NCBI GenBank assembly: GCA_944321435.1
Contig: CALULH010000004.1
Location: forward strand, 1-64,000
Length of the DNA: 64,000 bases
Direction: 5' to 3'
Source of the DNA: an uncultured Coriobacteriaceae bacterium
GTDB taxonomy: Bacteria > Actinomycetota > Coriobacteriia > Coriobacteriales > Coriobacteriaceae
Shown here: positions 1 through 64,000 of the stretch, one piece after another
Position numbering within the stretch: position 1 is the stretch's first letter
Layout: each line of letters starts with the position of its first letter
Translations under genes and position numbers: made by a program
The notes under the pieces: generated by a model
The model's input: only the letters and a program-made list of their open reading frames with translations
Told to the model about the DNA's origin: nothing
Databases searched by the model: none

Positions 1-1413
1 CTGGAGGAGCACTACTTCGGCGCCATCCGCCCCACCGTCAACGAGTTCATGAAGGAGCTCGACGACGAGCTGTGGAGCATCGGCATCGCCGCCAAGACCA
101 AGCACAACGAGGTGGCCCCCGCGCAGCACGAGCTCGCGCCGGTCTTCACCAACGCCAACCGCGCCGTTGACGAGAACCTCCTCATGATGGAGAAGATGCG
201 CCTGGTCGCCAGCCACTACGGCTTGGTCTGCCTGCAGCATGAGAAGCCTTTCGAGGGCATCAACGGATCGGGCAAGCACAACAACTGGTCCATCTCGGCC
301 GATGGCGCCAACCTGCTCGACCCCGGCGAGACGCCCGAGGAGAACCTGCAGTTCCTGGCGTTCCTCTCCTGCATCATCGCCGCAGTGGACGAGTACCAGG
401 AGCTGCTGCGCATGAGCGTGGCCACCTGCGGCAACGATCACCGTCTGGGCGCCAACGAGGCGCCGCCGGCCATCATCTCCATCTTCCTGGGCGACCTCCT
501 GACCGAGTGCGTCCAGAAGATCGTGGACGGCAAGGCCTCCGTGCACGCCAAGCACGGCGTGCTGGACCTGGGCGCCGACGTGCTCCCCAAGCTCATGCAG
601 GACAACTCCGACCGCAACCGCACGAGCCCCTTCGCCTTCACGGGCAACAAGTTCGAGTTCCGCATGCCCGGTTCGGCCGTCAACGCGTCCGACGCCAACA
701 TGGTGCTCGACACCACGGTGGCCGAGGAGCTCAAGCGTTTTGCCGACGCCCTCGAGGGCGTGCCGGCCGACGAGTTCGGCGAGAAGGCCCTCGACTACAT
801 CAAGCAGAGCCTCACCGACCACCAGCGCATCCTCTTCGGCGGCGACGGTTACTCCGATGAGTGGCACGAGGAGGCCGAGCGCCGCGGCTTGGCCAACCTT
901 CCCACCACGGCCGACGCGCTGCCCTGCTTTGTTTCCGAGAAGAGTCTCGAGCTCTTCGAGGGCATGGGCGTGCTGTCCGAGACCGAGGTCCGCAGCCGTT
1001 ACGAGTGCAAGCTCGAGAAGTACGTCAAGCGCATGAACATCGAGGTCCGCACCATGCTGCGCATGGCCGAGCGCACCTACTTGCCGCAGGTCAGCGCCTA
1101 CGCTACCAAGATCGCCAAGGGCATCTCCACGGTGCGCGCCGTTGCGCCGGACGCCCCTATGGAGTCCGAGAGCGCGCTGCTCAACACGCTGCTCGACGGC
1201 GTGACCGAGATCAACCGCGCGCTGGGCGCGCTCGATGCCGAGCATGAGGAAGCCATGGCCTTCACCGACCTGCAGCAGCAGGCGTACTGGTACGCGCGCA
1301 AGGTCATCCCCGCCATGGACGAGCTGCGCTGCGCCGTCGACAACATGGAACCCGTCGTGGCGCGCGATTACTGGCCCGTGCCCACCTACGACGACATGCT
1401 GTTCTACGTGTAG
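1..1413 (+). CDS. glnN: Glutamine synthetase type III, C-terminal part
   Basis: This is the C-terminal part (about 470 residues) of a type III glutamine synthetase, the ATP-dependent cytoplasmic enzyme that makes glutamine from glutamate and ammonia. The frame is open from base 1, so the ATG at 49 is internal and the N-terminal third lies outside the window. Visible GSIII signatures are NGSGKHNNWS, GANEAPPA and TSPFAFTGNKFEFRMPG, which belong to the glutamate and nucleotide site of the family, followed by the long helical C-terminal tail typical of GSIII. GSIII enzymes are usually about 700 residues, which fits the missing part. A strong terminator follows, so it probably ends its own transcript. 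Its position just before an arginine cluster puts two nitrogen-assimilation steps side by side, but nothing shows co-transcription. Confidence 0.95.
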   Translation: MEEHYFGAIRPTVNEFMKELDDELWSIGIAAKTKHNEVAPAQHELAPVFTNANRAVDENLLMMEKMRLVASHYGLVCLQHEKPFEGINGSGKHNNWSISADGANLLDPGETPEENLQFLAFLSCIIAAVDEYQELLRMSVATCGNDHRLGANEAPPAIISIFLGDLLTECVQKIVDGKASVHAKHGVLDLGADVLPKLMQDNSDRNRTSPFAFTGNKFEFRMPGSAVNASDANMVLDTTVAEELKRFADALEGVPADEFGEKALDYIKQSLTDHQRILFGGDGYSDEWHEEAERRGLANLPTTADALPCFVSEKSLELFEGMGVLSETEVRSRYECKLEKYVKRMNIEVRTMLRMAERTYLPQVSAYATKIAKGISTVRAVAPDAPMESESALLNTLLDGVTEINRALGALDAEHEEAMAFTDLQQQAYWYARKVIPAMDELRCAVDNMEPVVARDYWPVPTYDDMLFYV

Positions 1414-1484
1414 CGTTCAGACGCCGCTTTGCGGAGCGCGCGTTACGGGCGCTCCGCATAAGATGGGCGAGAAGCACCGCCGTC

Positions 1485-1525
1485 AAGCCGCCTGTCCGGG
1501 CATCTCCGGATGGGCGGCTTTTTTA
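1485..1525 (+). terminator. Rho-independent terminator after glnN
   Basis: AAGCCGCC (1485-1492) pairs with GGCGGCTT (1513-1520), an inner CCGG/CCGG pairing strengthens the stem, and a run of six T follows. It lies about 70 bases after the glnN stop. A copy of the GGGCGAGAAG motif (1465-1474) sits directly upstream. Confidence 0.85.
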
Positions 1526-1540
1526 TGAACAATGCGTAAA

Positions 1541-1610
1541 GATACACAATAATGCAAAAATAGTGCTATTTCATGCAAAATTATGAGTATTAGAGTGCTA
1601 TTCTTTCAAA
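1541..1610 (+). promoter_or_regulatory. A+T-rich control region upstream of argC
   Basis: The 1414-1782 gap holds the glnN terminator and then a distinctly A+T-rich patch in a G+C-rich genome. Two direct copies of AGTGCTATT start at 1562 and 1594, 32 bases or about three helical turns apart. TATGCAA/ATTATGA-like words resembling half arginine boxes lie around 1549-1588. This is the only plausible promoter/operator region for the arginine genes. ArgR binding is an inference from position; no full consensus ARG box is visible. The rest of the gap (1611-1782) shows nothing recognisable except the argC ribosome-binding site. Confidence 0.45.
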
Positions 1611-1782
1611 CCATCGCATGAGACGGCTCGGCCCGTGCGCGCCCCGGCGTTGCTCGCGTAAAGACACGCAGACAATGTTACCAGTGCGCAACCGCGGGCC
1701 CGCCGCGCGCAGGTGGGCGTAGGATAGACGGCGGCACGCTTAAGCACAGCGCTTGCAGGGCGCAGGGAAGGAGCGCAAGAGC

Positions 1783-2853
1783 ATGGCATACAAGGTAGGC
1801 ATCGTAGGGGCGGCGGGCTACGCGGGCGTGGAGGCCGTGCGCCTGGTGCTGCAGCATCCCTCGTTCGAGCTCGCGGTCATCACCTCCAACGCCGACGAGG
1901 GCCAGCGTCTGGACAGCATGTACCCGGCCTTTGCCGGCCAGACCGACCTGGCGTTCTCGCGTCACGACGACCCGGCCGTGAAGGACTGCGACCTTGTCTT
2001 TCTCGCCGTGCCGCACACCGCGGCCCTGGCGCAGGCCCCCGGCCTGCTTGAGGCCGGCGTCACCGTCGTGGACCTCTCCGCCGACTACCGCCTTGACGAT
2101 CCCGCGGTGTACGAGCAGTGGTACGGCGCGCCGCACACCTCGCCGGAGCTTCTCAAAACCCGCGCCTTCGGCCTGCCCGAGCTTTTTGCCGACGATTTAG
2201 CCCAGGCGGCCGAGAAGCACGCCGCCGGCCAGGCCGTGCTGGTAGCCTGCGCCGGCTGCTATCCCACGGCCACCTCGCTGGCAGCGGCCCCGGCCGTGCG
2301 CGCCGGGCTGGTGGCTCCGGATGCCACCATCGTGGTCGACGCCATCTCCGGCGTGACGGGGGCCGGCAAGGGCTGCACTGCACGCACGCATTACTGCGGC
2401 GCCGACGAGAACCTGGAGGCCTACAACGTGGCCAGGCACCGTCATACGCCCGAGATCGCGCAGATTCTGGGCCGTCCGGGCCGCGTGCTCTTCACACCGC
2501 ACTTGGCCCCGCTCAAGCGCGGCCTGCTCTCAACGGTCTACCTGCCGCTTTCGTCGGACGCTGCCCGGGACCTCACCGTCGAGTCCCTGGTCGATCAGTA
2601 CCGCGCCTTCTATGCCGGCCGTCCCTTCGTGCAGGTGCTCCCGGCGGGGCAGCTGCCCAAGACCAGCTCGGTCGCCGGCAGCAACGTGGCGCAGGTAGGC
2701 CTGGCCATCGACCGCGCAACGGGCACGCTGGTCGCCGTGGGCGCCATCGACAACCTGTGCAAGGGGGCCGCGGGCCAGGCCGTGCAGTGCGCCAACATCG
2801 TCCTCGGCCTGCCCGAAACCAGCGGGCTGCCCACCGCGGGCTTGCCGGTTTAG
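1783..2853 (+). CDS. argC: N-acetyl-gamma-glutamyl-phosphate reductase
   Basis: This NADPH-dependent cytoplasmic enzyme reduces N-acetylglutamyl phosphate to the semialdehyde, the third step of arginine synthesis. The N-terminal GIVGAAGYAGVE is the Rossmann nucleotide-binding loop, and ACAGCYPTA carries the catalytic cysteine (about residue 155). HLAPLKRGLL and the C-terminal AIDNLCKGAAGQA motif are typical of ArgC. The length of 356 residues is slightly above the usual 340-350. The ATG at 1783 is chosen because GGAAGGAG lies 8-10 bases upstream; an ATG 30 bases earlier lacks such a site. It is the first gene of an argC-argJ-argB-argD series. Confidence 0.96.
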   Translation: MAYKVGIVGAAGYAGVEAVRLVLQHPSFELAVITSNADEGQRLDSMYPAFAGQTDLAFSRHDDPAVKDCDLVFLAVPHTAALAQAPGLLEAGVTVVDLSADYRLDDPAVYEQWYGAPHTSPELLKTRAFGLPELFADDLAQAAEKHAAGQAVLVACAGCYPTATSLAAAPAVRAGLVAPDATIVVDAISGVTGAGKGCTARTHYCGADENLEAYNVARHRHTPEIAQILGRPGRVLFTPHLAPLKRGLLSTVYLPLSSDAARDLTVESLVDQYRAFYAGRPFVQVLPAGQLPKTSSVAGSNVAQVGLAIDRATGTLVAVGAIDNLCKGAAGQAVQCANIVLGLPETSGLPTAGLPV

Positions 2854-2929
2854 AAGAACGACCCTTACGTGCGCCGCGCTGCCGCCGGATCCCCGGCGGC
2901 CCCGGCGTGTCAGATGAAAGGAGCGGCCC

Positions 2930-4369
2930 ATGGGAGCAACGAGCCAACCCAAGCTGCCCGAGCTGCACGAGATACCCGGCGCGGGCGTGACCGCGGCCGC
3001 CGGCTTTGCCGCGGGCGGCATTCACGCGGGCTTCCGCAAGAACCCCGAGCGTTTGGATATGGCGCTGCTGGTGGCGCAGGGCGGGCCCTGCGCGGCGGCC
3101 GGCACCTTCACGCAGAATCGCTTCTGCGCGGCGCCGGTGCAGGTCAGCCGCGCCCATCTGGGCCAGGGCGCCTGCTACGGCCTGGCGCGCGCGGTAGTTG
3201 TCAACTCCGGTAACGCCAACGCCGCAACCGGAGCGCAGGGCCTGGCTGTGGCCGAGCAGACCGCGCAGCTGGTGGCCGATGCGGTGGGGTGCGCTGCCGA
3301 CCAGGTGCTCGTGGCGTCCACGGGCGTGATCGGCCAGCAGCTGGACCTGGCCCCGTTTGAGGCGGGCGTGCCCGCGCTGGCTGCCCAGCTTGCGGCGGGG
3401 GGCGAGAAGGGCGGCGCGCCCTTGGAGGCGGAGGCCGTCGCAGCCGACGCGGCGCCGGCCGAGGGCGCTGCCGGGTCCCCGGCGGGCGCTGGCGCGGACG
3501 GCGCTGGCAAACCGGCGGATGCCCCCGCGTGGACGCCCGAGCAGGCTGCGGCCGGCGTCGCCACCGGCGCCGCTGCGGCGCGGGCCATTATGACCACCGA
3601 CACGGTGCCCAAGGAGCGCGCCGTAAGCTACGTGAGCGCCGATCCCGCCTACGCCGGCACCACTTTCCACGTGGGCGGCATGTGCAAGGGGTCCGGCATG
3701 ATCATGCCCAACATGGCGACCATGATCGCCGTACTCACCACCGACGCGCCGGTGGAGCCCCGGACGCTGCACCAGGTGCTTATCGCCTGCGTTAAGCGCT
3801 CGTTCAACAAGGTGACCGTCGATTCCGACACCTCCACCAACGACACGTGCTTTGCGCTCGCCAGCGGCGCCGCGGCCGCCGATGCCGCCCCCATCGTCGC
3901 CGGCACCCTCGCCGCCGCCGAGCTCGAGGCCGCGTTCCAGCATGTGTGCACCCAGCTTGCCCGCGCGATCGCGGCCGACGGCGAGGGCGCGAGCAAGCTC
4001 GTGACGGTCAACGTGTCCGGTGCGGCCACGGACGCCGACGCCGATCTGGCCGCTCGCACGGTGGCCAACTCCCCGCTGGTCAAGACGGCCATCTACGGGC
4101 ATGACTGCAACTGGGGCCGCATTGCCGACGCGCTGGGCCGGTCGGGCGCCGCGTTCAACCAGGAGGACGTGACCATCAGGATCATGGATCTGCTGGTGTG
4201 CGAGAAGGGCCTTACCGTGTCGTTTGACGAGGACGAGGCCCTGCGGCGCTTCGAGCGTCCGGAGATCGTCATCGACGCCGACCTGGGTGCCGGTGACTGC
4301 GCCACCACCATCTGGACCTGCGACCTCACGCACGAGTACGTGACGATCAACGGCGACTACCGGACGTAG
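2930..4369 (+). CDS. argJ: Bifunctional ornithine acetyltransferase / N-acetylglutamate synthase
   Basis: ArgJ moves the acetyl group from N-acetylornithine to glutamate and so recycles acetate in the cyclic arginine pathway. It is made as a precursor that cleaves itself into alpha and beta chains. The nucleophile threonine is visible in MPNMATMIAV (Thr264). VVNSGNANAATG near residue 90 and DCNWGRI and TNDTCFALASG later are family signatures. The protein is 479 residues against about 400 normally. The excess is an Ala/Gly/Glu-rich stretch at residues about 155-208 that holds the GEKGGAP coded by a GGGCGAGAAG motif. The insertion falls in the alpha chain, just before the conserved ARAIMTTDT. 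A GAAAGGAGC site precedes the ATG. The 76-base gap from argC suggests co-transcription. Confidence 0.95.
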   Translation: MGATSQPKLPELHEIPGAGVTAAAGFAAGGIHAGFRKNPERLDMALLVAQGGPCAAAGTFTQNRFCAAPVQVSRAHLGQGACYGLARAVVVNSGNANAATGAQGLAVAEQTAQLVADAVGCAADQVLVASTGVIGQQLDLAPFEAGVPALAAQLAAGGEKGGAPLEAEAVAADAAPAEGAAGSPAGAGADGAGKPADAPAWTPEQAAAGVATGAAAARAIMTTDTVPKERAVSYVSADPAYAGTTFHVGGMCKGSGMIMPNMATMIAVLTTDAPVEPRTLHQVLIACVKRSFNKVTVDSDTSTNDTCFALASGAAAADAAPIVAGTLAAAELEAAFQHVCTQLARAIAADGEGASKLVTVNVSGAATDADADLAARTVANSPLVKTAIYGHDCNWGRIADALGRSGAAFNQEDVTIRIMDLLVCEKGLTVSFDEDEALRRFERPEIVIDADLGAGDCATTIWTCDLTHEYVTINGDYRT

Positions 4370-4381
4370 CGAGCTCGCACC

Positions 4382-4494
4382 GGGGGCTTGGGGCTGTTAT
4401 GTTTCGGCGATTTCTGAGCCCGGCTTTTCGCCCGGCGTGGCCGGCGAAAAGATGCGGGCGAATATGAGCCGAAACATAACAGCCCCAAGCCCCC
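4382..4494. repeat. Long palindrome between argJ and argB
   Basis: A perfect 27-base inverted repeat (4382-4408 with 4468-4494) encloses a second inner stem in which CTTTTCGCC pairs with GGCGAAAAG. The whole 113 bases would fold as one long two-part hairpin. It fills most of the 171-base argJ-argB gap and has no T-run, so it is not a standard terminator. The arms contain TTATGTTTCGGC, which is less G+C-rich than the surroundings. It could be an attenuating or RNA-processing structure inside the arginine transcript, or a dispersed repeat element. Confidence 0.85.
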
Positions 4495-4540
4495 TTCGGT
4501 GGGACGGGGCGGGGATAGAGCAGGCAAGTGAGGGAGGACC

Positions 4541-5509
4541 ATGAAGTACGCGCGGGATACGCGGCCGTTTGCGCAGCCCAGCAAGATGGCGGAGCTGCTC
4601 TCCGAGACGCTGCCGTGGATCAAGAACATCACCGGCAAGACGGTGGTTATCAAGTACGGCGGCGCCGCCATGGAAAACGACGAGCTCAAGCAGGACGTCA
4701 TGAGCGATATCGTGCTGCTCAAGCTCTTCGGCATGAACCCCATCATCGTGCACGGCGGCGGCAAGGCCATCAACCGCCAAATGGACGCGCTGCGCATGGA
4801 GGTGCGCTTCAGCAACGGCAGGCGCGTCACCACGCCCGAGGCCATGGAGGTGGTGCGGCAGGTGCTGGTGGGCGAGGTCAACCAGGACCTGGTGACCGCG
4901 GTGAACCACCACGGCAACCTGGCCGTGGGCGTGTCGGGCTCCGATGCCGGCACGCTGGTTGCCCGGCAGCTCGACCCCGATCTCGGCCGCGTGGGCGAGA
5001 TCACCAAGGTCAACACCGGCTACCTTGAGGATCTTATCGCCCGCGACTACATTCCCGTGGTGGCGACGGTGGCGCTAGGCGAGGACGGCGGCTACTACAA
5101 CATCAACGCCGACACGGCGGCGGGCTATATCGCCGAGGCCGTGGGCGCGCACAAGGTCATCTTCCTGACCGATGTGGACGGCCTGTACGAGGACTTCTCG
5201 GACAAGGGGTCGCTGATCTCCAACCTCACGCTCACCGAGGCCAAGCAGATGGTGGCCGACGGCGTGCTGGCCAGCGGCATGATCCCCAAGATCGACTCAT
5301 GCATCCGCGCGCTGGAGGGCGGCGTGCTGCGCGCGCACATCATCAACGGCACCACCCCGCATTCGCTGTTGATCGAGCTTCTGACCGACGAGGGCTGCGG
5401 TACCGTGGTGCATGCCACGCCCGAGGCCTACGAGTTCGACACGCATCCGCTGGGCACCAAGCTGGCCGAGCGCCTGATGGTCAACCTGACTGGGGCCGAG
5501 AGCCGGTAG
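4541..5509 (+). CDS. argB: Acetylglutamate kinase
   Basis: ArgB phosphorylates N-acetylglutamate with ATP, the second step of arginine synthesis. The amino-acid-kinase fold is shown by VVIKYGGAAM near residue 35 and VHGGGKAIN near residue 72. NINADTAAGYIAEAV and the late GGMIPK-type stretch (ASGMIPKIDSC) are substrate-site signatures. At 322 residues it has an N-terminal extension of about 20 residues ahead of the catalytic core, like the arginine-feedback-inhibited, hexameric type. Feedback inhibition is therefore likely but not provable here. A GGGAGGACC site precedes the ATG. It lies between argJ and argD in the same orientation. Confidence 0.96.
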   Translation: MKYARDTRPFAQPSKMAELLSETLPWIKNITGKTVVIKYGGAAMENDELKQDVMSDIVLLKLFGMNPIIVHGGGKAINRQMDALRMEVRFSNGRRVTTPEAMEVVRQVLVGEVNQDLVTAVNHHGNLAVGVSGSDAGTLVARQLDPDLGRVGEITKVNTGYLEDLIARDYIPVVATVALGEDGGYYNINADTAAGYIAEAVGAHKVIFLTDVDGLYEDFSDKGSLISNLTLTEAKQMVADGVLASGMIPKIDSCIRALEGGVLRAHIINGTTPHSLLIELLTDEGCGTVVHATPEAYEFDTHPLGTKLAERLMVNLTGAESR

Positions 5510-5551
5510 CGCCCTGCACGTTTGAGCCCTGCGGGGCGGAAGGAGTACGGT

Positions 5552-6880
5552 ATGAGCTTCGAGATCGAGAAGAACCTCGACCAAACGTATATGATGCCCA
5601 CGTTCGGGCGGTCGGACGTGGAGTTCGTGAGTGGCAACGGCATGGAGATTGCCGCTGCCGACGGCCGCACGTACCTGGACTTTCTCGCCGGCATTGGCGT
5701 GTGCTGCCTGGGCCATGCGCATCCGGCCGTCACGGCGGCGCTGACGCGGCAGGTGGGCAAGCTTCTGCACGTGTCGAACTACTTCTACATCGAACATCGC
5801 GGCGAGGCGGCGGCGCTGCTCTCCAAGTTGGCTAACGACGATATGACCGGTGCTGCGGCTCTGGCCGACGCCCTTGCCGCCCGCGCAGCACTGGGCGACG
5901 ACGCGGCGGACGACGCGCGCGCTGCGGCGGACGAGGCCGTTGCCGCTGCGGCCACCCCGGCTGCGGGCGAGCAGGTGTGGGAGACCTTCTGGGCCAATTC
6001 CGGCGCCGAGGCAAACGAAGGCGCCATGAAGCTGGCGCGCCTGTGGTCAAAGCGCCACGGCAACGGCGGCAACACCATCGTGGCGCTGCGCGGCAGCTTC
6101 CACGGCCGTACGCTCGAGACGGTGGCCGCCACCATGCAGGATTGGCTGCAGGACGCCTTCAGGCCGCTTCCGGGCGGCTTTGTGGCCTGCACTCCCAACG
6201 ACTGCGACGAGCTGCGCGCCATCTTTGCGGCCAACCCCGGTCAGATCTGCGCGGTGATGTACGAGCCCATCCAGGGCGAGTCCGGCGTGCACCCCCTGAC
6301 CCCCGAGTTCATGGAGTGCATGGAGGAGCTTGCCCACGCCAACCAGGCCCTGTTGCTGGCAGACGAGGTGCAGACGGGCGTTTTCCGCAGCGGCAAGCCC
6401 TTTGCGTTCCAGACCTACGGCGTGACGCCGGACATCATGAGCCTGGCAAAGGGAATCGCCGGCGGCGTGCCCGCAGGTGCCGTGGTGGCCAAGAAGGAGA
6501 TCGCCGAAACCTTTGCCCCGGGCGATCACGGAAGCACCTTCGGCGGCAGCTGCCTTGCGGTGGCCGCGGCCGAGGCGGTGCTGACGGAGCTCGTGCGCGG
6601 TCGGTACGATGAGCGCGCAGCCGAGGTCGGAGCGTATATGCGCGAGAAGCTGGCGGAGCTGCCGCACGTGACCGAGGTGCGCGGTCGCGGCCTTATGCTG
6701 GGGGCCGAGCTGGACGCGGCCGCCGGTGACGCGCACGACGTGGTGGCCCGCGCCCTTGAGGCGGGCGTCGTCATCAACGCTACCGGCGCCACCACGCTGC
6801 GGTTCCTCCCGCCGCTCATCTGCGAGAAGGCCGATGTGGACAAGTTGGTTGCGATTCTGAGGCAGGTGCTGGGGGCGTAG
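5552..6880 (+). CDS. argD: Acetylornithine aminotransferase
   Basis: ArgD is a PLP enzyme of the class III aminotransferases that converts N-acetylglutamate semialdehyde to N-acetylornithine. The PLP lysine is Lys300 in IMSLAKGIAGG. ANSGAEANEGAMK, SFHGRT and ADEVQTGVFRSG are family motifs. The protein has 442 residues, about 40 more than usual. The excess is an Ala/Asp-rich insertion at residues about 96-141, between the HVSNYFYI region and the conserved ETFWANSG. The ATG at 5552 has GGAAGGAG 6-8 bases upstream; an ATG 30 bases earlier has none. It is the last recognisable arginine gene here; argF, argG and argH are not in the window. Confidence 0.95.
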   Translation: MSFEIEKNLDQTYMMPTFGRSDVEFVSGNGMEIAAADGRTYLDFLAGIGVCCLGHAHPAVTAALTRQVGKLLHVSNYFYIEHRGEAAALLSKLANDDMTGAAALADALAARAALGDDAADDARAAADEAVAAAATPAAGEQVWETFWANSGAEANEGAMKLARLWSKRHGNGGNTIVALRGSFHGRTLETVAATMQDWLQDAFRPLPGGFVACTPNDCDELRAIFAANPGQICAVMYEPIQGESGVHPLTPEFMECMEELAHANQALLLADEVQTGVFRSGKPFAFQTYGVTPDIMSLAKGIAGGVPAGAVVAKKEIAETFAPGDHGSTFGGSCLAVAAAEAVLTELVRGRYDERAAEVGAYMREKLAELPHVTEVRGRGLMLGAELDAAAGDAHDVVARALEAGVVINATGATTLRFLPPLICEKADVDKLVAILRQVLGA

Positions 6881-7040
6881 CGCCCGAGGCGGGCTGCGCT
6901 TGCGGGGTGTGCGGAGGCGCAGCGGATTTGCGTTGCTGGAGGCCGCGCGGAGGCACGGTGGACTTGCATTGCTGGATTTGCCTTGAGCTGAAAAGGCCGC
7001 GGGCGCTCTGCTTGCGGCCTTTTCCTGTCAGCTACGAATT

Positions 7041-7192
7041 CCGCATGCACTTTCTGGTGCCCCGTGGGTTCCGCATGCACTTTCTATCATCTGATGGCCT
7101 TGCATGCATTCCTTATCGCCTGGCGGCCATTTTTGGCCTCCAGCCGATAGGGAATGCATGCTGAATATGCAGGCGATAGGGAATGCATGCAG
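7041..7192. repeat. GCATGC repeat array, copy 1
   Basis: Five GCATGC cores start at 7044, 7074, 7103, 7157 and 7186, so the spacing is 30, 29, 54 and 29. The first three units point one way and the last two the other, and the 54-base step is a hairpin. GCATTCCTTATCGCC pairs imperfectly with GCCGATAGGGAATGC. Forward units read GATAGGGAATGCATGC. Two further arrays with the same geometry occur near 10.7 and 25.9 kb. The array lies between argD and a transporter remnant. The flanking stretch 6881-7040 shows nothing recognisable. Confidence 0.85.
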
Positions 7193-7193
7193 A

Positions 7194-7364
7194 GCGGACG
7201 GCTTGTCCGTTGGGGGCCTTCTTGCCCTTGGCGCGACGGTTTGCTGGGGCGGCGAAAACAACTGCACGGCGCGGCTTGCAGGGTGCGATCCTTTGCAGGT
7301 CGTTGCGCTGGCGATGATGCTGCTCGGAGCATGGCTTGCCGCGCTGAAAGGCGAGAACGCCTAA
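7194..7364 (+). pseudogene. Remnant of an EamA/DMT-family transporter
   Basis: The translated stretch GGLLALGATVCWGGENNCTA then RLAGCDPLQVV resembles the conserved end of the first half of EamA-type drug/metabolite transporters, where GxxLxLGAxxCWGxxNN and a following DPLQI are common. It runs directly into ALAMMLLGAWLAALKGENA and a stop, which looks like the last helix of the same protein. The middle of the protein and the N-terminus are missing, so this appears to be a gene reduced by an internal deletion. No start codon or ribosome-binding site belongs to it, and repeat array 1 lies at its 5' edge. The following 7365-7628 shows only the leader of the next gene. Confidence 0.5.
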
Positions 7365-7628
7365 CCGATTTGCGCCCCTAGGGCATAGCGCCGCCGCCGA
7401 GAGCGCGCTTCGTCACGGCTGATTCAAATTCCGGGACAGATTGAACCATATTCGAACCATCCAGGCCCCCGCCAACTCTCAGGAGCAATCGATACCAACT
7501 CCAGCCAGCAAGTTTCCTAACAACAACAAGGAAAGCCCGCCACGCGTCGATTAGCTCGGAGCTAATGAAATCCCCCTCCCAAATGCCGATACTGGTTGAA
7601 ACGTACCTACAACCAGGAGGGCAAATCC

Positions 7629-8366
7629 ATGGGCTACTCAGAGCAAAAGCCGTTGTCGGTTGCGGCGATTATCGGCGTCGTGCTGGGCGCAATCGCAGTG
7701 CTGACGTCTTTTATGCCGATCATCAACAACGGGTCGTTCATCTTGGCGCTTATCGGCGCGGTGGCTGGCATTGTGGGGCTGGTCGGCGTTTTGCGCGGTA
7801 AGAAGCGCAGCAAGCCGTTGGCCATTATCGCCCTGGCACTCAACGTCATTGCCGTGGCGGTGGTTATCGCCACGCAGAGCATGTACTCCGCCGCCATCGA
7901 CGACGCGGTGAACGGCCCGGCCGTGGCTTCGACCAGCCAGGCGGGCGATGCGGACCAGGCGCCCGCAGATCAGGCCGCCGATCAGGCAAACGCCGCCGCA
8001 AGCGCCACCGACCTTGCCGTGGGCACTGCCGCCACGCTGGAGAACGGCCTTACCGTGACCGTCGATTCCGTGGCGGGCGGTTTGACCAATTACGACGGAT
8101 CGGCCATTACGTGCGTACACGTCACGTACGCAAACAACGGCTCGGACGAGGTTGCGTTCAACATGTTCGACTGGTCCGGTCAAGACGCGCAGGGTGCGCA
8201 GCGCAACTCCACGTTCTACTCGGACGGCACGGAGCAGCTCGATTCCGGCACGCTTGCCGCAGAGGGCACGGTTGCCGGCAACGTGTATTTCGAGGGCGAT
8301 CTGGCCAAGGTCCTGTACACTTACAGCGCGTTTGGCGATACGTCGGCAAGTTGGAACGTTGCCTAG
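7629..8366 (+). CDS. Membrane-anchored protein, DUF4190-like plus DUF4352-like domains
   Basis: The function is unknown. Residues about 8-90 hold two or three hydrophobic segments (AAIIGVVLGAIAVLTSF, LALIGAVAGIVGLVGVL, LAIIALALNVIAVAVVI), like DUF4190-type membrane proteins. A low-complexity Ala/Asp/Gln linker follows. The C-terminal 110 residues (LENGLTVTVDSVAG...CVHVTYANNGSDEVAFN) look like the immunoglobulin-like DUF4352/telokin-like domain, probably outside the membrane. The ATG at 7629 has AGGAGG nine bases upstream, so a longer frame from 7596 is not used. It is followed 15 bases later by an HTH gene and then a membrane Ser/Thr kinase, which suggests a small surface-signalling group. 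Confidence 0.75.
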   Translation: MGYSEQKPLSVAAIIGVVLGAIAVLTSFMPIINNGSFILALIGAVAGIVGLVGVLRGKKRSKPLAIIALALNVIAVAVVIATQSMYSAAIDDAVNGPAVASTSQAGDADQAPADQAADQANAAASATDLAVGTAATLENGLTVTVDSVAGGLTNYDGSAITCVHVTYANNGSDEVAFNMFDWSGQDAQGAQRNSTFYSDGTEQLDSGTLAAEGTVAGNVYFEGDLAKVLYTYSAFGDTSASWNVA

Positions 8367-8381
8367 GCAGAGGAAGGCGAC

Positions 8382-8840
8382 ATGATGGACGAACGCAACC
8401 AGGAGGCCCCCGCCAGCCAGGAGCGCCTGACCGAGGAGCTGCTGAACGAGCTTCTCGCCGCGCCCAGTCCGGAGGCGTTCCTTGACGAGGCCGACCTGCC
8501 CGACCATGCGCGCACGCTGTCGGCCTACCTCAACCAGCTGCTTGAGGAGAAAGGCCTCACACGCGTGCATGTGGTGCGGGAGGCCAACCTCAACGAGACC
8601 TTCGGCTACCAGATCTTCACCGGGCAGCGCCACGCCAGCCGCAACAAGGTGCTGCAGCTGGCCTTTGCGCTGGGCTGCACCCTGCGCGAAACCAACCGCC
8701 TCCTGCAGGCCGCTGGCGTCAACCAGCTTTACTGCAAGGACCGCCGCGACGCCATCATCATCTTCTGCCTGGATAAGGGCAGCTCGCTGCGCAGCGTCAA
8801 CGAGGAGCTGTACCGTCTGGGTGAGGACACCGTCTGCTAA
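8382..8840 (+). CDS. XRE-like helix-turn-helix protein linked to a kinase
   Basis: This 152-residue soluble protein has a central HTH-like stretch (residues about 45-110). LSAYLNQLLEEKGLTRVHVV, then the turn and recognition region FGYQIFTGQRHASRNKVLQL, then LRETNRLLQAAG resemble XRE/cro-type domains. Proteins of this type commonly sit next to Hanks-type kinases in actinobacteria and Firmicutes, as here, where the kinase follows 110 bases later. Two consecutive ATG codons (8382 and 8385) follow GAGGAAGGCGAC; either may be used. DNA binding and being a kinase substrate are both inferences. Confidence 0.75.
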   Translation: MMDERNQEAPASQERLTEELLNELLAAPSPEAFLDEADLPDHARTLSAYLNQLLEEKGLTRVHVVREANLNETFGYQIFTGQRHASRNKVLQLAFALGCTLRETNRLLQAAGVNQLYCKDRRDAIIIFCLDKGSSLRSVNEELYRLGEDTVC

Positions 8841-8937
8841 CGCACGGTCCTAAGCGCGTTGGTACACGCCGGTCGGGCGAGAAGCACGGGCGCGCCCGTT
8901 GGGTCGGGAAGGCGTGCCCGCCAGCTGGCGCATCTGC

Positions 8938-8943
8938 TACGAT
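8938..8943 (+). promoter_or_regulatory. -10 element of the kinase gene, leaderless arrangement
   Basis: TACGAT with an upstream TG (TGCTACGAT, an extended -10) ends seven bases before the ATG at 8951. No Shine-Dalgarno sequence is present in between. A transcript starting at the usual distance would begin at or one base before the start codon, so the mRNA is probably leaderless. Confidence 0.45.
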
Positions 8944-8950
8944 AGACGCC

Positions 8951-10600
8951 ATGAGCATTCGGGCTGACAACCAAGCGCACGGTACGTCAACCGTCTCGCC
9001 GCATACGGGCGGGGCGGTTGATTCCTTTGCGCGCGATGGGGGCGATGCCGCAACGGGCGCGCCCTCCAGCTTGTCCTCCGATCTGGATCGCTTCTTGGCG
9101 GAGCTCCAGCGCGATGAGAACCTGCAGGTGGTGGAGCTCCTCAAGGCCTCGCCGCATGAGACCACCGAGCTCGTGCAGTACGCGGGCGCCAACGGTGCGG
9201 GGCTGGGGCTGCTGTTGCGCAAGCGCTTTGCCGCGGCGTCGGGACTGGGGACGGCTTACCAAGAGCTGCTGCGGGCCCAGCGCGCGGGGCGTCGTTTTCA
9301 GCATGTGCCGCAGGTGTACGCCGCCTACCGCCGCGACGACGAGCTCGTGGTGCTGATGGAATACGTGCGCGGCGACACCCTGGCGGCTTTGGTCCGCCGC
9401 TGCAACGCCGGGTCGGGCGAGAAGGGCGCGCCGAAAGGGGAGGGCCCCCTGCCCGCTCTGGCCCCAACGCCCCGTCTCGACCTGGCCCGCAGCGTGTTCC
9501 CGCAGCTCTGCGACGCCGTGGCCGAGCTGCACGAGAGCCTGCCCACGCCCCTTATTCACCGCGATATCAAGCCCGAGAACATCATCGTGACGCCGGCCTG
9601 CGTGCCCGTTCTTATCGACTTCGGCATTGCCCGCACGTACAAGACGGGAGCGGCCACCGACACCGTGCACTTTGGCACGGCGGATTACGCGCCGCCCGAG
9701 CAGTACGGCTTCGGCCAGACCGACATCCGCTCCGACGTGTATGCGCTGGGGCTGGTGCTGTGGTTCTGCCTGACGGGCCGCGTGCCGGCGCCGTCCGACC
9801 GCGAGCTGGCCTACACGGACTCCGCGGTGCCCGAGCCGCTGCGCCGGGTGATCGTGCGGGCCGCCGCATTTGATCCGAGCGACCGTTATCCGTCGGCGCG
9901 CGCCCTGCGGCAGGCGTTCACGCAGGCGTGCGAGCTGTGCGCGAGCGCTTCCGCAGCCGATTCAGGCTCGTCTGTGTCAGGCGATAAAAACGCTTCCGAC
10001 GCAGTCGTGCTGGGCGATACGAGCGTTTTTGGTCCGAACGCAGCGAGCGTAGCCGGCGGTGCGCGGCACTCTGACTCCGTTGTGCCCGAGGCGCATGAGT
10101 CGGAGGGTGCACCGACCGGTGCGGAACGAGGGGACGCGCTGCTACGGCGGCAAGGGGGACGTGCTGACGCGCCTGCCGAAGACCCGGGCGCGGGGCAAGC
10201 GCGGGAGGTGGACGACAAGGGCGCCCGGTCCTTCCGTTCGATTCTTGCGCGCGGACGCGATCTTCTCGCCCGCACGCCGCATATGGTTGGACGCATTTGG
10301 AACGCGGTTCTCGTCCTCTTTTACGTGCTCTTCATAGCTGGCTGCGCGCAGGCCGTTGCCCATCCAAATGCGCAGGACAGCGCTTACCCCACCTGGTTCT
10401 TGGTGTTGGAATACGGTGTTTACCTGGGCGTAAGCTTTACCATGCTTTTTGCGGCCCTGTACGACACGCGCCGCCTGCGCCGCTGGTTGCCGCGTCTGCC
10501 GCATCGGCGCAGCCTGGCGCTGATTGGCTGGAGCCTGCTCTATCTGATAGTAGGCATCGTGGTCATCACAATCATCTTGAACGCCGTGGTCCTGGCGTAG
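8951..10600 (+). CDS. Transmembrane serine/threonine protein kinase
   Basis: This is a Hanks-type kinase of 549 residues that would phosphorylate Ser/Thr on cytoplasmic targets. Visible catalytic motifs are HRDIKPENI (about residue 202), DFGIAR (about 222), DYAPPEQYG as the APE region, and SDVYALGLVLW. The glycine-rich ATP loop is unusual: the region reads KASPHETTELVQY, lacking GxGxxG, while the lysine may be in LLRKRF. An insertion GSGEKGAPKGEGP at about 155-167 contains a copy of the GGGCGAGAAG motif. A disordered stretch (about 320-445) leads to three hydrophobic segments at the C-terminus (FYVLFIAGCAQAVA, LGVSFTMLFAALY, LLYLIVGIVVITIIL). The kinase domain is therefore N-terminal and cytoplasmic. 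No PASTA domain is present. Confidence 0.92.
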   Translation: MSIRADNQAHGTSTVSPHTGGAVDSFARDGGDAATGAPSSLSSDLDRFLAELQRDENLQVVELLKASPHETTELVQYAGANGAGLGLLLRKRFAAASGLGTAYQELLRAQRAGRRFQHVPQVYAAYRRDDELVVLMEYVRGDTLAALVRRCNAGSGEKGAPKGEGPLPALAPTPRLDLARSVFPQLCDAVAELHESLPTPLIHRDIKPENIIVTPACVPVLIDFGIARTYKTGAATDTVHFGTADYAPPEQYGFGQTDIRSDVYALGLVLWFCLTGRVPAPSDRELAYTDSAVPEPLRRVIVRAAAFDPSDRYPSARALRQAFTQACELCASASAADSGSSVSGDKNASDAVVLGDTSVFGPNAASVAGGARHSDSVVPEAHESEGAPTGAERGDALLRRQGGRADAPAEDPGAGQAREVDDKGARSFRSILARGRDLLARTPHMVGRIWNAVLVLFYVLFIAGCAQAVAHPNAQDSAYPTWFLVLEYGVYLGVSFTMLFAALYDTRRLRRWLPRLPHRRSLALIGWSLLYLIVGIVVITIILNAVVLA

Positions 10601-10631
10601 CGGTTGCGTGGTCTTGGAGTAGCGGCTGCGT

Positions 10632-10831
10632 TGCATGCAGCTCTTATCGTCAAGTGGCGTTGCATGCACTCCCGTTCGCCAGGACCGCGAAATCGGCTTC
10701 TAGGCAAACGGGAATGCATGCAACAGACGCAGGCGAACAGGAATGCATGCAGCGGTCGGGCTATGGGCGAGCAGTACCCGCAAGCGAACGAGAATGCATG
10801 CAATGGCTGCCGTCGAACGAGAATGCATGCA
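10632..10831. repeat. GCATGC repeat array, copy 2
   Basis: Six GCATGC cores start at 10633, 10662, 10716, 10745, 10796 and 10825, with steps of 29, 54, 29, 51 and 29. The first two units are inverted relative to the last four. The hairpin arms are GCACTCCCGTTCGCC and GGCAAACGGGAATGC. Forward units read GCGAACAGGAATGCATGC or CGAACGAGAATGCATGC. It occupies nearly the whole 285-base gap between the convergent kinase and patatin genes; nothing else is recognisable in that gap. Confidence 0.87.
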
Positions 10832-10885
10832 ACGCCGCCCGCCGTTCGGTTCACGAGGCAGTCCGGACGCGTGCGCCTCCGGCGC

Positions 10886-11842
10886 CTATCCGCGCAGCCA
10901 GCGCTCCCAGGCGCCTGCTTCCGCACGGCCTTGCGCCAGGCCCTGCGCAAAGACATCTTCCAGCTTGCCGCGGTGCACCTCTCGGCTGGAGATCGGCATG
11001 CTCGCGGGGAATACCTGCAGCGCGCGGCCCCGATTCTCCAGGGCGTCGAGCTTGTCGCAGATGGCGTTGTAGTGCTTCCAGCGGTTTATGACGCGGTCGG
11101 CGGCTTTTGGCCACCGGTGGAAATACAGGCGCAGCAGGCGCTGCGCCCCGGCTCCCACGGGCTCCTTGCGGTAGGAGCGTTCGCGCGAGCGGATGATGAA
11201 GATGCGCTCGTAGCCGTCGGCCAGCGCCGCCTCAAGCGGGATGCCCCAGCTGCTGCCCATGCCTCCATCGAGGAACAGGTGCCCGCCTATGGGCGCGGGC
11301 GGCATGAAGAAGGGCATGGTGGAGCTGGCGCGCACGCGCATGAGCAGGTCGGGCAGCGCGGCGATATCGCGCTTCTCCCAGGCCACGGTGCAGTCGGCAT
11401 CGCGGTCGTACGCCTCTATGTGCACGTCGGCGGGATTGGCGCAGAAGGCCTCCCAGTCGAAGCCCATGACGGGCTCCTGGGCTTTAGGGCGCGCGCTGAT
11501 GGTGTTGTACAGGTACGGCGCGTTGAAAAAGCCCGTGCCCGCAAGCCAGCTGCGCCAGCCGCCAAACTGCGGATCGTCCACGATGTCCACGAAGGAGGCT
11601 TTGAGCCGCGGGGCGTCTTGCGAGAGGTAGTTCACGGCGTTGCTGGTACCGGCCGAGATGGCGTAGACCTTGCCAAAGTGCAGGCTCGCCTCGAGTAGGG
11701 CCACCAGCACGCCGGCGCTGTAGGCCGTGCGCATGCCGCCGCCCTCGATGATGAGGGCCACGTTGGGCACGTTGACGGTGAGGTCTTTGGTGAGGGCGGG
11801 CACGGTTGCGCGTGCCGCCGCGGAGGATGCGTTGCGTTTCAT
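10886..11842 (-). CDS. Patatin-like phospholipase
   Basis: This is a predicted serine acyl hydrolase of the bacterial patatin (YjjU/RssA-like) family, with lipid or acyl ester as likely substrate. LIIEGGGMRTAYSAGVL near residue 31 is the glycine-rich oxyanion loop. AISAGTSNAVN near residue 62 holds the probable nucleophile serine in G-T-S-N-A, a looser form of GxSxG. FLDGGMGSSWGIPL near residue 190 holds the catalytic aspartate in DGG. The length of 318 residues is normal for the family, and no signal peptide or membrane segment is visible. The gene stands alone and is convergent with the kinase gene. Confidence 0.88.
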   Translation of the reverse strand: MKRNASSAAARATVPALTKDLTVNVPNVALIIEGGGMRTAYSAGVLVALLEASLHFGKVYAISAGTSNAVNYLSQDAPRLKASFVDIVDDPQFGGWRSWLAGTGFFNAPYLYNTISARPKAQEPVMGFDWEAFCANPADVHIEAYDRDADCTVAWEKRDIAALPDLLMRVRASSTMPFFMPPAPIGGHLFLDGGMGSSWGIPLEAALADGYERIFIIRSRERSYRKEPVGAGAQRLLRLYFHRWPKAADRVINRWKHYNAICDKLDALENRGRALQVFPASMPISSREVHRGKLEDVFAQGLAQGRAEAGAWERWLRG

Positions 11843-11850
11843 AGCAGGCC

Positions 11851-11856
11851 ATTATA
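11851..11856 (-). promoter_or_regulatory. -10 element of the patatin gene, leaderless arrangement
   Basis: On the minus strand a perfect TATAAT is followed by only eight bases (GGCCTGCT) before the ATG at 11842. No ribosome-binding site fits in that space, so transcription would start at the initiation codon. No clear -35 is visible. Confidence 0.5.
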
Positions 11857-11962
11857 CGCGCCCAGCGCCACCGCCGGCCCGGTTTCATCGGCCGATGCGC
11901 GCCGTTTCGGCCTGGTTGGCGCATGCGGCTCGCCGCTTCCGCCCACAGCTGCGCGCCGCTCG

Positions 11963-13567
11963 CTACTTCAGCTCCAGCGATCCCACGATCGTTTGCGTGA
12001 GGAAGTCGTCCACGGCAAAGATGCTCTCCGCATTGTCGCCGTTCTCCTCAATGTCCGCATGCGCGGCGGAGTAGGTCCACGCGCCTCCCGTTTGCAGGTC
12101 CACGAGCGTTTGCGCAAGCTCGGCGGTGTATCCGTCCTCTTCCGCGGTGCCGGCGTCCTGCGCCTCCGCTACGAGGTAGGCCCAGCGCGGCGCCCAGACC
12201 ACCAGCGTGCTGCCGTTGGCGAGCGGCGTCTGGTAGATCAAGCTGTTGCCGATGTCGCCCGCGGCCGTTTCGGAGCTGGGGCGCACGTAAACCGTGCACA
12301 GGCGGTTCGGCGCGCCGGTTGGGTAGATGATGGCGGTTGTGCCGTCCTGCCGCACGGTCACCTTGTCGCGCCAGTACTCCGGGATCTCGAACGAATACGC
12401 ATCGCAGTCAACCAGGTACCGCGCGCGCTCCTCCGCTTGGCGCGCGGCCTCCTCGGCCTGCTGCTGCGCCACGGCGTTGTCGCGCTTGGTCTGCGCCAGC
12501 GCCTGCAGCTCAAGCTCCTGGTCGGTGGTGAGAACCGTGTCGGCGCCGGCGTACTGGGCGGCCGCGTTGATCTGGTCGTCGGTTACCTCGGCGGCGGGAA
12601 TCTCGGCAAAGGCGAAGGTGCCGGCCGAGGTCAGATCGGGCTGATCGCGCGTGACCTCAACGCTCAAGGCGTCGGTGGGGACCTGGTAAATGGTGCCGTC
12701 CGACCCAATAGGCGATGCGGCCACCGACAGCGTGTAGCTCCCCTGCGTGAGTTCGAGCCCCGTTCCGTCCCAGTTCAGGTAGCGCGTCTCGTCGACGGCG
12801 TTGCCGTCCAGGTCGGCGCCGCGCACGGTCACCGGAATGCGCGTGCCTTGGGACACGCCCTCTACCTGCGGCATCTGCACGGCCAGTGTTACGGATACGG
12901 GCTGGTGCTCAGCATCCCAGGTGGCCTGGGCCTGCTGGTTGCTCACAACGCTCCACGCCGTGTAGCCGGCAAAAAGCGCCAGCACTGCCACCAGCGCCAG
13001 GCCAATCGCTGCCGCCACGGTGCGGTTGCGGCGCTCGTCCGCCTCTTGGGCGATAAGCACGGCGCGCCGATCTGCCTCGCTGCCGTACGAGGCCCCTTGG
13101 CCTTGGTCGAGCACGCGGCGCACGGCCTTCTGGTCCACCGTCCGGATCCGCTCGGGGGCAACGGGCAACGGCGCCGAGATCGCGAGGATGCCCTCCTCCC
13201 CGTCAGGGCGGTCGGGGTCGGACGTGCTTTCGCCTGCCTTCGCGGCGCCCCCTTCTGGGTGATCGTCCTCAACGCCTGCGGCGACCTTGACCTGGTGGAG
13301 CAGCGCGTCCACGTCCGTCTCGCTCACGTTGTCAGCGGGAGCCTCCCCTGGGGCCTCGCCCGGGTGCGCAGCGTCATCGGAGGCCAAGGCCGCCTTGGGC
13401 GCATCCGACATGCTCGCCTCCTGGTCCGTGACGGCTGCGGAGCCGTTCGGCCGGCTGGCAAACAAGAAGGCGGCGTCGTCGCGGGCGTCGCCTGCCGGGC
13501 GGCTGCCTGCGGGCGCGGCCTCTTCCTGTGCTGCCCGTTGCATTTTGAGAGGGTCGGTTTCGTCCAT
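11963..13567 (-). CDS. Single-pass membrane protein of unknown function, large paralogue
   Basis: The protein has 534 residues and an unrecognised family. Residues 1 to about 185 are cytoplasmic, acidic and low-complexity. One membrane helix follows (VAAAIGLALVAVLALFAGY). Outside the membrane is a beta-rich domain (TRIPVTVRGADLDGNAVDE to GSDGTIYQVPTDAL). A Gln/Glu/Ala coiled-coil-like stretch comes next, then a C-terminal domain beginning YSFEIPEYWRDKVTV. The middle domain is clearly related to the gene at 16439-17551, which lacks the C-terminal domain. The ATG at 13567 has GAGGAAA eight bases upstream, so it is preferred over an ATG 36 bases earlier. A sensor or surface role is only a guess. 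Confidence 0.8.
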   Translation of the reverse strand: MDETDPLKMQRAAQEEAAPAGSRPAGDARDDAAFLFASRPNGSAAVTDQEASMSDAPKAALASDDAAHPGEAPGEAPADNVSETDVDALLHQVKVAAGVEDDHPEGGAAKAGESTSDPDRPDGEEGILAISAPLPVAPERIRTVDQKAVRRVLDQGQGASYGSEADRRAVLIAQEADERRNRTVAAAIGLALVAVLALFAGYTAWSVVSNQQAQATWDAEHQPVSVTLAVQMPQVEGVSQGTRIPVTVRGADLDGNAVDETRYLNWDGTGLELTQGSYTLSVAASPIGSDGTIYQVPTDALSVEVTRDQPDLTSAGTFAFAEIPAAEVTDDQINAAAQYAGADTVLTTDQELELQALAQTKRDNAVAQQQAEEAARQAEERARYLVDCDAYSFEIPEYWRDKVTVRQDGTTAIIYPTGAPNRLCTVYVRPSSETAAGDIGNSLIYQTPLANGSTLVVWAPRWAYLVAEAQDAGTAEEDGYTAELAQTLVDLQTGGAWTYSAAHADIEENGDNAESIFAVDDFLTQTIVGSLELK

Positions 13568-13688
13568 GGCGCGTTTCCTCTGCTCAACCACATAAACACG
13601 CACAGTCTACCACGCGCGGCCTGCATGCCGAACCACGTTAGGAGGAGCCGTTTTCGCCTGGGGACGCGGCCGGCCCTGGGGGTGTGAA

Positions 13689-13772
13689 CAGTCGCCATTG
13701 GGGACGGGTACCGTTGGCAGACGCGGCTTTAGCCGCGCGTCTGCCAACGGTACCCGTCCCCAATGGCGACTG
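13689..13772. repeat. Long perfect palindrome, family A copy 1
   Basis: A 37-base arm (13689-13725) is perfectly matched by 13736-13772, and the centre GCGGCTTTAGCCGC also pairs. The arm core reads GCCATTGGGGACGGGT followed by TGGCAGACGCG. A related palindrome lies at 25751-25824. It sits between the divergent unknown gene and nfnA, upstream of the nfnA promoter. There is no T-run. Confidence 0.9.
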
Positions 13773-13836
13773 CGGTGCCTTCTCGCCCGCTATGCCGAAC
13801 CTGCATGCTGTCTTTCTCGAAGAGCATCGGGACCGC

Positions 13837-13866
13837 TTACCATGCGGCCCCCTCAGCGGGTATAGT
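13837..13866 (+). promoter_or_regulatory. Probable promoter of nfnAB
   Basis: TTACCA (13837-13842) and TATAGT (13861-13866) are separated by 18 bases. They lie about 50 bases before the nfnA start codon and just after palindrome A1. GGTATAGT also occurs before exoA (45898) and birA (48913), so it may be the usual -10 form here. Confidence 0.5.
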
Positions 13867-13917
13867 AAAAGGCGTTGTCGTGCGCGCAGCTTGCGCGACG
13901 TAAGCGAGAGGGGTTCT

Positions 13918-14763
13918 ATGTATCAAATCATAGATAAGGAGCAGTATTCGGAGAAGGTCTTCAAGTTCCGAATCCACGCTCCGCAGATGGCTAAGAAGGC
14001 GCAAGCCGGCCAGTTTCTGATGGTGCGCGTTGACGAGACCGGCGAGCGCGTGCCCTTTACCTTTGCCGACTGGAACCGCGAGGAGGGCTGGATCGAGTTC
14101 ATCTTCATGGTGATCGGCAAGACCACCACCCTGCTCTCGCAGCTCAACGTGGGCGACTGCATCAAGGACGTGACCGGCCCCCTGGGCCAGCCCACCGAGA
14201 TGGGCAGCGGTCGCTGGACGGTTATCGGCGGCGGCGTGGGCCTGGCCATTGCCTACCCCGTGGCGCGCGAGCTCTGCCGCCGCGGCGCCGAGGTGTCGGT
14301 GATCATGGGCGCCCGCACCAAGGACCTGCTGATCCTGACCGATCAGTTCCGCGAGCTGCCGCTCAAGGGCCTCTACATCACCACCGACGACGGATCCGAG
14401 GGCGAGAAGGGCGTGGTGACCCAGCCGCTGGACCGCCTGTGCGCCGACGGCGCCGTCGACCACGTCTTTGCCGTGGGCCCCGTGCCCATGATGAAGTTCT
14501 CGGCCCTGACGTGCGAGAAGCACAACGTGCCGATCACCGCCAGCCTGAACCCCATCATGGTCGACGGCACCGGCATGTGCGGCTGCTGCCGCGTCGAGGT
14601 GGGCGGTAAGACCAAGTTCGCCTGCGTGGACGGCCCCGATTTCGACGCTACCCAGGTTGACTGGAACGACCTCGCCGCCCGTCAGGCCACATATCGCACG
14701 CAGGAGGCCGAGGCCATGGAGCACCTGCACGAGGAGGAGGACTGCCCATGCCACAGGAAGTAA
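13918..14763 (+). CDS. nfnA: NfnA-type ferredoxin-NADP+ reductase subunit alpha
   Basis: This is the small subunit of the NADH-dependent reduced ferredoxin:NADP+ oxidoreductase (also annotated sulfide dehydrogenase subunit SudB). It binds FAD and a [2Fe-2S] cluster and passes electrons to the large subunit encoded next. The N-terminal half is the FAD domain (QFLMVRVDETGERVPFTF). VIGGGVGLAIAYPVA near residue 102 starts the NAD(P) domain. GTGMCGCCRVEVGG followed by FACVDGPDF holds the four cluster cysteines. The start at 13918 follows GAGAGGGG; an upstream frame back to 13684 runs through the palindrome and is not coding. The 3' end overlaps nfnB by 16 bases, so translation is coupled. Confidence 0.9.
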   Translation: MYQIIDKEQYSEKVFKFRIHAPQMAKKAQAGQFLMVRVDETGERVPFTFADWNREEGWIEFIFMVIGKTTTLLSQLNVGDCIKDVTGPLGQPTEMGSGRWTVIGGGVGLAIAYPVARELCRRGAEVSVIMGARTKDLLILTDQFRELPLKGLYITTDDGSEGEKGVVTQPLDRLCADGAVDHVFAVGPVPMMKFSALTCEKHNVPITASLNPIMVDGTGMCGCCRVEVGGKTKFACVDGPDFDATQVDWNDLAARQATYRTQEAEAMEHLHEEEDCPCHRK

Positions 14764-16181
14764 CCGCCGGCGCCGCAGCGCCCAAGAAGTACCGTCCCAA
14801 CATCGGCGCGCCGCGTACGCCCGCCAACGAGGAGCCCGCTGCCGAGCGCGCGCGTGACTTCCGCCCGGTTGACACCGGCTACACCAAGGCCGACGCCGTG
14901 GCCGAGGCAAACCGCTGCCTGGACTGCAAGAAGCCGCTGTGCATGGAGGGCTGCCCGGTGGGCGTGCACATTCCGCGCTTCCTCGAGCAGATCCGCGACG
15001 AGGATTGGGCCGGCGCGCTGGAGACCGTCAAGGGCGACAACCTGCTGCCCAGCGTCTGCGGCCGCGTGTGCCCTCAGGAGAACCAGTGCGAGGGCAAGTG
15101 CGTGCTCGGCCGCAAGGGCGAGCCGGTTGCCATCGGCCAGCTCGAGCGCTTCGTGGGCGACATGGCGCCCGAGGTGGGCAAGGCGCCTGCCTGCAAACCC
15201 AAGAACGGCAAAAAGGTTGCCGTGGTGGGCTCAGGCCCCAGCGGCATCGCCTGCGCCGGCGAGCTGGCGCGCGAGGGCTTCGACGTCACAGTGTTCGAGG
15301 CGTTCTTCACCGGCGGCGGCGTGCTGACGTACGGCATCCCGGAGTTCCGTCTGCCCAAGGACATCGTCAAGCGCGAGATCGACGGCCTTGAGCAGCTCGG
15401 CGTGCACTTTGAGTACAACGCTGTGGTGGGCCAGCTGTACTCCCCGGAGGACTTCTTCGACGAGATGGGCTTCGACGCCCTGTACCTGGCTGTTGGTGCC
15501 GGCTTGCCGCGCTTCCTCAACGTTCCGGGCGAGAACCTCCCCGGCGTCTACACCGCCAACGAGTTCCTCACCCGCTCCAACCTGATGCACGCCTACGAGT
15601 TCCCGGCTTACGACACGCCCATCCGCCACGGCAAGAGCGTCGTGGTGTTTGGCGGCGGCAACGTGGCCATGGACGCCGCGCGCACCGCGCTGCGCCTGGG
15701 CGCCGACAAGGTCACGCTGGCCTACCGCCGCACCGAGGCCGAGATGCCCGCGCGCCGCGCCGAGATCCACCATGCCAAGGAGGAGGGCGTGGAGTTTTTG
15801 GAGCTCGTGGCGCCCATTGAGTTCACGGCCGGCGAGGACGGCTTTGTGAACGCCATCCGCCTGCAGCAGTGCGAGCTGGGCGAGCCCGACGACTCCGGCC
15901 GCCGCCGCCCGGTGCCCATCGAGGGCGCCGAGATCGAGATCCCGTGCGACGTGGCCATCACGGCCATCGGCACCAAGGCCAACCCGTTTGCCACCACCGC
16001 CTCGGGCGTCGAGGCAAACAAGTGGGGCTACATCGACACCGACGAGGACGGCCGCACGAGCGATCCGCGCGTGTGGGCCGGCGGCGACATCGTGACCGGA
16101 GCCGCCACGGTGATCTTGGCCATGGGCGCCGGCAAGAAGGCCGCTGCCAGCATCAAGAAGACCCTGCTGGCCGAAGAGTAG
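14748..16181 (+). CDS. nfnB: NfnB-type large subunit (glutamate synthase small-chain family)
   Basis: The 477-residue flavoprotein resembles the small chain of glutamate synthase (GltD/GltA). Paired with NfnA, it forms the electron-bifurcating complex that couples reduced ferredoxin and NADH to NADP+ reduction in anaerobes. CLDCKKPLCMEGCPVG and CGRVCPQENQCEGKC bind two [4Fe-4S] clusters. VAVVGSGPSGIACAGEL is the FAD-binding loop. VVVFGGGNVAMDAARTALRL is the NADP loop, and the C-terminal WAGGDIVTGAATVILAMGAG is the second FAD signature. It could also be called a homotetrameric NADPH glutamate synthase, but the upstream NfnA partner makes Nfn more likely. Confidence 0.88.
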   Translation: MPQEVTAGAAAPKKYRPNIGAPRTPANEEPAAERARDFRPVDTGYTKADAVAEANRCLDCKKPLCMEGCPVGVHIPRFLEQIRDEDWAGALETVKGDNLLPSVCGRVCPQENQCEGKCVLGRKGEPVAIGQLERFVGDMAPEVGKAPACKPKNGKKVAVVGSGPSGIACAGELAREGFDVTVFEAFFTGGGVLTYGIPEFRLPKDIVKREIDGLEQLGVHFEYNAVVGQLYSPEDFFDEMGFDALYLAVGAGLPRFLNVPGENLPGVYTANEFLTRSNLMHAYEFPAYDTPIRHGKSVVVFGGGNVAMDAARTALRLGADKVTLAYRRTEAEMPARRAEIHHAKEEGVEFLELVAPIEFTAGEDGFVNAIRLQQCELGEPDDSGRRRPVPIEGAEIEIPCDVAITAIGTKANPFATTASGVEANKWGYIDTDEDGRTSDPRVWAGGDIVTGAATVILAMGAGKKAAASIKKTLLAEE

Positions 16182-16212
16182 CGCCTGCGGGCAGCGCTTT
16201 CGGCGGGCAAGG

Positions 16213-16272
16213 GCTTACGCCGCAGAGAGAGGGGCCGTGCGCTTTTTGGGCGCACGGCCCCTTTGCGTAAGC
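16213..16272 (+). terminator. Terminator after nfnB
   Basis: The inner stem GGGGCCGTGCGC (16231-16242) pairs with GCGCACGGCCCC (16250-16261) around a T-rich loop. An outer stem GCTTACGC (16213-16220) pairs with GCGTAAGC (16265-16272). The T-run is short (TTT), so part of the strength must come from the very stable stem. Confidence 0.75.
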
Positions 16273-16438
16273 TGACGGTTAACCCTGGCGCTTTCCGCGC
16301 GCGGGCTGCGTTCCTCGTCTTGGCGAAATGATACACTGCTGATTACACGATGCATTTCAGGGCAGGCAAGGCTTGGCAGGGTGGGGCCCGGCTGCGCCGC
16401 GCGTGCCGCGAGGTTAGCTGGCAGTTCGGGAGCGGCCC

Positions 16439-17551
16439 ATGGAAGAAACGCTGGAGCACGAGGAGAAAATCGACGCGGAGGATGCGCGGGAGGGCGATGC
16501 CTCTGCCGTGCCTGCCGCGCTTGCGGCCGATGCCGTTGCGCAGGAAGGCTCGGCCGCTGCCGTCGAGGATGCGGCGAACCGTGCGGGGGAGCCCGATACC
16601 GCGGAGCTTGACCTCGCGGCGGATGCGGACGCTGCGGATTCCGCACCCGCTGCAGGCGCGGACGCGGACAGCGCGAGCTCCGATTCCTCTTCGGATGCCG
16701 AGCCGGGCGCCGTTCAAGATCCCGAGGACGAAACCCCGCAGGCCGATTCCCCGGGCGACGGGGCGGCGGTGCGGGATGCAGGGGAGGGCGAGAAGCGCGA
16801 CCATCCCAAGGACCCGACCGACGGAGAGGGCCCCCTCCCGCACGACGGCCAGCCCGCTGCGCATGCGCCGTTGACGCGGCATCTGGTTGCCATCGAACCG
16901 CCGGCGGAGCCCGGGACGCCGCTTCCGCAGTTTGCGGAGCTCGCGCAAGCGCGGCCCATCCACGTGCGCCTGAGGCGTCCCGCAACGGTGGACATCCGGC
17001 ATGACCGGCGCCTCAAGCTGGTGATCGCCTTCTTGGCGGCGGGCTTGGCGCTGGCGTTCGCCCTTGCGTCCGTCGCGCTTGCCGTGTGGGGAGGATCCCA
17101 GGCGTTCGTGACCATGCTTCCGGGCAAGGTGCCCGTGCGCGTGGTCGTCGACGCGCCCGGGCTGGATGTTTCGACGGGCAGCCGCGTGCCCTTGCGCCTG
17201 GTAGGCGTAACTGAGGATGGCGACACCGTGGACGAGATCGCCTTTGTCGACCAGGCGGGCGACGGTCTCTCCGTTGAGCCCGGGACCTACGAGGTCTCCG
17301 TGGCCGGCTCGCCCATCGCGGGCGACGGAACGGTCTACAGCGTGCCCGAGGCCATGGTGGCGTTCGACGTGCCGGCGGTTGCCGACGCCCAGCTGGATGC
17401 CGATCCCTTCAAGCTCGAGCCCCTGTCGCCCCAAGACACCACGGAGCAAAGCATCGACGACGCGTACCGCTACGCCGTGCAGGGCGGTTGCAGCGTGGAG
17501 CGCGCGCCCGAGCTCAAAGTGGCCGCCGAGCAGCGCGCGGGCTTGGCGTAG
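16439..17551 (+). CDS. Single-pass membrane protein of unknown function, small paralogue
   Basis: The protein has 370 residues. Residues 1 to about 190 are acidic and low-complexity and include EGEKRDHPK coded by a GGGCGAGAAG copy. One membrane helix (LVIAFLAAGLALAFALASVAL) follows. Then comes a beta-rich domain: GSRVPLRLVGVTEDGDTVDE, GTYEVSVAGSPIAGDGTVYS. The same domain, with the same order of landmarks, occurs in the protein at 11963-13567, so the two are paralogues flanking nfnAB. This one ends soon after the domain and has no C-terminal module. The start at 16439 has only a weak GGGAGCGG site. Function is not recognised. Confidence 0.75.
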   Translation: MEETLEHEEKIDAEDAREGDASAVPAALAADAVAQEGSAAAVEDAANRAGEPDTAELDLAADADAADSAPAAGADADSASSDSSSDAEPGAVQDPEDETPQADSPGDGAAVRDAGEGEKRDHPKDPTDGEGPLPHDGQPAAHAPLTRHLVAIEPPAEPGTPLPQFAELAQARPIHVRLRRPATVDIRHDRRLKLVIAFLAAGLALAFALASVALAVWGGSQAFVTMLPGKVPVRVVVDAPGLDVSTGSRVPLRLVGVTEDGDTVDEIAFVDQAGDGLSVEPGTYEVSVAGSPIAGDGTVYSVPEAMVAFDVPAVADAQLDADPFKLEPLSPQDTTEQSIDDAYRYAVQGGCSVERAPELKVAAEQRAGLA

Positions 17552-17585
17552 GGATGCCGCCGCGGCGCCGCCTGCGGCGTGCGGG

Positions 17586-18173
17586 TTAAGAGATAACCGC
17601 GGCCAGACCCTCGGCTACGGCCTTCTCGCACAGGTCGGCTGCCTGCTGCGCCATGAGCTCGAAGTCCGCCCAGTCGGAGCCCTTCATGGGCTTGAGGACG
17701 TAGGTTGCCACCTCCATGCGCCCCGGCGGGCGGCCGATGCCGCAGCGCAGGCGCCCAAAATCGCGCGTCTTGAGCTTGTCTGCCAGCGAGCGCAGCCCGT
17801 TGTGCGCGTTGAGCCCGCCGCCGAACTTGGCGCGCACGTCCCCGGGGGCCAGGTCGACCTCGTCGTGCACTACCAGGATCTCGGCGGGTTTGATGCGCTC
17901 GGACGCGGCCAGCTTGGCCACCGGTCCGCCCGAGACGTTCATGAATGCCTGCGGTTTGACGAGAAGAACCTCGGTCGGTCCGTCCTCGCCGCGCATGCGC
18001 ACGCGTGCGACCTCGGAGCCCGCTTGGGTTTTCCAGTACGAAACGCCCAGCCGCGCTCCCAGCGCGTCCACGCAGGCAAAGCCGGCGTTGTGGCGCGTCT
18101 GCGCGTATTCGGCGCCGGGGTTTCCCAGCCCCACGATCATGCGGATGGGCTTCGGTTTGGCAGGTGCGGGCAT
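17586..18173 (-). CDS. pth: Peptidyl-tRNA hydrolase
   Basis: Pth releases tRNA from stalled peptidyl-tRNA in the cytoplasm and is normally essential. Visible signatures are MIVGLGNPGAEYAQTRHNAGF, in which the histidine of TRHNAGF is catalytic, then KPQAFMNVSGGPV and LVVHDEVDLAPGDVR with the conserved aspartate, then GGLNAHNGLRS. The length of 195 residues is typical. The ATG at 18173 follows AGGGAGG at a good distance; the longer frame to 18278 crosses an inverted repeat and has no ribosome-binding site. It is not beside glmU-prs as it is in Bacillus. Confidence 0.95.
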   Translation of the reverse strand: MPAPAKPKPIRMIVGLGNPGAEYAQTRHNAGFACVDALGARLGVSYWKTQAGSEVARVRMRGEDGPTEVLLVKPQAFMNVSGGPVAKLAASERIKPAEILVVHDEVDLAPGDVRAKFGGGLNAHNGLRSLADKLKTRDFGRLRCGIGRPPGRMEVATYVLKPMKGSDWADFELMAQQAADLCEKAVAEGLAAVIS

Positions 18174-18232
18174 ATGCGGCCTCCCTGTTCGTCTTTCTCG
18201 TCTTGCGCACACCATCATACCGGAGCGGGCAA

Positions 18233-18274
18233 GCCGAATCAGGCCGCGCCAGATTGAGCGCGGCCTGATTCGGC
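18233..18274. repeat. 17-bp inverted repeat upstream of pth
   Basis: GCCGAATCAGGCCGCGC (18233-18249) is perfectly complementary to 18258-18274 with an eight-base loop. The part ATTGAGCGCGGCC (18253-18265) plus a nearby GGCGCATG recurs at 19914-19942 upstream of the LysR gene. It lies between the decarboxylase stop and pth, both on the minus strand. Between it and that stop, a weak CTGGT/ACCAG stem followed by CTTTTTTT (minus strand, about 18314-18287) could end the decarboxylase transcript. Confidence 0.75.
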
Positions 18275-18327
18275 GCATGTGCGCACCCCAAAAAAAGCTG
18301 GTAGGACCAGGAGAAACCGGCGTTTTC

Positions 18328-19758
18328 TTAGTCCCGCATCTCCGCGGCGATCTCGCGGGCGTAGGCGGCCAGGCGGTGCACCGTCTCGCGCATCTCGTCC
18401 TCGGAGGTGCGCGGGTGGATGGCGCAGATGCGCAGGCACTTCTTGCCGCCGAGCTCGGTGGTGAAGACGCCCGCGTAGCCGCTTTCCAGCATACGGCGGC
18501 TGACCTGCAGGTTCAGGTCCGCCAGCTGCTCCTCGTCAAGCCCGGCGGGAGCAAAGCGGAAGTTCACCATGGCCATTTGCGCGGGCGCCACGATCTCGGC
18601 GTCCGGCGTCCGGCGCAGCTCGTCTTCGGCCCAGCGGGCCAGCGTGAACCCGTGCTCCACGCAGTCGGCCATGCCCTTCTCGCCCATGACCTGCAGGGTG
18701 AACCAGAGCTTCAGCCCGCGCGCCGGACGCGTGAGCTCGGGGCCCAGGTCCCAGGGGTTCACCAGGCAGGCGTCATCCTCCAGGTCCTTCAGGTACTCGG
18801 GGTGGGCGCTGAAGCTCTTGAGCAACGTGTGCTCGTCGCGCACCAACAGCATGCTGCAGGAGTACGTTTGGAACAGCCACTTGTGCGCGTCCCAGGAGAG
18901 CGAGTCCGCCAGCTCGACGCCGTCCAGCATGTCGCGGTAGCGGGTGAGCAGCACGCTGGCGCCAAACGCGCCGTCCACGTGCATCCACAGGCCCGCGGCT
19001 CGGCAGACCGCCGCGATCTCGCGCAGCGGGTCAACCGACCCGGTGTTGGTGGTGCCGGCGCTGGCGATGACCGCAAACGGCGCCAGGCCGGCGGCGCGGT
19101 CGGCGGCGATGGCGGCTTCAAGCTCGTCGACCTTCATGCGGTAGGCGCCGTCGGTGGGGATGACGCGGATGCGCGCGTCGGTCACGCCGATCATGCGCAG
19201 CGCCTTGGCGTTTGAGGAGTGCGTCTGATCGGATACGTACGCCACGGCGCGCCTCCAGTCCTGCTCGTCGAGAACCGTGTCGCGAGCGGCGATCAGCGCG
19301 GTGAAGTTCGCCATGGACCCGCCGGAGACGAAGGTGCCGCTGGCGGTCTCCTGCGGGAACCCGGCCTTGTCGCACAGCCAGCGGAGCAGGCCCTTCTCCA
19401 CGGCGTGGCCGGCGGGGTAGTTGGCCACGCTGCCGGCATGCCGGTTGTAGCCAGCGGCGATCATGTCGCCCAGCCAGCTGATGGCCGAGGTCGGCCCCGG
19501 CACGAAGCCCATGAAGCGCGCGTGGTCGGCGTTGTAGCCGTAGCCGATCACGTCGTGCTCCATCTCGGACACCACGTCCTCAAGGTCGCGGCCCTCGGCG
19601 GGAATCCCGCGGTGCTCGAGCGCCTCCAGCGCACAGGCGGTGGGCTCGTTGATCACCGGGCCGTCCGACAGCGTGCGGTTGCGCTCGAAGAGGTCGCAGA
19701 CAAAGCGCACGGCGGCGCGCTCGACGTCCTGCTCCATGGCGGTCTCACGGGTGTACAT
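18328..19758 (-). CDS. PLP-dependent group II amino acid decarboxylase
   Basis: This 476-residue enzyme belongs to the glutamate/tyrosine/diaminobutyrate decarboxylase superfamily. SWDAHKWLF holds the PLP lysine (Lys293). HVDGAFGASVLL holds the PLP-ring aspartate, GTFVSGGSMANFTAL is the phosphate-binding region, and IASAGTTNTGSVDP is typical. The substrate cannot be read from the sequence; aromatic and acidic amino acids and diaminobutyrate are all possible. It starts after AGGGAGGCTGTC. It is divergent from a LysR gene with an ATCAA-N5-TTGAT site between them, so the LysR protein probably controls it. Such decarboxylases give bioactive amines or acid resistance in gut bacteria, but that is inference. 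Confidence 0.88.
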   Translation of the reverse strand: MYTRETAMEQDVERAAVRFVCDLFERNRTLSDGPVINEPTACALEALEHRGIPAEGRDLEDVVSEMEHDVIGYGYNADHARFMGFVPGPTSAISWLGDMIAAGYNRHAGSVANYPAGHAVEKGLLRWLCDKAGFPQETASGTFVSGGSMANFTALIAARDTVLDEQDWRRAVAYVSDQTHSSNAKALRMIGVTDARIRVIPTDGAYRMKVDELEAAIAADRAAGLAPFAVIASAGTTNTGSVDPLREIAAVCRAAGLWMHVDGAFGASVLLTRYRDMLDGVELADSLSWDAHKWLFQTYSCSMLLVRDEHTLLKSFSAHPEYLKDLEDDACLVNPWDLGPELTRPARGLKLWFTLQVMGEKGMADCVEHGFTLARWAEDELRRTPDAEIVAPAQMAMVNFRFAPAGLDEEQLADLNLQVSRRMLESGYAGVFTTELGGKKCLRICAIHPRTSEDEMRETVHRLAAYAREIAAEMRD

Positions 19759-19863
19759 GACAGCCTCCCTGAGGGTAGTGCGCCGCGAAGGGCGCGTTTA
19801 TCGGTCAAGAAGTATGCTGCCAGACCAGCGCTTATATGTACAATTCATAGATACAATGGTACG

Positions 19864-19878
19864 ATCAAAAAAATTGAT
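19864..19878. promoter_or_regulatory. LysR-type T-N11-A box between decarboxylase and LysR genes
   Basis: ATCAAAAAAATTGAT is a 15-base palindrome of the T-N11-A class bound by LysR-type regulators. It lies in an A+T-rich patch (19801-19880) that also holds two direct TACAAT words and a minus-strand TTGTAT/TATAAG pair that could be the decarboxylase promoter. The box would lie just upstream of that -35, the usual activator position. Confidence 0.55.
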
Positions 19879-19969
19879 AACAGTGTGACGAGCAGAGGCA
19901 AGTCGCGTGTCGCATTGAGCGCGGCCCAATGTGGCGCATGCGGCGCGGGCCCCGCGGAGAGGGTTTGCC

Positions 19970-21016
19970 ATGGAATTGCGCACGATCGAGACGTTTCTCA
20001 AGGTTGCCGAGCTCAAGAGCTTCTCGCGCGCGGCTAAGAAGCTCGGCTACTCGCAGTCGGCCGTCACCATGCAGGTGCAGCAGCTCGAGCGCGAGCTGGG
20101 CGCGCGGCTGTTTGACCGCGTGCCGCGCGGCGCCCTGCTCACCGACCAGGGGCGCGCCTTCGCATTGCGTGCGCGCGAGGTTCTGGACGCCGCCGCGCGC
20201 GCCGCCGCGTCGGTTGCCGCGGATGCGGACCAGTTGCCCGAGCTCGTGCGCGGCACGTTGCGCATCGGCAGCGCCGAGTCCATCTCCACCGCGCTCCTGC
20301 CCGAGCTCATCGTGCGCTTTCACCGGCTCTACCCGCGCGTGGAGGTGGTGGTGCGCACCGCCCGCCGCGAGCAGCTGATCGACGGCCTGCGCGACGGCAG
20401 CCTGGACGTCGTGCTCACCATGGAGAACAAGTTCAGCGCCGCGGGGCTGTCCCGCACCTTGCTGCGCCAAGAGGAGATCGTCTTCGTGGCGCCCGCGCGG
20501 GGCGTACGGGCGCCCGGGTGGGGGAGTGCGCCCGCCGGCGGAATCGGCGCCCGCCCTGAAGCGCCGGCGGGTGAGAAGGACGGCAGCTACGGCGCCCGCG
20601 CGGTTGCCGGATCCCCCGCGCCCTCCGGCGCCCCCGCCCGCCCGGCCGAGGAGGGGACTCTCGCCCGCCCCCTCGGCCTTGCCGACCTGCCGCAGCTGCC
20701 CTTCGTGCTGACGGAGCGCGGCGAGAGCTACCGTTTTGAGCTGGATCGCCTGCTTGCCGAGGCGGATCAAGAGCTCGTGCCTCTTGTGGAGGCCGGCAAC
20801 ACGGAGACCTTGGTGCACCTTGCCGAACGCGGCGTGGGATGCTCGTTTCTGCCGCGCTTCTCGGTCGAGGCGTCGCTTGCCGCCGGCACCCTCGAGCTGC
20901 TTCCCGTGGACGCGCCGCCCGTGCGCATGTGGAGCCAGCTGTTCGTGCGCAAGTCCACGTGGATGAGCGCCCCGCTGCAGGCGTTTATCGACCTGGCGGG
21001 CGAGCTTATCGCGTAA
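19970..21016 (+). CDS. LysR-family transcriptional regulator
   Basis: The N-terminal winged HTH is clear (MELRTIETFLKVAELKSFSR then AAKKLGYSQSAVTMQVQQLE). The C-terminal effector domain runs from GTLRIGSAESIST to the end. An insertion of about 60 residues (about 173-234), rich in Gly/Ala/Pro and containing AGEKDGSYG, splits the effector domain between its two lobes. This is atypical for the family, which is normally about 300 residues. Divergent orientation and the T-N11-A box suggest control of the decarboxylase and of itself. The ATG at 19970 follows GAGAGGGTTTGCC. The ligand is unknown. Confidence 0.9.
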   Translation: MELRTIETFLKVAELKSFSRAAKKLGYSQSAVTMQVQQLERELGARLFDRVPRGALLTDQGRAFALRAREVLDAAARAAASVAADADQLPELVRGTLRIGSAESISTALLPELIVRFHRLYPRVEVVVRTARREQLIDGLRDGSLDVVLTMENKFSAAGLSRTLLRQEEIVFVAPARGVRAPGWGSAPAGGIGARPEAPAGEKDGSYGARAVAGSPAPSGAPARPAEEGTLARPLGLADLPQLPFVLTERGESYRFELDRLLAEADQELVPLVEAGNTETLVHLAERGVGCSFLPRFSVEASLAAGTLELLPVDAPPVRMWSQLFVRKSTWMSAPLQAFIDLAGELIA

Positions 21017-21026
21017 ACGGCGCATG

Positions 21027-21066
21027 ACGCGCCGCGCGCGGCCCAAAACGCGCGCGGCGCGTTTTT
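21027..21066. terminator. Terminator between LysR and trkA genes
   Basis: ACGCGCCGCGCGCG (21027-21040) pairs with CGCGCGCGGCGCGT (21049-21062), followed by TTTTT. It lies directly between two convergent genes and overlaps neither. It clearly serves the LysR gene; the other strand has only AAAA in the loop, so it is weaker for trkA. Confidence 0.8.
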
Positions 21067-21067
21067 C

Positions 21068-21727
21068 TTACGAGAACAGCCGCCGAATGGCGTCGCGCCC
21101 CTCTTTGCTGCAGAACAGCACGGCCTCGTCGCCGGCGGCCAGATGGGTGCTGCCGTTGGGCACGGTCAGGTCGCCGTTGCGCTCAACGGCCACCACGATG
21201 GTCTGCTCCGGGAAGCCGATGTCGCGCAGCGGTATCCCGTCCACGCGCGATCCTGCGCGCACGGTGGCCTGCACGATGCAGTGCTCGTCGCGCCCCAGCT
21301 TCATGATGGTGTAGACATCGCGCAGGTTCATGCCCTCCATGATGAACCTGCCGATAAGCTCGGCCTGGTTCACGCCCACGTCCACGCCGTTGGCCGGCGT
21401 GAACATCCAGGCGTTGGAGGGGTTGTTCACGCGCGCGATGACGCGCGGGACCGAGAACTCCATCTTGGCCAGCATGGCTGCGACCAGGTTGACCTCGTCG
21501 TCACCGGTCACAATGGCCGTCACGTCGGCCATGTGGACGCCGGCGCGCTCCAGCGTCTGCGGGTCCGACGCGCTGCCCTTGACCACGGTGCACGCCGGGC
21601 ACATCTGCTCGAGCCGCTCGACCATGTCGGGGCGCTGCTCGACCACGGTCACTTCGTTGCCGTCGGCCGCCAGCTCGGATGCCAGGTAGCCGCCGATCTT
21701 GCCCCCGCCTACGATGATGATCTGCAT
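21068..21727 (-). CDS. TrkA-family K+ channel regulator, first of a pair (downstream gene)
   Basis: This is a cytoplasmic RCK protein of 219 residues. MQIIIVGGGKIGGYLASELA is the NAD(H)-binding RCK_N Rossmann loop. VTGDDEVNLVAAMLAK and VPRVIARVNNP are typical TrkA_N features. The last 80 residues (CIVQATVRAGSRVDGIPLRD) form a TrkA_C domain. Such proteins gate TrkH/KtrB-type potassium channels; none is in the window. Its ribosome-binding GGAG lies inside the 3' end of the upstream trkA gene, only nine bases apart, so the pair is coupled. The arrangement resembles mycobacterial ceoB-ceoC. Confidence 0.88.
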   Translation of the reverse strand: MQIIIVGGGKIGGYLASELAADGNEVTVVEQRPDMVERLEQMCPACTVVKGSASDPQTLERAGVHMADVTAIVTGDDEVNLVAAMLAKMEFSVPRVIARVNNPSNAWMFTPANGVDVGVNQAELIGRFIMEGMNLRDVYTIMKLGRDEHCIVQATVRAGSRVDGIPLRDIGFPEQTIVVAVERNGDLTVPNGSTHLAAGDEAVLFCSKEGRDAIRRLFS

Positions 21728-21736
21728 GGTAACCGC

Positions 21737-22390
21737 CTACTCCACGATTCCGAACATCTGCTTGAACTTACGGCTCGCCGATGCGGCCACTGCGGCGTAC
21801 ACGATATCGCCGTCGGCCAGCACGGTGCCCTGCGTGGGGATGAAGGTCTCGTTATCGCGCGAGACCGCCACCAGCTGCACCTCGCCCACGGCGGTGACCT
21901 CGCGTACCGTGGTGCCGTCCAAAAGCGCCGGCACATCGGCGCGCACCACCTGCACCTCGCCCGATCCGATCTCGTACACGCCGTCCATCTGCTGGTAGGT
22001 CAAAAGCTCGCAGATGCGGGCGATGCCCCAGGCGTTGGGCGACACGGTCTGGATGCTCAGCCGTCGGTAGGTTTCGGCTTTAGACAGGTCGTGCAGGCGC
22101 GCGATGACGCGCGGCACCTTGAACACGCTGCGCGCGACGTGTGCCACCACGATGTTGGCCTCGTCGGACCCCATGCAGCTCACCACGGCGCTGGCCCGGT
22201 CTATGCCCGCCCGCTCCAGCACAGAGCGGTCGAAGCCCACGCCCTGCACGCGCGCGCCGGCAAAGTCGGGCCCCAGCGCGGCAAGCGCCTGAGGGTCGCG
22301 GTCTACGGCGGTTACGCTGCAGCCCTGCCGGCTCAGCCTGCGCGCCAGTCCCGCGCCCATGAATCCCACGCCCACTACGATCACGTTCAT
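21737..22390 (-). CDS. TrkA-family K+ channel regulator, second of a pair (upstream gene)
   Basis: This is a 217-residue RCK protein. MNVIVVGVGFMGAGLARRLS is the Rossmann loop (GxGxxG as GVGFMG), VVSCMGSDEANIVVAHVAR matches TrkA_N, and the C-terminal domain starts near GEVQVVRADVPALLDG. It differs clearly from its neighbour, so the two probably form a hetero-oligomer on one channel. The start follows GGGAGAATGTC. A TATACC -10-like element is about 30 bases upstream. The gap to the ATPase gene (22391-22561) is short and G+C-rich. Confidence 0.88.
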   Translation of the reverse strand: MNVIVVGVGFMGAGLARRLSRQGCSVTAVDRDPQALAALGPDFAGARVQGVGFDRSVLERAGIDRASAVVSCMGSDEANIVVAHVARSVFKVPRVIARLHDLSKAETYRRLSIQTVSPNAWGIARICELLTYQQMDGVYEIGSGEVQVVRADVPALLDGTTVREVTAVGEVQLVAVSRDNETFIPTQGTVLADGDIVYAAVAASASRKFKQMFGIVE

Positions 22391-22561
22391 GACATTCTCC
22401 CTTCAGGGAAGCACTTTGGTATAGCGGCACGCTTGGGGCCTTATGGCCCGTTGCGTGCGAGAAGCGCGCCCGTACCCGCGTCCTTTGCGCGCCGGGCGGG
22501 CGCGCGGCCTGCGGCGGGACCCGGCTTCAGGAGCCCGTGCCCGCCTGCGACGGACGCCTCC

Positions 22562-25504
22562 TTACGCGGCGCGCCCGTCCTTATCGCCCAGCGCCGCCTG
22601 CTTTGCCGCGAAGCGCCTGCGCAGCCAGGCCTTGCGCAGCTCCTCGAGCGCCACCACCACCGGCGGGATGCAGCACAGGAACGCGTAGTCCTGCCAGGCC
22701 AGCGGGGCGGTGTGGAACACGGCCTGCAGGGGCGGCAGCTCGGTGAGCAGGACGATAAGCGCCACCTCGAACACGATGCCGATGAGGATGCGCCGGTTGG
22801 TGAGCAGGCCCACCTTGAAGACGGAGGTGCGCTCGGTGCGGCAGTTCATGACCTGGCCTATCTGCGCGAACACGATGCCCGCCAGCGTCATGGTCGTGGC
22901 CTGCACGTACACCGGGTCGGCGTCGTTGCCCAGGCCCGCCAGCGGGGTGCCGGGAACCCAGCCCGCCAGCACGTTCACCAGGAAGTAGCCGACCATGGCG
23001 GCGACGGAGCCCATGAGGCCGTACCACAGGAACGCCTTGACCAGCACGCGCTTGTTGAGCAGACGCTCGTCGGGATCGCGCGGGGGCTGGTCCATGATGG
23101 TCTCCTCGGGCGGCTCGGTGCCCAGGCCCAGGGCCGGCAGCATGTCGGTGCCCAGGTCGATCGTCAGGATCTGCATGGTCGTGAGCGGCAGCGGAACCGC
23201 GCCGCCGGACAGCAGGTACACCGCGTTGGGCACGGCCTCGGGCGCGTTGGAGTTGAGGATGTACAGCAGGAACTTGCGGATGTTGCTGTAGACGGCGCGG
23301 CCCTCCTCGATGGCCGCCACGATCGAGGCGAAGTTGTCGTCCGTGAGGATCATGTCGGCGGCTTCCTTGGCCACGTCGGTGCCGGTGATGCCCATGGCAA
23401 CGCCGATGTCGGCCTTCTTGAGCGCCGGCGCGTCGTTCACGCCGTCGCCCGTGACGGCCACGATCTCGCCCATCTCCTGCAGGGCGGTCACCACGCGCAG
23501 CTTCTGCTCGGGGGCCATGCGCGCAAAGACGACCTGGCCGGCCAGCTTCTGCTTGAGCTCGTCGTCGTCCATGTGAGCCAGCTCGAAGCCCGAGATCACG
23601 TTGAAGTCGTCGCCCTCCACAATGCGCAGGCGGCGGGCGATGCTCGCGGCGGTGAGGCCGTAGTCGCCGGTGATCATGACGATGCGGATGCCCGCGCGGT
23701 GGCATTCGGCCACGGCGGCGGCCACCTCGGGCCGCGGCGGGTCGAGCATGACCTCCAGGCCGATGAAGGTGAGGTGCTGCTCCACGTTGTCGGGCGTGTA
23801 GTCGCTCATGGCCGCGGGCAGGCCCTCGGCGCGCGCCGCCGCGTCCAGGGGGCGCATGGCCACGGCCAGCACGCGCAGGCCGTCTGCCGCGTAGGCGTCG
23901 TTGGCGGCGGTGATCTTATCGCGCAGCTCGTCGGTCAGCGGCACCGTCTTGCCGTTCAGGCGGATCTTGTCCGAGAACCGCAGCACCTCGTTGGGCGCGC
24001 CCTTGGTGAAGGCCACGCGCGTGGCGCCGTCGATAGGGTCCTCGAGCTCGTGGACGGTGGTCATGCGCTTGCGGCGGCTCTCGAAGGGCAGCTCCTTCAC
24101 GCGCGGCATGCGCTTCTCGGCATCGGCGGGATCCATGCTGCCCTTCTGTGCCGATACCAGCAGGCATGCCTCGGTGGGGTCGCCGTAGACCTCCCACCGC
24201 GCGCCCTGCTCCTCGGGGGCGTGCAGGCGGGCGTTGCCGCAGAGCGCGCCGCCGGCCAGCAGGAGCTCCAGGTCGGGGTCGTCAACGGCTCGCCAGGAGC
24301 GGCCCTCGGACTCGATGGCGCCCTCGGGCGCGTAACCCACGCCGGTGACCTCGTACTCGCGCGCGGCCGTCCACAGGTGGTTCACGGTCATCTCGTTTTG
24401 GGTGAGCGTGCCGGTCTTGTCGGTGCAGATCACGCTGGTGGAGCCCAGGGCCTCAACGGAGTTGAGCTTCTTCACCAAGGCGTTGCGCTTGCTCATGCGC
24501 TGCACGGCCATGGCCAGGGAAAGCGTCACGGTGGGCAGCAGGCCCTCGGGGATAAAGGCCACCACCATGCCCAGTGCGAAGATGAAGCTCTGGGCAAAGG
24601 GCTCCTTCACCACGAAGAACGACAGCGCCAAGAAGATGAGGCCCATGCACATGGCGAAGACCGTGACCTGCTTGGTGAGGCGGTTGAGCTGGCGCGTGAG
24701 CGGGCTTTCCGTCTCCTCCATGTTCTGGGTGAGGCTGGCGATCTTGCCGAACTCGGTGGCCATGCCTATGCGCATGACCACGGCGCGGCCGTTGCCCTCG
24801 GACACGCTCGTGCCGGCAAAGACCAGGTTGGGGATCTCGGCGGGCGAGAGCCCCTCTTCGAGCACCGCGTCGGCGGTCTTGCGCGAGGGGTTGGTCTCGC
24901 CGTTCAGGGTGGACTGGTTCACCTGGAGGTCGGAGCTTTGGATCACGCGGGCGTCCGCCGAGATCTTGTCGCCCTCGGCGAGCACCATGATGTCGCCCGG
25001 GACCAGGTCCTCGGCCAGGATCTTCTCCTCCTTGCCGCCGCGGATCACCGTGGTGTAGGCGGGCAACATCTTCTTCAGGGCCTCGGTGGCCTGGCTGGCG
25101 CGCGCCTCCTGCCAGAAGCTGAACACGCCGTTGATGATGTTCACGAGCCACACGGCGCAGCCGAGCTCGGGCAGGCCCGCCGCGAAGGCGATGATGCCCG
25201 CCACCCACAGCAGCACGGCCATGAGGTGCGTGAAGTTGGAGAGAAACGCCAGGATGGGGGAGCGCTTCTTGGCGCTTTCGATGAGGTTCTTGCCGTAGCG
25301 CCCCTGGCGCGCGGCCGCCTCGTCGGCCGAAATGCCGCCCCGGGTCGATCCCAGGTCCTCCAGTACGTTGTCGATGTTTTTTCGTCTGATTGATTCGAGC
25401 AGCTCGTCGGGCGCATCCGAGCGCGCCGCCTGCTCCGCGATTCCCGCATCAGCGGGCACACCGGCATGCGCCTTTTTCGGCGCCATGCCTGCGCGGCTTC
25501 CCAT
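22562..25504 (-). CDS. P-type cation-transporting ATPase (P2 type)
   Basis: This 980-residue membrane pump has all P-type landmarks. DKTGTLTQNEM carries the phosphorylated aspartate (about residue 361), preceded by NALVKKLNSVEALGSTSVIC. LNGETNPSRK is the actuator-domain TGE equivalent (NGE here), and TGDGVNDAPALKKADIGVAMG is the hinge. IPEGLLPTVTLSLA is the transmembrane ion-site helix and resembles the Na+/K+- and Ca2+-ATPase subgroup. MLDPPRPEV is the DPPR motif. The N-terminal cation-ATPase domain and the six C-terminal helices are present. The ion (Ca2+, Na+ or another) cannot be fixed. The ATG at 25504 follows GAAAGGAGAGG; a longer frame to 25939 runs through repeats. The two TrkA genes downstream hint at ion homeostasis. 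Confidence 0.92.
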   Translation of the reverse strand: MGSRAGMAPKKAHAGVPADAGIAEQAARSDAPDELLESIRRKNIDNVLEDLGSTRGGISADEAAARQGRYGKNLIESAKKRSPILAFLSNFTHLMAVLLWVAGIIAFAAGLPELGCAVWLVNIINGVFSFWQEARASQATEALKKMLPAYTTVIRGGKEEKILAEDLVPGDIMVLAEGDKISADARVIQSSDLQVNQSTLNGETNPSRKTADAVLEEGLSPAEIPNLVFAGTSVSEGNGRAVVMRIGMATEFGKIASLTQNMEETESPLTRQLNRLTKQVTVFAMCMGLIFLALSFFVVKEPFAQSFIFALGMVVAFIPEGLLPTVTLSLAMAVQRMSKRNALVKKLNSVEALGSTSVICTDKTGTLTQNEMTVNHLWTAAREYEVTGVGYAPEGAIESEGRSWRAVDDPDLELLLAGGALCGNARLHAPEEQGARWEVYGDPTEACLLVSAQKGSMDPADAEKRMPRVKELPFESRRKRMTTVHELEDPIDGATRVAFTKGAPNEVLRFSDKIRLNGKTVPLTDELRDKITAANDAYAADGLRVLAVAMRPLDAAARAEGLPAAMSDYTPDNVEQHLTFIGLEVMLDPPRPEVAAAVAECHRAGIRIVMITGDYGLTAASIARRLRIVEGDDFNVISGFELAHMDDDELKQKLAGQVVFARMAPEQKLRVVTALQEMGEIVAVTGDGVNDAPALKKADIGVAMGITGTDVAKEAADMILTDDNFASIVAAIEEGRAVYSNIRKFLLYILNSNAPEAVPNAVYLLSGGAVPLPLTTMQILTIDLGTDMLPALGLGTEPPEETIMDQPPRDPDERLLNKRVLVKAFLWYGLMGSVAAMVGYFLVNVLAGWVPGTPLAGLGNDADPVYVQATTMTLAGIVFAQIGQVMNCRTERTSVFKVGLLTNRRILIGIVFEVALIVLLTELPPLQAVFHTAPLAWQDYAFLCCIPPVVVALEELRKAWLRRRFAAKQAALGDKDGRAA

Positions 25505-25598
25505 GGAAACCTCTCCTTTCCCACGCACCGGGACCCTCCGGGGTTCCGGGCACATGAAAAACGAACCGTGCGCAGCCCGCCTCGCGATAGCGGACGCG

Positions 25599-25673
25599 TA
25601 CCGCCATACACGGCGCCTCGCGAAAGCTGCCGTGTATGGAGCGGTATAGTACCCCTCCGCGCGCAAAATACAA
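25599..25673 (-). promoter_or_regulatory. Promoter and 5' leader hairpin of the P-type ATPase gene
   Basis: On the minus strand TTGTAT (25673-25668) and TACTAT (25651-25646) are 16 bases apart. The predicted transcript starts near 25639 with CCATACACGGC, which pairs with GCCGTGTATGG to give a hairpin spanning 25639-25604. About 100 more G+C-rich bases follow before the start codon. A leader this long with a hairpin at its very 5' end could be regulatory. It matches no riboswitch class I can recognise. Confidence 0.45.
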
Positions 25674-25750
25674 CAGTTTTTTGCATTTTTCTTCAGGCGA
25701 GCGTTTGAGCAGGTCAAACGGCAAAAAGTCAGGTGCCTGATGATGGGGTT

Positions 25751-25824
25751 TGCCATGGGGGACGGGTGCAAATGGCAGGTGCGGCCATGTCCGCACCTGC
25801 CATTTGCACCCGTCCCCCATGGCA
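25751..25824. repeat. Long perfect palindrome, family A copy 2
   Basis: The 34-base arms 25751-25784 and 25791-25824 are perfectly complementary with a CCATGT loop. The arm reads GCCATGGGGGACGGGTGC followed by ATGGCAGGTGCGG. It aligns with the palindrome at 13689-13772 over its whole core, with differences matched on both arms. It lies in the divergent gap between the ATPase and glmU, about 50 bases before repeat array 3. Confidence 0.9.
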
Positions 25825-25880
25825 GCGCGCCGCTTGCGGCGCGCCCCTGCGGCACCGTACCTACGGCGCCCCGTTCCTTC

Positions 25881-26000
25881 CGCATGCAGTCCGTATCGCC
25901 AGGAGCCCGTTTTGTGCCTCCTGGCGATACGGACTGCATGCGGAACCTCTATGCGAACAAGTTTGCATGCGGAACCTTTGCACGAACGGATCTGCATGCA
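25881..26000. repeat. GCATGC repeat array, copy 3
   Basis: Four GCATGC cores start at 25882, 25936, 25965 and 25994, with steps of 54, 29 and 29. The 54-base step is a perfect hairpin of about 26 base pairs (CCGCATGCAGTCCGTATC... against its complement). The two further units read GCGAACAAGTTTGCATGC and ACGAACGGATCTGCATGC. A decayed TATGCAT unit may lie at 26054. With palindrome A2, this accounts for most of the 680-base gap before glmU. Confidence 0.87.
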
Positions 26001-26081
26001 GCGCGTTGGGGCACCCTGGGCGAGAAGCGCGGCATGGGCCCGTCCAGTCGTTGTATGCATTCTCCGCAGCTTGGGGCGCTC

Positions 26082-26113
26082 TTGTCAGCTGTCGGTAAAC
26101 AGTGCGGTAAAAT
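26082..26113 (+). promoter_or_regulatory. Possible promoter of glmU-prs
   Basis: TAAAAT (26108-26113) is the best -10 in the gap, with TTGTCA (26082-26087) 20 bases upstream, which is longer than ideal. GCGGTAAAATTTAACGAG here closely resembles GTGGTAAAAATTAACGGT upstream of the MarR gene at 32203. The leader to the glmU start is about 65 bases. Confidence 0.35.
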
Positions 26114-26184
26114 TTAACGAGTTGGGCCGCTCGGCCACGCCGCTGCGGTGCCGCAAGGGTCGGAGAGACTGCAAGGGGGATTTG

Positions 26185-27570
26185 ATGCACGTTACCGCAA
26201 TCGTGCTCGCTGCGGGTGAGGGTACCCGCATGAAATCGAACCATGCCAAGGTGGCGCATCAGGTGCTGGGCAAGCCCATGGTGCGCTGGGTCGTCGACGC
26301 CGCCCGCGCCGCCGGCTGCGATCGCGTTGTCACCGTCGTGGGCAGCCACGCCGACGAGGTCCGCGCGCTGCTCGACGGCATTCCGGGCGTGGAGTGCGTG
26401 GAGCAGGCCGAGCGCCTGGGCACCGGCCACGCCGTGCGCGTGGCGCTCGAGGCCGCCGGCATCGCCGAGGGCCCCGTTGTCGTTCTCAACGGCGATCTTC
26501 CGCTCATCGAGGCCGAGACCATCCGCACCTTTGCCCAGACCGTAGCCGCCGGCCGCGCCGCCGGCGCCATTCTCGCCATGGAGGCGCCCGACCCCACCGG
26601 GTACGGGCGCCTTATCGTGGACGGGGAGGGCAACCTGCTGCGCATTGTCGAGCAGAAGGACTGCACGCCCGAGGAGGCGGCCGTCACCGCCTGCAACGCC
26701 GGCTGCTACGCCTTCGACGGCGCCGCGCTGGCCGCGCATATTGGCGAGCTCAGCTGCGAGAACGCCCAGGGCGAGTACTACCTCACCGACATGCCCGAGA
26801 TTCTCGCCCGCGCGGGCCTTGCCACCACGGTGTACACCTGCCCCGACTACCGCGAGGCGCTCGGCGTCAACAGCCGCGCGCAGCTGGCCGAGCTCACGGC
26901 CATCGCGCGGGATCGCATCAACGCGCGCCACATGGCCGCCGGCGTCACCATCATGGACCCGGCCAGCACGTGGATCGGCCCGGAGGTGGCCATCGGCCGC
27001 GACACGGTGATCCTTCCCTCCTGCATGCTCATGGGGGCCACCACCGTGGGCGAGGGCTGCACCGTGGGGCCGTTCACCCGCCTGACCAACGTCACCTGCG
27101 GCAACAACGTGGTCATGGACGAGACCATCGGCGAGGACGTTCAGATCGACGACGATGTCAACTGCGGCCCGCGCTGCTACCTGCGCGGAGGCGCGCATCT
27201 GTGCGAGGGCTCCAAGGTGGGCACGCACGTGGAGATCAAGAAGTCCACGGTGGGCCGCGGCTCCAAGGTGCCGCACCTCTCCTACATGGGCGACGCGCAG
27301 ATCGGCGAGGGCGTCAACATCGGCGGCGGCTCCATCACCTGCAATTACAACGGTCGCGAGAAGAACAAGACCGTCATCGGCGACCGCACCTTTATCGGCT
27401 CCGACACCATGATGGTGGCGCCCGTCACTATCGGCTCTGACGTCGTAACCGGCGCCAGCAGCTGCATCACCAGGGATGTTCCTGATGGCGCGCTCGCCAT
27501 CGAGCGCAGCCAGCAGGCTATCATCGAAGGATACACTGCCCGGAAGCACGCCCAGAACACGAAGGAGTAA
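26185..27570 (+). CDS. glmU: Bifunctional UDP-N-acetylglucosamine pyrophosphorylase / glucosamine-1-phosphate acetyltransferase
   Basis: GlmU acetylates glucosamine-1-phosphate and then couples it to UTP, giving UDP-GlcNAc for cell-wall synthesis. The N-terminal domain shows VLAAGEGTRMKS (nucleotide loop), AERLGTGHAVR and LNGDLPLI. The C-terminal left-handed beta-helix begins near INARHMAAGVTIMDP and contains HLSYMGDAQIGEGVNIGGG with the acetyltransfer histidine, then TCNYNGREKNKT. The length of 461 residues is normal. The ATG at 26185 follows AAGGGGGATTTG; a longer frame to 25750 covers the repeats and is not coding. prs starts five bases after its stop, an arrangement shared with Bacillus gcaD-prs. 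Confidence 0.97.
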   Translation: MHVTAIVLAAGEGTRMKSNHAKVAHQVLGKPMVRWVVDAARAAGCDRVVTVVGSHADEVRALLDGIPGVECVEQAERLGTGHAVRVALEAAGIAEGPVVVLNGDLPLIEAETIRTFAQTVAAGRAAGAILAMEAPDPTGYGRLIVDGEGNLLRIVEQKDCTPEEAAVTACNAGCYAFDGAALAAHIGELSCENAQGEYYLTDMPEILARAGLATTVYTCPDYREALGVNSRAQLAELTAIARDRINARHMAAGVTIMDPASTWIGPEVAIGRDTVILPSCMLMGATTVGEGCTVGPFTRLTNVTCGNNVVMDETIGEDVQIDDDVNCGPRCYLRGGAHLCEGSKVGTHVEIKKSTVGRGSKVPHLSYMGDAQIGEGVNIGGGSITCNYNGREKNKTVIGDRTFIGSDTMMVAPVTIGSDVVTGASSCITRDVPDGALAIERSQQAIIEGYTARKHAQNTKE

Positions 27571-27575
27571 CAGGG

Positions 27576-28568
27576 ATGTCCACTATCGACGAGAAGGACC
27601 CGCAGAATCCGGTACGCATGTACAAGAGCCTGAGGCTGTATTCGGGCACGGCCAACCGTCCGCTGGCTGAGAAGATCGCCAAGATCCTGGGCGTGGAGCT
27701 TTCGGGCCTTGCGCTCGAGAAGTTCGCCAACGGCGAGATCTACGCGCGCTTTGACGAGTCCGTGCGCGGCGCCGACGTGTTCTTCGTCCAGTCCATCTGT
27801 GGCGACGTGAACGACGCCCTCATGGAGCTGCTCATCGCCACCGATGCGGCCAAGCGCGCCTCCGCCCGCACCATCACCGCGGTCATCAGCCATTACGGCT
27901 ACGCGCGCCAGGACCGCAAGGCTGCCCCGCGCGAGCCCATCACCGCGCGCCTGGTTGCCAACCTCATCGAGCGCGCCGGCGTTGACCGCGTCATCACGCT
28001 CGACCTGCACCAGGGCCAGATCCAGGGCTTCTTCGACATTCCGGTGAACCACCTGTCCGCCCTGCCGCTCTTTGGCGAGTACTACAACAACATGCACTTC
28101 GACACCGACAACCTGGTCGTGGTGTCCCCCGACGTGGGTCGCGCCAAGGCCGCCAAGAAGCTCTCCGACATGCTGGACTGCAGCCTGGCCATTGCCCACA
28201 AGGGCCGTCCGCGCCACAACGCGGCCGAGGTCATGGGCATCATCGGCGATATCGAGGGCAAGACCTGCATCATCAACGACGACATGATCGACACCGCGGG
28301 CACCCTCTGCGCCAGCGTGAAGGAGCTCAAGAAGATGGGTGCCGGCGACATCTACGTGTGCGCCACCCACGCCATCTTCTCCGGCCCGGCGATCGAGCGC
28401 CTGAACGACGCCCCCATCGTGGAGTGCCTGGTCACCGACTCCATTCCCGTGGAGGTGGGCGGCAAGATCAAGACGCTCTCCGTCGCCAACGAGTTCGCCG
28501 AGGCCATCGATGCTGTGTACCAGGAGCGTTCGGTCTCCAAGCTGGTCGGCGGCGACTTCGCGCTGTAA
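27576..28568 (+). CDS. prs: Ribose-phosphate pyrophosphokinase
   Basis: Prs makes PRPP from ribose-5-phosphate and ATP for nucleotide, histidine and tryptophan synthesis. FANGEIYARFDESVRG, SHYGYARQDRKAAPREPITA (ATP loop) and LDLHQGQIQGFF are class I motifs. INDDMIDTAGTLCASV is the PRPP-binding loop. The length of 330 residues is slightly longer at the N-terminus than usual. It is translated directly after glmU, with AAGGAG overlapping the glmU stop region. Confidence 0.97.
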   Translation: MSTIDEKDPQNPVRMYKSLRLYSGTANRPLAEKIAKILGVELSGLALEKFANGEIYARFDESVRGADVFFVQSICGDVNDALMELLIATDAAKRASARTITAVISHYGYARQDRKAAPREPITARLVANLIERAGVDRVITLDLHQGQIQGFFDIPVNHLSALPLFGEYYNNMHFDTDNLVVVSPDVGRAKAAKKLSDMLDCSLAIAHKGRPRHNAAEVMGIIGDIEGKTCIINDDMIDTAGTLCASVKELKKMGAGDIYVCATHAIFSGPAIERLNDAPIVECLVTDSIPVEVGGKIKTLSVANEFAEAIDAVYQERSVSKLVGGDFAL

Positions 28569-28615
28569 GAGAACGCCCGGGCGCCCTGGGCGCCGTGGAC
28601 GAGAAGCACGTCGGG

Positions 28616-28640
28616 CCCTCGCGGTTATGCGCCGCGAGGG
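28616..28640 (+). terminator. Stem-loop after prs
   Basis: CCCTCGCGG (28616-28624) pairs with CCGCGAGGG (28632-28640) around a seven-base loop. No T-run follows, so it may be a weak terminator or an RNA 3'-end stabiliser. Confidence 0.45.
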
Positions 28641-28690
28641 TCCGTGTTATAGGCGCCTCTTGCGGGCGCCGTTGCGGTAAGGAGGGGGCC

Positions 28691-28834
28691 ATGGAGCTGG
28701 GAGCCGGCCTGATCGTCTTGGCCATTGGTTTCTGCATCGTCGGGATTGCGCGCCATCGCGCGCTGGAGAAGGACGGCTTTTTGGATGAGGACCGCCGCGA
28801 GCGCTACCCATCCGAGCGCCGGCCACGCCGGTAG
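28691..28834 (+). CDS. Small single-pass membrane protein
   Basis: This is a 47-residue frame with a strong AAGGAGGG site at 7-10 bases before its ATG. The N-terminal half is hydrophobic (GAGLIVLAIGFCIVGIA) and would form one membrane helix. The rest is charged and basic (HRALEKDGFLDEDRRERY then PSERRPRR). No family is recognised. It is likely real because of the ribosome-binding site, the helix and the absence of any overlapping gene. Confidence 0.6.
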   Translation: MELGAGLIVLAIGFCIVGIARHRALEKDGFLDEDRRERYPSERRPRR

Positions 28835-28908
28835 GGCGCTTTTGCCCCCTGGCGCGGCGCGCCTTGCCGCCGGTTTTGCATAAGGCTCGGAACGAGGGAG
28901 GTGGGCGC

Positions 28909-29685
28909 GTGACGCGCTCCGACGAGGTTGACTACACCGCTGCCAATGCGCGGACCATCAACAGCTGGGTTGACCACGGCTGGGTGTGGGGCACGCCCAT
29001 TGACCACGAGGAGTACGTGCGCGCGCTGGGCGGTGACTGGCGCATCAGGCTGACACCTGTCAAAACAGTGCCGCGGAGCTGGTACTTTCCGGATATGCGC
29101 GGCAAGCGGGTGCTGGGCCTGGCATCGGGGGGCGGGCAGCAGATGCCCGTCTTCGCCGCCATGGGGGCCGACTGCACCGTGTTGGACTATGCGCAGCGGC
29201 AGCTGGACGGCGAGCGTGCGGTGGCCAAGCGCGAGGGCTACGATATTTGCCTGGTGCATGCCGATATGACCAAGCCCCTGCCGTTTGACGACGAGAGCTT
29301 CGACCTGATCTGCCATCCGGTTTCCAACTGCTATGTGGAGCACGTGCTGCCCGTGTGGCTGGAGTGCCACCGCGTCCTCAAGCCGGGCGGCCGCCTGCTT
29401 TCCGGTTTGGACAACGGGATCTCCTATATCTTGGACGAGGAATGCGAGCGCGTGGTGGGCGGGCTGCCCTACAACCCGTTGCGCAGCCCCGCCGATCGCG
29501 AGCGCATGGATCCCGAGGAAGACGGTTTCCAGTTCTCGCATACGCTGGAGGATCAGATCCGGGGACAGCTGCGTGCGGGCTTCACGCTGGTGGACTGCTA
29601 CGAGGACACGGATGCGGTGGGCCGGCTGCACGACCTTAATATCCCGGCATTCTGGGCTACCCTGGCAGAAAAGCGCGCTTTGTAA
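28909..29685 (+). CDS. Class I SAM-dependent methyltransferase
   Basis: This 258-residue soluble enzyme has motif I in VLGLASGGGQQMPVFAAMGA, followed by the acidic residue in CTVLDYAQRQL. Motif II/III is around LVHADMTKPLPFDDESFDLI. HRVLKPGGRLLSG is the post-motif seen in UbiE/methyltransferase-11 enzymes. The substrate is unknown. The start is GTG at 28909, with GAGGGAGGT 6-8 bases upstream; an ATG 45 bases earlier has no such site. It stands alone between the small membrane gene and a metallo-hydrolase gene. Confidence 0.88.
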   Translation: MTRSDEVDYTAANARTINSWVDHGWVWGTPIDHEEYVRALGGDWRIRLTPVKTVPRSWYFPDMRGKRVLGLASGGGQQMPVFAAMGADCTVLDYAQRQLDGERAVAKREGYDICLVHADMTKPLPFDDESFDLICHPVSNCYVEHVLPVWLECHRVLKPGGRLLSGLDNGISYILDEECERVVGGLPYNPLRSPADRERMDPEEDGFQFSHTLEDQIRGQLRAGFTLVDCYEDTDAVGRLHDLNIPAFWATLAEKRAL

Positions 29686-29814
29686 ACCGTACTGCCGCAT
29701 CCAGTGGCCGCGCGATAGGGCGGACTGTCTTTACGGGGTTCTCGGAAGCGTCTTTGTCCGGATATCTCTGCCTACTCATGCCTTTTGAGCAAGAGTAACA
29801 AGTCAACATAAGTA

Positions 29815-29844
29815 TTAGACATGGGTATCTGCCCCCGCTATGCT
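29815..29844 (+). promoter_or_regulatory. Possible promoter of the metallo-hydrolase gene
   Basis: TTAGAC (29815-29820) and TATGCT (29839-29844) are 18 bases apart, about 50 bases before the start codon. The upstream ATAAGTATTAGAC is A+T-rich and could hold a LysR site, because a LysR gene lies on the other side of the hydrolase. Confidence 0.35.
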
Positions 29845-29897
29845 GCAAGTGTTAAGAGAGCCGGCACGAGGCCGGTAACAGGGAAGGAGAGGCAGCC

Positions 29898-30812
29898 ATG
29901 GCGCAGCAGGGCACGGTTACAGGCACGGTTGAGAGCGCGGGTGCGGGCGCGGAGGCGGCGCTGGACGCGCGCGTGGTGACCAACGACCGCGGGCAGGCCA
30001 TGCCGTCGCGCACGGTGGCCATGGGCGCGGACGCCCTGGGCCCGCGCGCCGACACGGCCATCTGGTGGCTGGGCGGCGCGGGCTTCCTGGTCAACGCGCG
30101 CGGCGCCACCTTCATGGTGGACCCAGTGTTGGGCGGCTTCGACATGCCGGTGCTCTTTGACGCGCCGCTGGCCCCGGAGGACGTGCCCGCGTTGGACGCC
30201 CTCTTGGTCACGCATATCGACAACGATCGTTTCAGCCGTTTGACCTGCAAGAACCTCATGCATGTCTGCAAGGGCTACCATGCGCCCGCCTACGTGGCGC
30301 AGGTCATGCGCTCGGAGGGGCTGGCCGGCACGGGGCACGGCATCGGCGAGACGTTCGCCATCGCCGGGCGGCAGGCGGACGGCGCTGACGGCGCCGCGCC
30401 CGCGACGGTGACCGCCCGTCTCACGCCGGCGTGGCACAACTGGCAGAACGACTCCAAGAAGTGGGGCTACCGCACCTGGGAGCGCGAGGATTACTGCGGC
30501 TACTGGCTTGACACGCCCGACGGCAGCATCTGGCTGCCCGGCGACTCCAAGCTCCTGCCGGAGCACCTGGAGATGCCCGAGCCCGACCTCATCATGCTGG
30601 ACTTCTCGGACAACGAATGGCACATCACCTTCGACGGCGCCGTGAAGCTGGCCAACGCCTACCCCCATGCGCGCCTGCTCTGCATCCACTGGGGCACCGT
30701 CGACGCGCCCGACTGGACCACCTTCAACGGCGACCCGCGCAATCTGGCCCGCCACGTGATCAACCCCGAGCGCGTCCTGGCTCCGCTCCCCGGCGAGCCC
30801 GTGGTGCTGTAG
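29898..30812 (+). CDS. MBL-fold metallo-hydrolase with altered metal motif
   Basis: The 304-residue protein has the metallo-beta-lactamase fold of the UlaG-like group. WWLGGAGFLVNARGATFMVD starts the fold, WLPGDSKLLPEH has the conserved aspartate, and LCIHWGTVD has a late histidine. The central motif reads VTHIDNDRFS. In the related subgroup it is H-x-D-N-D-H, so the last histidine is arginine here. One metal may therefore be bound differently or lost. An Ala/Gly/Thr-rich N-terminal 40 residues precede the domain. GGAAGGAGAGG precedes the ATG. It is convergent with a LysR gene, with a terminator between them. The substrate is not known. Confidence 0.8.
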   Translation: MAQQGTVTGTVESAGAGAEAALDARVVTNDRGQAMPSRTVAMGADALGPRADTAIWWLGGAGFLVNARGATFMVDPVLGGFDMPVLFDAPLAPEDVPALDALLVTHIDNDRFSRLTCKNLMHVCKGYHAPAYVAQVMRSEGLAGTGHGIGETFAIAGRQADGADGAAPATVTARLTPAWHNWQNDSKKWGYRTWEREDYCGYWLDTPDGSIWLPGDSKLLPEHLEMPEPDLIMLDFSDNEWHITFDGAVKLANAYPHARLLCIHWGTVDAPDWTTFNGDPRNLARHVINPERVLAPLPGEPVVL

Positions 30813-30838
30813 GGAAACGTAAACTCATACGCACAAAG

Positions 30839-30879
30839 ACAGGCTAGCAAGGGTTTTTCGCCCTGCTAGCCTGTTTTTT
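30839..30879 (+). terminator. Terminator after the metallo-hydrolase gene
   Basis: ACAGGCTAGCAAGGG (30839-30853) pairs with CCCTGCTAGCCTGT (30861-30874) with one unpaired A, followed by six T. It is immediately followed by GCGGACAAGTTCTTCT, a sequence repeated near 32.8 kb. Confidence 0.9.
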
Positions 30880-30927
30880 CGCGGACAAGTTCTTCTCGCC
30901 CTGCGCGGGGTCCTCGAGACACCCGTC

Positions 30928-31797
30928 TTACGCACTTACCATTTCCACGAAGGCGGCGGCTGCCGGGCCCAGCACGCGCCCGCGGCGCCACGCCAGGATG
31001 CTCCGCTGCGTGTGCGCCGGCGTCAGCGGCACGAAGCAGCACTGCTCGCTGCCGCGCACGCCGATGGCGCCGTCCATGCACACCGCCATGCCCAGCCCGT
31101 GCTCCACCAGCAGCACGGCGTTGGACAGCAGGCTGTACGTGGCCACCACGCGCAGCTCGGCAGGCCGGTGGCCGAACCAGTTCATGATGTTGCCCATGGC
31201 CTGCGCGCGCCGCGGCAGGATGAGCGGCTCGCCCGCGATCTCGTCCAGCGCCACGCCGGGCTTCTCGGCCAGCGGGGAGTCGCGCCGCACCAGCACGCCC
31301 CAGCGGTCGGCCTGCGGCAGCGTCACGTAGCCGTAGGCGGACGTGTCCACGTTGGCGATGAGCAGCGCCAGGTCGATGACGCCGCTCTGCATCTGCTCCT
31401 CCATGGTGTCGGTGTAGCCGGTGTGCAGGTCGAAGCGCACGCGCGGGTGCTGGGCGAGAAACGCGCTCATGTAGTCGGCCAGCGCGTGGAAGCCCTGGCA
31501 CTCCGTGCAGCCCAGCGCGATGGTGCCGGCGAGCTCGCCGCGCCCGCCGGCCAGCTCCTGCTCCGTGCGGTCGGCCAGGTCCACGATCTCCTGCGCACGG
31601 TGCAGCAGGAACCAGCCGTCGTCGGTGAGCGTGATGCCGTGCGCGTCGCGGCGGAACAGCTCGCAGCCAACCTCGTGCTCCAGCTCGCGCAGCTGGCGGC
31701 TGAGCGTGGGCTGCGTCACATGCAGCACCTCAGATGCGCGCGTGATGCTGCGCTCCTGCGCCACGGCAATGAAGTAACGGAGCACGTGCAGTTTCAT
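30928..31797 (-). CDS. LysR-family transcriptional regulator
   Basis: This 289-residue regulator has the HTH in MKLHVLRYFIAVAQERSITR and ASEVLHVTQPTLSRQLRELE. The effector domain runs from GTIALGCTECQGFHAL. The LHVTQPTLSRQL form is common in the CynR/CbbR-like branch. The ATG at 31797 follows GGGAGGGCCGT; a 35-residue longer frame starting at 31902 is low-complexity (SGRGEKAVARDEDGRR) and lacks a ribosome-binding site. The nearest possible target is the convergent metallo-hydrolase, which is only a guess. Confidence 0.9.
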   Translation of the reverse strand: MKLHVLRYFIAVAQERSITRASEVLHVTQPTLSRQLRELEHEVGCELFRRDAHGITLTDDGWFLLHRAQEIVDLADRTEQELAGGRGELAGTIALGCTECQGFHALADYMSAFLAQHPRVRFDLHTGYTDTMEEQMQSGVIDLALLIANVDTSAYGYVTLPQADRWGVLVRRDSPLAEKPGVALDEIAGEPLILPRRAQAMGNIMNWFGHRPAELRVVATYSLLSNAVLLVEHGLGMAVCMDGAIGVRGSEQCCFVPLTPAHTQRSILAWRRGRVLGPAAAAFVEMVSA

Positions 31798-32075
31798 ACG
31801 GCCCTCCCGGCGCCCGTCCTCGTCCCGCGCGACGGCCTTCTCGCCCCGCCCGCTCTTCTCGTCCAGGCGATCCCCCTCGTTCAATCGCACAGCTAGCGTC
31901 ATTGTAGGCCCTCGAGAGCATAAAATCCGCAGCGACCTGTGCGACGGAACGGAGGGGCGGGCGGCGTCAAGGCCCCGCCCCGCGCGTGGCGGGGCGCGAC
32001 GGCGCCGCCCCGTATGCCCGCACGCCCGACCGCCGCCTGCGGAGTTGTTACAGTCACGGAGTTTTCGGTTTGCGC

Positions 32076-32105
32076 AACGGTTTTCTGTGGTAAAAATTAA
32101 CGGTA
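32076..32105 (+). promoter_or_regulatory. Promoter region of the MarR gene with AACGGT operator-like words
   Basis: TTGCGC and TAAAAAT give a possible promoter near 32070-32097. AACGGT occurs at 32076-32081 and 32099-32104, 23 bases apart. The second is within TTAACGGTA, the complement of the TACCGTTAA in the four boxes before the PTS operon at 33.2 kb. The shared word suggests that one regulator, perhaps the MarR protein itself, binds both. The rest of the 405-base divergent gap (31798-32202) is G+C-rich and shows nothing else. Confidence 0.4.
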
Positions 32106-32202
32106 TTAGTTGTTTCAGGCCCGATCCCGAACGGGGCGCGCGTGCGCCGACAGCATGCGGAGCCGGGCTCTGGGACGCACCTTACGCCGAAAGGACGCGG
32201 CA

Positions 32203-32685
32203 GTGCGAGAGGACATGGACTACGAGGAAGCGGCGCGCAAGCTGATCGTGTACTCTCAGGGGCTGGCCAAGGGCTCGCTGGGCACGGCGCGCTCGCTCGC
32301 GGTGGGCGAGGCTCCCGTCCTGCAGTACCTCTCGGACAAGGGCGAGGAGATGAACCCGTCCGCCCTGGCCGACCAGCTGGGCTACACGCGCCCGCGCATG
32401 ACGCGCATCTTGGACTCGCTCGTGTCCAAGGGGTACGTGTCGCGCCGCAACGACGAGAAGGACCGCCGCAAGGTGCTGGTCTCCGCCACGCCGGCGGGCA
32501 TCGAGCACGCCAAGCAGCAGGGCGACAACAGCGTCGAGGCCGTGGCCAAGCAGCTGAGCGCGCTGGGCTCCACCAACGCCGCGGAGCTCGTGAGCGTGCT
32601 GGAGAAGGCGTACAGCATCACTTACAACCGCGAGGACGTGGTCATCCCGGCCAAGAAGCGCCGCAAGAAGCGCCTAGGCCAGTAA
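32203..32685 (+). CDS. MarR-family transcriptional regulator
   Basis: This is a 160-residue winged-helix protein. MNPSALADQLGYTRPRMTRI is the recognition-helix region, and SLVSKGYVSRRNDEKDRRKV is the wing with the DxR signature of MarR proteins. The C-terminus is strongly basic (PAKKRRKKRLGQ). I prefer GTG at 32203 because AAAGGA lies seven bases upstream; the ATG at 32215 is too close to its only purine-rich stretch. It precedes the fructan PTS locus, and its own promoter carries the same ACCGTT word as that locus. It is therefore a candidate regulator of it. Confidence 0.85.
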   Translation: MREDMDYEEAARKLIVYSQGLAKGSLGTARSLAVGEAPVLQYLSDKGEEMNPSALADQLGYTRPRMTRILDSLVSKGYVSRRNDEKDRRKVLVSATPAGIEHAKQQGDNSVEAVAKQLSALGSTNAAELVSVLEKAYSITYNREDVVIPAKKRRKKRLGQ

Positions 32686-32758
32686 GCTGCAGTACATCCG
32701 CGGGCCACGCCGCATTCCGGTGCCGCGCTTATCCTGCTCATTACGCACATAAACAAGC

Positions 32759-32842
32759 TAAGAAAATCTTGTCCGCAGATGCACAGGCTATCTCGCCGAT
32801 TTCGGCGTTTTAGCCAGCCTGATCGCGGACAAGTTTTTCTTA
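32759..32842 (+). terminator. Long hairpin after the MarR gene
   Basis: The 18-base arms 32759-32776 and 32825-32842 pair with one mismatch, and the right arm carries GTTTTTCTTA. An inner CAGGCT/AGCC stem and a CCGATTTCGG loop fold the middle. It probably terminates the MarR transcript. The arm sequence GCGGACAAG recurs at 30881 after another terminator. Confidence 0.6.
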
Positions 32843-33037
32843 CCGCAACAAACAACGTATAAGTCACGCTAACGCTCGGCATGCATCGGGCACATTGCCG
32901 CGTCATCGCGGCAGATACAGCGCAGGCGGGCGAGAAGGGCAGTGCATGAGGCGGCGCTATGCGCAGCCGCCTTGCGTTCTCCGTGCTGCGCGCCTGCGTC
33001 GTCGGTGCCTATTCATCTACTCTTTTCCGTTTCAGGC

Positions 33038-33063
33038 GGGCGAGAAGAGCGTGCTTCTCGCCT
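33038..33063. repeat. Inverted pair of the GGGCGAGAAG motif
   Basis: GGGCGAGAAG (33038-33047) faces CTTCTCGCCT (33054-33063) across six bases, making a short hairpin. Another direct copy is at 32928. They lie in the 733-base gap 32686-33418, which otherwise holds the MarR hairpin and the operator boxes. A 121-codon frame across it is not convincing. Confidence 0.7.
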
Positions 33064-33220
33064 GCGAGATGGTTAACACCTGTGCACGCATGATCGGCCC
33101 GCAAGGTTGCTATCGCCCGGCTAAGAGCGCCCGCCGCGCACCCAAACGCTCGTATCGCACAAAATCACCCCAGCAACCGCTCAACAAAACCAATGGTCAC
33201 AGCGTTGCACCATCGCCTGC

Positions 33221-33309
33221 CTACCGTTCACCGGCAAAAACCTACCGTTTAATTACGTAACGGAATAGTTGCTACCGTTAACGGAATCTGAACTACCGTT
33301 CACCGGTAA
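33221..33309 (+). promoter_or_regulatory. Four phased operator-like boxes upstream of the fructan PTS operon
   Basis: CTACCGTTCACCGGCAA (33221), a longer CTACCGTT...AACGGAA box (33242-33265), CTACCGTTAACGGAA (33272) and CTACCGTTCACCGGTAA (33293) share CTACCGTT with an inverted AACGG or ACCGG partner. Their starts are 21, 30 and 21 bases apart, close to two, three and two helical turns, so bound proteins would lie on one face. An A+T-rich AGTTAATAGTAATAATTA follows at about 33327-33345 and probably holds the -10. The boxes lie 110-200 bases before the EIIA gene. Confidence 0.65.
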
Positions 33310-33418
33310 TAGTTTCGGAAAGAACTAGTTAATAGTAATAATTATTTCAGCAACAAGCCCACGCAGTCAGGCGCGGGCGGGCCCAGAGGGGGCCACTCGG
33401 GGAGAAAGGAAACCAATC

Positions 33419-33850
33419 ATGCGCTATCTGGTTCTCGTGAGCCACGGCACCTTGGCGCAGGGCGTCCACAGCGTGCTCAAGATGCTCGCGGGGGAGAACC
33501 CGCAGATCCTGAGCGCCAGCCTGGAGGACGGCATGAGCGCCGACCAGTTCGCGGACCGCTTCCGCGCCGCCATCGAGCCCATCGCCGACGCCGACGACGT
33601 CCTGCTGCTGGGCGACATCGTGGGCGGCTCGCCGCTCACCAACGCCATGAACGTGCTGCAGGAGCGCGGGCTTCTCGCCCACGCGGCGGTCTTCGGCGGC
33701 ATGGGCCTGCCCATGGCCATGACGGCCGCCATGCAGCTCCAGAACGACAACCTCGACAGCCTCAAGCAGATGATGCTCCAGGAGGCACGCGACGGCGCCC
33801 GCGAGATCGTCGTCGCGGCGGACGACGACGAGGACGAGGAAGACCTCTAG
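33419..33850 (+). CDS. levD: PTS mannose/fructose-family EIIA component
   Basis: This 143-residue cytoplasmic EIIA accepts phosphate from HPr. The phosphorylated residue is His9 in LVLVSHGTLAQG. DVLLLGDIVGGSPLTNAMNV and FGGMGLPMAM are family motifs. The C-terminus ends in a run of about ten Asp/Glu residues, and EIIC of the same operon has a similar tail. GGAGAAAGGA precedes the ATG. Gene order EIIA-EIIB-EIIC-EIID followed by a fructanase matches Bacillus levDEFG-sacC, which is why the lev name is used; transport of mannose or another hexose remains possible. Confidence 0.88.
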   Translation: MRYLVLVSHGTLAQGVHSVLKMLAGENPQILSASLEDGMSADQFADRFRAAIEPIADADDVLLLGDIVGGSPLTNAMNVLQERGLLAHAAVFGGMGLPMAMTAAMQLQNDNLDSLKQMMLQEARDGAREIVVAADDDEDEEDL

Positions 33851-34015
33851 CCACGGCAATCGGCGCCGGCGGCGGTCCACACACACCTCCCGCTTCGCCG
33901 CCGACGCTCCTTGCAACCGTCCGCACCTCGTGCTTCTCGCACGCTATCCCCGCGCTTCAGACAGGCGCGGGACCGCAGGTAAACGGCGCCGCCGCGCCGA
34001 GAGAAAGGAACCGCA

Positions 34016-34513
34016 ATGGCAGTCAGCTTCGTTCGCATCGACGACCGCATGATTCACGGTCAGACCGTCACCCGCTGGGCGGTGGAGTACCCCTGCGACG
34101 GCATCATCGCCGTCAACGACGCCGCCGCGTCCAACCCGGTGCTCAAGAGCGCCTACAAGTCCGCCGCGCCCGACAAGAAGACCTTCGTCTGGACCATGGA
34201 GCACTTCAAGGAGAAGGCCCAGACCGTGCGCGACTCCAAGACCCGCTACTTCCTGATCACCAAGAACCCCGTGGACATGGCCGAGATCCTGGTGAGCTTC
34301 GGCTTCGTGCCGGACGACGTCAAGACCGTCATCGTGGGCCCCTGCAACGACCGACCCGGCACCAAGAAAATCGGCAACAACCAGTCCATCACCCAGGAGG
34401 AGGCCGAAGCCCTGGAGGCTATCTCAAAGAAGGGCTATACCGTGGACTTCCGCCTGATCCCCGACAAGGAGACCGGCACCTGGGACAAGTTCCGCGGCAT
34501 GTTCGGCTTCTAA
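34016..34513 (+). CDS. levE: PTS mannose/fructose-family EIIB component
   Basis: This 165-residue cytoplasmic EIIB takes phosphate from EIIA and passes it to the incoming sugar. The active residue is His14 in VRIDDRMIHGQTVTRW, the signature of the family. VIVGPCNDRPGTKKI and the C-terminal FRLIPDKETGTWDK fit the fold. GAGAGAAAGGAACC precedes the ATG. The 165-base gap from EIIA holds only a copy of the GCGAGAAG-type motif in inverse orientation (33932) and no visible promoter. Confidence 0.9.
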   Translation: MAVSFVRIDDRMIHGQTVTRWAVEYPCDGIIAVNDAAASNPVLKSAYKSAAPDKKTFVWTMEHFKEKAQTVRDSKTRYFLITKNPVDMAEILVSFGFVPDDVKTVIVGPCNDRPGTKKIGNNQSITQEEAEALEAISKKGYTVDFRLIPDKETGTWDKFRGMFGF

Positions 34514-34630
34514 TCTTCGGTTCCCCGCTCGCCCGGTTCCGCGGCCGTTGCGCGGCGGCGGCAGGACCGGGGCGAGAAGGACAACAGCGCGCCCTGAGAG
34601 GCAGGGCACGGATCGTGAAAGGTGGTTAGC

Positions 34631-35503
34631 ATGACAGTCAACATTATCCAAGCGGCGCTGCTTGGTCTGTTTGCCTGCCTGGCGTCCATGCCGGGCTTGG
34701 GAGGCACGTCCATCGGCAACTACACCCTGGGCCGCCCGCTCGTCGCCGGCCTGGTGGTGGGCCTCATCCTGGGCAACGTGACGCTGGGCATCATCGTGGG
34801 CACTGCCATCCAGGTGGTCTACATCGCGCTGGTGACTCCCGGCGGAACCGTCTCCGCCGACGTCCGCGCCGCGTGCTACATCGGCATCCCGCTGGCCATG
34901 ATCGCCATCATGAACAACCCGGCGCTCGCGGCCGACCCGACCGGCTCCGAGGCGGCCGCCACCGCCACCGCGCTGGGCGCCACCTGCGGCACCTTGGGCG
35001 CCATCCTGTTCTACGGCACCTCAACCATCAACCTGGCCTGGCAGGCCATGGGCTGGAAGTGGCTCGAGAAGGGCGACACGCACAAGCTGTACCTGGTCGA
35101 CATGGTGCTGCCGTGGATCTCGCACATCATCTGCTCGTTCATCCCGACCTTCCTGCTGGTCTACATCGGCGGCGACGCTGTGAGCAACGTGCTCAACAGC
35201 CTGCCCATGGACAGCATCCCCATGAAGACGCTCTTCGCCGTGGGCTCGCTGCTTCCCTGCGTCGGTATCGCCATCCTGCTGAAGCAGGTTATCACCAAGG
35301 CCACCGACTGGCTGACGTTCTTCTTCGGCTTCACGCTCGCGGCGGTCATGGGCTGCAACCTCATCGCCTGCTCCGCCATCGCGTGCTTCTTCGCGCTCAT
35401 CACCTTCGAGCTCTCCACGATCAAGACCAAGCTGGACAGCGTCAGGACCTCAGGCGCGGCCCTTACCGCAGGCGACGACGATGAGGAAGAGGAGGACATC
35501 TAA
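34631..35503 (+). CDS. levF: PTS mannose/fructose-family EIIC component
   Basis: This 290-residue integral membrane protein forms the sugar channel with EIID. Repeated hydrophobic segments include AALLGLFACLASMPGLGG, LVAGLVVGLILGNVTLGII and VGTAIQVVYIALVTPGGTVS, the last being the family signature. The C-terminus is acidic (AGDDDEEEEDI) like that of EIIA. The ATG at 34631 has AAAGGTGG at a suitable distance; a GTG nine bases earlier would overlap that site. EIID starts three bases after its stop. Confidence 0.92.
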   Translation: MTVNIIQAALLGLFACLASMPGLGGTSIGNYTLGRPLVAGLVVGLILGNVTLGIIVGTAIQVVYIALVTPGGTVSADVRAACYIGIPLAMIAIMNNPALAADPTGSEAAATATALGATCGTLGAILFYGTSTINLAWQAMGWKWLEKGDTHKLYLVDMVLPWISHIICSFIPTFLLVYIGGDAVSNVLNSLPMDSIPMKTLFAVGSLLPCVGIAILLKQVITKATDWLTFFFGFTLAAVMGCNLIACSAIACFFALITFELSTIKTKLDSVRTSGAALTAGDDDEEEEDI

Positions 35504-35505
35504 CG

Positions 35506-36339
35506 ATGGCTGACTACGCTAAGAAAGTTTCCAAGAAGGCACTCGCCAAGTCCTTCCGCAACTGGTACTACGGCAACCTGACCTGCTTCTCGCAGGAGCA
35601 CATGCAGACCTTCGGCTACCTGGTCTCCATGTTGCCCGTCATCGAGGACCTGTACGACAAGAAGGAGGACCAGACCCGCGCCCTCCAGACCTACTCCGCG
35701 TTCTTCAACACCGAGCCGCAGATCGGCACCATGATCGTCGGCGTCACGGTCGGCCTCGAGGAGGCCCGCGCCAACGGCGAGGCCATCGACGACGACACCA
35801 TCAACGGCATCCGCGCCGGCCTGATGGGCCCGCTGGCCGGCATCGGCGACTCGCTCATCGTCGGCACCCTGATCCCGATCCTGCTCGGCATCGCCATGGG
35901 CCTGTCCGAGGGCGGCAGCCCGCTCGGCGCCATCTTCTACATCGTGGTGTGGAACCTGCTGGCGTACTTCGGCATGCGCTTCGCCTACTACCGCGGCTAC
36001 GACCTGGGCGGCGCGGCGGTCGAGGCCCTGGTGGGCCCCAGCGCCACCGCTCTGCGCGAGGCCATCACCACGGTCGGCACCATGGTCATCGGCGGCGTGG
36101 CCGCGACCTGGGTGTCCATCTCCACGGCTCTGACGCTCCCCGGCGGCGGCACCCTGCAGGGCACGCTCGACGGCATCTACCCCAAGCTGCTCCCGCTGAT
36201 CTTCACCGTGTTCTGCTGGTGGCTCATGGCCAAGAAGAAGATGAGCCCCATCATCACGATGCTCATCCTGCTGGTCATCGCGTTCCTGGGCGCCTGCTGC
36301 GGCTTCTTCGGCGCTGCGACCATCGCCTCGGTGGCGTAA
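35506..36339 (+). CDS. levG: PTS mannose/fructose-family EIID component
   Basis: This 277-residue membrane protein is the partner of EIIC. WYYGNLTCFSQEHMQTFGY near the N-terminus, then FFNTEPQIGTMIVGVTVGLE and GIRAGLMGPLAGIGDSLIVG, are classic EIID motifs. C-terminal hydrophobic helices (PLIFTVFCWWLMAKKK, ITMLILLVIAFLGACCGFF) follow. The three-base gap from EIIC indicates coupled translation. Confidence 0.93.
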   Translation: MADYAKKVSKKALAKSFRNWYYGNLTCFSQEHMQTFGYLVSMLPVIEDLYDKKEDQTRALQTYSAFFNTEPQIGTMIVGVTVGLEEARANGEAIDDDTINGIRAGLMGPLAGIGDSLIVGTLIPILLGIAMGLSEGGSPLGAIFYIVVWNLLAYFGMRFAYYRGYDLGGAAVEALVGPSATALREAITTVGTMVIGGVAATWVSISTALTLPGGGTLQGTLDGIYPKLLPLIFTVFCWWLMAKKKMSPIITMLILLVIAFLGACCGFFGAATIASVA

Positions 36340-36467
36340 ACGCCCTCGGGTATCCTCAGCACTGCGTCTGACATCCGGGCCGCAGGCGCACGCTTCACGC
36401 GCTCGCTTGCGGCCCTTTGCGGTACCTCAGCCCTTTATCCGTATCGCCCTTCTCGCAAGGAGGCACC

Positions 36468-36803
36468 ATGCTCAACCCCATCGACACGTCCCGTTGGACC
36501 CGCCAGGACATCATCAAGGAGGCCCAGATGCAGTCCGCCGCCATCGCGCGCCTGGACACCTGGAAGCGCCTGGCCTACTCGTTGGCGGGCGTCGGCGTCA
36601 TCCTGGTGGTCTGGGGTTACGGCGCCTCCGCCATGCCCGGCCTGGTGGCGGGCGTTATCTGCCTGGTGCTGGGCATCCCGGCGTCCGCCGTGCTGACGGT
36701 GGGGGTCAACCATGCCAAGGTCAACGTCGAGAACATGCTCACCGCCGCCGGGGTGGACGTGCAGGAGCTGCTCAAGCCCCGCGGCAAGAAGACGGTTCGC
36801 TAA
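36468..36803 (+). CDS. Small two-helix membrane protein of the PTS operon
   Basis: This is a 111-residue protein of unrecognised family. Residues 1-40 are soluble and amphipathic (TRQDIIKEAQMQSAAIARL). Two hydrophobic helices follow (LAYSLAGVGVILVVWGYGA and GLVAGVICLVLGIPASAVLT). A short soluble C-terminus ends in PRGKKTVR. AAGGAGG lies five bases before the ATG, a strong site. Its place between EIID and the HAD gene suggests a role with the transporter, but no function can be assigned. Confidence 0.75.
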   Translation: MLNPIDTSRWTRQDIIKEAQMQSAAIARLDTWKRLAYSLAGVGVILVVWGYGASAMPGLVAGVICLVLGIPASAVLTVGVNHAKVNVENMLTAAGVDVQELLKPRGKKTVR

Positions 36804-36821
36804 ACACAGGGAGTGGCTGAC

Positions 36822-37652
36822 ATGCAAGATGTAAACGGCAACGAGATCAAGATCGTGTTCACCGACGTGGACGGCACGCTGCTGGACGCCGAGCACCGGG
36901 TGATCCCGGAGGCGTGTGTCACCGTCCAACGGCTGGCGCAGCTGGGGATTCCGCTGGTGCTGGTGTCCGCGCGCATGCCGGAGGGTCTGACCACCATCCA
37001 GAGTGCAATGGGCTTCACCGGCCCGTTGGTGTGCTACAGCGGCGCCTACGTGCAGGACGAGCGCGGTGCCAAGCTCCTGAGCCACGTCATCGACATCGAC
37101 ACCGCCTGCGAGATCAAGCAGTTCCTGGACCGCGAGCTGCCCGGACTCACGTGCTCGGAGTACGGCTTCCACACCTGGATCTGCGACGACGACTGGGACC
37201 CGCGCATCCAGAACGAGGAGCGCATCACCTCGCTCAAGGCCGAGCGCGCGGCTCTGCGCGACGCGTTCAGCCACGTGGGCATCCACAAGTTCCTGCTCAT
37301 GGGCGAGCCCGCGGAGATAGAGGCGGCCGAGAAGCGCATTGCCGCGGCATACCCGCAGCTTGCCGTGGTGCGGTCGTCGCCCATCCTCTGCGAGGTCATG
37401 AGCGGCGCGGCGTCCAAGGCCGAGGGCGTGCGGGTCGTGTGCCGGCACTTCGGCGTGGACCCCGCCGAGGCCGTGGCGTTCGGCGACGGGCGCAACGACA
37501 TGGACATGCTCGCCGCCGTGCCGGAGAGCTACGCCATGGCCAACGCCCCGGACGAGGTCAAGCGGGCCGCGGCGCACGTGACGCGCTTCCCCAATGCGGA
37601 GAACGGCCTGGCGCGCACGCTCGAGGAGCTGCTCCCCGCTCTGCGGGCGTAG
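36822..37652 (+). CDS. HAD-superfamily (Cof-type) phosphatase
   Basis: This 276-residue enzyme has the HAD motifs in order: FTDVDGTLLDAEH (nucleophile aspartate), VLVSARMPEG (motif II), KAEGVRVVC (motif III lysine) and AFGDGRNDMDML (motif IV). The cap between residues 80 and 190 is of the Cof/C2 type. These enzymes dephosphorylate sugar phosphates or related compounds. In this operon it may limit sugar-phosphate stress during fructan use, which is inference. The ATG at 36822 has CAGGGAG 9 bases upstream. Its amber stop is followed in the same frame by the start-less fructanase. Confidence 0.9.
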   Translation: MQDVNGNEIKIVFTDVDGTLLDAEHRVIPEACVTVQRLAQLGIPLVLVSARMPEGLTTIQSAMGFTGPLVCYSGAYVQDERGAKLLSHVIDIDTACEIKQFLDRELPGLTCSEYGFHTWICDDDWDPRIQNEERITSLKAERAALRDAFSHVGIHKFLLMGEPAEIEAAEKRIAAAYPQLAVVRSSPILCEVMSGAASKAEGVRVVCRHFGVDPAEAVAFGDGRNDMDMLAAVPESYAMANAPDEVKRAAAHVTRFPNAENGLARTLEELLPALRA

Positions 37653-37697
37653 CGGCGCGGCGGGCGCATCGGTGCCACCGTCGCCTCGCTCGCGGTC

Positions 37698-40600
37698 GTG
37701 GCCGGCCTGTCGCTGCCGTTGCCCGCCTTGGCGGACACGGCGGACGACGCCGCGGCGGTCCAGGCGGCGGCGCAGGCTGTCACCGGGGAGGTGGACGCCC
37801 CGGAGACGCAGGCGGCGGATACCGCTGCGGGGGAGGATGCCCAGGTGGCAGAGGACGAGAGCGCCGCGCAGGCGCCCGATCAGGCCGAGGGCGCCGCGAC
37901 CGAGGGCACGGAGGGCGCCGTGCAGCTGACGGATTTCGCGACCATGGGGAGCACGGCCAGCGTAACCTGCGAGGACGGTGTTATCACCATCGAGGGGACG
38001 GGCGGCGACCACTTCGCGCGCCCGGCGGAGCCCCTCTTTGCCAAGAGCTTCGTCTTCGAGGCGGATGCCAAGGCGGACGTCTCCGCGGCGCTTGCCATCG
38101 TGAGCATGGAGAACGGCGCCGGCAGCCCGTGGTACGCCTTCAACTTCAACAACGACGAGAGCAACGCCCTGCGGTCCCGCTTCTTCGGCGGCGACAACAA
38201 CGAGCGCGTGACCTTCAGCCTGGAGGAGCTCGACGGCGCCGGTATCGACACGCACGCTGAGGTGCATCTGAAGATCGACATGAAGTCCAACGGCGACTAC
38301 ACGCTGACCATCGCCGACGCGGCCGATCAGGGCAGGGCTCTGTCCAAGAGTGCGCATCTTGACGGCTGGAACGGCGGCTACCTGGCGCTTCTCGCCTTCA
38401 ACTCCGGTGCCACGTTCCGCAACGTGAGCTACGTGGACAACACCCAGGCGGATACGCCGGCCGACGCCACCGTTGACTGGGGCGACGGCAAGGTGGCCTC
38501 CAACTTCATCACCGACCCGGCAGGGCAGTTCGCCGTCAACGGCGGCGGCATCTCCGTGGAGGACGGCTCCGTGGTGATGGACTCCACCGGCTTGGGCGAC
38601 CTGTACGCCGTGGTGGCCGATGACGAGCGGAGCTACGGTGACATGGTGTACTCCGCCAAGGTCACGTTCGCCGAGCCCACCGGCTGCGCTTCCCTGGTGT
38701 TCCACGCCAATGGGGATTTCAGCGACAACAAGTCCTACGTGGCCAACATCGATGCCGCAACCGGCGCATGCCGCATCTTCAAGAACGGCGACAGCAAGAT
38801 CACCTCGTCCGACCTGGTGCAGTCCAAGACCGTCGCGCTGTCCGCGGACAACACCTACGAGCTCGCGGTGACGCAGATCGGCAAGCACGTCGTCTTCACC
38901 GTCAACGGCGAGGTCGTGGGCAACACCGGCGACTACACCGCAAACAGCTCCGTCACCGAGGAGGTCAACGCCCACCACGGCCAGGGCGACGCGCTTCTGA
39001 GCGGTTACTGCGGCCTGCTGACCTACAACGCCAAGGCGAGCTACACCGACATCAACGTGACTCCCATCACCGATGAGAACTCCATGCAGCTCTCCTCGCT
39101 GAAGCTCCGCGACGACGGCACGGACATGAACTTCGCCTTCGCCGAGAACCAGTACCTGTACGTGGGCTACGTGTTCAACGAGATCGCGTCGACCGGCATT
39201 GAGTTCACGGCGGTCGATCCCGACGCCACGGTGACCGTGACCGACGCCAACGGCAGCGTGTGCGACCCGTCCAACCTGGCGCTGCGCTACGACGGCGAGC
39301 CCAGCGTGTACGACATGAACTCCGGCCTCACCCCGTACACGGTCACGGTCGAGAACCCCGGCGCGCCCGGCGCCAAGACGCTCTACCAGCTGCGTCTGTT
39401 CCGCGAGAATCCCTCCGACACGTATTACAACGAGACCTGGCGCGACCAGTACCACTTCAGCGTCAAGAACGGCTGGGGCAACGATCCGTGCGGCATGGTC
39501 AAGATCGGCGATACCTGGCACTTCTTCTACCAGGCCTACACCGACGCCGACTGGGGTCCCATGCACTGGGGCCATGCCACCAGCACCGACTTGGTCCATT
39601 GGACCGAGCAGCCCCTGGCGCTCTACCCGGACGAGTACGGCGCGATGTTCTCGGGCTGCGGCGTTGCCGCCGACCATGAGACCGCCCCGACGATCTTCGA
39701 CGAGGGCGAGAGCGGCATGGTGTTCATGGTGACCGCCAACGGCCGCAACGGTGTCGACGACCAGCGCCTGTGCCTTGCCTACAGCAAGGACGGCGGCCAG
39801 ACGTTCCAGAAGCAGGAGATGTACGTCGATGCCGACGGCAACAACGTGGGCGGCGTTATTCTCGACTACCAACAGGGCGATGAGGACCCTCTGCACAATG
39901 CCGCCTTCCGCGATCCCAAGATCTTCCGCTACGATGGCCATTGGTTCATGATCGTGGCCGGCGGCCCGGTGCGCATCTACAAGTCCGACGACCTGATCGG
40001 CTGGACCTGCGAGCAGACGCGCGACGATATCAACACCGAGTGCCCCGACCTGTACCCGGTGAAGGCCGAGGACGGCACGGTCAAGTGGGTCCTGTCCCGC
40101 GGCGGCATCACGTACCGTATCGGCACGTTCGGCCTGATGGACAACGGGCATTACGGATTCGTCGAGGACAGCGCCACTGACTATCCGATGAACTTCGGCC
40201 TGGATCACTACGCTGCCATGACGTTCTTCCTGCAGGGCGAGGACTTCGGCACCGAGGACGCGGTGAACGCGCCCGACGACCTGATCTCCGCCAACTGGAT
40301 GAACAACTGGGCGTACAACCGCATCGTCCAGACCCAGACCGGCAACTACACCTTCAACGGCGCCTACACGCTCATGACGCGCCTGTCGCTGGTGAAGACG
40401 GGCGAGAGCGACGACAGCTACCGCTTGGCGCAGACGCCGCTCACCGAGTACGAGAGCCTGCGCGATGAGGACAATGCCATCAAGGTGACCGACGCGCTCC
40501 TTGGCGACGGCTCGGAGAACCCGTTCGCGGGCTTTGCCGGGACCTCGTACGAGATGGTGGTCAACGCGAAGCCGCAGGAGGGCACGCCGGTCGTGAACCT

Positions 40601-41498
40601 GGACCTGCGCGTGGGCGGCAACCAGTACACGCGCCTGTCCTACGACTTCTCGACGCAGAAGCTCTCGCTTGACCGCTCGCACTCCGGTGTGAACCTGAAC
40701 GACCAGTTCGCGGCAGTCCAGAGCTCTGACGCGGTCCCCAACGAGGACGGCAGCGTGGACCTGCACATTTACGTCGATCGCATGAGCGTCGAGGTGTACG
40801 CGCAGGATGACACGGTGAACGGCACCGCGCAGATCTTCCCGGTGCTGTCGAGCGACGGGCTGTCCGCCACGGCGGAGAACGGCACCGCGGTGCTGAACGC
40901 CACGGTGTACCCGCTGGAGAGCATCTGGAACACGGCGGCCGAGGAGCCCGGCGACGACGTTGAGCAGCCGAGCAAGGATGCGCTCCAGGCCGCGGTCGAC
41001 GAGGCGGCCGGCTTGGCTGAGGACGGCTACGCGGCGGATTCCTGGCAGGCGCTCCAAGATGCGCTGGCCGCCTCCCAGGCCGTGCTGGACGACCCGGACG
41101 CCACGGCCGAGGATATTGCCGCCGCCGAGCAGGCGCTTGCGGAAGCGGTTGCCGGATTGCAGAAGGCCGACCAGGGCGACCAGGGCCAGGGTGGCGACCA
41201 GGGCGACGACCAGCAAGGCGGCAACCAGGGTCAGGGCGGCAACGACGGTCAGACAGGTGACGACGGCCAGGCCGGCACCGGCTCTGACCAGGGCGCAAGC
41301 GGGTCTGACAACGGCTCCGACAACGGATCCGACGCCAGCGGCTCCAACGGTTCCGAGGGGTCCCCGGGCGGCTCCACTTCCCAGGGCGACTTGCCGACCA
41401 CGGGCGACGCGGCGGCCATCGCGGCCGGCGTCTCCGCGCTTGCCGGCGCGGGCGCGCTGACCGGCGCGGCGGTTCTGCGCCGCCGCAAGCGCCGCTAA
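37698..41498 (+). CDS. Sortase-anchored GH32 fructanase (levanase/inulinase-like), abnormal start
   Basis: This is a very large cell-wall fructan hydrolase. All three GH32 catalytic signatures are present: GWGNDPCGMVK (nucleophile Asp, near residue 590), FRDPKIF (Asp stabiliser) and ECPDLYPV (acid/base Glu). Before the catalytic part are two LamG-like beta-sandwich modules and a cadherin-like stretch. After it are the GH32 C-terminal sandwich, a FIVAR-like helical module, a Gly/Gln/Asp repeat linker, LPTTG, a hydrophobic helix and RRRKRR. The signal peptide is readable from 37653 (RRGGRIGATVASLAVVAGLS then LPLPALAD), but no ATG, GTG or TTG precedes it. The only in-frame start is GTG at 37698, inside the hydrophobic core. 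The HAD amber stop directly precedes the frame. It is last in the PTS operon, like sacC after levDEFG. Confidence 0.85.
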   Translation: MAGLSLPLPALADTADDAAAVQAAAQAVTGEVDAPETQAADTAAGEDAQVAEDESAAQAPDQAEGAATEGTEGAVQLTDFATMGSTASVTCEDGVITIEGTGGDHFARPAEPLFAKSFVFEADAKADVSAALAIVSMENGAGSPWYAFNFNNDESNALRSRFFGGDNNERVTFSLEELDGAGIDTHAEVHLKIDMKSNGDYTLTIADAADQGRALSKSAHLDGWNGGYLALLAFNSGATFRNVSYVDNTQADTPADATVDWGDGKVASNFITDPAGQFAVNGGGISVEDGSVVMDSTGLGDLYAVVADDERSYGDMVYSAKVTFAEPTGCASLVFHANGDFSDNKSYVANIDAATGACRIFKNGDSKITSSDLVQSKTVALSADNTYELAVTQIGKHVVFTVNGEVVGNTGDYTANSSVTEEVNAHHGQGDALLSGYCGLLTYNAKASYTDINVTPITDENSMQLSSLKLRDDGTDMNFAFAENQYLYVGYVFNEIASTGIEFTAVDPDATVTVTDANGSVCDPSNLALRYDGEPSVYDMNSGLTPYTVTVENPGAPGAKTLYQLRLFRENPSDTYYNETWRDQYHFSVKNGWGNDPCGMVKIGDTWHFFYQAYTDADWGPMHWGHATSTDLVHWTEQPLALYPDEYGAMFSGCGVAADHETAPTIFDEGESGMVFMVTANGRNGVDDQRLCLAYSKDGGQTFQKQEMYVDADGNNVGGVILDYQQGDEDPLHNAAFRDPKIFRYDGHWFMIVAGGPVRIYKSDDLIGWTCEQTRDDINTECPDLYPVKAEDGTVKWVLSRGGITYRIGTFGLMDNGHYGFVEDSATDYPMNFGLDHYAAMTFFLQGEDFGTEDAVNAPDDLISANWMNNWAYNRIVQTQTGNYTFNGAYTLMTRLSLVKTGESDDSYRLAQTPLTEYESLRDEDNAIKVTDALLGDGSENPFAGFAGTSYEMVVNAKPQEGTPVVNLDLRVGGNQYTRLSYDFSTQKLSLDRSHSGVNLNDQFAAVQSSDAVPNEDGSVDLHIYVDRMSVEVYAQDDTVNGTAQIFPVLSSDGLSATAENGTAVLNATVYPLESIWNTAAEEPGDDVEQPSKDALQAAVDEAAGLAEDGYAADSWQALQDALAASQAVLDDPDATAEDIAAAEQALAEAVAGLQKADQGDQGQGGDQGDDQQGGNQGQGGNDGQTGDDGQAGTGSDQGASGSDNGSDNGSDASGSNGSEGSPGGSTSQGDLPTTGDAAAIAAGVSALAGAGALTGAAVLRRRKRR

Positions 41499-41689
41499 GC
41501 GCGCGGGACAAGTGCCCCGCCTCGACGCTGGAAGTAGGCGCGGGCGCGGGAAGAGAGCGCTTTCGGACGTGGCGCGGGCTCACGTGCGGGCCCGCGCCAT
41601 CCGGGGCGCGTCTCAGCCCATCCGGAGTGCGCTTTAAGAACGAGCAGTGTGGATGCGCCGTTTCAACTTGCGCTTCTCGCACATATGAC

Positions 41690-41728
41690 AAGGCCGACGG
41701 CATGACAGCGCGTCATGCCGTCGGCCTT
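41690..41728 (+). terminator. Stem-loop after the fructanase gene
   Basis: AAGGCCGACGGCATGAC (41690-41706) is perfectly complementary to 41712-41728 with a five-base loop, followed by TTTCTCGT. It is about 190 bases after the fructanase stop and is the likely end of the PTS operon transcript. Confidence 0.7.
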
Positions 41729-41770
41729 TCTCGTCGGCTTGCGATGGGGCCCATCCAAAACGCGGGTCAA

Positions 41771-42023
41771 AAGTGCATCAAAAAGGAGATGCTGGGAAAG
41801 CGTCCGAGGGCTTGGTGGACGAGAAGAGCCCAAGTTGCGGTGGAAACTGCCGCGTGGACGTCGGATATCCCACCTCAACGACGGGAGCCGGGCGTTTGAA
41901 CGCACACATCGGGCGAGAAGCACGACAGCATGGCGCGTGCTTCTCGCCTTGAGCCGCGTTGCCGGCATTTCTCGCCCGCCTGATGGATGTTCGGTTTCCC
42001 AGCATCTCGATTTTTACGCACAA
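41771..42023. repeat. 253-base segment bounded by inverted repeats (possible MITE)
   Basis: GAGATGCTGGGAAA (41786-41799) is matched by its exact complement at 41995-42008. The outward flanks (41771-41785 and 42009-42023) are also related, sharing GTGC and AAAA, so each end is about 29 bases. Inside are one GGGCGAGAAG copy (41911), its inverse CTTCTCGCCT (41940) and near-copies at 41816 and 41969, with no convincing gene. No target-site duplication is seen. The rest of the 41499-42311 gap holds a terminator and short palindromic G+C-rich sequence only. Confidence 0.5.
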
Positions 42024-42311
42024 ATGCCCCCGGAAAAGAGCGTGCGATCTTGAGGGCTGTCAGTCCTAGAAGCATCTGCTCCAGACGGAACGCTGCTACT
42101 GCGGACTTGCCTCGTGAGAAAAGGAGACGGCGCCTGCACTGCATCGCCGCCGCGCTCAATCGCGCGGCTTGCACGAGAATCCGCCGTCGACGAGGCTGAA
42201 ACGGGCGCAACCGGCGCGATTGAACGCGGAAAGGGGCGGCCCCGCGCGCGGGAGTGCCTGCGCGCGGGGCCGCCCCTCGTGGAACTTCGGGCGCTTGCGG
42301 ATCGGCTTCAG

Positions 42312-44804
42312 CTAGCAGACCGCGACCTCGCGCAGGGAGAAGGCGCCGTCGCGGTACTCCAGCATGCAGAGCGCGCCGTCGGGGATGGCGCGCGGGGTCT
42401 CGCCGGCGTGCCCGGGCAGGGCGGCGATTACTGAGGCCACGGCGTCGGGGTCGGCCACGGCCAGGACGTCGCGCGGGTCGGCGGCATCCATGCGGCGCGT
42501 CAGGGTTTTGAGCATCTGCGCGCCGTCTGCCTTGCGGCGGTCCAGCGCGTCGGTGCAGGTGTAGTCCATCTCGGGCTCGTTGAGCTCCAGCGCGGCGGCC
42601 TTGAGCGTGTCGATGGCGCGCGGCGCCGGCGCGCACAGGAAGTCGCCGACGCGCGCGTGGCGGAACCGCAGCGTACGACCGGCGCGATGCGCCTGGTTGA
42701 GGCCGTAGCCGTTGATGGTCGTGGCGCACCAGTCCTGGATGCGCGGCGGCGTCTGCCCGACGCCGGACGCGCTGGCCAGCAGGTAGAGCACGCGCGGGGC
42801 AGGTTGCTCGGGCGCCGGCTGCGCGGGCGCGGCCTCCGGTTGCCCGGGCGCCGCCTCGGGCTGCGCTGCCGCGTTCTTCTCGTCTTGCACAGCAGGGTCG
42901 TCTGCGGGGGAGGCGGCGGCCGCAGCCTGGTTAGCGGCGGCAGCTTGCCCAACGGCAGCAGAAGCGGTGCCCTCCAGATCTTCCGTGCGAGAAGCGCCCG
43001 TTTCGGCATCCTGGCCGCCCGCGGTTGTTGCGCCCGTGCCATCAGCGGCAGTCTGCGCGGTGTTCTTCTCGTCCGAGGTATCGTTGGTGGCCGTAGCAGC
43101 TCCGGCGCTCTCCGCCGCAGCGCTCTCCGCGCCCGCCGCGCTGTTCTCGCTCGCATCCTCCGCGCCGGGTCGCGTCCAGCCTGCGGGCACCTCGCGCAGC
43201 CACACCACGGAGAGCGGCGGGACCTCAAGGCTGCCGGTCAGCTGGCGCGCCGCGGCGCCCGCGGCGCCTTCGGCCAGCATGTCCTCGAACCAGCAGTTCA
43301 AGGTGCCGTCGTAGAAGGTGTGCGGAGCGTCCTCGGCGTTGACGGCAACCAGCACGCGCTCGCGCGGGTGCTCCCCGTCCTCCGCGGCAACGCGCTCAAA
43401 GAGCAGCTGCTTGTTCTGAATGTTCACGTTGTGGTAATCGCCGTACGCCAGCGCACGCGACCCGGCGCGCACCTCGGCCATGCGGGCGATCAGCGCGGTC
43501 AGCGCGTCGGGGCCGTCCGACATGAGGGACCCCAGGTCCAGATGGGCGATCTGGTTGGCGAGGGCGCCCAGGGGCGCAGCGGGATCCGTGGTCCCCGCAA
43601 GGCGCGCGATCTGCTGCTTTTCTCGCACAAGCGCCGAGCGCTCCGGAGCGGCCAGCTCCGGCCGGATGAGCTTGTCGGCCTCGTAGCCCTGGCCCTTCTC
43701 GCCCGTCTGGCCCCATTCGCTGCCGTAGTACAGGCAGGGGATGCCGGGCATGCCGAGCAGCAGGCCGTAGGCGGGCACCAAGTGGCGTTTCTCGGTGAGG
43801 ATGCTGGCAAGGCGGCTGACGTCGTGGTTGTCGGTGAAGGTCAGAAGATGCTTGCCGCGGTAGATGCACCATTGCTCGGGGCCGAACTGGCGGTTGAGCG
43901 AATGGGCGATCTCGAACAGGTTCATGCTGTTGAAGCTCGAGTACAGGCCCTTGTAGCACTCGTAGTTGGTGCAGGAGTGCAGCATCTGGTCGTTCATGAT
44001 GAGGTTGTAGTCGCCGTGCAGCGTCTCGCCCAGCAGGAAGAACGTGCGGTCGGAGAGCAGCGCCTGCGCTTCGACCAGGTCCTGGGCGGGGGCGCCTTGC
44101 CGCGCGCGCTCCTCGGCGCGGGCTACGGCCTCCTGCGTGACCGCGGGTGCGGGCTCGGCGGAGAGCTCGTTGGCGAGCTCGCGCAGGCGGCGCAGGAAGT
44201 CGTGGTCCAGGCTGTAGGCCACGTCCAGGCGCAGGCCGTCGACGCCCAGCTCGCGGCGCCACATGCGCACGGAGTCCAGCAGGTAGTCGACCACGGCGGG
44301 GTTCTTGAGGTTGAGCTTCACCAGGTCCTGGTTGCCCTCCCAGCCCTCGTACCAGAAGCCGTCGCCAAAGTGCGTGTCGCCGTCGAAGCTGATGTGGAAC
44401 CAGTCCTTGTAGGGGCTGTCCCACTTGCGCTCGCGCACGTCGCGGAACGCCCAGAACTCGCGGCCCACGTGGTTGAACACGGCGTCGAGCAAGATGCGCA
44501 CGCCGTGGGCGTGGAGCTCCTTGACGATCTCGACGAAGTCCTCGTTGGTGCCCAGGCGGCAGTCGATCTGGCGCAGGTCGCGGGTATCGTAGCCGTGCCA
44601 GCTGGACGCGAAGACCGGGTTCAGGATGATGGACCCCACTCCCAGCTCGCGCAGGTAGGGTGCCCAAGCGGCCAGTTTGTTGATGCGATGGTTGGCGCGC
44701 TCGGCTTCCTCGGCGTCCGCGTCGCCCACGGCGGGGGCGTATTGGGGTGCCCCGACGAGCCCCAGGGGGTAAAACTGGTAAAACGTGCTCTCATAGGCCC
44801 ACAT
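42312..44804 (-). CDS. GH13 alpha-amylase-family enzyme fused to a degenerate histidine-phosphatase domain
   Basis: Residues 1 to about 555 are a GH13 (beta/alpha)8 enzyme. ILLDAVFNHVG is conserved region I. GLRLDVAYSLD holds the nucleophile aspartate, FFLLGETLHGD the acid/base glutamate, and LLTFTDNHDVSR the third carboxylate. A maltodextrin or alpha-glucan is the likely substrate, and there is no signal peptide, so it acts in the cytoplasm. An Ala/Glu/Gln/Pro-rich linker of about 110 residues (about 555-665) follows. The last 165 residues match the histidine-phosphatase (phosphoglycerate mutase) outline VLYL...QDWCATTINGYGLNQAH...APAPRAIDTLKAA. The catalytic RHG is replaced by ASA and the late SHG is absent, so this domain should be inactive. 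AGGAGAAAGGGG precedes the ATG. Confidence 0.88.
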   Translation of the reverse strand: MWAYESTFYQFYPLGLVGAPQYAPAVGDADAEEAERANHRINKLAAWAPYLRELGVGSIILNPVFASSWHGYDTRDLRQIDCRLGTNEDFVEIVKELHAHGVRILLDAVFNHVGREFWAFRDVRERKWDSPYKDWFHISFDGDTHFGDGFWYEGWEGNQDLVKLNLKNPAVVDYLLDSVRMWRRELGVDGLRLDVAYSLDHDFLRRLRELANELSAEPAPAVTQEAVARAEERARQGAPAQDLVEAQALLSDRTFFLLGETLHGDYNLIMNDQMLHSCTNYECYKGLYSSFNSMNLFEIAHSLNRQFGPEQWCIYRGKHLLTFTDNHDVSRLASILTEKRHLVPAYGLLLGMPGIPCLYYGSEWGQTGEKGQGYEADKLIRPELAAPERSALVREKQQIARLAGTTDPAAPLGALANQIAHLDLGSLMSDGPDALTALIARMAEVRAGSRALAYGDYHNVNIQNKQLLFERVAAEDGEHPRERVLVAVNAEDAPHTFYDGTLNCWFEDMLAEGAAGAAARQLTGSLEVPPLSVVWLREVPAGWTRPGAEDASENSAAGAESAAAESAGAATATNDTSDEKNTAQTAADGTGATTAGGQDAETGASRTEDLEGTASAAVGQAAAANQAAAAASPADDPAVQDEKNAAAQPEAAPGQPEAAPAQPAPEQPAPRVLYLLASASGVGQTPPRIQDWCATTINGYGLNQAHRAGRTLRFRHARVGDFLCAPAPRAIDTLKAAALELNEPEMDYTCTDALDRRKADGAQMLKTLTRRMDAADPRDVLAVADPDAVASVIAALPGHAGETPRAIPDGALCMLEYRDGAFSLREVAVC

Positions 44805-45065
44805 AGCGGCCCCTTTCTCCTATACGTCGTGTGCGCGCGTTTGCTGCGCGCGCGGCGCAATACCCAGTCACCATACCCGTATGCGCCGCCGCCGAACGCG
44901 GGAACTTCCCCCAACGGTTGGGACATTCTGGGGATGCGGGCGAGAAGCGCGGTCGCGCGCGGGGCTTTGGGCGAGAAGCACGGCTGCGTGCCGGGGCCGC
45001 CGCCTTGCCGGAGGGGCGGCCGAGCCCGTGCGGCCGCAGGTCGGGCCGGGGCGGCCTCGGGGCGG

Positions 45066-45860
45066 CTAAAAGTCGAAGGCCTGCGCTATATCGCAGCTGA
45101 TGAGGACGTCGGCCTGCCCGTCTTGCGGCGTGGGGTCGCGGTTCACTATGACGAGCTTGTCGCCTTGGAAGTACCGGATCAGCCCGGCCGCGGGGTAGAC
45201 CACCAGCGAGGTGCCGCCCACCACCAGCAGGTCGGCCTCGGCTATGGCCCGGACGCTGGCCATGAGCGTGCGCTCGTCCAGGCTCTCGCCGTAGAGGACC
45301 ACGTCGGGCTTCACGCGCCCGCCGCACTTCTCGCACGCGGGGACGCCGTCCGGGGTCTTGTCGCCTTGGGCCAGCACCCAGTCGGCCGTGTAAACGGCGC
45401 CGCAGCTCTGGCAGATGTTGCGGTGCGTGGATCCGTGCAGCTCCAAAACGCGCTTGCTGCCCGCTGCTTGGTGCAGGCCGTCGATGTTCTGTGTCACCAC
45501 CGCGCCGAGAAGCCCCGCTTCCTCCAGCTCGGCCAGCTTGACGTGGCAGCGGTTTGGCCGGGCATCCGGCGCGACCATCTTCTCGCGGTAGAACCGGAAG
45601 AACTCGGCGGGGTGCCCAACGTAGAAGTCGTGGCTGAGCATGGTTTCCGGCGGGTAGTCGAAGCGCTGATGATACAGGCCGTCCTCGCTGCGGAAATCCG
45701 GGATGCCGCTGGCGGTCGAAACGCCGGCGCCCCCGAAGAACACCGCGCGCCCCGAGCCCGCCTCCCCGGGGCCCGCGCCTTTCCGCCCCGCACCGTACGC
45801 GTCGAATAGCCCGCGCAGCGCCTCCTGCGCCTCATGTGCGTCCGTGATTGCCGTTGCCAT
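45066..45860 (-). CDS. cobB: NAD-dependent protein deacylase (sirtuin)
   Basis: This 264-residue Sir2-family enzyme removes acyl groups from lysines with use of NAD+. [19 protein letters not shown] is the NAD loop, and [18 protein letters not shown] and LELHGS hold the catalytic histidine. Two cysteine pairs (CQSC and CEKCGG) bind zinc. [14 protein letters not shown] and [10 protein letters not shown] complete the NAD site. An Arg/Gly-rich loop near residue 25 is extra. The ATG at 45860 follows AAGGAGCTGATCACC; a longer frame to 45989 crosses the promoter region shared with the divergent exoA gene. Targets are unknown. Confidence 0.93.
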
Positions 45861-45873
45861 GGTGATCAGCTCC

Positions 45874-45904
45874 TTGTAGAACGTATCTGTACGCCTGGTA
45901 TAGT
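45874..45904 (+). promoter_or_regulatory. Possible promoter of exoA
   Basis: TTGTAG (45874-45879) and TATAGT (45899-45904) are 19 bases apart and lie about 110 bases before exoA. GGTATAGT matches the -10 form before nfnA and birA. Confidence 0.35.
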
Positions 45905-46013
45905 AGCGCCGCATGCCGTTCCGCTCGGGTAGGATGGGGCGGGAAAGATCAGCCGGGCCGGCGTGTTGCCCTCCGCCCGGCGCGGCCATGCCTCTGAGAG
46001 AAAGCGAGCCCCT

Positions 46014-46862
46014 ATGCCCGAGCCCCGCTTGTACAAGTTCGCCTCATGGAACGTCAACGGCCTGCGCGCCGTGCTGAAGAAAACGCCCAGCTTCACCGAG
46101 GTGGCGGAGGAGCTGGACGCCGATATCCTGGGCATTCAGGAAACCAAGCTGCAAGAGGGGCAGGTGGCGCTGGAGCTGCCGGGCTACCACCAGGTCTGGA
46201 GCTACGCCGAGCGCAAGGGCTACTCCGGCACGGCGGTGTTCACGCGCGAGGAGCCCCTGCGCACGCTGCACGCCGACGAGCTCATGGCGCCCGCGGTGCT
46301 CGATGCCGCCGGCATCGCCGCGGACTCCGACGAGGCCGCGCTTCTCGCCCCCGCCGTCACCGAGGGCCGCGTGTGCGCCCTGGAGTTCCCGACCTTTTGG
46401 TTTGTGGACGTCTACACGCCCAACGCCCAGAACGAGCTGGCGCGCATCGACGTGCGCATGGTGTGGGACCGCGCCTACCGCGCGTTCCTCAAGCGCTTGG
46501 AGACCGACGGCGACAAGCCCGTGGTGACGTGCGGCGATTTCAACGTCGCGCACAACGAGATCGACCTCAAGAACCCCAAGTCGAATCGCGGCAACGCGGG
46601 CTTCTCCGATGAGGAGCGCAGGGATTTCACGGAGCTTCTGGACGCGGGCTTTGTGGACACCTTCCGCTTCCTGCACCCCGATCTGGCCGGCGCGTACAGC
46701 TGGTGGAGCTACCGCTTCAACGCCCGCAAGAACAACGCCGGCTGGCGCATCGACTACTTCCTGGTGAGCCAGGCCGTGCGCGACCGCATCGTGAACGCCC
46801 GCATCCGCGACGACATCTTTGGCTCCGACCACTGCCCCGTGGAGCTCGAGATCGAGCTGTAA
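46014..46862 (+). CDS. exoA: Exodeoxyribonuclease III / AP endonuclease
   Basis: This 282-residue ExoA/Xth-type enzyme cuts DNA at abasic sites and trims 3' ends during base-excision repair. FASWNVNGLRAVLKK, GIQETKLQ (metal Glu), VYTPNAQNELARIDVR, CGDFNVAHNEIDL, and WRIDYFLVSQ with GSDHCPVELEI (catalytic His) are all present. An Ala-rich insertion (AGIAADSDEAALLAPAVTEG, residues about 98-117) carries a minus-strand copy of the GGGCGAGAAG motif. The ATG at 46014 follows GAGAGAAAGCGAG. It is divergent from the sirtuin gene. Confidence 0.96.
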   Translation: MPEPRLYKFASWNVNGLRAVLKKTPSFTEVAEELDADILGIQETKLQEGQVALELPGYHQVWSYAERKGYSGTAVFTREEPLRTLHADELMAPAVLDAAGIAADSDEAALLAPAVTEGRVCALEFPTFWFVDVYTPNAQNELARIDVRMVWDRAYRAFLKRLETDGDKPVVTCGDFNVAHNEIDLKNPKSNRGNAGFSDEERRDFTELLDAGFVDTFRFLHPDLAGAYSWWSYRFNARKNNAGWRIDYFLVSQAVRDRIVNARIRDDIFGSDHCPVELEIEL

Positions 46863-47147
46863 GGGGCGGCGCGCGGCAGCGCGGGCGCGGGGCAAGGGCG
46901 CCGCGGCTTCCTCGTGTTTTGAATGAACCCCGGGCGGAAGGCGCCCAACGTCCGCGCGGGTCGGTACAATAGGGGACAGCTGTACATCGCGGCAGCGCGG
47001 TCGCTCTGCGGTCGGCGGGGCTCGGGCGGACCTGTGGCGCGGCGCGCCCACGCTCCCTTCTCGCCCGTGCCGGGCGCTCGGCGCGTTGAGCGCTGCCGTG
47101 TGCGATAAAGCGGTTGCCGCCTCGGCGCCGCGAAAGGGGTTCGCCTG

Positions 47148-48821
47148 ATGGCTTACGACACCAAGACCTGGCGCTGCGGCGCGTACGAGCTCACGTTCGA
47201 TCGCCCGCGCATCATGGGCATCCTCAACGTCACCCCCGACTCGTTCTCGGACGGCGGCGAGCACTTGGACACCAAGGCCGCCATCGCGGCCGGCCTCGCC
47301 ATGCTCGATGCCGGCGCCGACATCATCGACGTGGGCGGGGAGTCCACCCGCCCCGGCTTCACCCCCGTCGACCCCGACGTGGAGGCCGAGCGCGTCATAC
47401 CCGTGGTGCGCGAGCTCGTGAAGCACGGGGCCATCGTTTCCATCGACACGCGCAACGTGGAGGTCGCCAAGGCGTGCGTGCGCTTGGGCGCCTCCATCGT
47501 CAACGACGTTACCGGCTTCACCGACCCCAAGATGGTGGAGTTCGTGGCGGGCGATACGTGCAATAACTGCGGCCTTATCGTGGTGCACGCCGGCGACCTC
47601 TCCGAGGGCCGCCGCACCCACACGGCCGTGCAGCTGGATACCTCGGCCGCCGCGCTGGCCGCCGAGCGCGCCGCCGCAGCCGAGCGCGCCAAGCAGGAGA
47701 AGCCTGCGCGCAAGGGGCCGTTCTCCTTCTTCCAGTCCCAGCTGGCAAGCGAGCCCAACGGTTCGGCCGCCGGCGCCAAGGCGGCCGATAAGGACGCCGC
47801 GTCGGCGAGCAAGGGAGGCGCCGCGCCCGCTGCCGTTGCCGCCGCGCCCGTGTCTCCCGGCATCAAGGGCGACAGGCTCGCCGCTACCATGAACGCCCCG
47901 GCCCGGCCGGCCGGAGGCTCCAACGTGATGCGCCGCTTCACGCTGCCGGATTCTGGCCCCATCATGCGCCGCGTCATGGGCTTCCTGTCCGACCAGGCCC
48001 GCACGCTCACGCGCGCCGGCGTGCGCCCCGAGCGCATCTGCCTCGATCCCGGGGCGGGCTTTGGCAAGACGGCCGAGGAGGATATCGTCATCCAGCGCTC
48101 CACGGCCAAGATGGCCTCGCTCGGCTATCCGCTCATGTGCGCCGTGTCGCGCAAGCGCTTCGTGGGTACGGTCTCCGGCATCGCCGAAGCGCCCGAGCGC
48201 GACGCCGCCACCTTCGGCGTGTGCCTGGCCGCCCTTGAGCAGGGCGCCAACATCGTGCGCGTGCACGATGCCGCGGGTTTCGCGGAGTTCCTCTCCGGCT
48301 ACTGGTCGGTGGCGCACGAGCAGCCGCGCCGCGCGTTTGTCGCCCTGGGGTCCAACATGGGCGACCGCCTGCAGAACATCCGCGCCGCGCGCGACCTTAT
48401 CGCCCAGATCCCGCTGACCTGCGTCTCGCACTGCTCGCGCATCTACGAGAGCGAGCCCGCCTACGAGCTGCACCAGCAGCCGTTCGCCAACGCCGTGGTC
48501 GAGATCAAGACCGAGCTGGCCCCCACCGTGCTGCTGGACGAGATCATGAAGGTCGAGCAGCAGGTGGGCCGCAAGCGCGAGGGCGCCAAGCCCAACGGCC
48601 CGCGCGTCATAGACTGCGACCTGCTGTGGATGGAAGGCGAGATCCACGGAGGCGACAAGCTGCGCCTGCCGCATCCCAAGCTGGGCGAGCGCGACTTCGT
48701 GCTGATCCCGCTTGAGGACCTGGTGCACGACCCGGCCCGCTTCTTCCGCTTCGAGGGCGTCGAGGTGCTCCCGCCCGAGCAGCGCGTAGGCCATGTAGTG
48801 GGCGAGCTGGGGAGTTTGTAG
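47148..48821 (+). CDS. folP-folK: Fused dihydropteroate synthase and HPPK (FolP-FolK)
   Basis: Two consecutive folate enzymes are joined in one 557-residue protein. The N-terminal DHPS shows IMGILNVTPDSFSDGG, DVGGESTRPGF, SIDTRNVEVAKACV, VNDVTGF, then DPGAGFGKT and SRKRFVG. Between VNDVTGF and DPGAGFGKT, where DHPS normally has the MHxxGxP loop, it reads VVHAGDLSEGRR. About 95 residues of Ala/Lys/Ser-rich sequence follow (about 164-261). The C-terminal HPPK begins near residue 394 with AFVALGSNMGDR and shows RIYESEPAY, KPNGPRVIDCDLLW and LPHPKLGERDFVLIPL. The order is the reverse of the usual HPPK-DHPS fusions. AAAGGGG precedes the ATG; TACAAT at 46965 may be the -10 of a long leader. Confidence 0.92.
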   Translation: MAYDTKTWRCGAYELTFDRPRIMGILNVTPDSFSDGGEHLDTKAAIAAGLAMLDAGADIIDVGGESTRPGFTPVDPDVEAERVIPVVRELVKHGAIVSIDTRNVEVAKACVRLGASIVNDVTGFTDPKMVEFVAGDTCNNCGLIVVHAGDLSEGRRTHTAVQLDTSAAALAAERAAAAERAKQEKPARKGPFSFFQSQLASEPNGSAAGAKAADKDAASASKGGAAPAAVAAAPVSPGIKGDRLAATMNAPARPAGGSNVMRRFTLPDSGPIMRRVMGFLSDQARTLTRAGVRPERICLDPGAGFGKTAEEDIVIQRSTAKMASLGYPLMCAVSRKRFVGTVSGIAEAPERDAATFGVCLAALEQGANIVRVHDAAGFAEFLSGYWSVAHEQPRRAFVALGSNMGDRLQNIRAARDLIAQIPLTCVSHCSRIYESEPAYELHQQPFANAVVEIKTELAPTVLLDEIMKVEQQVGRKREGAKPNGPRVIDCDLLWMEGEIHGGDKLRLPHPKLGERDFVLIPLEDLVHDPARFFRFEGVEVLPPEQRVGHVVGELGSL

Positions 48822-48869
48822 CCGGCGCTGCGGCCGCCCCAACGCCTAGCGAAACCACGCGCCCGTTTA

Positions 48870-48901
48870 CCGGCGCTTCCTGCGGGGAGCGCCGGTTTTT
48901 T
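48870..48901 (+). terminator. Terminator after folP-folK
   Basis: CCGGCGCTTCC (48870-48880) pairs with GGGAGCGCCGG (48885-48895), with a G-T pair, and is followed by six T. A GGGTATAGTT -10-like element for birA starts at 48911. Confidence 0.88.
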
Positions 48902-48997
48902 GCGCGGCTCGGGTATAGTTTTTGCACGTGCAGCCGCAAGCCGGGAAGGCGCGAGCGCGCCGGGCCGGACGCTTGGTTTTGAATGGGATGAGACGCC

Positions 48998-49927
48998 ATG
49001 TTCAGCCTTGATAACCTCGATACCGCAGGGACCACCATGCTCAAAGCGGGCGTAGTGCCCTCGACCAACGACATAGCCGTCGATGCGGCGCGCAAGGGCG
49101 CCGAGCACGGCTGGGCGGTGTGCGCCGACGTGCAGACGGCCGGGCGCGGCCGCCGCGGGCATTCGTGGAAATCGCCGCTGGGGAGCCTGTACATCTCCAT
49201 CATCTTAAGGCCGCAGGTTCCCATGCAGATGATCATGGGGCTGCCCGCCGTGACGGGCCTGGGCGTGCTCGACGCGCTGGAGAGCTTTGGGCTTTCGGGG
49301 CGCGTGGGCATCAAGTGGCCCAACGACATCGTGTCTGTCCCGCGCGAGATCGTGACGCCGCACGGGTCCAACTTCAACCGCAAGCTGGCCGGCATCCTGG
49401 TCGAGGGCCGCTCGTCCGACCAGGGGGCTTTCGCGGTGGCCGGCATCGGCCTCAACATCGTGAACCCGGCCGACGCGCCCGCCGCCCCGCCCGAGGTGCA
49501 GGCGGCTATCGACGCCGCCGCATCGGTGCGCCGCCAGCTCGAGCATGACGAGAAGCTCGCCAAGGACGGCGTGCCCGCGTTGGAGCCCATCTCGTTGGCG
49601 GAGGCCCTTCCCGAGGGCAAGCCGCTGCCCGACCGCGACGCCGTGGCCAGCGCCGTGCGCGACGCGGTGCTTGCGCGCGTGGCGCGCTGGGAGCGGGCGA
49701 TAAAGGCGGGTCTGGGGGCCGCCGGCCCGCTGGGCCCCATCCTGCAGTCCTATACCGATAACATCCCCATGCTGGGCAAACCGGTGAGCGTGCTGTCCCC
49801 CAACGGCACGGAGCTCGCGGTGGGGTACTTTTACGGCATCGACGCCTGGGGCCGCGCCTCGGTCAAGCTGGGCACTGGCGAGGAGAAGACCTACTCCGCC
49901 GAGGCCGTCAGCCTGCGCGAGGTGTAG
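48998..49927 (+). CDS. birA: Biotin-[acetyl-CoA-carboxylase] ligase
   Basis: This 309-residue ligase attaches biotin to carboxyl-carrier proteins. VPSTNDIAVDAARKG, QTAGRGRRGHSWKSPLGSLY (biotinoyl-AMP loop), IKWPNDIV and KLAGILVEG are the catalytic signatures. The C-terminal small domain follows near VSVLSPNGTELAVGYFYGID. There is no N-terminal HTH, so it is a class I enzyme without repressor function. A low-complexity Ala/Glu segment lies around residues 165-215. The start is preceded only by a weak GGGATGAGACGCC; the GGGTATAGTT -10 is about 80 bases upstream. Confidence 0.93.
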   Translation: MFSLDNLDTAGTTMLKAGVVPSTNDIAVDAARKGAEHGWAVCADVQTAGRGRRGHSWKSPLGSLYISIILRPQVPMQMIMGLPAVTGLGVLDALESFGLSGRVGIKWPNDIVSVPREIVTPHGSNFNRKLAGILVEGRSSDQGAFAVAGIGLNIVNPADAPAAPPEVQAAIDAAASVRRQLEHDEKLAKDGVPALEPISLAEALPEGKPLPDRDAVASAVRDAVLARVARWERAIKAGLGAAGPLGPILQSYTDNIPMLGKPVSVLSPNGTELAVGYFYGIDAWGRASVKLGTGEEKTYSAEAVSLREV

Positions 49928-49939
49928 CCGCGGACGCGC

Positions 49940-50734
49940 TTACGCGCCTGCGGCGTTTGCGCGCCGCTCCGTTACGCGGCGGTAGATCTCGCAGATGCCC
50001 TTGAGGGTGAGCTGCTTGTCCACCACGTCGAAGACGTCGGTGGACCCCGCCACCACGGTGGAAAGCCCTCCCGTGGCGATAACCACGGCGTTCGGCGCGC
50101 CCAGCTCGGCTTTGATGCGGGCTACGAGTCCCTCGGCCATGGCGGCCGCCCCTACGACAGTTCCGCTCTGCACGGCCTCCACGGTGGTGCGGCCGATGGC
50201 GTGCTCCGGCGCGACCAGCGCAATGCTGGCCAGCTTGGCAGCGCGCTGCGTGAGCGCGCCCAGCGAGATCTTGATGCCGGGTGCTATGGCCCCGCCGATA
50301 TAGGCGCCCGCCGCGTTGATCACGTCTATGTTGGTCGCGGTTCCAAAGTCAACGACGATGGCCGGCGTTCCGTAGTACTTGGCGGCTGCTACGGCGTTGG
50401 CCACGCGGTCGGCGCCCGCTTCCGCGGGGTTGGGCGCGTCGATGAGCACGGCGTCCCGCGTCTCGGCGCCCACGATCACCGCGGCGCCCGGGGCGAGCCG
50501 CTCGGCCACGCCGCCCCATGCGCGTCCCAGCTGCGGCACCACGCCGGCAAGCGCCAGCGCATCCACGCAGTCGAGCTCCAGCCCGCGCATGTGGAAGTAA
50601 CCATGCAGGCGCACGTGGATCTCGTCGGCTGTGAAGCTGTGGTCGGTCGGCATGCGCCAGCTCTGCACCAGTTGCTCGCCGTCAAAAAGTCCCAGCGCGG
50701 TCTGGGTGTTTCCGATATCCACTGCCAACAGCAT
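49940..50734 (-). CDS. coaX: Type III pantothenate kinase
   Basis: This 264-residue CoaX phosphorylates pantothenate in the first step of coenzyme A synthesis. MLLAVDIGNTQTALGLFDG is the ATPase-like phosphate loop. ALAGVVPQLGRAW, APNPAEAGADRVANAVAA (pantothenate-site PxxxGxDR), VVDFGTATNIDVI and GGAIAPGIKISLGAL are typical. The ATG at 50734 follows CGGAGGACCCC; a longer frame to 50773 has no such site. It is convergent with birA and divergent from the ccm operon. Confidence 0.95.
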   Translation of the reverse strand: MLLAVDIGNTQTALGLFDGEQLVQSWRMPTDHSFTADEIHVRLHGYFHMRGLELDCVDALALAGVVPQLGRAWGGVAERLAPGAAVIVGAETRDAVLIDAPNPAEAGADRVANAVAAAKYYGTPAIVVDFGTATNIDVINAAGAYIGGAIAPGIKISLGALTQRAAKLASIALVAPEHAIGRTTVEAVQSGTVVGAAAMAEGLVARIKAELGAPNAVVIATGGLSTVVAGSTDVFDVVDKQLTLKGICEIYRRVTERRANAAGA

Positions 50735-50956
50735 GGGGTCCTCCGTATCGCAGGTTGGGATGCGCCGCTTCAAGCCGTGCTGATTCTCGCTAAATCACGC
50801 CCGCAACGGGTTTCGTCCTGCCCGCATTGTATACTACTTGCCTGAGACAACGCGCAGGACACGGACCCAGTAAGCAGCTCTCTTTCAGGTATGCGCGCCG
50901 TCCGGCCCGTCAGGCCCAAGGTGAGAGGAGCGGCTGCTGCGGGCGGAGGAATGTCT

Positions 50957-51649
50957 ATGAACAAGAAAGCCAAGAGCCGCCTTATCGTAGTGGGCGGCAT
51001 CGTCGTCGTTGTGATGCTCGTGATCATCGCGGTGGCGGGCTCGGGCGGGGCCGCCTCGTCGCTTTCGATCGATGAGGTGCGCACCGGCGATTACGTGGGC
51101 AAGAAAGTCCAGGTGTCTGGTTCGGTAGTGGCCGACTCGCTCGAAAGCGACGACGCGGGCGCCCATTTTGAGATTCAGCCCGAGACGGACGCGGACTCCG
51201 CGGCAAGCGGCGGCGAGGTGCTCGTGGTCCATTACGACGGTGCGCTGCCGGCCACGTTCGGCACGGGCGTGGTGGCTATCTGCACGGGCACGGTGGAAAG
51301 CGACTGCTCGCTCACCTGCACGGAGATGGTGACCAAGTGCCCGTCCAAGTACGAGAGCGCCGAGGGCTCGCTTACCGTGAAGGGCCTGCTTGACCAAGGG
51401 GACAGCATGGTGGGGCAGGAGACCAAGCTGTGCGGGTACGTGAAGGGCGCTGTCAACGGCATCGACGCTGCGTACCGATTCACCATCGAAAGCCAGGATG
51501 CCACCATCAACGTGGTGTGGGACGGCGGCCTCGACGAGGCCGTGACCGATGGCGCCGCCGTAGTGGTGTCCGGCCAGCTGCAGGCCGACGGCACGTTCCT
51601 CGCTTCCGAGCAGCCCGCCATTGACGAGGCGGTTGCGCAGAACGCGTAA
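50957..51649 (+). CDS. ccmE: CcmE-like haem chaperone with CxxxY motif and duplicated OB fold
   Basis: CcmE is the membrane-anchored haem chaperone of System I cytochrome c maturation. Residues 1-35 form an anchor (SRLIVVGGIVVVVMLVIIAV). The first OB-like half (IDEVRTGDYVGKKVQVSGSV, VLVVHYDGALPATFGTGVVA) ends in TKCPSKYES. There Cys128 and Tyr132 form the CxxxY haem-attachment motif that replaces HxxxY in some CcmE proteins. A second OB-like half follows (GSLTVKGLLDQGDSMVGQET, CGYVKGAV, VVVSGQL) with no C/HxxxY. The ATG at 50957 is chosen because GGAGGA ends six bases before it. A TATACT at 50830 may be the operon promoter. Genes ccmF-A-B-C-D follow. Confidence 0.8.
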   Translation: MNKKAKSRLIVVGGIVVVVMLVIIAVAGSGGAASSLSIDEVRTGDYVGKKVQVSGSVVADSLESDDAGAHFEIQPETDADSAASGGEVLVVHYDGALPATFGTGVVAICTGTVESDCSLTCTEMVTKCPSKYESAEGSLTVKGLLDQGDSMVGQETKLCGYVKGAVNGIDAAYRFTIESQDATINVVWDGGLDEAVTDGAAVVVSGQLQADGTFLASEQPAIDEAVAQNA

Positions 51650-51815
51650 GGCGCGCCGCGCAGGCGCGTTCGGCCGCCCCTGCCGCCCTGCGGCATGCAG
51701 GCGGGCGCCGTTTGCCGGGCGCCCGCGCCGCGGCGGCGCGTGAAGCCGCCGGAGGACGGGGCGGGGGCGGTGCCGGGCGGACTGCCGTTCGATAACACAT
51801 GACAGAGGGGACGAT

Positions 51816-54020
51816 ATGAGTTTGTTGGGTAACGGGGCGCAGATCCTTGCGCTCATCGCCGCGGTGGCAGGCGCCGCCGCCCTGATCGGCGGCGCCAAGA
51901 CCCGTCGCGAGGGCGTGGTGAACGCCGGCTACATCCTGGTGTTCGTCACCACGCTGCTGCTGACGTTCTGCGTTGGCTTGGTTCTGGTGAGCTTCCTTAC
52001 CGAGAACTACAGCCTGGCCTACGTGGTGTCAAACTTCCCGCAGGACACCGGCGCCCTTTCGTGGCTGTACCGCGTGTCCGGCGTATGGGCGGGCCGGCAG
52101 GGATCGCTCCTGCTCTGGACGTGGCTCATCTCGGTGTTCGCGTGCGCGGTCGCGGTGCGCCGGATGCACGTGACCGATGAGCTCAGCTCGTGCGCGCTCG
52201 GCGTCATGCAGGTGGTTGTCGCCCTCTTCACGGCCACCATGGCCTTCTCGGAGGCCAACAACGTCTTCATGCCCACGGCGGCCCAGTACCTCAACGCCGA
52301 CGGCACGCTGGTCACCGGCATCAGCGGCGGCATGAACCCGCTCCTCATGCACTGGGCCATGGTGCTGCATCCCCCGGCGACCTTCATCGGCTACGCGGGC
52401 TGCACGGTGCCCTTCGCCTACGCTATGGCCGCCCTCATCACCGGCGACCTGTCCGCTCGCTGGGTCGAGCTCTGCGATCGCCTGGCCGTGTTCTCGTTCA
52501 TCTTCCTGACCATCGGCATGGCGCTCGGAGCCGTTTGGGCCTATGTGGTGCTGGGTTGGGGCGGCTTCTGGGCGTGGGACGCTGTGGAGAACGCCAGCCT
52601 CATGAGCTGGCTCACCGGCGTGGCCATGATCCATAGCTTCACGGTGTACCGCAAGCGGGGGTGCTTCAAGCGCTGGAGCCTCTTTGCGGCAACGGCGACC
52701 TTCATCTTCGTGGTGCTGGGAACCTTCATCACCCGTTCCGGCCTGGTCCAGTCGGTGCACGCGTTTGCCGAGGACCCTGTGTCCACGTACCTGTTCCTGG
52801 CCATCATGGTGCTGGCGGGCCTGGCCTTCCTCATCGGCCTCTTGTACCGCAACGGCAAGTTCGCCGACGATGACGACATCGAGAGCCTCGCCAGCAAGAA
52901 CGGAGCCTACTACCTCACCAACCTGGTGATGATCGTCGCGGCCGTGGTGGTGGCTTACCTCACGCTCTCCAGCTCGCTGCCGAGCTTCCTGCCGCTGGGC
53001 GGTACGGTGGTCTCGGCCGGCGCCTACAACGCGGTGGCGCGCCCCATCGGCACGCTGTTCTGCGGCCTCATGGCCGTGTGCCCGCTGCTGGGTTGGCGCA
53101 AGACCGAGCCCAAGACCTTCGCCAAGAACATCCGCGTGCCCGGGATTGCCGGGCTGGCGGTGTTCGCGGCCCTCATGGTGCTGTTCGCAACCAAGTTCGT
53201 GCCCGAGTACGACGCCATCGTGGCGGCCGGCGGCACGGCTGCCGACACGCTCACCGAGCAGGGCCCCAAGGCGTACTACTTTGCGTTGACGGTGGTTGCC
53301 TTCGCGGTCGCGGCGCTGCTGTTCACCACCTCCGCCTACGTCTTGCTGCGCGGCATCGCCGCGCGCCGCCGCAACAAGGGCGAGGGCGCGCTCACAGCCC
53401 TTGCGCACCTGTTCCGCTACTCGCCGGCGCAGGCGGGCGGCTACCTCACCCACCTGGGCGTTGCCGTGGTGCTGGTGGGCCTGGTGGGCTCCTCCATGTA
53501 CGTGCAGGACCAGACCTTCAACGTGAGCGGCGAGCCAGGCGATACCATCACCGTTGGCAGCTATCAGCTCACCGTGCTCAACACGAGCCAGTACTTCGAC
53601 GATCAGGATGACTCCATCATGCAGGTCGACCTGCAGGTTGACTCGGCCGACGGCTCGCGCAACCTGGGCACGCTCTCAACCTCCATGGAGGTCAGCGCCT
53701 CCACCCAGCAGCAGACCCTGCACGCCGACGTGCTCACCTTCCCGCAGGAGGACCTGTTCGTGTCCTTCCAGGGCACCGACGCCGACGGTTCCCTGGTCAT
53801 CAACGTCAAGATCAACCCGCTGATCCTCTTCAACTGGATCGGCGCCGGCATCTGCGTGGCAGGCATAGCGCTGGCCTTCCTGCCGCGTCGCGCCACGCCG
53901 CTTCTGGCCGCAGACGAGCGCGCCCTTGCGGGGGAGGGCGGCCGATCCGTCAGCGAGACGGGCAAGGACGGCCGCCCTGCCGCCAACGCCGGGCGCCGGC
54001 GCAAGAAAGGCGGCCGGTAG
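51816..54020 (+). CDS. ccmF: Cytochrome c haem lyase CcmF
   Basis: This is a 734-residue multi-spanning membrane protein that takes haem from CcmE and attaches it to apocytochromes outside the membrane. WGGFWAWDAVENASLMSWL near residue 247 is the tryptophan-rich WWD haem-handling motif. PLLMHWAMVLHPPATFIGYA holds a conserved haem-ligand histidine. GTFITRSGLVQSVHAFAEDP and the large periplasmic-type domain near residues 565-670 fit CcmF. The last 50 residues are a Gly/Arg-rich tail. It follows ccmE by 166 bases and overlaps nothing. Confidence 0.95.
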   Translation: MSLLGNGAQILALIAAVAGAAALIGGAKTRREGVVNAGYILVFVTTLLLTFCVGLVLVSFLTENYSLAYVVSNFPQDTGALSWLYRVSGVWAGRQGSLLLWTWLISVFACAVAVRRMHVTDELSSCALGVMQVVVALFTATMAFSEANNVFMPTAAQYLNADGTLVTGISGGMNPLLMHWAMVLHPPATFIGYAGCTVPFAYAMAALITGDLSARWVELCDRLAVFSFIFLTIGMALGAVWAYVVLGWGGFWAWDAVENASLMSWLTGVAMIHSFTVYRKRGCFKRWSLFAATATFIFVVLGTFITRSGLVQSVHAFAEDPVSTYLFLAIMVLAGLAFLIGLLYRNGKFADDDDIESLASKNGAYYLTNLVMIVAAVVVAYLTLSSSLPSFLPLGGTVVSAGAYNAVARPIGTLFCGLMAVCPLLGWRKTEPKTFAKNIRVPGIAGLAVFAALMVLFATKFVPEYDAIVAAGGTAADTLTEQGPKAYYFALTVVAFAVAALLFTTSAYVLLRGIAARRRNKGEGALTALAHLFRYSPAQAGGYLTHLGVAVVLVGLVGSSMYVQDQTFNVSGEPGDTITVGSYQLTVLNTSQYFDDQDDSIMQVDLQVDSADGSRNLGTLSTSMEVSASTQQQTLHADVLTFPQEDLFVSFQGTDADGSLVINVKINPLILFNWIGAGICVAGIALAFLPRRATPLLAADERALAGEGGRSVSETGKDGRPAANAGRRRKKGGR

Positions 54021-54022
54021 TC

Positions 54023-54790
<768 letters not shown>

Positions 54791-55498
54791 ATGGCGCGCA
54801 AGGTTTCGGGGCTCGCCCAATACCGGGCGCTTCTCGCCAAGGATGTGCGGCAGGAGCTGCGCACGCGCGAGATGCTCGTCTCCATGGGGGTGTACGCGCT
54901 GCTGGTGCTCACCGTGTACGGAGCGGCGCTTGCCCAGGTGGGCGACCGGCTCCAAGTGGTGAGCTTTGCGGGCGGGCTCCTGTGGGCGCTTATCGTCTTC
55001 ACGAGCCTGCTGGGCCTTAACCGCAGCTTTGCGCATGAGACGGAGTCGGGCTGCCTCGAGGGGATCCTCCTCGCCCCCATCGACCGTGCGGTTATCTTTT
55101 TGGCAAAGGCCACGTCCAACCTGCTGTTTCTGCTCATGGTCGAGATCGTGGTGGTGCCGCTCTTCTTCCTGTTCTTCCTCTCCGGTGCGCAGCTTGCCGA
55201 GACCACGCCGCTTATCGTGCTGCCGCTCCTGATCGGCACGGTGGGGGTTGCCGGCGTGGGCACGCTGCTTTCGACCATGACCATCGACACGCGCGGCAAG
55301 GACGTGCTTTTGGCCATCCTCTTCATCCCCGTGGTGTTTCCGCTGCTGTACGCGTGCGTTTCGGCTACGAGCGTGGCGTTCATGGGCGTCGAGGGCACGC
55401 TGGGCACGTTTTGGACGTCGTGCACCGTTGCCGGGTGCTACGACATCATCATGGTGGCCGCTGCTTGGGGCCTCTACGAGTTCGTGGTGAGCGCCTAG
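54791..55498 (+). CDS. ccmB: CcmB membrane subunit of the haem exporter
   Basis: This is a 235-residue membrane protein with about six helices (VSMGVYALLVLTVYGAAL, FAGGLLWALIVFTSLLGL, LLFLLMVEIVVVPLFFLF, LIVLPLLIGTVGVAGVGTL, VLLAILFIPVVFPLLYACV). ALLAKDVRQELRTREML near the N-terminus and FAHETESGCLEGILLAPIDR are CcmB-like. It starts directly at the ccmA stop, with no gap. The 198-base gap to ccmC has no clear new promoter. Confidence 0.9.
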   Translation: MARKVSGLAQYRALLAKDVRQELRTREMLVSMGVYALLVLTVYGAALAQVGDRLQVVSFAGGLLWALIVFTSLLGLNRSFAHETESGCLEGILLAPIDRAVIFLAKATSNLLFLLMVEIVVVPLFFLFFLSGAQLAETTPLIVLPLLIGTVGVAGVGTLLSTMTIDTRGKDVLLAILFIPVVFPLLYACVSATSVAFMGVEGTLGTFWTSCTVAGCYDIIMVAAAWGLYEFVVSA

Positions 55499-55696
55499 CG
55501 GCCGCGCCGCAAGCCCGGCGCTACGTTGCGCAAATCGTCCTAAATCGCCTTCATGAGGGGAGCTCGGGCGCGCGCGGGCGCGTATGGTGGTACCTATTGT
55601 TTGCCATACGTTACAATGGCGCTGGTACATGATGCCCAGATAAGCACGCGGCGCGGCCCGTCAAGCGACGGCCCCAACCGCAGGAAGGAGACGCCG

Positions 55697-56707
55697 TTGC
55701 TCCCGCTCGAACGAAAGACCAGTCTCGCCGACAAAATCGCGCCCGTTGCGCTCGTGGTCGGCCTTCTGCTTGTGGCCGCAGACGTGGTGCTCGCGTTCAC
55801 GATGGCGCCGCTCGTCAAAGGAGCCGAGCTTTCGGAACCCGTGGTTATCGCCGGCCAGGTCATCACCAACAAACTGCTGCTCTCGCAGAAGATCTTCTAC
55901 CTGCACGTGCCCGTGGCCATTGCCTCGTTCGCGGCCATGTTCTTCACCGCGTTCTACGGCGTGCGCTTCCTCATGACCAAGGACCGTCGCTACGACTTGC
56001 GCGCCCGCGTGGTCACCGGCGTGGTCCTGGCGTTTATCGTCGCCACCATGGTTTCCGGCGATCTGTGGACGCGCTTTGAGTGGGGCGTCTGGTGGACCTG
56101 GGAGCCGCGCCTCACCACCTACTTCATCCTCATGCTGCTGGTGATAGGCTACTTCATCCTGCGCAACGCCATCGACGACCCGGAGCGCCGGGCAACGTTT
56201 GCGGCGGTGTTCGGCATCGTGGCGTTCATCGACGCGCCCATATCGTTCATGGTGACGCGCCTCATCCCCAGCTCCACGCACCCCGTGGTGTTCCGCACGG
56301 ATTCAGGCCTGCCGCCCGCTATGCTCGTTCCGTTTCTGCTCGGGCTCTTCGGCATGCTGATGGTGGCGTTTGCGCTGTACCGCCTGGCGCTTTCCGTGAA
56401 CGAATCCGCCCAGGAGGTCGAGGACCTGAAGGAGCGCTTGGAAGAGCAGGACGCCTCGCGTGCCGCCGTCGCTGCCGAGGAGGCGCGCCGCCGTCTTGCG
56501 GTTGCCGCCGAGGGCGTGGCACGCGCCGGCGCGGACGCTGCCGGTCAGGCAGATGCCGACGCCGTTTCCGGATCCGATGATGTCGGCTGCGGGGAGGCCG
56601 CGGTAGACGGGGACGAGAAGGGCGGCTCCTACGGCTCCTCCGCGTCTTCCGGATCCCGTGCGTCCTCCGTCGCCCCATCCGGTCCCGCTGATTCTTCCGT
56701 CCGCTAA
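55697..56707 (+). CDS. ccmC: CcmC haem-handling membrane protein with long acidic tail
   Basis: CcmC loads haem onto CcmE. About six helices are visible. GVWWTWEPRLTTYFILMLL near residue 131 is the tryptophan-rich motif, in the WEPR form rather than WDxR. KIFYLHVPVAIASF carries a conserved histidine, and SSTHPVVF a second one. The start is TTG at 55697, supported by GGAAGGAG six bases upstream; longer frames have no site. The last 100 residues are a disordered Ala/Glu/Gly/Ser tail including DEKGGSYGSS, which echoes GEKDGSYG in the LysR insertion at 20.57 kb. The normal CcmC length is about 230-250. Confidence 0.9.
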   Translation: MLPLERKTSLADKIAPVALVVGLLLVAADVVLAFTMAPLVKGAELSEPVVIAGQVITNKLLLSQKIFYLHVPVAIASFAAMFFTAFYGVRFLMTKDRRYDLRARVVTGVVLAFIVATMVSGDLWTRFEWGVWWTWEPRLTTYFILMLLVIGYFILRNAIDDPERRATFAAVFGIVAFIDAPISFMVTRLIPSSTHPVVFRTDSGLPPAMLVPFLLGLFGMLMVAFALYRLALSVNESAQEVEDLKERLEEQDASRAAVAAEEARRRLAVAAEGVARAGADAAGQADADAVSGSDDVGCGEAAVDGDEKGGSYGSSASSGSRASSVAPSGPADSSVR

Positions 56708-56730
56708 CCCGCCTTCGAAGGAGGCCTTTC

Positions 56731-56922
56731 ATGGATGCTGTTCTCGCCGAGGTTTACTCGACTGTTTTGCCCGCCGTACCGTACGTGGTCGGCGCGTACG
56801 TGGGAATTCTGCTGGTTCTGGGGGTCTACGTGCTGATGCTTGCGCGCAAGGCCAAGCAGACCCGTGACGATATCGAGGCGCTCAAGGACGCGCTCGACGC
56901 GCGCGAGCGCTCAGAGGCGTAA
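56731..56922 (+). CDS. ccmD: CcmD-like small haem-exporter protein
   Basis: This is a 63-residue protein with one membrane helix (VPYVVGAYVGILLVLGVYVL) followed by a charged helix (ARKAKQTRDDIEALKDALDA). That is the usual layout of CcmD, which stabilises the CcmABC-CcmE complex. GAAGGAGG precedes the ATG. It ends the visible ccm series; no ccmG, ccmH or ccmI homologue is in the window, so apocytochrome reduction must be done by proteins encoded elsewhere. Confidence 0.75.
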   Translation: MDAVLAEVYSTVLPAVPYVVGAYVGILLVLGVYVLMLARKAKQTRDDIEALKDALDARERSEA

Positions 56923-56942
56923 GGCGCTGCCCCCAGGGGCGC

Positions 56943-57575
56943 TCATTGCTGGTCAACGCGGTTCAGGCGCTGCGCGTCGCGCTCGAACGCGTTGATGAAC
57001 TGGCTGAGCGCGTGCGAGAACTGCTCGAGCTCGTCATCGGTCAGATCGACCTCGGGGAAGGGCGGGCGGATGCAGCGTACGCAGTCGCGCCCCTTGTCGG
57101 TGATGCTCACCAGCAGCACGCGCCGGTCCTTCTCGGACGTGCGGCGGGTAATGAGGCCGGCGCGCTCAAGTTTGGCGAGAACCTCGCCAAGCGACTGCGG
57201 ACGGATGTTCAGGATGAACCCCATGTCGCGCTGGCGCATCTCGCCTTGGATGTTGAGCAGTGCGAGCGCGCGCCCTTGCCCGCGCGACGGATCCGAGGCG
57301 GGGCCGCCGTGGACGCGGCGGAACGCCTCGTGCCAGCGCTGCAACGCGCTGCGCAGCGTGCCGAAGTGCTCGGCAATCTCGCCGTAAAGCTCTGCGCGCT
57401 GGTCCGAGACCCCGGATGGGCAAAGCGCCGGCTCTGCCGTGGAGGACGCGCGGCCGGGCACGGCGTCGCTGTCGACGTGGCCTGCGCGCGTGTTCCCCTC
57501 GGCCTCCGCACGCGGCTCGGCGTAGCCGGCCGCGTCGAAGGCGTCTGCGGAGGCGTTATGGCATGCGTTGCTCAT
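56943..57575 (-). CDS. MarR-family transcriptional regulator
   Basis: The protein has 210 residues, with an N-terminal 65-residue low-complexity extension followed by a MarR winged helix. RQRDMGFILNIRPQSLGEVL is the HTH, and KLERAGLITRRTSEKDRRVL is the wing with DRR. The C-terminal helices (LTDDELEQFSHALSQFINAF) form the dimer part. It is convergent with the ccm operon, only 20 bases from ccmD. Its promoter is probably TATGAT near 57640 on the minus strand. Target and ligand are unknown. Confidence 0.88.
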   Translation of the reverse strand: MSNACHNASADAFDAAGYAEPRAEAEGNTRAGHVDSDAVPGRASSTAEPALCPSGVSDQRAELYGEIAEHFGTLRSALQRWHEAFRRVHGGPASDPSRGQGRALALLNIQGEMRQRDMGFILNIRPQSLGEVLAKLERAGLITRRTSEKDRRVLLVSITDKGRDCVRCIRPPFPEVDLTDDELEQFSHALSQFINAFERDAQRLNRVDQQ

Positions 57576-57806
57576 CGGTGCACCTGCCCTTGTCTTCTCT
57601 GTTGCGAGCGCGTGGCATTGCGCGCTTTGCCTATCATACCGCGTCGGAAGGCGGGCGTTTTTTCCAGACGGATTGGCTTCACAAAGTAGGAGAGGCGGCT
57701 GTACCTGAGCAAAATGTGAAGAGAATTTGAAGCACCGGAACTCTGGCTTGATAAAGAGAGGTACTCATCGTAGTATGTTTTCTTGCGCTGAGGCGCATCC
57801 AGACAT

Positions 57807-57883
57807 TGCGGGGTGGAGCAGTCTGGTAGCTCGCCGGGCTCATAACCCGGAGGTCGTAGGTTCAAATCCTGCCCCCGCGACCA
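57807..57883 (+). tRNA. Initiator tRNA-Met (CAT anticodon)
   Basis: A complete 77-base cloverleaf with encoded CCA. The acceptor is TGCGGGG/CCCCGCG with a weak first pair (T1 against G72). The anticodon stem carries three consecutive G-C pairs (GGGCTCATAACCC). Both features mark initiator rather than elongator tRNA-Met. The D-loop GGAGCAGTCTGGTAGCTC and T-arm GTAGGTTCAAATCCTGC are standard. A terminator follows, and the restriction-modification island begins about 240 bases downstream. Confidence 0.93.
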
Positions 57884-57892
57884 AGAATTCGC

Positions 57893-57925
57893 AGCTCGGA
57901 GGTCATATGACCTCCGAGCTTTTTT
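57893..57925 (+). terminator. Terminator after tRNA-fMet
   Basis: AGCTCGGAGGTCAT is followed at once by its exact complement ATGACCTCCGAGCT and then by a run of T to 57925. It is a perfect 28-base palindrome starting ten bases after the tRNA CCA. The following 57926-58121 shows only a weak TAAAAT promoter for the next operon. Confidence 0.93.
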
Positions 57926-58121
57926 GTTACCGTGCGCGGTGGTCCGCGAGATTGGGACAGACGTTGAGCCCTGAAGGCGAAATGCCGCTTGCACCCCGGC
58001 GTAGCTGCATATAGCTGGACAGCACGGTGACTGCGCGGTGAAAGCGGCATCATTTTGGCAGTTGCTCCATCTGATAAAATGAAATCTAAAATGTATTGCA
58101 ATATGCAAGCTGGGAGACGCC

Positions 58122-58328
58122 GTGGACTATGCAGACCTCATCGATGGCAACGTCACGGAAAGCGAACTCAAAGCCCACCTGGTTGAGGGCGGAAACGTTG
58201 CTGTGACGATTCGCATACCCAAGAACATGCGTGATATGGCCAAACAGGCCGCCGAACTTTCGGGGATGAGCTTTACCTCGCTGGTCAAGTTGAGCCTCAT
58301 CGAGCACCTTGCAGAAAGGGACAAATAG
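58122..58328 (+). CDS. Small ribbon-helix-helix-like protein upstream of hsdM
   Basis: This is a 68-residue protein. NVAVTIRIPKNMRDMAKQAA then ELSGMSFTSLVKLSLIEHL fits a ribbon-helix-helix (CopG/Arc-like) DNA-binding fold, with a beta strand of alternating residues followed by two helices. The start is GTG with GGGAG six bases upstream. The stop codon is one base before the hsdM start, so the two are coupled. It may autoregulate the restriction-modification operon or act as an antitoxin-like control; no toxin partner is recognised. Confidence 0.7.
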   Translation: MDYADLIDGNVTESELKAHLVEGGNVAVTIRIPKNMRDMAKQAAELSGMSFTSLVKLSLIEHLAERDK

Positions 58329-58329
58329 C

Positions 58330-60183
58330 ATGGCCGACATAAGGAAGATTGAAGATGAGCTGTGGGAGGCGGCGGACGAGCTTCGCGCCAATTCAAAACT
58401 CACCAGCCAGCAATACTGCATGCCGGTGCTGGGGCTCATATTCCTGCGCTACGCGTGGGGTCGCTTCAAGCGCGCCGATGCGCAAATAGACGAAGAGCGC
58501 TCCCGTATCGAAGGCCGTAAGCCGCCCAAGGCGCCGCAAGACTACACTGCCAAGGGTGCCATGTTCATTCCCGAGGAGGCCCGCTACGACTACCTGCTCA
58601 ACTTGCCCGCGCAAGCGGACACGGGACGGGCCGTCAACATAGCCATGGACGCCATCGCCAAGCTCAACTCCAGTCTTGCCGGCGTGTTGCCCAACACCTA
58701 CACCGAACTGGGCAACGATTTATTGGCGAGTGTCATCCGCATCTTCAACAACCCCGCCCTCGATGAGGAAGGCGATGACATCATCGGGCGCATCTACGAG
58801 TACTTCCTGGGGAAGTTCGCACCCGCCGTGGCAAGTGATGACGGCGTGTTCTTCACCCCGAAATCGCTCGTGCGCATGATTATGAACGTGATCGAGCCCG
58901 AGCGCGGCATCATGCTGGACCCTGCGTGCGGCTCGGGCGGCATGTTCGTGTCTGCCAGCGATTACGTGCGCGAACACGGCGGCGATCCCGCGCAGTCCAT
59001 GATGTTCTATGGGCAGGAGAAGGTGGACTACAACGCCAAGCTGTGCCTGATGAACATGGCGGTGCACGGCATGCAGGGCGCCATCAAGAGCGGCGATGAG
59101 GCAAACACCTTCTACCATGACGCCCACGCCCTCGAGGGCAAGTGCGACTACGTAGCAGCTAACCCGCCTTTCAACGTGGATAAGGTCAAGTGGTCCGCTG
59201 CCGTCGACGCAGGCCGTCTGCCCCTAGGAGTGCCGAAGGAGAACAAGAAGCACGAGGTGTCCACGAGCGGCGCCAATTATTTGTGGATAAATTACTTCTA
59301 CTCCTACCTAAACGACCATGGCCGCGCGGGTTTCGTCATGGCATCCTCCGCCACCGACTCCAATGCCGAGCGCGCACAGCGTCGGGCACTGGTCGAGGCG
59401 GGTGCGGTCGACGTGATGCTCTACGTAGGCAACAACTTCTTCTACACCAAGAGCCTGCCCTGTACACTGTGGTTCCTGGACAAGGACAAGCCGCAGGCCA
59501 TCCGCGACAAGGTGCTATTCATAGATGCGCAGCGCTACCACACCGCTGTTTCCACCACCCTGAACGAGTGGACGCCCTGGCAGCTCAAGAACCTCTCTGC
59601 CATCGTATGGCTCTACCGCGGTGAGACGCAGAAGTACCGGGAGCTTATGAGCGCGTATCGCGCAAGATGCGGCGAGCTTTCGGGGCTGTTCAGCGGCGAG
59701 GCAGCCGAGCTGCTGATGAGCGTTGCCACAGCGGATGATTTCGCACCTACGCACCAGGCGATGCTCGCTGCCATCGAGGAGCAGAAGGCTGCTGCAAAGA
59801 CCGAGGTGGAGGCTCTGCCGAAACGCCAGCAGAAGAAGCGCCGCGAGGAGCTTGCCGCGAAGACCGCCGAGCTTGAAGCCGCCGCCACCGAGGTTGGCGA
59901 AGCCGTGTGGCTTACCGAGAAGTTCGGTGAGGGCGAGTATGTCGACGTGCCCGGCCTATGCAAGGTTGCAAGCAAAAAGGATATTCAGGGCGATCAGCCC
60001 GCCGACAAGAGCTCTTGGAGTCTCACGCCCGGCGCTTACGTGGGCGTGCCGCCCGTTGAGGACGACGGAGTGGACTTCCACGAGCGTATGGGAGAGATTC
60101 AGCAGGAGCTCGCCCGGCTGCAAGCGGAAAGCAATGACCTCATGGCAACCATCACCCGTAACTTCCGGGAGCTGGGGCTATGA
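58330..60183 (+). CDS. hsdM: Type I restriction-modification methyltransferase subunit
   Basis: This 617-residue HsdM adds methyl groups to adenines in the target chosen by HsdS. The N-terminal helical HsdM_N domain (DELWEAADELRANSKLTSQQ) is followed by IIGRIYEYFLGKFA and FFTPKSLVRMIMNVI. Motif I is LDPACGSGGMF (about residue 197). Motif IV is ANPPFNVDKVKW (about 278), the N6-adenine NPPF form. A Lys/Glu/Ala-rich coiled region (IEEQKAAAKTEVEALPKRQQ) precedes the C-terminus. AAAGGGAC is the likely ribosome-binding site. It overlaps hsdS by four bases. Codon use is less G+C-extreme than in the core genes. Confidence 0.96.
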   Translation: MADIRKIEDELWEAADELRANSKLTSQQYCMPVLGLIFLRYAWGRFKRADAQIDEERSRIEGRKPPKAPQDYTAKGAMFIPEEARYDYLLNLPAQADTGRAVNIAMDAIAKLNSSLAGVLPNTYTELGNDLLASVIRIFNNPALDEEGDDIIGRIYEYFLGKFAPAVASDDGVFFTPKSLVRMIMNVIEPERGIMLDPACGSGGMFVSASDYVREHGGDPAQSMMFYGQEKVDYNAKLCLMNMAVHGMQGAIKSGDEANTFYHDAHALEGKCDYVAANPPFNVDKVKWSAAVDAGRLPLGVPKENKKHEVSTSGANYLWINYFYSYLNDHGRAGFVMASSATDSNAERAQRRALVEAGAVDVMLYVGNNFFYTKSLPCTLWFLDKDKPQAIRDKVLFIDAQRYHTAVSTTLNEWTPWQLKNLSAIVWLYRGETQKYRELMSAYRARCGELSGLFSGEAAELLMSVATADDFAPTHQAMLAAIEEQKAAAKTEVEALPKRQQKKRREELAAKTAELEAAATEVGEAVWLTEKFGEGEYVDVPGLCKVASKKDIQGDQPADKSSWSLTPGAYVGVPPVEDDGVDFHERMGEIQQELARLQAESNDLMATITRNFRELGL

Positions 60184-61412
60184 GGGAATGGACGACATTA
60201 GCCAACCTGTGCATTCCCGACGGTATCCAAACAGGCCCATTTGGTGCGCAGCTGCATCAATCGGATTACTCATCAGAGGGAACGCCCGTTATTATGCCGG
60301 TGGATCTGGTTGATGGGGGTGTCTCCGAAGCGCGTATCGCGCGAGTATCCGACACGCACGTTAATAGGCTAGCAAGGTATAGGGTTCGTACGGGCGATCT
60401 AGTCTATGCACGCAGGGGTGACGTTGGCCGCGCCTCACTTATTTCCGATGATGAGAATGGCTGGTTGTGCGGAACGGGTTGCCTTAAAGCCACTCCAGAT
60501 GTGAACAAGATCGATTCGAAATACCTGTATTACCTGATGTCGCAGGCAGATGTAATTGGGTGGCTGGTCAACCACGCAAAGGGTACGACCATGCTCAATC
60601 TAAACACGGGGATTCTTGCGTCCGTTCCTTTGTTGTGTGAGTCCGACCTCGCCGTCCAACGGCGCATCGCGGGCGTGCTTTCGGCTTACGACGGGCTCAT
60701 CGAGAACAACCGCAAGCAGATAAAACTCCTCGAGGAGGCCGCGCAGCGCCTCTACAAGGAATGGTTCGTTGACCTCAAGTTTCCCGGTCATGAGACCACT
60801 CCCATCATCGACAGTCTTCCTGAGGGATGGAGTAAGAGGGCAATAAATGAAGTTTGTGAACGCATTCAGAGCGGCAGTACGCCCTCTAGGAAGTATGCTG
60901 GTTTCTGGAGTAAAGAGGAGTATAGGTGGTTCAAGACTGCCGAATTGAAAGATTGCTACCTATTTGATTCGGAAGAGTGCATCAGCGAAGAGGCGTTAAA
61001 TAATACTGCTGTAAAACTTTATCCAGCCAATACGATTCTTATGGCAATATACGCAAGCCCGACACTCGGACGTTTGGGTATCCTGACAGAAGAATCAACC
61101 TTTAACCAAGCTGCTTTGGCCTTGATACCCAATAGGTGTTACATATCAGTAGAGTGGCTGTATCTCAAGCTCCGGGAGCTTCGTGATGAGTTCAACCAGA
61201 TTGCCCGCGGTGCCGGTCAACAAAACATTAGCGGAGAAATAGTTAAACAATATGAGATCGTGGTTCCAGATAAAGGAGTTGTATCTGCTTTTACAGCCCG
61301 AGTTTCACCGTTGTTCAAGGCTGTTCGAAATGCACAACAGAAGATGAACGCCGCTCGCGAGGCTCGTGATCGCTTGCTCCCCGAGCTTATGTCCGGTGAA
61401 ATCGAGGTGTAG
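60180..61412 (+). CDS. hsdS: Type I restriction-modification specificity subunit
   Basis: This 410-residue HsdS has two target-recognition domains. TRD1 covers residues about 1-155, followed by the conserved spacer VQRRIAGVLSAYDGLIENNR and KQIKLLEEAAQRLYKEWF. TRD2 covers about 215-365, followed by a second helical spacer (ARVSPLFKAVRNAQQKMNAA and ARDRLLPELMSGEIEV). The TRDs are visibly richer in A+T than hsdM, as expected for recombining specificity domains. The recognised DNA sequence cannot be read. Its ATG overlaps the hsdM stop (ATGA). Confidence 0.95.
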   Translation: MREWTTLANLCIPDGIQTGPFGAQLHQSDYSSEGTPVIMPVDLVDGGVSEARIARVSDTHVNRLARYRVRTGDLVYARRGDVGRASLISDDENGWLCGTGCLKATPDVNKIDSKYLYYLMSQADVIGWLVNHAKGTTMLNLNTGILASVPLLCESDLAVQRRIAGVLSAYDGLIENNRKQIKLLEEAAQRLYKEWFVDLKFPGHETTPIIDSLPEGWSKRAINEVCERIQSGSTPSRKYAGFWSKEEYRWFKTAELKDCYLFDSEECISEEALNNTAVKLYPANTILMAIYASPTLGRLGILTEESTFNQAALALIPNRCYISVEWLYLKLRELRDEFNQIARGAGQQNISGEIVKQYEIVVPDKGVVSAFTARVSPLFKAVRNAQQKMNAAREARDRLLPELMSGEIEV

Positions 61413-61414
61413 CC

Positions 61415-62707
61415 ATGGGTCGCCAGAAGACGTTCCAGATACATCTTGACCCGGAGCTTATCGAAGAGTTCAATGCTTCGCTCAATGCTCGTGAGCACAT
61501 TTCCGAACAGATATCGTTCGTTGAGAAGGCCTTCGAGAAGAAGCGGTATCGGGGCGTTCCCGCATGGGACTGCATGTGTTCCTGCGTGCATCGCGTGCGC
61601 GACACCGTGGGATATCTGAATGACCAAGTGCTCGGGAGGATGGAACACGGCAGCGCGTTCGATTTCATCAACTTCATCAATAACGCCTCCGTCGTGCTTG
61701 ACAGCATAGATATGCTCGCAAGAATTATCGGCGTCGACTTGAGCCAAGAAGATGCACGGTCGGCCGCATTTAACCAAACCGGCACCAATGGAAAAGGCAC
61801 CGACAAGAAGTACTTTGAGTTCCTACGCTCGCTTTGCGCCGTCCATCCTGTTGAGACCAATCGATACAAGGACGTATACCACACGACCGATATAGTCACC
61901 TGTCCTTATTTGACCTGGGTAAGCGGGAGCCCATTGGGAATGGTCTGGAACTGCGATCTTCATGCCCATGCATTCGTCAACGAGGCAAATAGCTGGGGTG
62001 AGGATATCTGTATCCATATGGATCAGGTCTTTGCCCATATCAAGTACCGCTATAGCCTTCTCAACAAAATTGGGTGCGCATTGGAACGCTTCCAGGAAGC
62101 GAAGATTGATGAGTTCCGCAATACCCCCGTTCCAGCTCGTCGGGAAGACGAATCAGGGTTGTCTTACGTCGAACGCCTTAAGCAGGTTGAGGCAGAGCGG
62201 TTTGGTTCGGACAACGATTTCGTTTACGACTTCGCCAAGACAGCCCTTTCATTCGAGCCGACGAACCCGGCAAACAAAGCTGCAACCGAAAGGTACAAGA
62301 ATGCCTGGCGCTACGCTCTCGGCCTACAGCTCAACGTTTTGCGCGATATGTCGCGGGAAGGCGTGGAGCACGCAGGCATTGAAGGTGACGATACGGACTG
62401 GATACTGTTCGAACATCTTGAATACTGCGGCTGCCACTGCGAAGAGCTGAGTCGATTTAGCTACAACCTGGAGAAGATCGGCTATCTCGACGGAGCCTCA
62501 GGGGAAAGTGATGCCGCTTGGGGCAGAATCAAACTCAGGGAAATGAACGGTATCCTAGGGAAGCATGTCGTATTCGATTTCGAAAACGACTCCGATGAGG
62601 AGCTGTACATGCTATCCCGAATCGCGCTCTATGAGATCGCCCTCGAGCATGATTGTGAGATAAACGAGGCGATCCCGATTGACGGACGCTACCGCCCACA
62701 AAAATAG
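61415..62707 (+). CDS. Unknown protein encoded between hsdS and hsdR
   Basis: This 430-residue soluble protein belongs to no family I recognise. It starts two bases after the hsdS stop and ends about 18 bases before hsdR, so it is part of the restriction-modification operon. The N-terminus (KTFQIHLDPELIEEFNASLN) begins like a short ribbon-helix-helix strand. Cysteine clusters occur in WDCMCSCVHRVRD and YCGCHCEELSRF. Most of the rest is predicted helical. A single R-x5-H (RYKDVYH) recalls HEPN nucleases but is too little to call. It could be an accessory defence or control protein of this type I system. It has no membrane segment or signal peptide. Confidence 0.85.
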   Translation: MGRQKTFQIHLDPELIEEFNASLNAREHISEQISFVEKAFEKKRYRGVPAWDCMCSCVHRVRDTVGYLNDQVLGRMEHGSAFDFINFINNASVVLDSIDMLARIIGVDLSQEDARSAAFNQTGTNGKGTDKKYFEFLRSLCAVHPVETNRYKDVYHTTDIVTCPYLTWVSGSPLGMVWNCDLHAHAFVNEANSWGEDICIHMDQVFAHIKYRYSLLNKIGCALERFQEAKIDEFRNTPVPARREDESGLSYVERLKQVEAERFGSDNDFVYDFAKTALSFEPTNPANKAATERYKNAWRYALGLQLNVLRDMSREGVEHAGIEGDDTDWILFEHLEYCGCHCEELSRFSYNLEKIGYLDGASGESDAAWGRIKLREMNGILGKHVVFDFENDSDEELYMLSRIALYEIALEHDCEINEAIPIDGRYRPQK

Positions 62708-62724
62708 GAAGTTGGTGAACCGAG

Positions 62725-64000
62725 GTGTCCAAGAATCGTTATTCCGAAGAGGAAGCCGTGCAGAAGCCTGCAGGTGAGTTGCTCGCGCGCCTCGGATGGG
62801 ATGTCCATTACTGCTTCGACGAAGAAGAACTTGGCAGATACGGCACGCTTGGGCGCGAAAGCTACAACGACGTGCTGTTGAAACGTGACCTCGAGGAAGC
62901 ACTCATCGAACTCAACGAATGGATGGATGAAACGGATGTCGCCGAGGCAATCAAGACGCTCTCTCAGACATTCGTGGGCGATTCCCTGCTGCAGGCCAAC
63001 GAGTCTAAGTACAAGATGCTGCGCGATGGCATCCCCGTGAGGAAGGTCGGCGAGGACGGGATGCCCTATACCGAGCTTGCCCAAGTATTCGACTTCGACC
63101 ATCCCAAGATGAATCGCTTCGTTGCCGCCGAGGAGCTGTGGGTGCACGGTCCCTTGCATCGGCGCCGCTGCGACTTGGTGGGGTTCGTGAACGGCGTCCC
63201 TTTGGTGTTCATGGAGTTCAAGCGCCATGACAAGGACGTGCGTAACGCCTATAACGACAACTACACCGATTACCAAGACACCATCCCGCAGATCTTTCAT
63301 TTCAACGCATTCGTCATCCTCTCAAATGGCCTGGAGTCACGCATAGGAACGCTGGGCAGCCCCTACGAGTTCTTCAACGAATGGAAGCGCCTACATGAGG
63401 AAGACGCCGGAAGCGTGAGCCTGGAGACCCTGCTCCGCGGCGTGTGCAACCGCGAGACGCTCATGGACCTGTTCCAGAACTTCATCTTGTTCGACCACTT
63501 CGATACCCCGGCGGCCAAGATCATGGCGCGCAACCACCAGTACCTAGGTGTCAACGAGGCGCTCGACGCTTACAAGAACCGAAAGTTCAACGATGGCAAG
63601 CTGGGCGTGTTCTGGCACACGCAGGGCTCGGGCAAGAGCTATTCCATGCTCTTTCTTGCCGAGAAGATCAGGCGTACGCAGCCTGGCTCGCCAACCTTCC
63701 TGGTGCTGACCGACCGCGATGAGCTAAACAAGCAGATTAGCGAGACGTTCGAGAGCTGCGGATGTCTTTCCGGCGTGCCTGCGGCGCGCTGCCGCGCGAC
63801 CAGCGGTGCCGATTTGATGAGGAAACTCAAAGGCAACCCGACCTACATCTTCTCGCTCATTCAGAAGTTCAACCAGGCGGATGCCGAGCCCATCCTACCC
63901 GATCACGACATCGTGGTGTTCTCCGACGAAGCGCATCGTTCGAACAACGGCATCTTCGCCGAAAACATGGCTCGATTGCTGCCGACAGCCTCAAAGATGG
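62725..64000 (+). CDS. hsdR: Type I restriction endonuclease subunit, N-terminal part
   Basis: HsdR is the motor and nuclease subunit, and the frame is open to the end of the window (425 residues seen of roughly 1000). RCDLVGFVNGVPLVFMEFK (about residues 145-163) is the nuclease D...ExK motif. FWHTQGSGKSYSMLFLAEK (about 296) is Walker A. TFLVLTDRDELNKQI is motif Ia, and VVFSDEAHRSNNG (about 400) is the DEAH-type Walker B of the translocase. The start is GTG at 62725, just after a weak GAACCGAG site. It completes the RHH-hsdM-hsdS-unknown-hsdR order. Confidence 0.94.
   Translation, partial: MSKNRYSEEEAVQKPAGELLARLGWDVHYCFDEEELGRYGTLGRESYNDVLLKRDLEEALIELNEWMDETDVAEAIKTLSQTFVGDSLLQANESKYKMLRDGIPVRKVGEDGMPYTELAQVFDFDHPKMNRFVAAEELWVHGPLHRRRCDLVGFVNGVPLVFMEFKRHDKDVRNAYNDNYTDYQDTIPQIFHFNAFVILSNGLESRIGTLGSPYEFFNEWKRLHEEDAGSVSLETLLRGVCNRETLMDLFQNFILFDHFDTPAAKIMARNHQYLGVNEALDAYKNRKFNDGKLGVFWHTQGSGKSYSMLFLAEKIRRTQPGSPTFLVLTDRDELNKQISETFESCGCLSGVPAARCRATSGADLMRKLKGNPTYIFSLIQKFNQADAEPILPDHDIVVFSDEAHRSNNGIFAENMARLLPTASKM

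Follow-up and report, generated by a model that had tools for sequence, protein, structure and literature searches.

A fructanase frame without an initiator in a fos/lev-type fructan operon of an uncultured Coriobacteriaceae bacterium: most likely the loss of a start codon, or else a gap in the assembly

How is a long fructanase frame to be expressed when it runs, with no start codon of its own, directly out of the stop codon of the gene in front of it? This question is raised by a stretch of 64,000 nt from an uncultured Coriobacteriaceae bacterium (GCA_944321435.1, contig CALULH010000004.1, positions 1 to 64,000, forward strand), here called the window, in which the gene of a HAD-family sugar phosphatase is joined in this way to the frame of a secreted GH32 protein, a fructanase of the cell surface that degrades plant fructans. 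The peculiarity is most likely an ordinary kind of gene damage, and a new way to initiate a protein is disfavoured. The features on which the argument draws are collected in Table 1, where G002 denotes the closest congener that carries the HAD gene.

Table 1. Features of the fructan operon and of the HAD/fructanase joint, with positions in the window.
Feature	Positions	Strand	Remarks
MarR-family regulator gene	32215-32685	+	upstream of the PTS genes
PTS IIA, IIB, IIC and IID genes, mannose/fructose/sorbose family	33419-36339	+	operon members
Small ORF, 111 residues	36468-36803	+	between IID and HAD; same place as fosX; no Pfam family
HAD-IIB (Cof-type) sugar phosphatase gene	36813-37652	+	start GTG 36813 or ATG 36822; 87% orthologue in G002
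Amber stop TAG of HAD	37650-37652	+	DNA identity with G002 ends at 37651
Open frame of the GH32 fructanase, no initiator	37653-41498	+	signal peptide, N-terminal modules, GH32N/C, FIVAR-like, LPTTG sortase signal
Signal peptide without Met	37653-37733	+	27 residues up to and including the final Ala of the ALA cleavage motif
ATC	37668-37670	+	sole table-11 start ahead of GTG 37698; background-level Shine-Dalgarno
GTG	37698-37700	+	first common start codon; inside hydrophobic core; no Shine-Dalgarno; 45 nt past stop
Alpha-amylase-family gene, convergent	42312-44804	-	far side of the fructanase

As the earlier note had described, the frame continues straight on from the amber stop of HAD, in phase with that gene; it is open from stop to stop over 1,281 codons and closes with a TAA at 41496-41498. 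The codons after the TAG read CGG CGC GGC GGG CGC ATC GGT GCC ACC GTC GCC TCG CTC GCG GTC GTG, so that, again in agreement with the note, neither ATG, GTG nor TTG occurs before the GTG at 37698. ATC is a listed start codon of table 11, and the one at 37668 is the only codon of that list in the interval. The GTG does lie within the hydrophobic core of the signal peptide, as had been claimed, and a protein begun there would keep a 12-residue stump ahead of the cleavage site. Third-position GC amounts to 0.93 for HAD and 0.91 for the fructanase, and the junction is strongly G+C-rich. Direct repeats at the breakpoint were looked for at the joint and none was found, while promoter and terminator scans gave results at chance level.

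Both GH32 domains are recognized by Pfam in the fructanase frame, the N-terminal one with 163 bits (E-value 1.6e-47, cut-off 22.1) and the C-terminal one with 81.5 bits (9e-23, cut-off 21.9). The catalytic motifs of GH32 enzymes, namely NDP with the catalytic Asp, RDP and EC, are found at positions 610, 753 and 795 (here TECP), and the LPTTG at 1247 is accompanied by the hydrophobic stretch and basic tail (RRRKRR) of an LPXTG-type C-terminus; the sortase-anchor profile PF00746 reaches 16 bits, under its cut-off of 20. The complete signal peptide with an initiator that a sortase-anchored surface protein requires is absent. Across the catalytic part, the best solved relatives are the GH32 exo-inulinases 8i12 and 1y4w, and the NDP, RDP and ECP positions of 8i12 align with those of the window fructanase; their chains comprise 518-523 residues, whereas the window protein is extended by long modules of its own and by a wall-anchor signal. 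The earlier note had spoken of an intact body of 1,270 residues with all its motifs, which holds for the motifs and the integrity, the open frame being 1,281 codons long. Its argument that this integrity speaks against long inactivity is weak, because only 316 of 11,529 single-base changes in the frame (2.7%) would make a stop codon, and the genomes searched yielded no relative close enough for testing relaxed selection; the intact body suggests that the loss of the start was not ancient, and no more than that.

The surrounding genes form an ordinary fos/lev-type operon, with mannose-family PTS genes adjoining the gene of an anchored GH32 fructanase. The MarR-family gene is a candidate regulator of the operon, and several relatives retain the 111-residue ORF at this place, after IID and ahead of the HAD or fructanase gene. 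The amylase-family protein on the far side contains a long Ala/Glu/Thr-rich stretch past its catalytic part; only the amylase domain was called in it by Pfam, and we take its C-terminal part to resemble a histidine-phosphatase domain. In the published description of the fosRABCDXE operon of Lacticaseibacillus paracasei, a regulator, a PTS, a small gene and an anchored fructan beta-fructosidase stand together (PMC8517115), and the window shares with it a regulator, the mannose-family PTS IIA/B/C/D, the small extra gene and the wall-anchored GH32 protein. Compared with that description, it differs in the HAD gene that separates the fructanase from the small gene, in the MarR-like type of the nearby regulator, and in the fructanase without a start (PMC8517115). 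Judged by titles and opening abstract lines, none of the papers listed on translational coupling and on fos operons deals with this gene.

Comparison with related genomes places the joint more precisely. The HAD protein of G002 is 87% identical and terminates at the same residue, in its case with a TAA, and its gene is followed by the convergent amylase gene with no fructanase between, so that, judged by gene order, the window fructanase is an extra gene relative to G002; DNA identity between the two loci stops at the second base of the HAD stop codon. The operons of G001 and G003 (same genus) and of G051 (same family) share with the window the PTS, the small ORF and a secreted GH32 protein whose signal peptide closely resembles that of the window and whose C-terminus is of the LPXTG type. 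In these three, however, the fructanase comes right after the small ORF and lies upstream of another HAD gene (34-36% identical); it starts with an ATG plus GGAGG where the window copy has no start.

Fructanase relatives were sought in the four genomes of the genus, in 65 of the family and in a sample of 395 from the order. Those of G001 and G003 are 52-53% identical to the window protein across the best stretch, and no fructanase was found at this match strength in G002; in all, the gene occurs in four of the 65 family genomes (the bacterium itself, G001, G003 and G051) and in 11 of the 395, its own genome included. Each of the ten order-level (Coriobacteriia) relatives, whose start codons were picked by eye, opens with an ATG whose Shine-Dalgarno duplex scores -7.4 to -11.6 kcal/mol, compared with -5.5 at the ATC and +1.2 at the GTG of the window, which bears out the earlier remark that a clear ribosome-binding site is wanting. 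Given this regularity, the missing start is more than chance, and a start present in 10/10 relatives and absent from the window is one mark of a start-loss pseudogene. A distant Oscillospiraceae fructanase frame, left out of the ten relatives scored, has an ATG behind a GGAGG-like stretch.

The signal peptides indicate how much may be missing. When that of G001 (MNGRRIAWGTAATLAIVAGLSLPAPVLA) is set against that of the window (RRGGRIGATVASLAVVAGLSLPLPALA), the match (E 3.4e-4) begins at window residue 3, with G3 facing G3; the match with G003 (E 0.003) begins at residue 4, and the length to the cleavage motif is 27 residues in the window and 28-30 from the Met in the three relatives measured. 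From these corresponding positions and lengths, only the initiator, about 0-2 codons and the ribosome-binding site would appear to be missing. The proposal that a deletion had taken away both the start and an intergenic spacer is thus backed by the relatives as regards the start, while a long spacer need not have been lost.

We consider it, on balance, somewhat probable that the window carries a start-loss allele, whether a small deletion struck the point where HAD and fructanase meet or the incoming gene was joined to HAD in 5'-truncated form, and that the exported enzyme is lost or reduced to a trace. Either the joint that placed the fructanase behind HAD or a later deletion would have taken away the ribosome-binding site together with the initiator and about 0-2 codons, leaving the HAD stop codon fused to the signal-peptide frame. 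One plausible path would lead through a stop/start overlap at the joint, followed by the loss of a few bases; among adjacent prokaryotic genes, overlaps of -4 and -1 nt are reported to be the most frequent arrangements (PMC10666635). Ribosomes finishing HAD would find no standard start codon nearby, and the exported, wall-anchored fructanase would therefore not be made, or only in traces. Counted against start loss are the lack of direct repeats at the breakpoint and the intact 1,281-codon frame, which is what a gene still in use, or one only recently damaged, would display. The same intact body suits an assembly or consensus error, in which a real start exists and the draft lacks anything from a few to some tens of bases of a GC-rich stretch; we regard this as a real possibility that falls short of being probable. 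The assembly is a draft of 26 contigs (94.45% complete), the junction has the composition noted above, and the joint has no second witness among the genomes and contigs searched: no sister strain or second copy was found in the bacterium's own genome, in the four genomes of the genus, in the 65 of the family or in the order sample of 395, and a search of genome contigs and viral contigs gave one distant Oscillospiraceae in the former and none in the latter. With no sister strain for comparison, the sequence fits a deletion, a truncated insertion and an assembly error alike. Against an error, the neighbouring genes are in frame and intact when compared with G002, and the 5' flank of the G001 fructanase and the 3' flank of the G002 HAD gene find only background elsewhere in the assembly, besides HAD itself, which gives no sign of a misjoin within the limits that divergence sets to such a search. 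Furthermore, at least one in-frame start codon is shared in 41/41 window/G002 frame pairs, and in 39/41 a Shine-Dalgarno of -4.2 or better accompanies a start among the first three that are shared, a lenient count in which some pairs are overlapping shadow frames; the assembly is therefore not generally start-poor. The neighbourhood does not look error-prone, but it may contain a single local error.

The readings in which the frame is translated as it stands fare less well. Initiation at the ATC, suggested in the earlier note and here pictured as coupled to the end of HAD translation 15 nt before it, with weak production of the exported enzyme, is improbable; the narrower picture, in which ribosomes ending HAD reinitiate at the AUC with little Shine-Dalgarno help and yield a low-level surface fructanase tied to HAD translation, is more doubtful still. 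The codon would keep the hydrophobic core. In E. coli pairs, 40-80% of reinitiation is lost at +14 nt, so a start at 15 nt lies inside the distance where some remains (PMC10666635), and the rescue of a frame-shifted gene through a non-natural start has been reported (PMC6397469). However, its duplex is matched or bettered at 990 of 5,339 internal in-frame positions and is therefore background; its product would have no positive residue ahead of the core, where the three relatives compared have 2-3; and none of the ten relatives uses such a non-standard start. Little product would be expected from this unlikely start. Were it real, it would be a natural case of a stop-coupled start at a non-standard codon. 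It is very improbable that the GTG, though the first common start codon in the frame, begins a cytoplasmic, non-exported fructanase: reinitiation falls steeply with distance, three E. coli pairs having shown 80-90% loss or abolition already at +38 nt against the +45 of this codon (PMC10666635), its duplex is unfavourable, and the signal-peptide stump that it would leave, like the LPTTG and C-terminal hydrophobic stretch that indicate a surface protein, runs counter to such a product. Read-through of the TAG into a HAD-fructanase fusion, the remaining suggestion of the earlier note, has the identical frame on both sides of the codon in its favour and is nonetheless scarcely credible. TAG is an ordinary stop in the window, ending 18 of 36 genes (after five of 41 frames that looked short, overlapping or shadow frames had been dropped) and 19 of 38 by an independent filter; the fusion would bury the signal peptide internally, and the HAD protein of G002 ends at the same residue with another stop codon. 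A pattern search, which is not a complete tRNA census, found no CUA tRNA, its one candidate hit being a tRNA-Arg. As a separate observation, the stop codon used least in this GC-rich genome is TGA, with 2/38 window frames and 4/44 in 80 kb of G002.

With its start bases lost, this fructanase copy is probably silent or misassembled. Two further GH32 matches are present in the bacterium's own genome (G000:C5:64100-64372 and G000:C3:74499-74711), in frames of 613 and 602 codons; these are possibly intracellular sucrose/FOS hydrolases, which could partly cover for a silent fructanase. An automatic gene caller may move the start to the GTG at 37698 and thus annotate a protein that has no export signal. 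Should the lesion be real, the strain keeps the transport half of its fructan operon while the surface enzyme is probably missing, and gene content alone would therefore wrongly predict growth on inulin or levan.

Follow-up and report, generated by a model that had tools for sequence, protein, structure and literature searches.

The window, i.e., the whole stretch of 64,000 nucleotides analysed here from an uncultured Coriobacteriaceae bacterium, contains on its reverse strand a single open reading frame that joins a glycoside hydrolase of family GH13, a low-complexity linker and a domain derived from a histidine phosphatase (Table 1). The gene neighbours are functionally unrelated to it. One flank encodes a GH32 protein as well as a HAD phosphatase, which lies next to the mannose-type PTS component EIID; the other has Sir2, exonuclease and FolP-FolK genes. 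The GH32 gene (37698-41498, plus strand), which adjoins the HAD phosphatase and EIID genes, encodes a large protein whose C-terminal part has a FIVAR-like region, with an anchor of the LPTTG type.

Table 1. Position of the fusion gene, its three parts and the diagnostic sites of its C-terminal domain in the window.
Feature	Position	Strand	Basis or remark
Whole gene: GH13 glucosidase, linker and pseudo-phosphatase domain (830 aa)	42312..44804	-	ORF
GH13 catalytic region, residues 1-543, neopullulanase/cyclomaltodextrinase-like, without N-terminal CBM34	43176..44804	-	Pfam, structure matches; orthologues across Coriobacteriaceae
Low-complexity linker, residues 544-669 (126 aa), 34% Ala plus T, E, G, P	42798..43175	-	Composition
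Degenerate branch-1 histidine phosphatase domain, residues 670-830 (161 aa)	42315..42797	-	Pfam, hhalign, AlphaFold2, Foldseek, VIA-align
A677-S678, replacing the catalytic Arg-His (RHG motif)	42771..42776	-	Alignments
R729, sole phosphate-binding Arg kept (Gln in the sister dead copy)	42618..42620	-	Alignment
Approximate deletion site after 'CTDALD', about residue 755	42535..42550	-	Exact breakpoint alignment-dependent
D785, replacing the second catalytic His	42450..42452	-	Alignment

The GH13 region matches Pfam PF00128 (E value 1e-45) and includes the catalytic triad D194, E260, and D328 in the usual GH13 motifs, in agreement with the first-pass annotation, which had described this enzyme as complete. 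The nearest solved structures are an alpha-glycosidase (PDB: 7d9b), the neopullulanase of T. thermophilus (2z1k) and TVAII (1bvz), which place the region in the neopullulanase/cyclomaltodextrinase subgroup. The window protein has the catalytic core and triad in common with this group, but it lacks the N-terminal CBM34-type domain (the match to 1bvz begins at chain residue 127), as does 2z1k, and carries instead the linker and the phosphatase-derived tail. None of the NCBIfam equivalog cut-offs is reached by the protein, and its substrate is consequently left unassigned. Since there is no apparent signal peptide, the fusion protein is probably cytosolic. The linker is low-complexity and Ala-rich, as first described, but the earlier estimate of about 110 Ala/Gln/Glu/Pro residues has to be replaced by the length and composition given in Table 1.

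Homology and residue losses of the C-terminal domain

The C-terminal domain is homologous to the branch-1 histidine phosphatases. When residues 670-830 are scanned alone, Pfam His_Phos_1 is matched with 24.0 bits (E value 3.5e-5; cut-off 21.7), while the scan of the whole protein gives only 17.3 bits, which is under the cut-off. An hhalign comparison of the window domain and its closest homologue with the standalone phosphatases of Coriobacteriaceae has a probability of 99.2 (E value 1.2e-19) over the full length, with a gap of about 30 residues in the middle of the domain on the dead side. The AlphaFold2 model of the domain (pLDDT 85.5; pTM 0.83) was built from a seven-row alignment that included six histidine phosphatases from viral contigs and so is not fully independent evidence; as a single sequence, without these phosphatases, the domain is modelled with a pLDDT of 39. 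The top ranks of both Foldseek and VIA-align are occupied by histidine phosphatases only, among them SixA (1ujb; Z 20.9, 150 residues, 2.2 A) and PhoE (1h2e; Z 17.9). The whole-domain profile-profile match, the match of the predicted fold and the recurrence of the domain in all four congeners place this homology beyond a chance similarity. Thus, the histidine-phosphatase outline recognized in the first-pass annotation is borne out, and the fold prediction and structure search that it proposed, with an unrelated fold as the refuting outcome, returned the expected family. These structural matches rule out a different, non-phosphatase fold, while an assembly error or a missed stop is ruled out by the in-frame presence of the fusion in four of four genomes, on independent contigs.

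By fold and lineage, the domain belongs to branch 1 of the superfamily, with the homologous alpha/beta fold also seen in SixA and in PhoE from B. stearothermophilus (1h2e/1ebb), and it is SixA-sized. In contrast to both proteins, it is fused to a GH13 enzyme and has lost the Arg-His pair, the second His, and the Glu/cap loop. The RHG motif, which provides the nucleophilic His, reads A677-S678-A679, and the late SHG is replaced by VADPD, in which D785 takes the position of the second His; both substitutions had been read correctly from the sequence at first. R729, the second Arg, is kept. The acid/base Glu, which in enzymes of the PhoE type lies in the loop after beta3, is absent together with the cap loop, as the window domain is about 30 residues shorter than those of the intact congeners; the first-pass annotation had not noted this deletion. 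Judged by these losses, the phosphohistidine mechanism cannot be used by the dead copy.

Intact and dead copies within the genus

The fusion was found in 4/4 genomes of the genus to which the window belongs, among 67 Coriobacteriaceae genomes searched. The GH13 orthologues translated from other genera of the family stop at about residue 450-500, without a C-terminal extension, and some Coriobacteriaceae genomes have no close GH13 orthologue. A class-wide search of 348 genomes with the intact full-length protein as query gave coverage of the C-terminal domain only in this genus, no further fusion was seen at 80 named GH13 loci (Coriobacteriaceae including Enorma and Collinsella; Lachnospiraceae; Oscillospiraceae), and no standalone phosphatase beside a GH13 gene, i.e., no operon precursor, was present in the flanks retrieved from other genera.

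Several candidates were rejected. A phylum-wide search with the phosphatase profile gave one 983-aa frame (L172), which proved to be read-through around an ordinary phosphoglycerate mutase. Among the Atopobiaceae-like frames, those of 654-697 aa (L054, L055, L059) have an ordinary GH13 ending, and those of 644-661 aa (L051, L052, L053, L056) have a different C-terminal sequence. The latter GH13 homologues, from another family of the order, carry an extension of their own, ending ...VQELQ...NVWHDSLVNWAKSF. A frame of 606 aa in a Collinsella-like genome (L173; G017:C7:28000-34000, minus strand), in which a CDF-type cation efflux transporter continues stop-free into an RHG histidine phosphatase, is possibly another phosphatase fusion.

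The limited library of literature searched yielded no account of a GH13 enzyme fused to a histidine phosphatase, consistent with the earlier remark that no standard GH13 architecture includes this domain. The pairing appears to be undescribed, while fusions of the phosphatase fold to other hydrolases are already known.

The question raised in the first-pass annotation, whether any such fusion keeps RHG, is answered by two sister species that retain an intact RHA...H catalytic set. The domains of these copies (L005 of genome G001 and L004 of G003) read LYLMRHAETEFN ... SPSGRA ... LLEASCGxLEG ... GGE ... LVVGH. They match His_Phos_1 with an E value of 1e-30 and align to PhoE (1h2e/1ebb) at all catalytic positions, the RH, Arg, Glu, and His all being present. 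At the same positions the window copy (G000) and the copy of the remaining species (L003 of G002) have ASA/TSA, APR/APQ, a deletion, and VADP/VCDP, respectively. The replacements H to S, H to D, T to G, S to A, and E to K, plus one deletion, are common to this dead pair, which indicates that the decay happened once.

Phylogenetic analysis together with the standalone paralogues groups the four fused domains (89/82), and the stem leading to the dead pair measures 2.05 changes per site. Their nearest kin are standalone Coriobacteriaceae phosphatases of the type RHG...RIQGWCDSPLT (e.g., L034/L140, L145, L150), which share 35-41% identity with an intact fused copy and whose 'RIQ.WC' signature is still present in the dead copy. 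Unlike the fused domain, these phosphatases are single-domain proteins, intact, and encoded elsewhere in the genome. In the window species a remnant of one such gene homologous to L034/L140 was also observed (L154; G000 C3:111973-112172), with a large internal deletion and a change of frame, and intact relatives of it exist in the three congeners. Taken together with the dead fused domain, this remnant implies that the window species has lost two related phosphatases. We infer that the intact fusion of the two congeners is a two-activity protein, and it is the more interesting enzyme when compared with the window copy.

Constraint on the dead domain and its possible role

The two states of the domain differ in selection. 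For the phosphatase domain, pN/pS is 0.07 (CI 0.02-0.15) in the intact pair and 0.77 (CI 0.60-0.98) in the dead pair, compared with 0.10 and 0.21, respectively, for GH13 in the same pairs; the intact domain is thus held under strong purifying selection, with a ratio as small as that of the GH13 joined to it, and the dead pair is about ten times less constrained, as estimated from one pair per state among the four genomes of the genus. The tails of the dead pair share 47% identity, compared with 89% for the joined GH13 enzymes. Nevertheless, pN/pS lies below the values of 0.96-1.28 obtained in neutral simulations started from an intact ancestor. The fair reading is that the dead copies have undergone strong relaxation with some constraint remaining.

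The reading which we favour, with a probability of roughly 0.7, is that the window tail is a pseudo-phosphatase which arose by decay, and only once, from a GH13-phosphatase fusion that was apparently active, and that it is now probably a folded, passive or accessory remnant. The ancestor of the genus would have carried a resident histidine phosphatase of the type RH[G/A]...RIQGWCDSPLT, fused to the C-terminus of a maltodextrin-cleaving GH13 enzyme through an Ala-rich flexible linker. Two of the sampled species apparently retain this protein with both activities. The branch shared by the window species and its sister would have lost the Arg-His pair, the second His and the Glu loop once, before their split, leaving a compact SixA-sized alpha/beta core, which probably still folds, without phosphatase chemistry. 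This remnant appears to evolve under a strongly relaxed yet nonzero constraint. Most likely it now acts, passively or as an accessory, as a tethered, soluble, folded tail harmless to GH13, and it may be heading for loss.

Among the alternatives, the most serious, although still improbable, is a neofunctionalised pseudo-enzyme, in which the dead domain would be retained for a specific non-catalytic job such as oligomerisation, docking of a partner or regulation of GH13. An analogous case is the mycobacterial MutT1 (5gg5), whose measured phosphatase activity does not require the catalytic His of the RHG domain, this domain serving as a support for its Nudix partner (PMC11784022). There, as in the window protein, a histidine phosphatase domain is placed C-terminally on another hydrolase (PMC11784022); the differences are that the partner of MutT1 is a Nudix and not a GH13 enzyme, that RHG is retained, and that there is neither a long low-complexity linker nor any decay. 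A specific job would be compatible with the open frame, with a GC3 of 0.95 and 0.87 in the window and sister copies, with a pN/pS that lies below the neutral simulations and whose confidence interval stays below 1, with the intact predicted fold and with the core hydrophobic columns, of which a fraction of 0.67 is kept in both dead copies over the whole domain (neutral mean 0.28-0.46). However, the constraint is weak given how far the tails have diverged relative to the joined GH13, no surface patch is conspicuously conserved, and the excess of core hydrophobics does not hold up robustly within the ungapped N-terminal block, its P over neutral ranging there from 0.005 to 0.37 according to settings. 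A closely related scenario, which we regard as only slightly more doubtful, has the fusion begin as an enzyme cleaving maltodextrins and dephosphorylating a metabolite, as it still would in the sister species, with the dead domain of the window turned into a module without catalysis that regulates GH13 or provides docking for it.

It is rather unlikely that the tail represents read-through at the gene's end into DNA that is in effect neutral. Such a state would explain why the pN of the tail (0.35) is close to or above the pS of the neighbouring GH13 (0.30). Both real dead copies are open, though, an outcome seen in at most 11% of the neutral runs, all indels are in frame, and pN/pS is 0.77. 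Moreover, the GC3 of the window copy exceeds the neutral simulations, that of the sister copy being within the simulated range at high mutational GC.

The first-pass annotation had suggested that the domain may sense a phosphorylated sugar or bind glycogen; as a ligand sensor of this kind it would tune GH13. Phospho-metabolites are bound by the fold family and the window copy still has R729, but the domain no longer has the first Arg, either catalytic His, or the cap loop, the sister dead copy has Gln in place of the one Arg left, selection is strongly relaxed, and no carbohydrate-binding family is matched; this suggestion is accordingly given up as very improbable. That the window domain is still an active phosphatase through substitute residues is hardly credible, having nothing beyond the fold in its favour and against it a Ser in place of the nucleophilic His, an Asp in place of the second, the deleted Glu loop, and relaxed selection.

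Pseudo-enzymes are usually met long after catalysis has been lost, without a close active relative of the same architecture. Here, related species allow a fused enzyme domain to be seen both with its apparent chemistry and after losing it. Because one genus holds both an intact, strongly conserved and a dead, relaxed form of the fusion, the steps of decay are testable in four orthologues, and the same orthologues allow one to ask whether the dead tail still matters. The intact fusion, in turn, suggests an unexplained connection of a phosphatase with the breakdown of maltodextrins in gut Coriobacteria.
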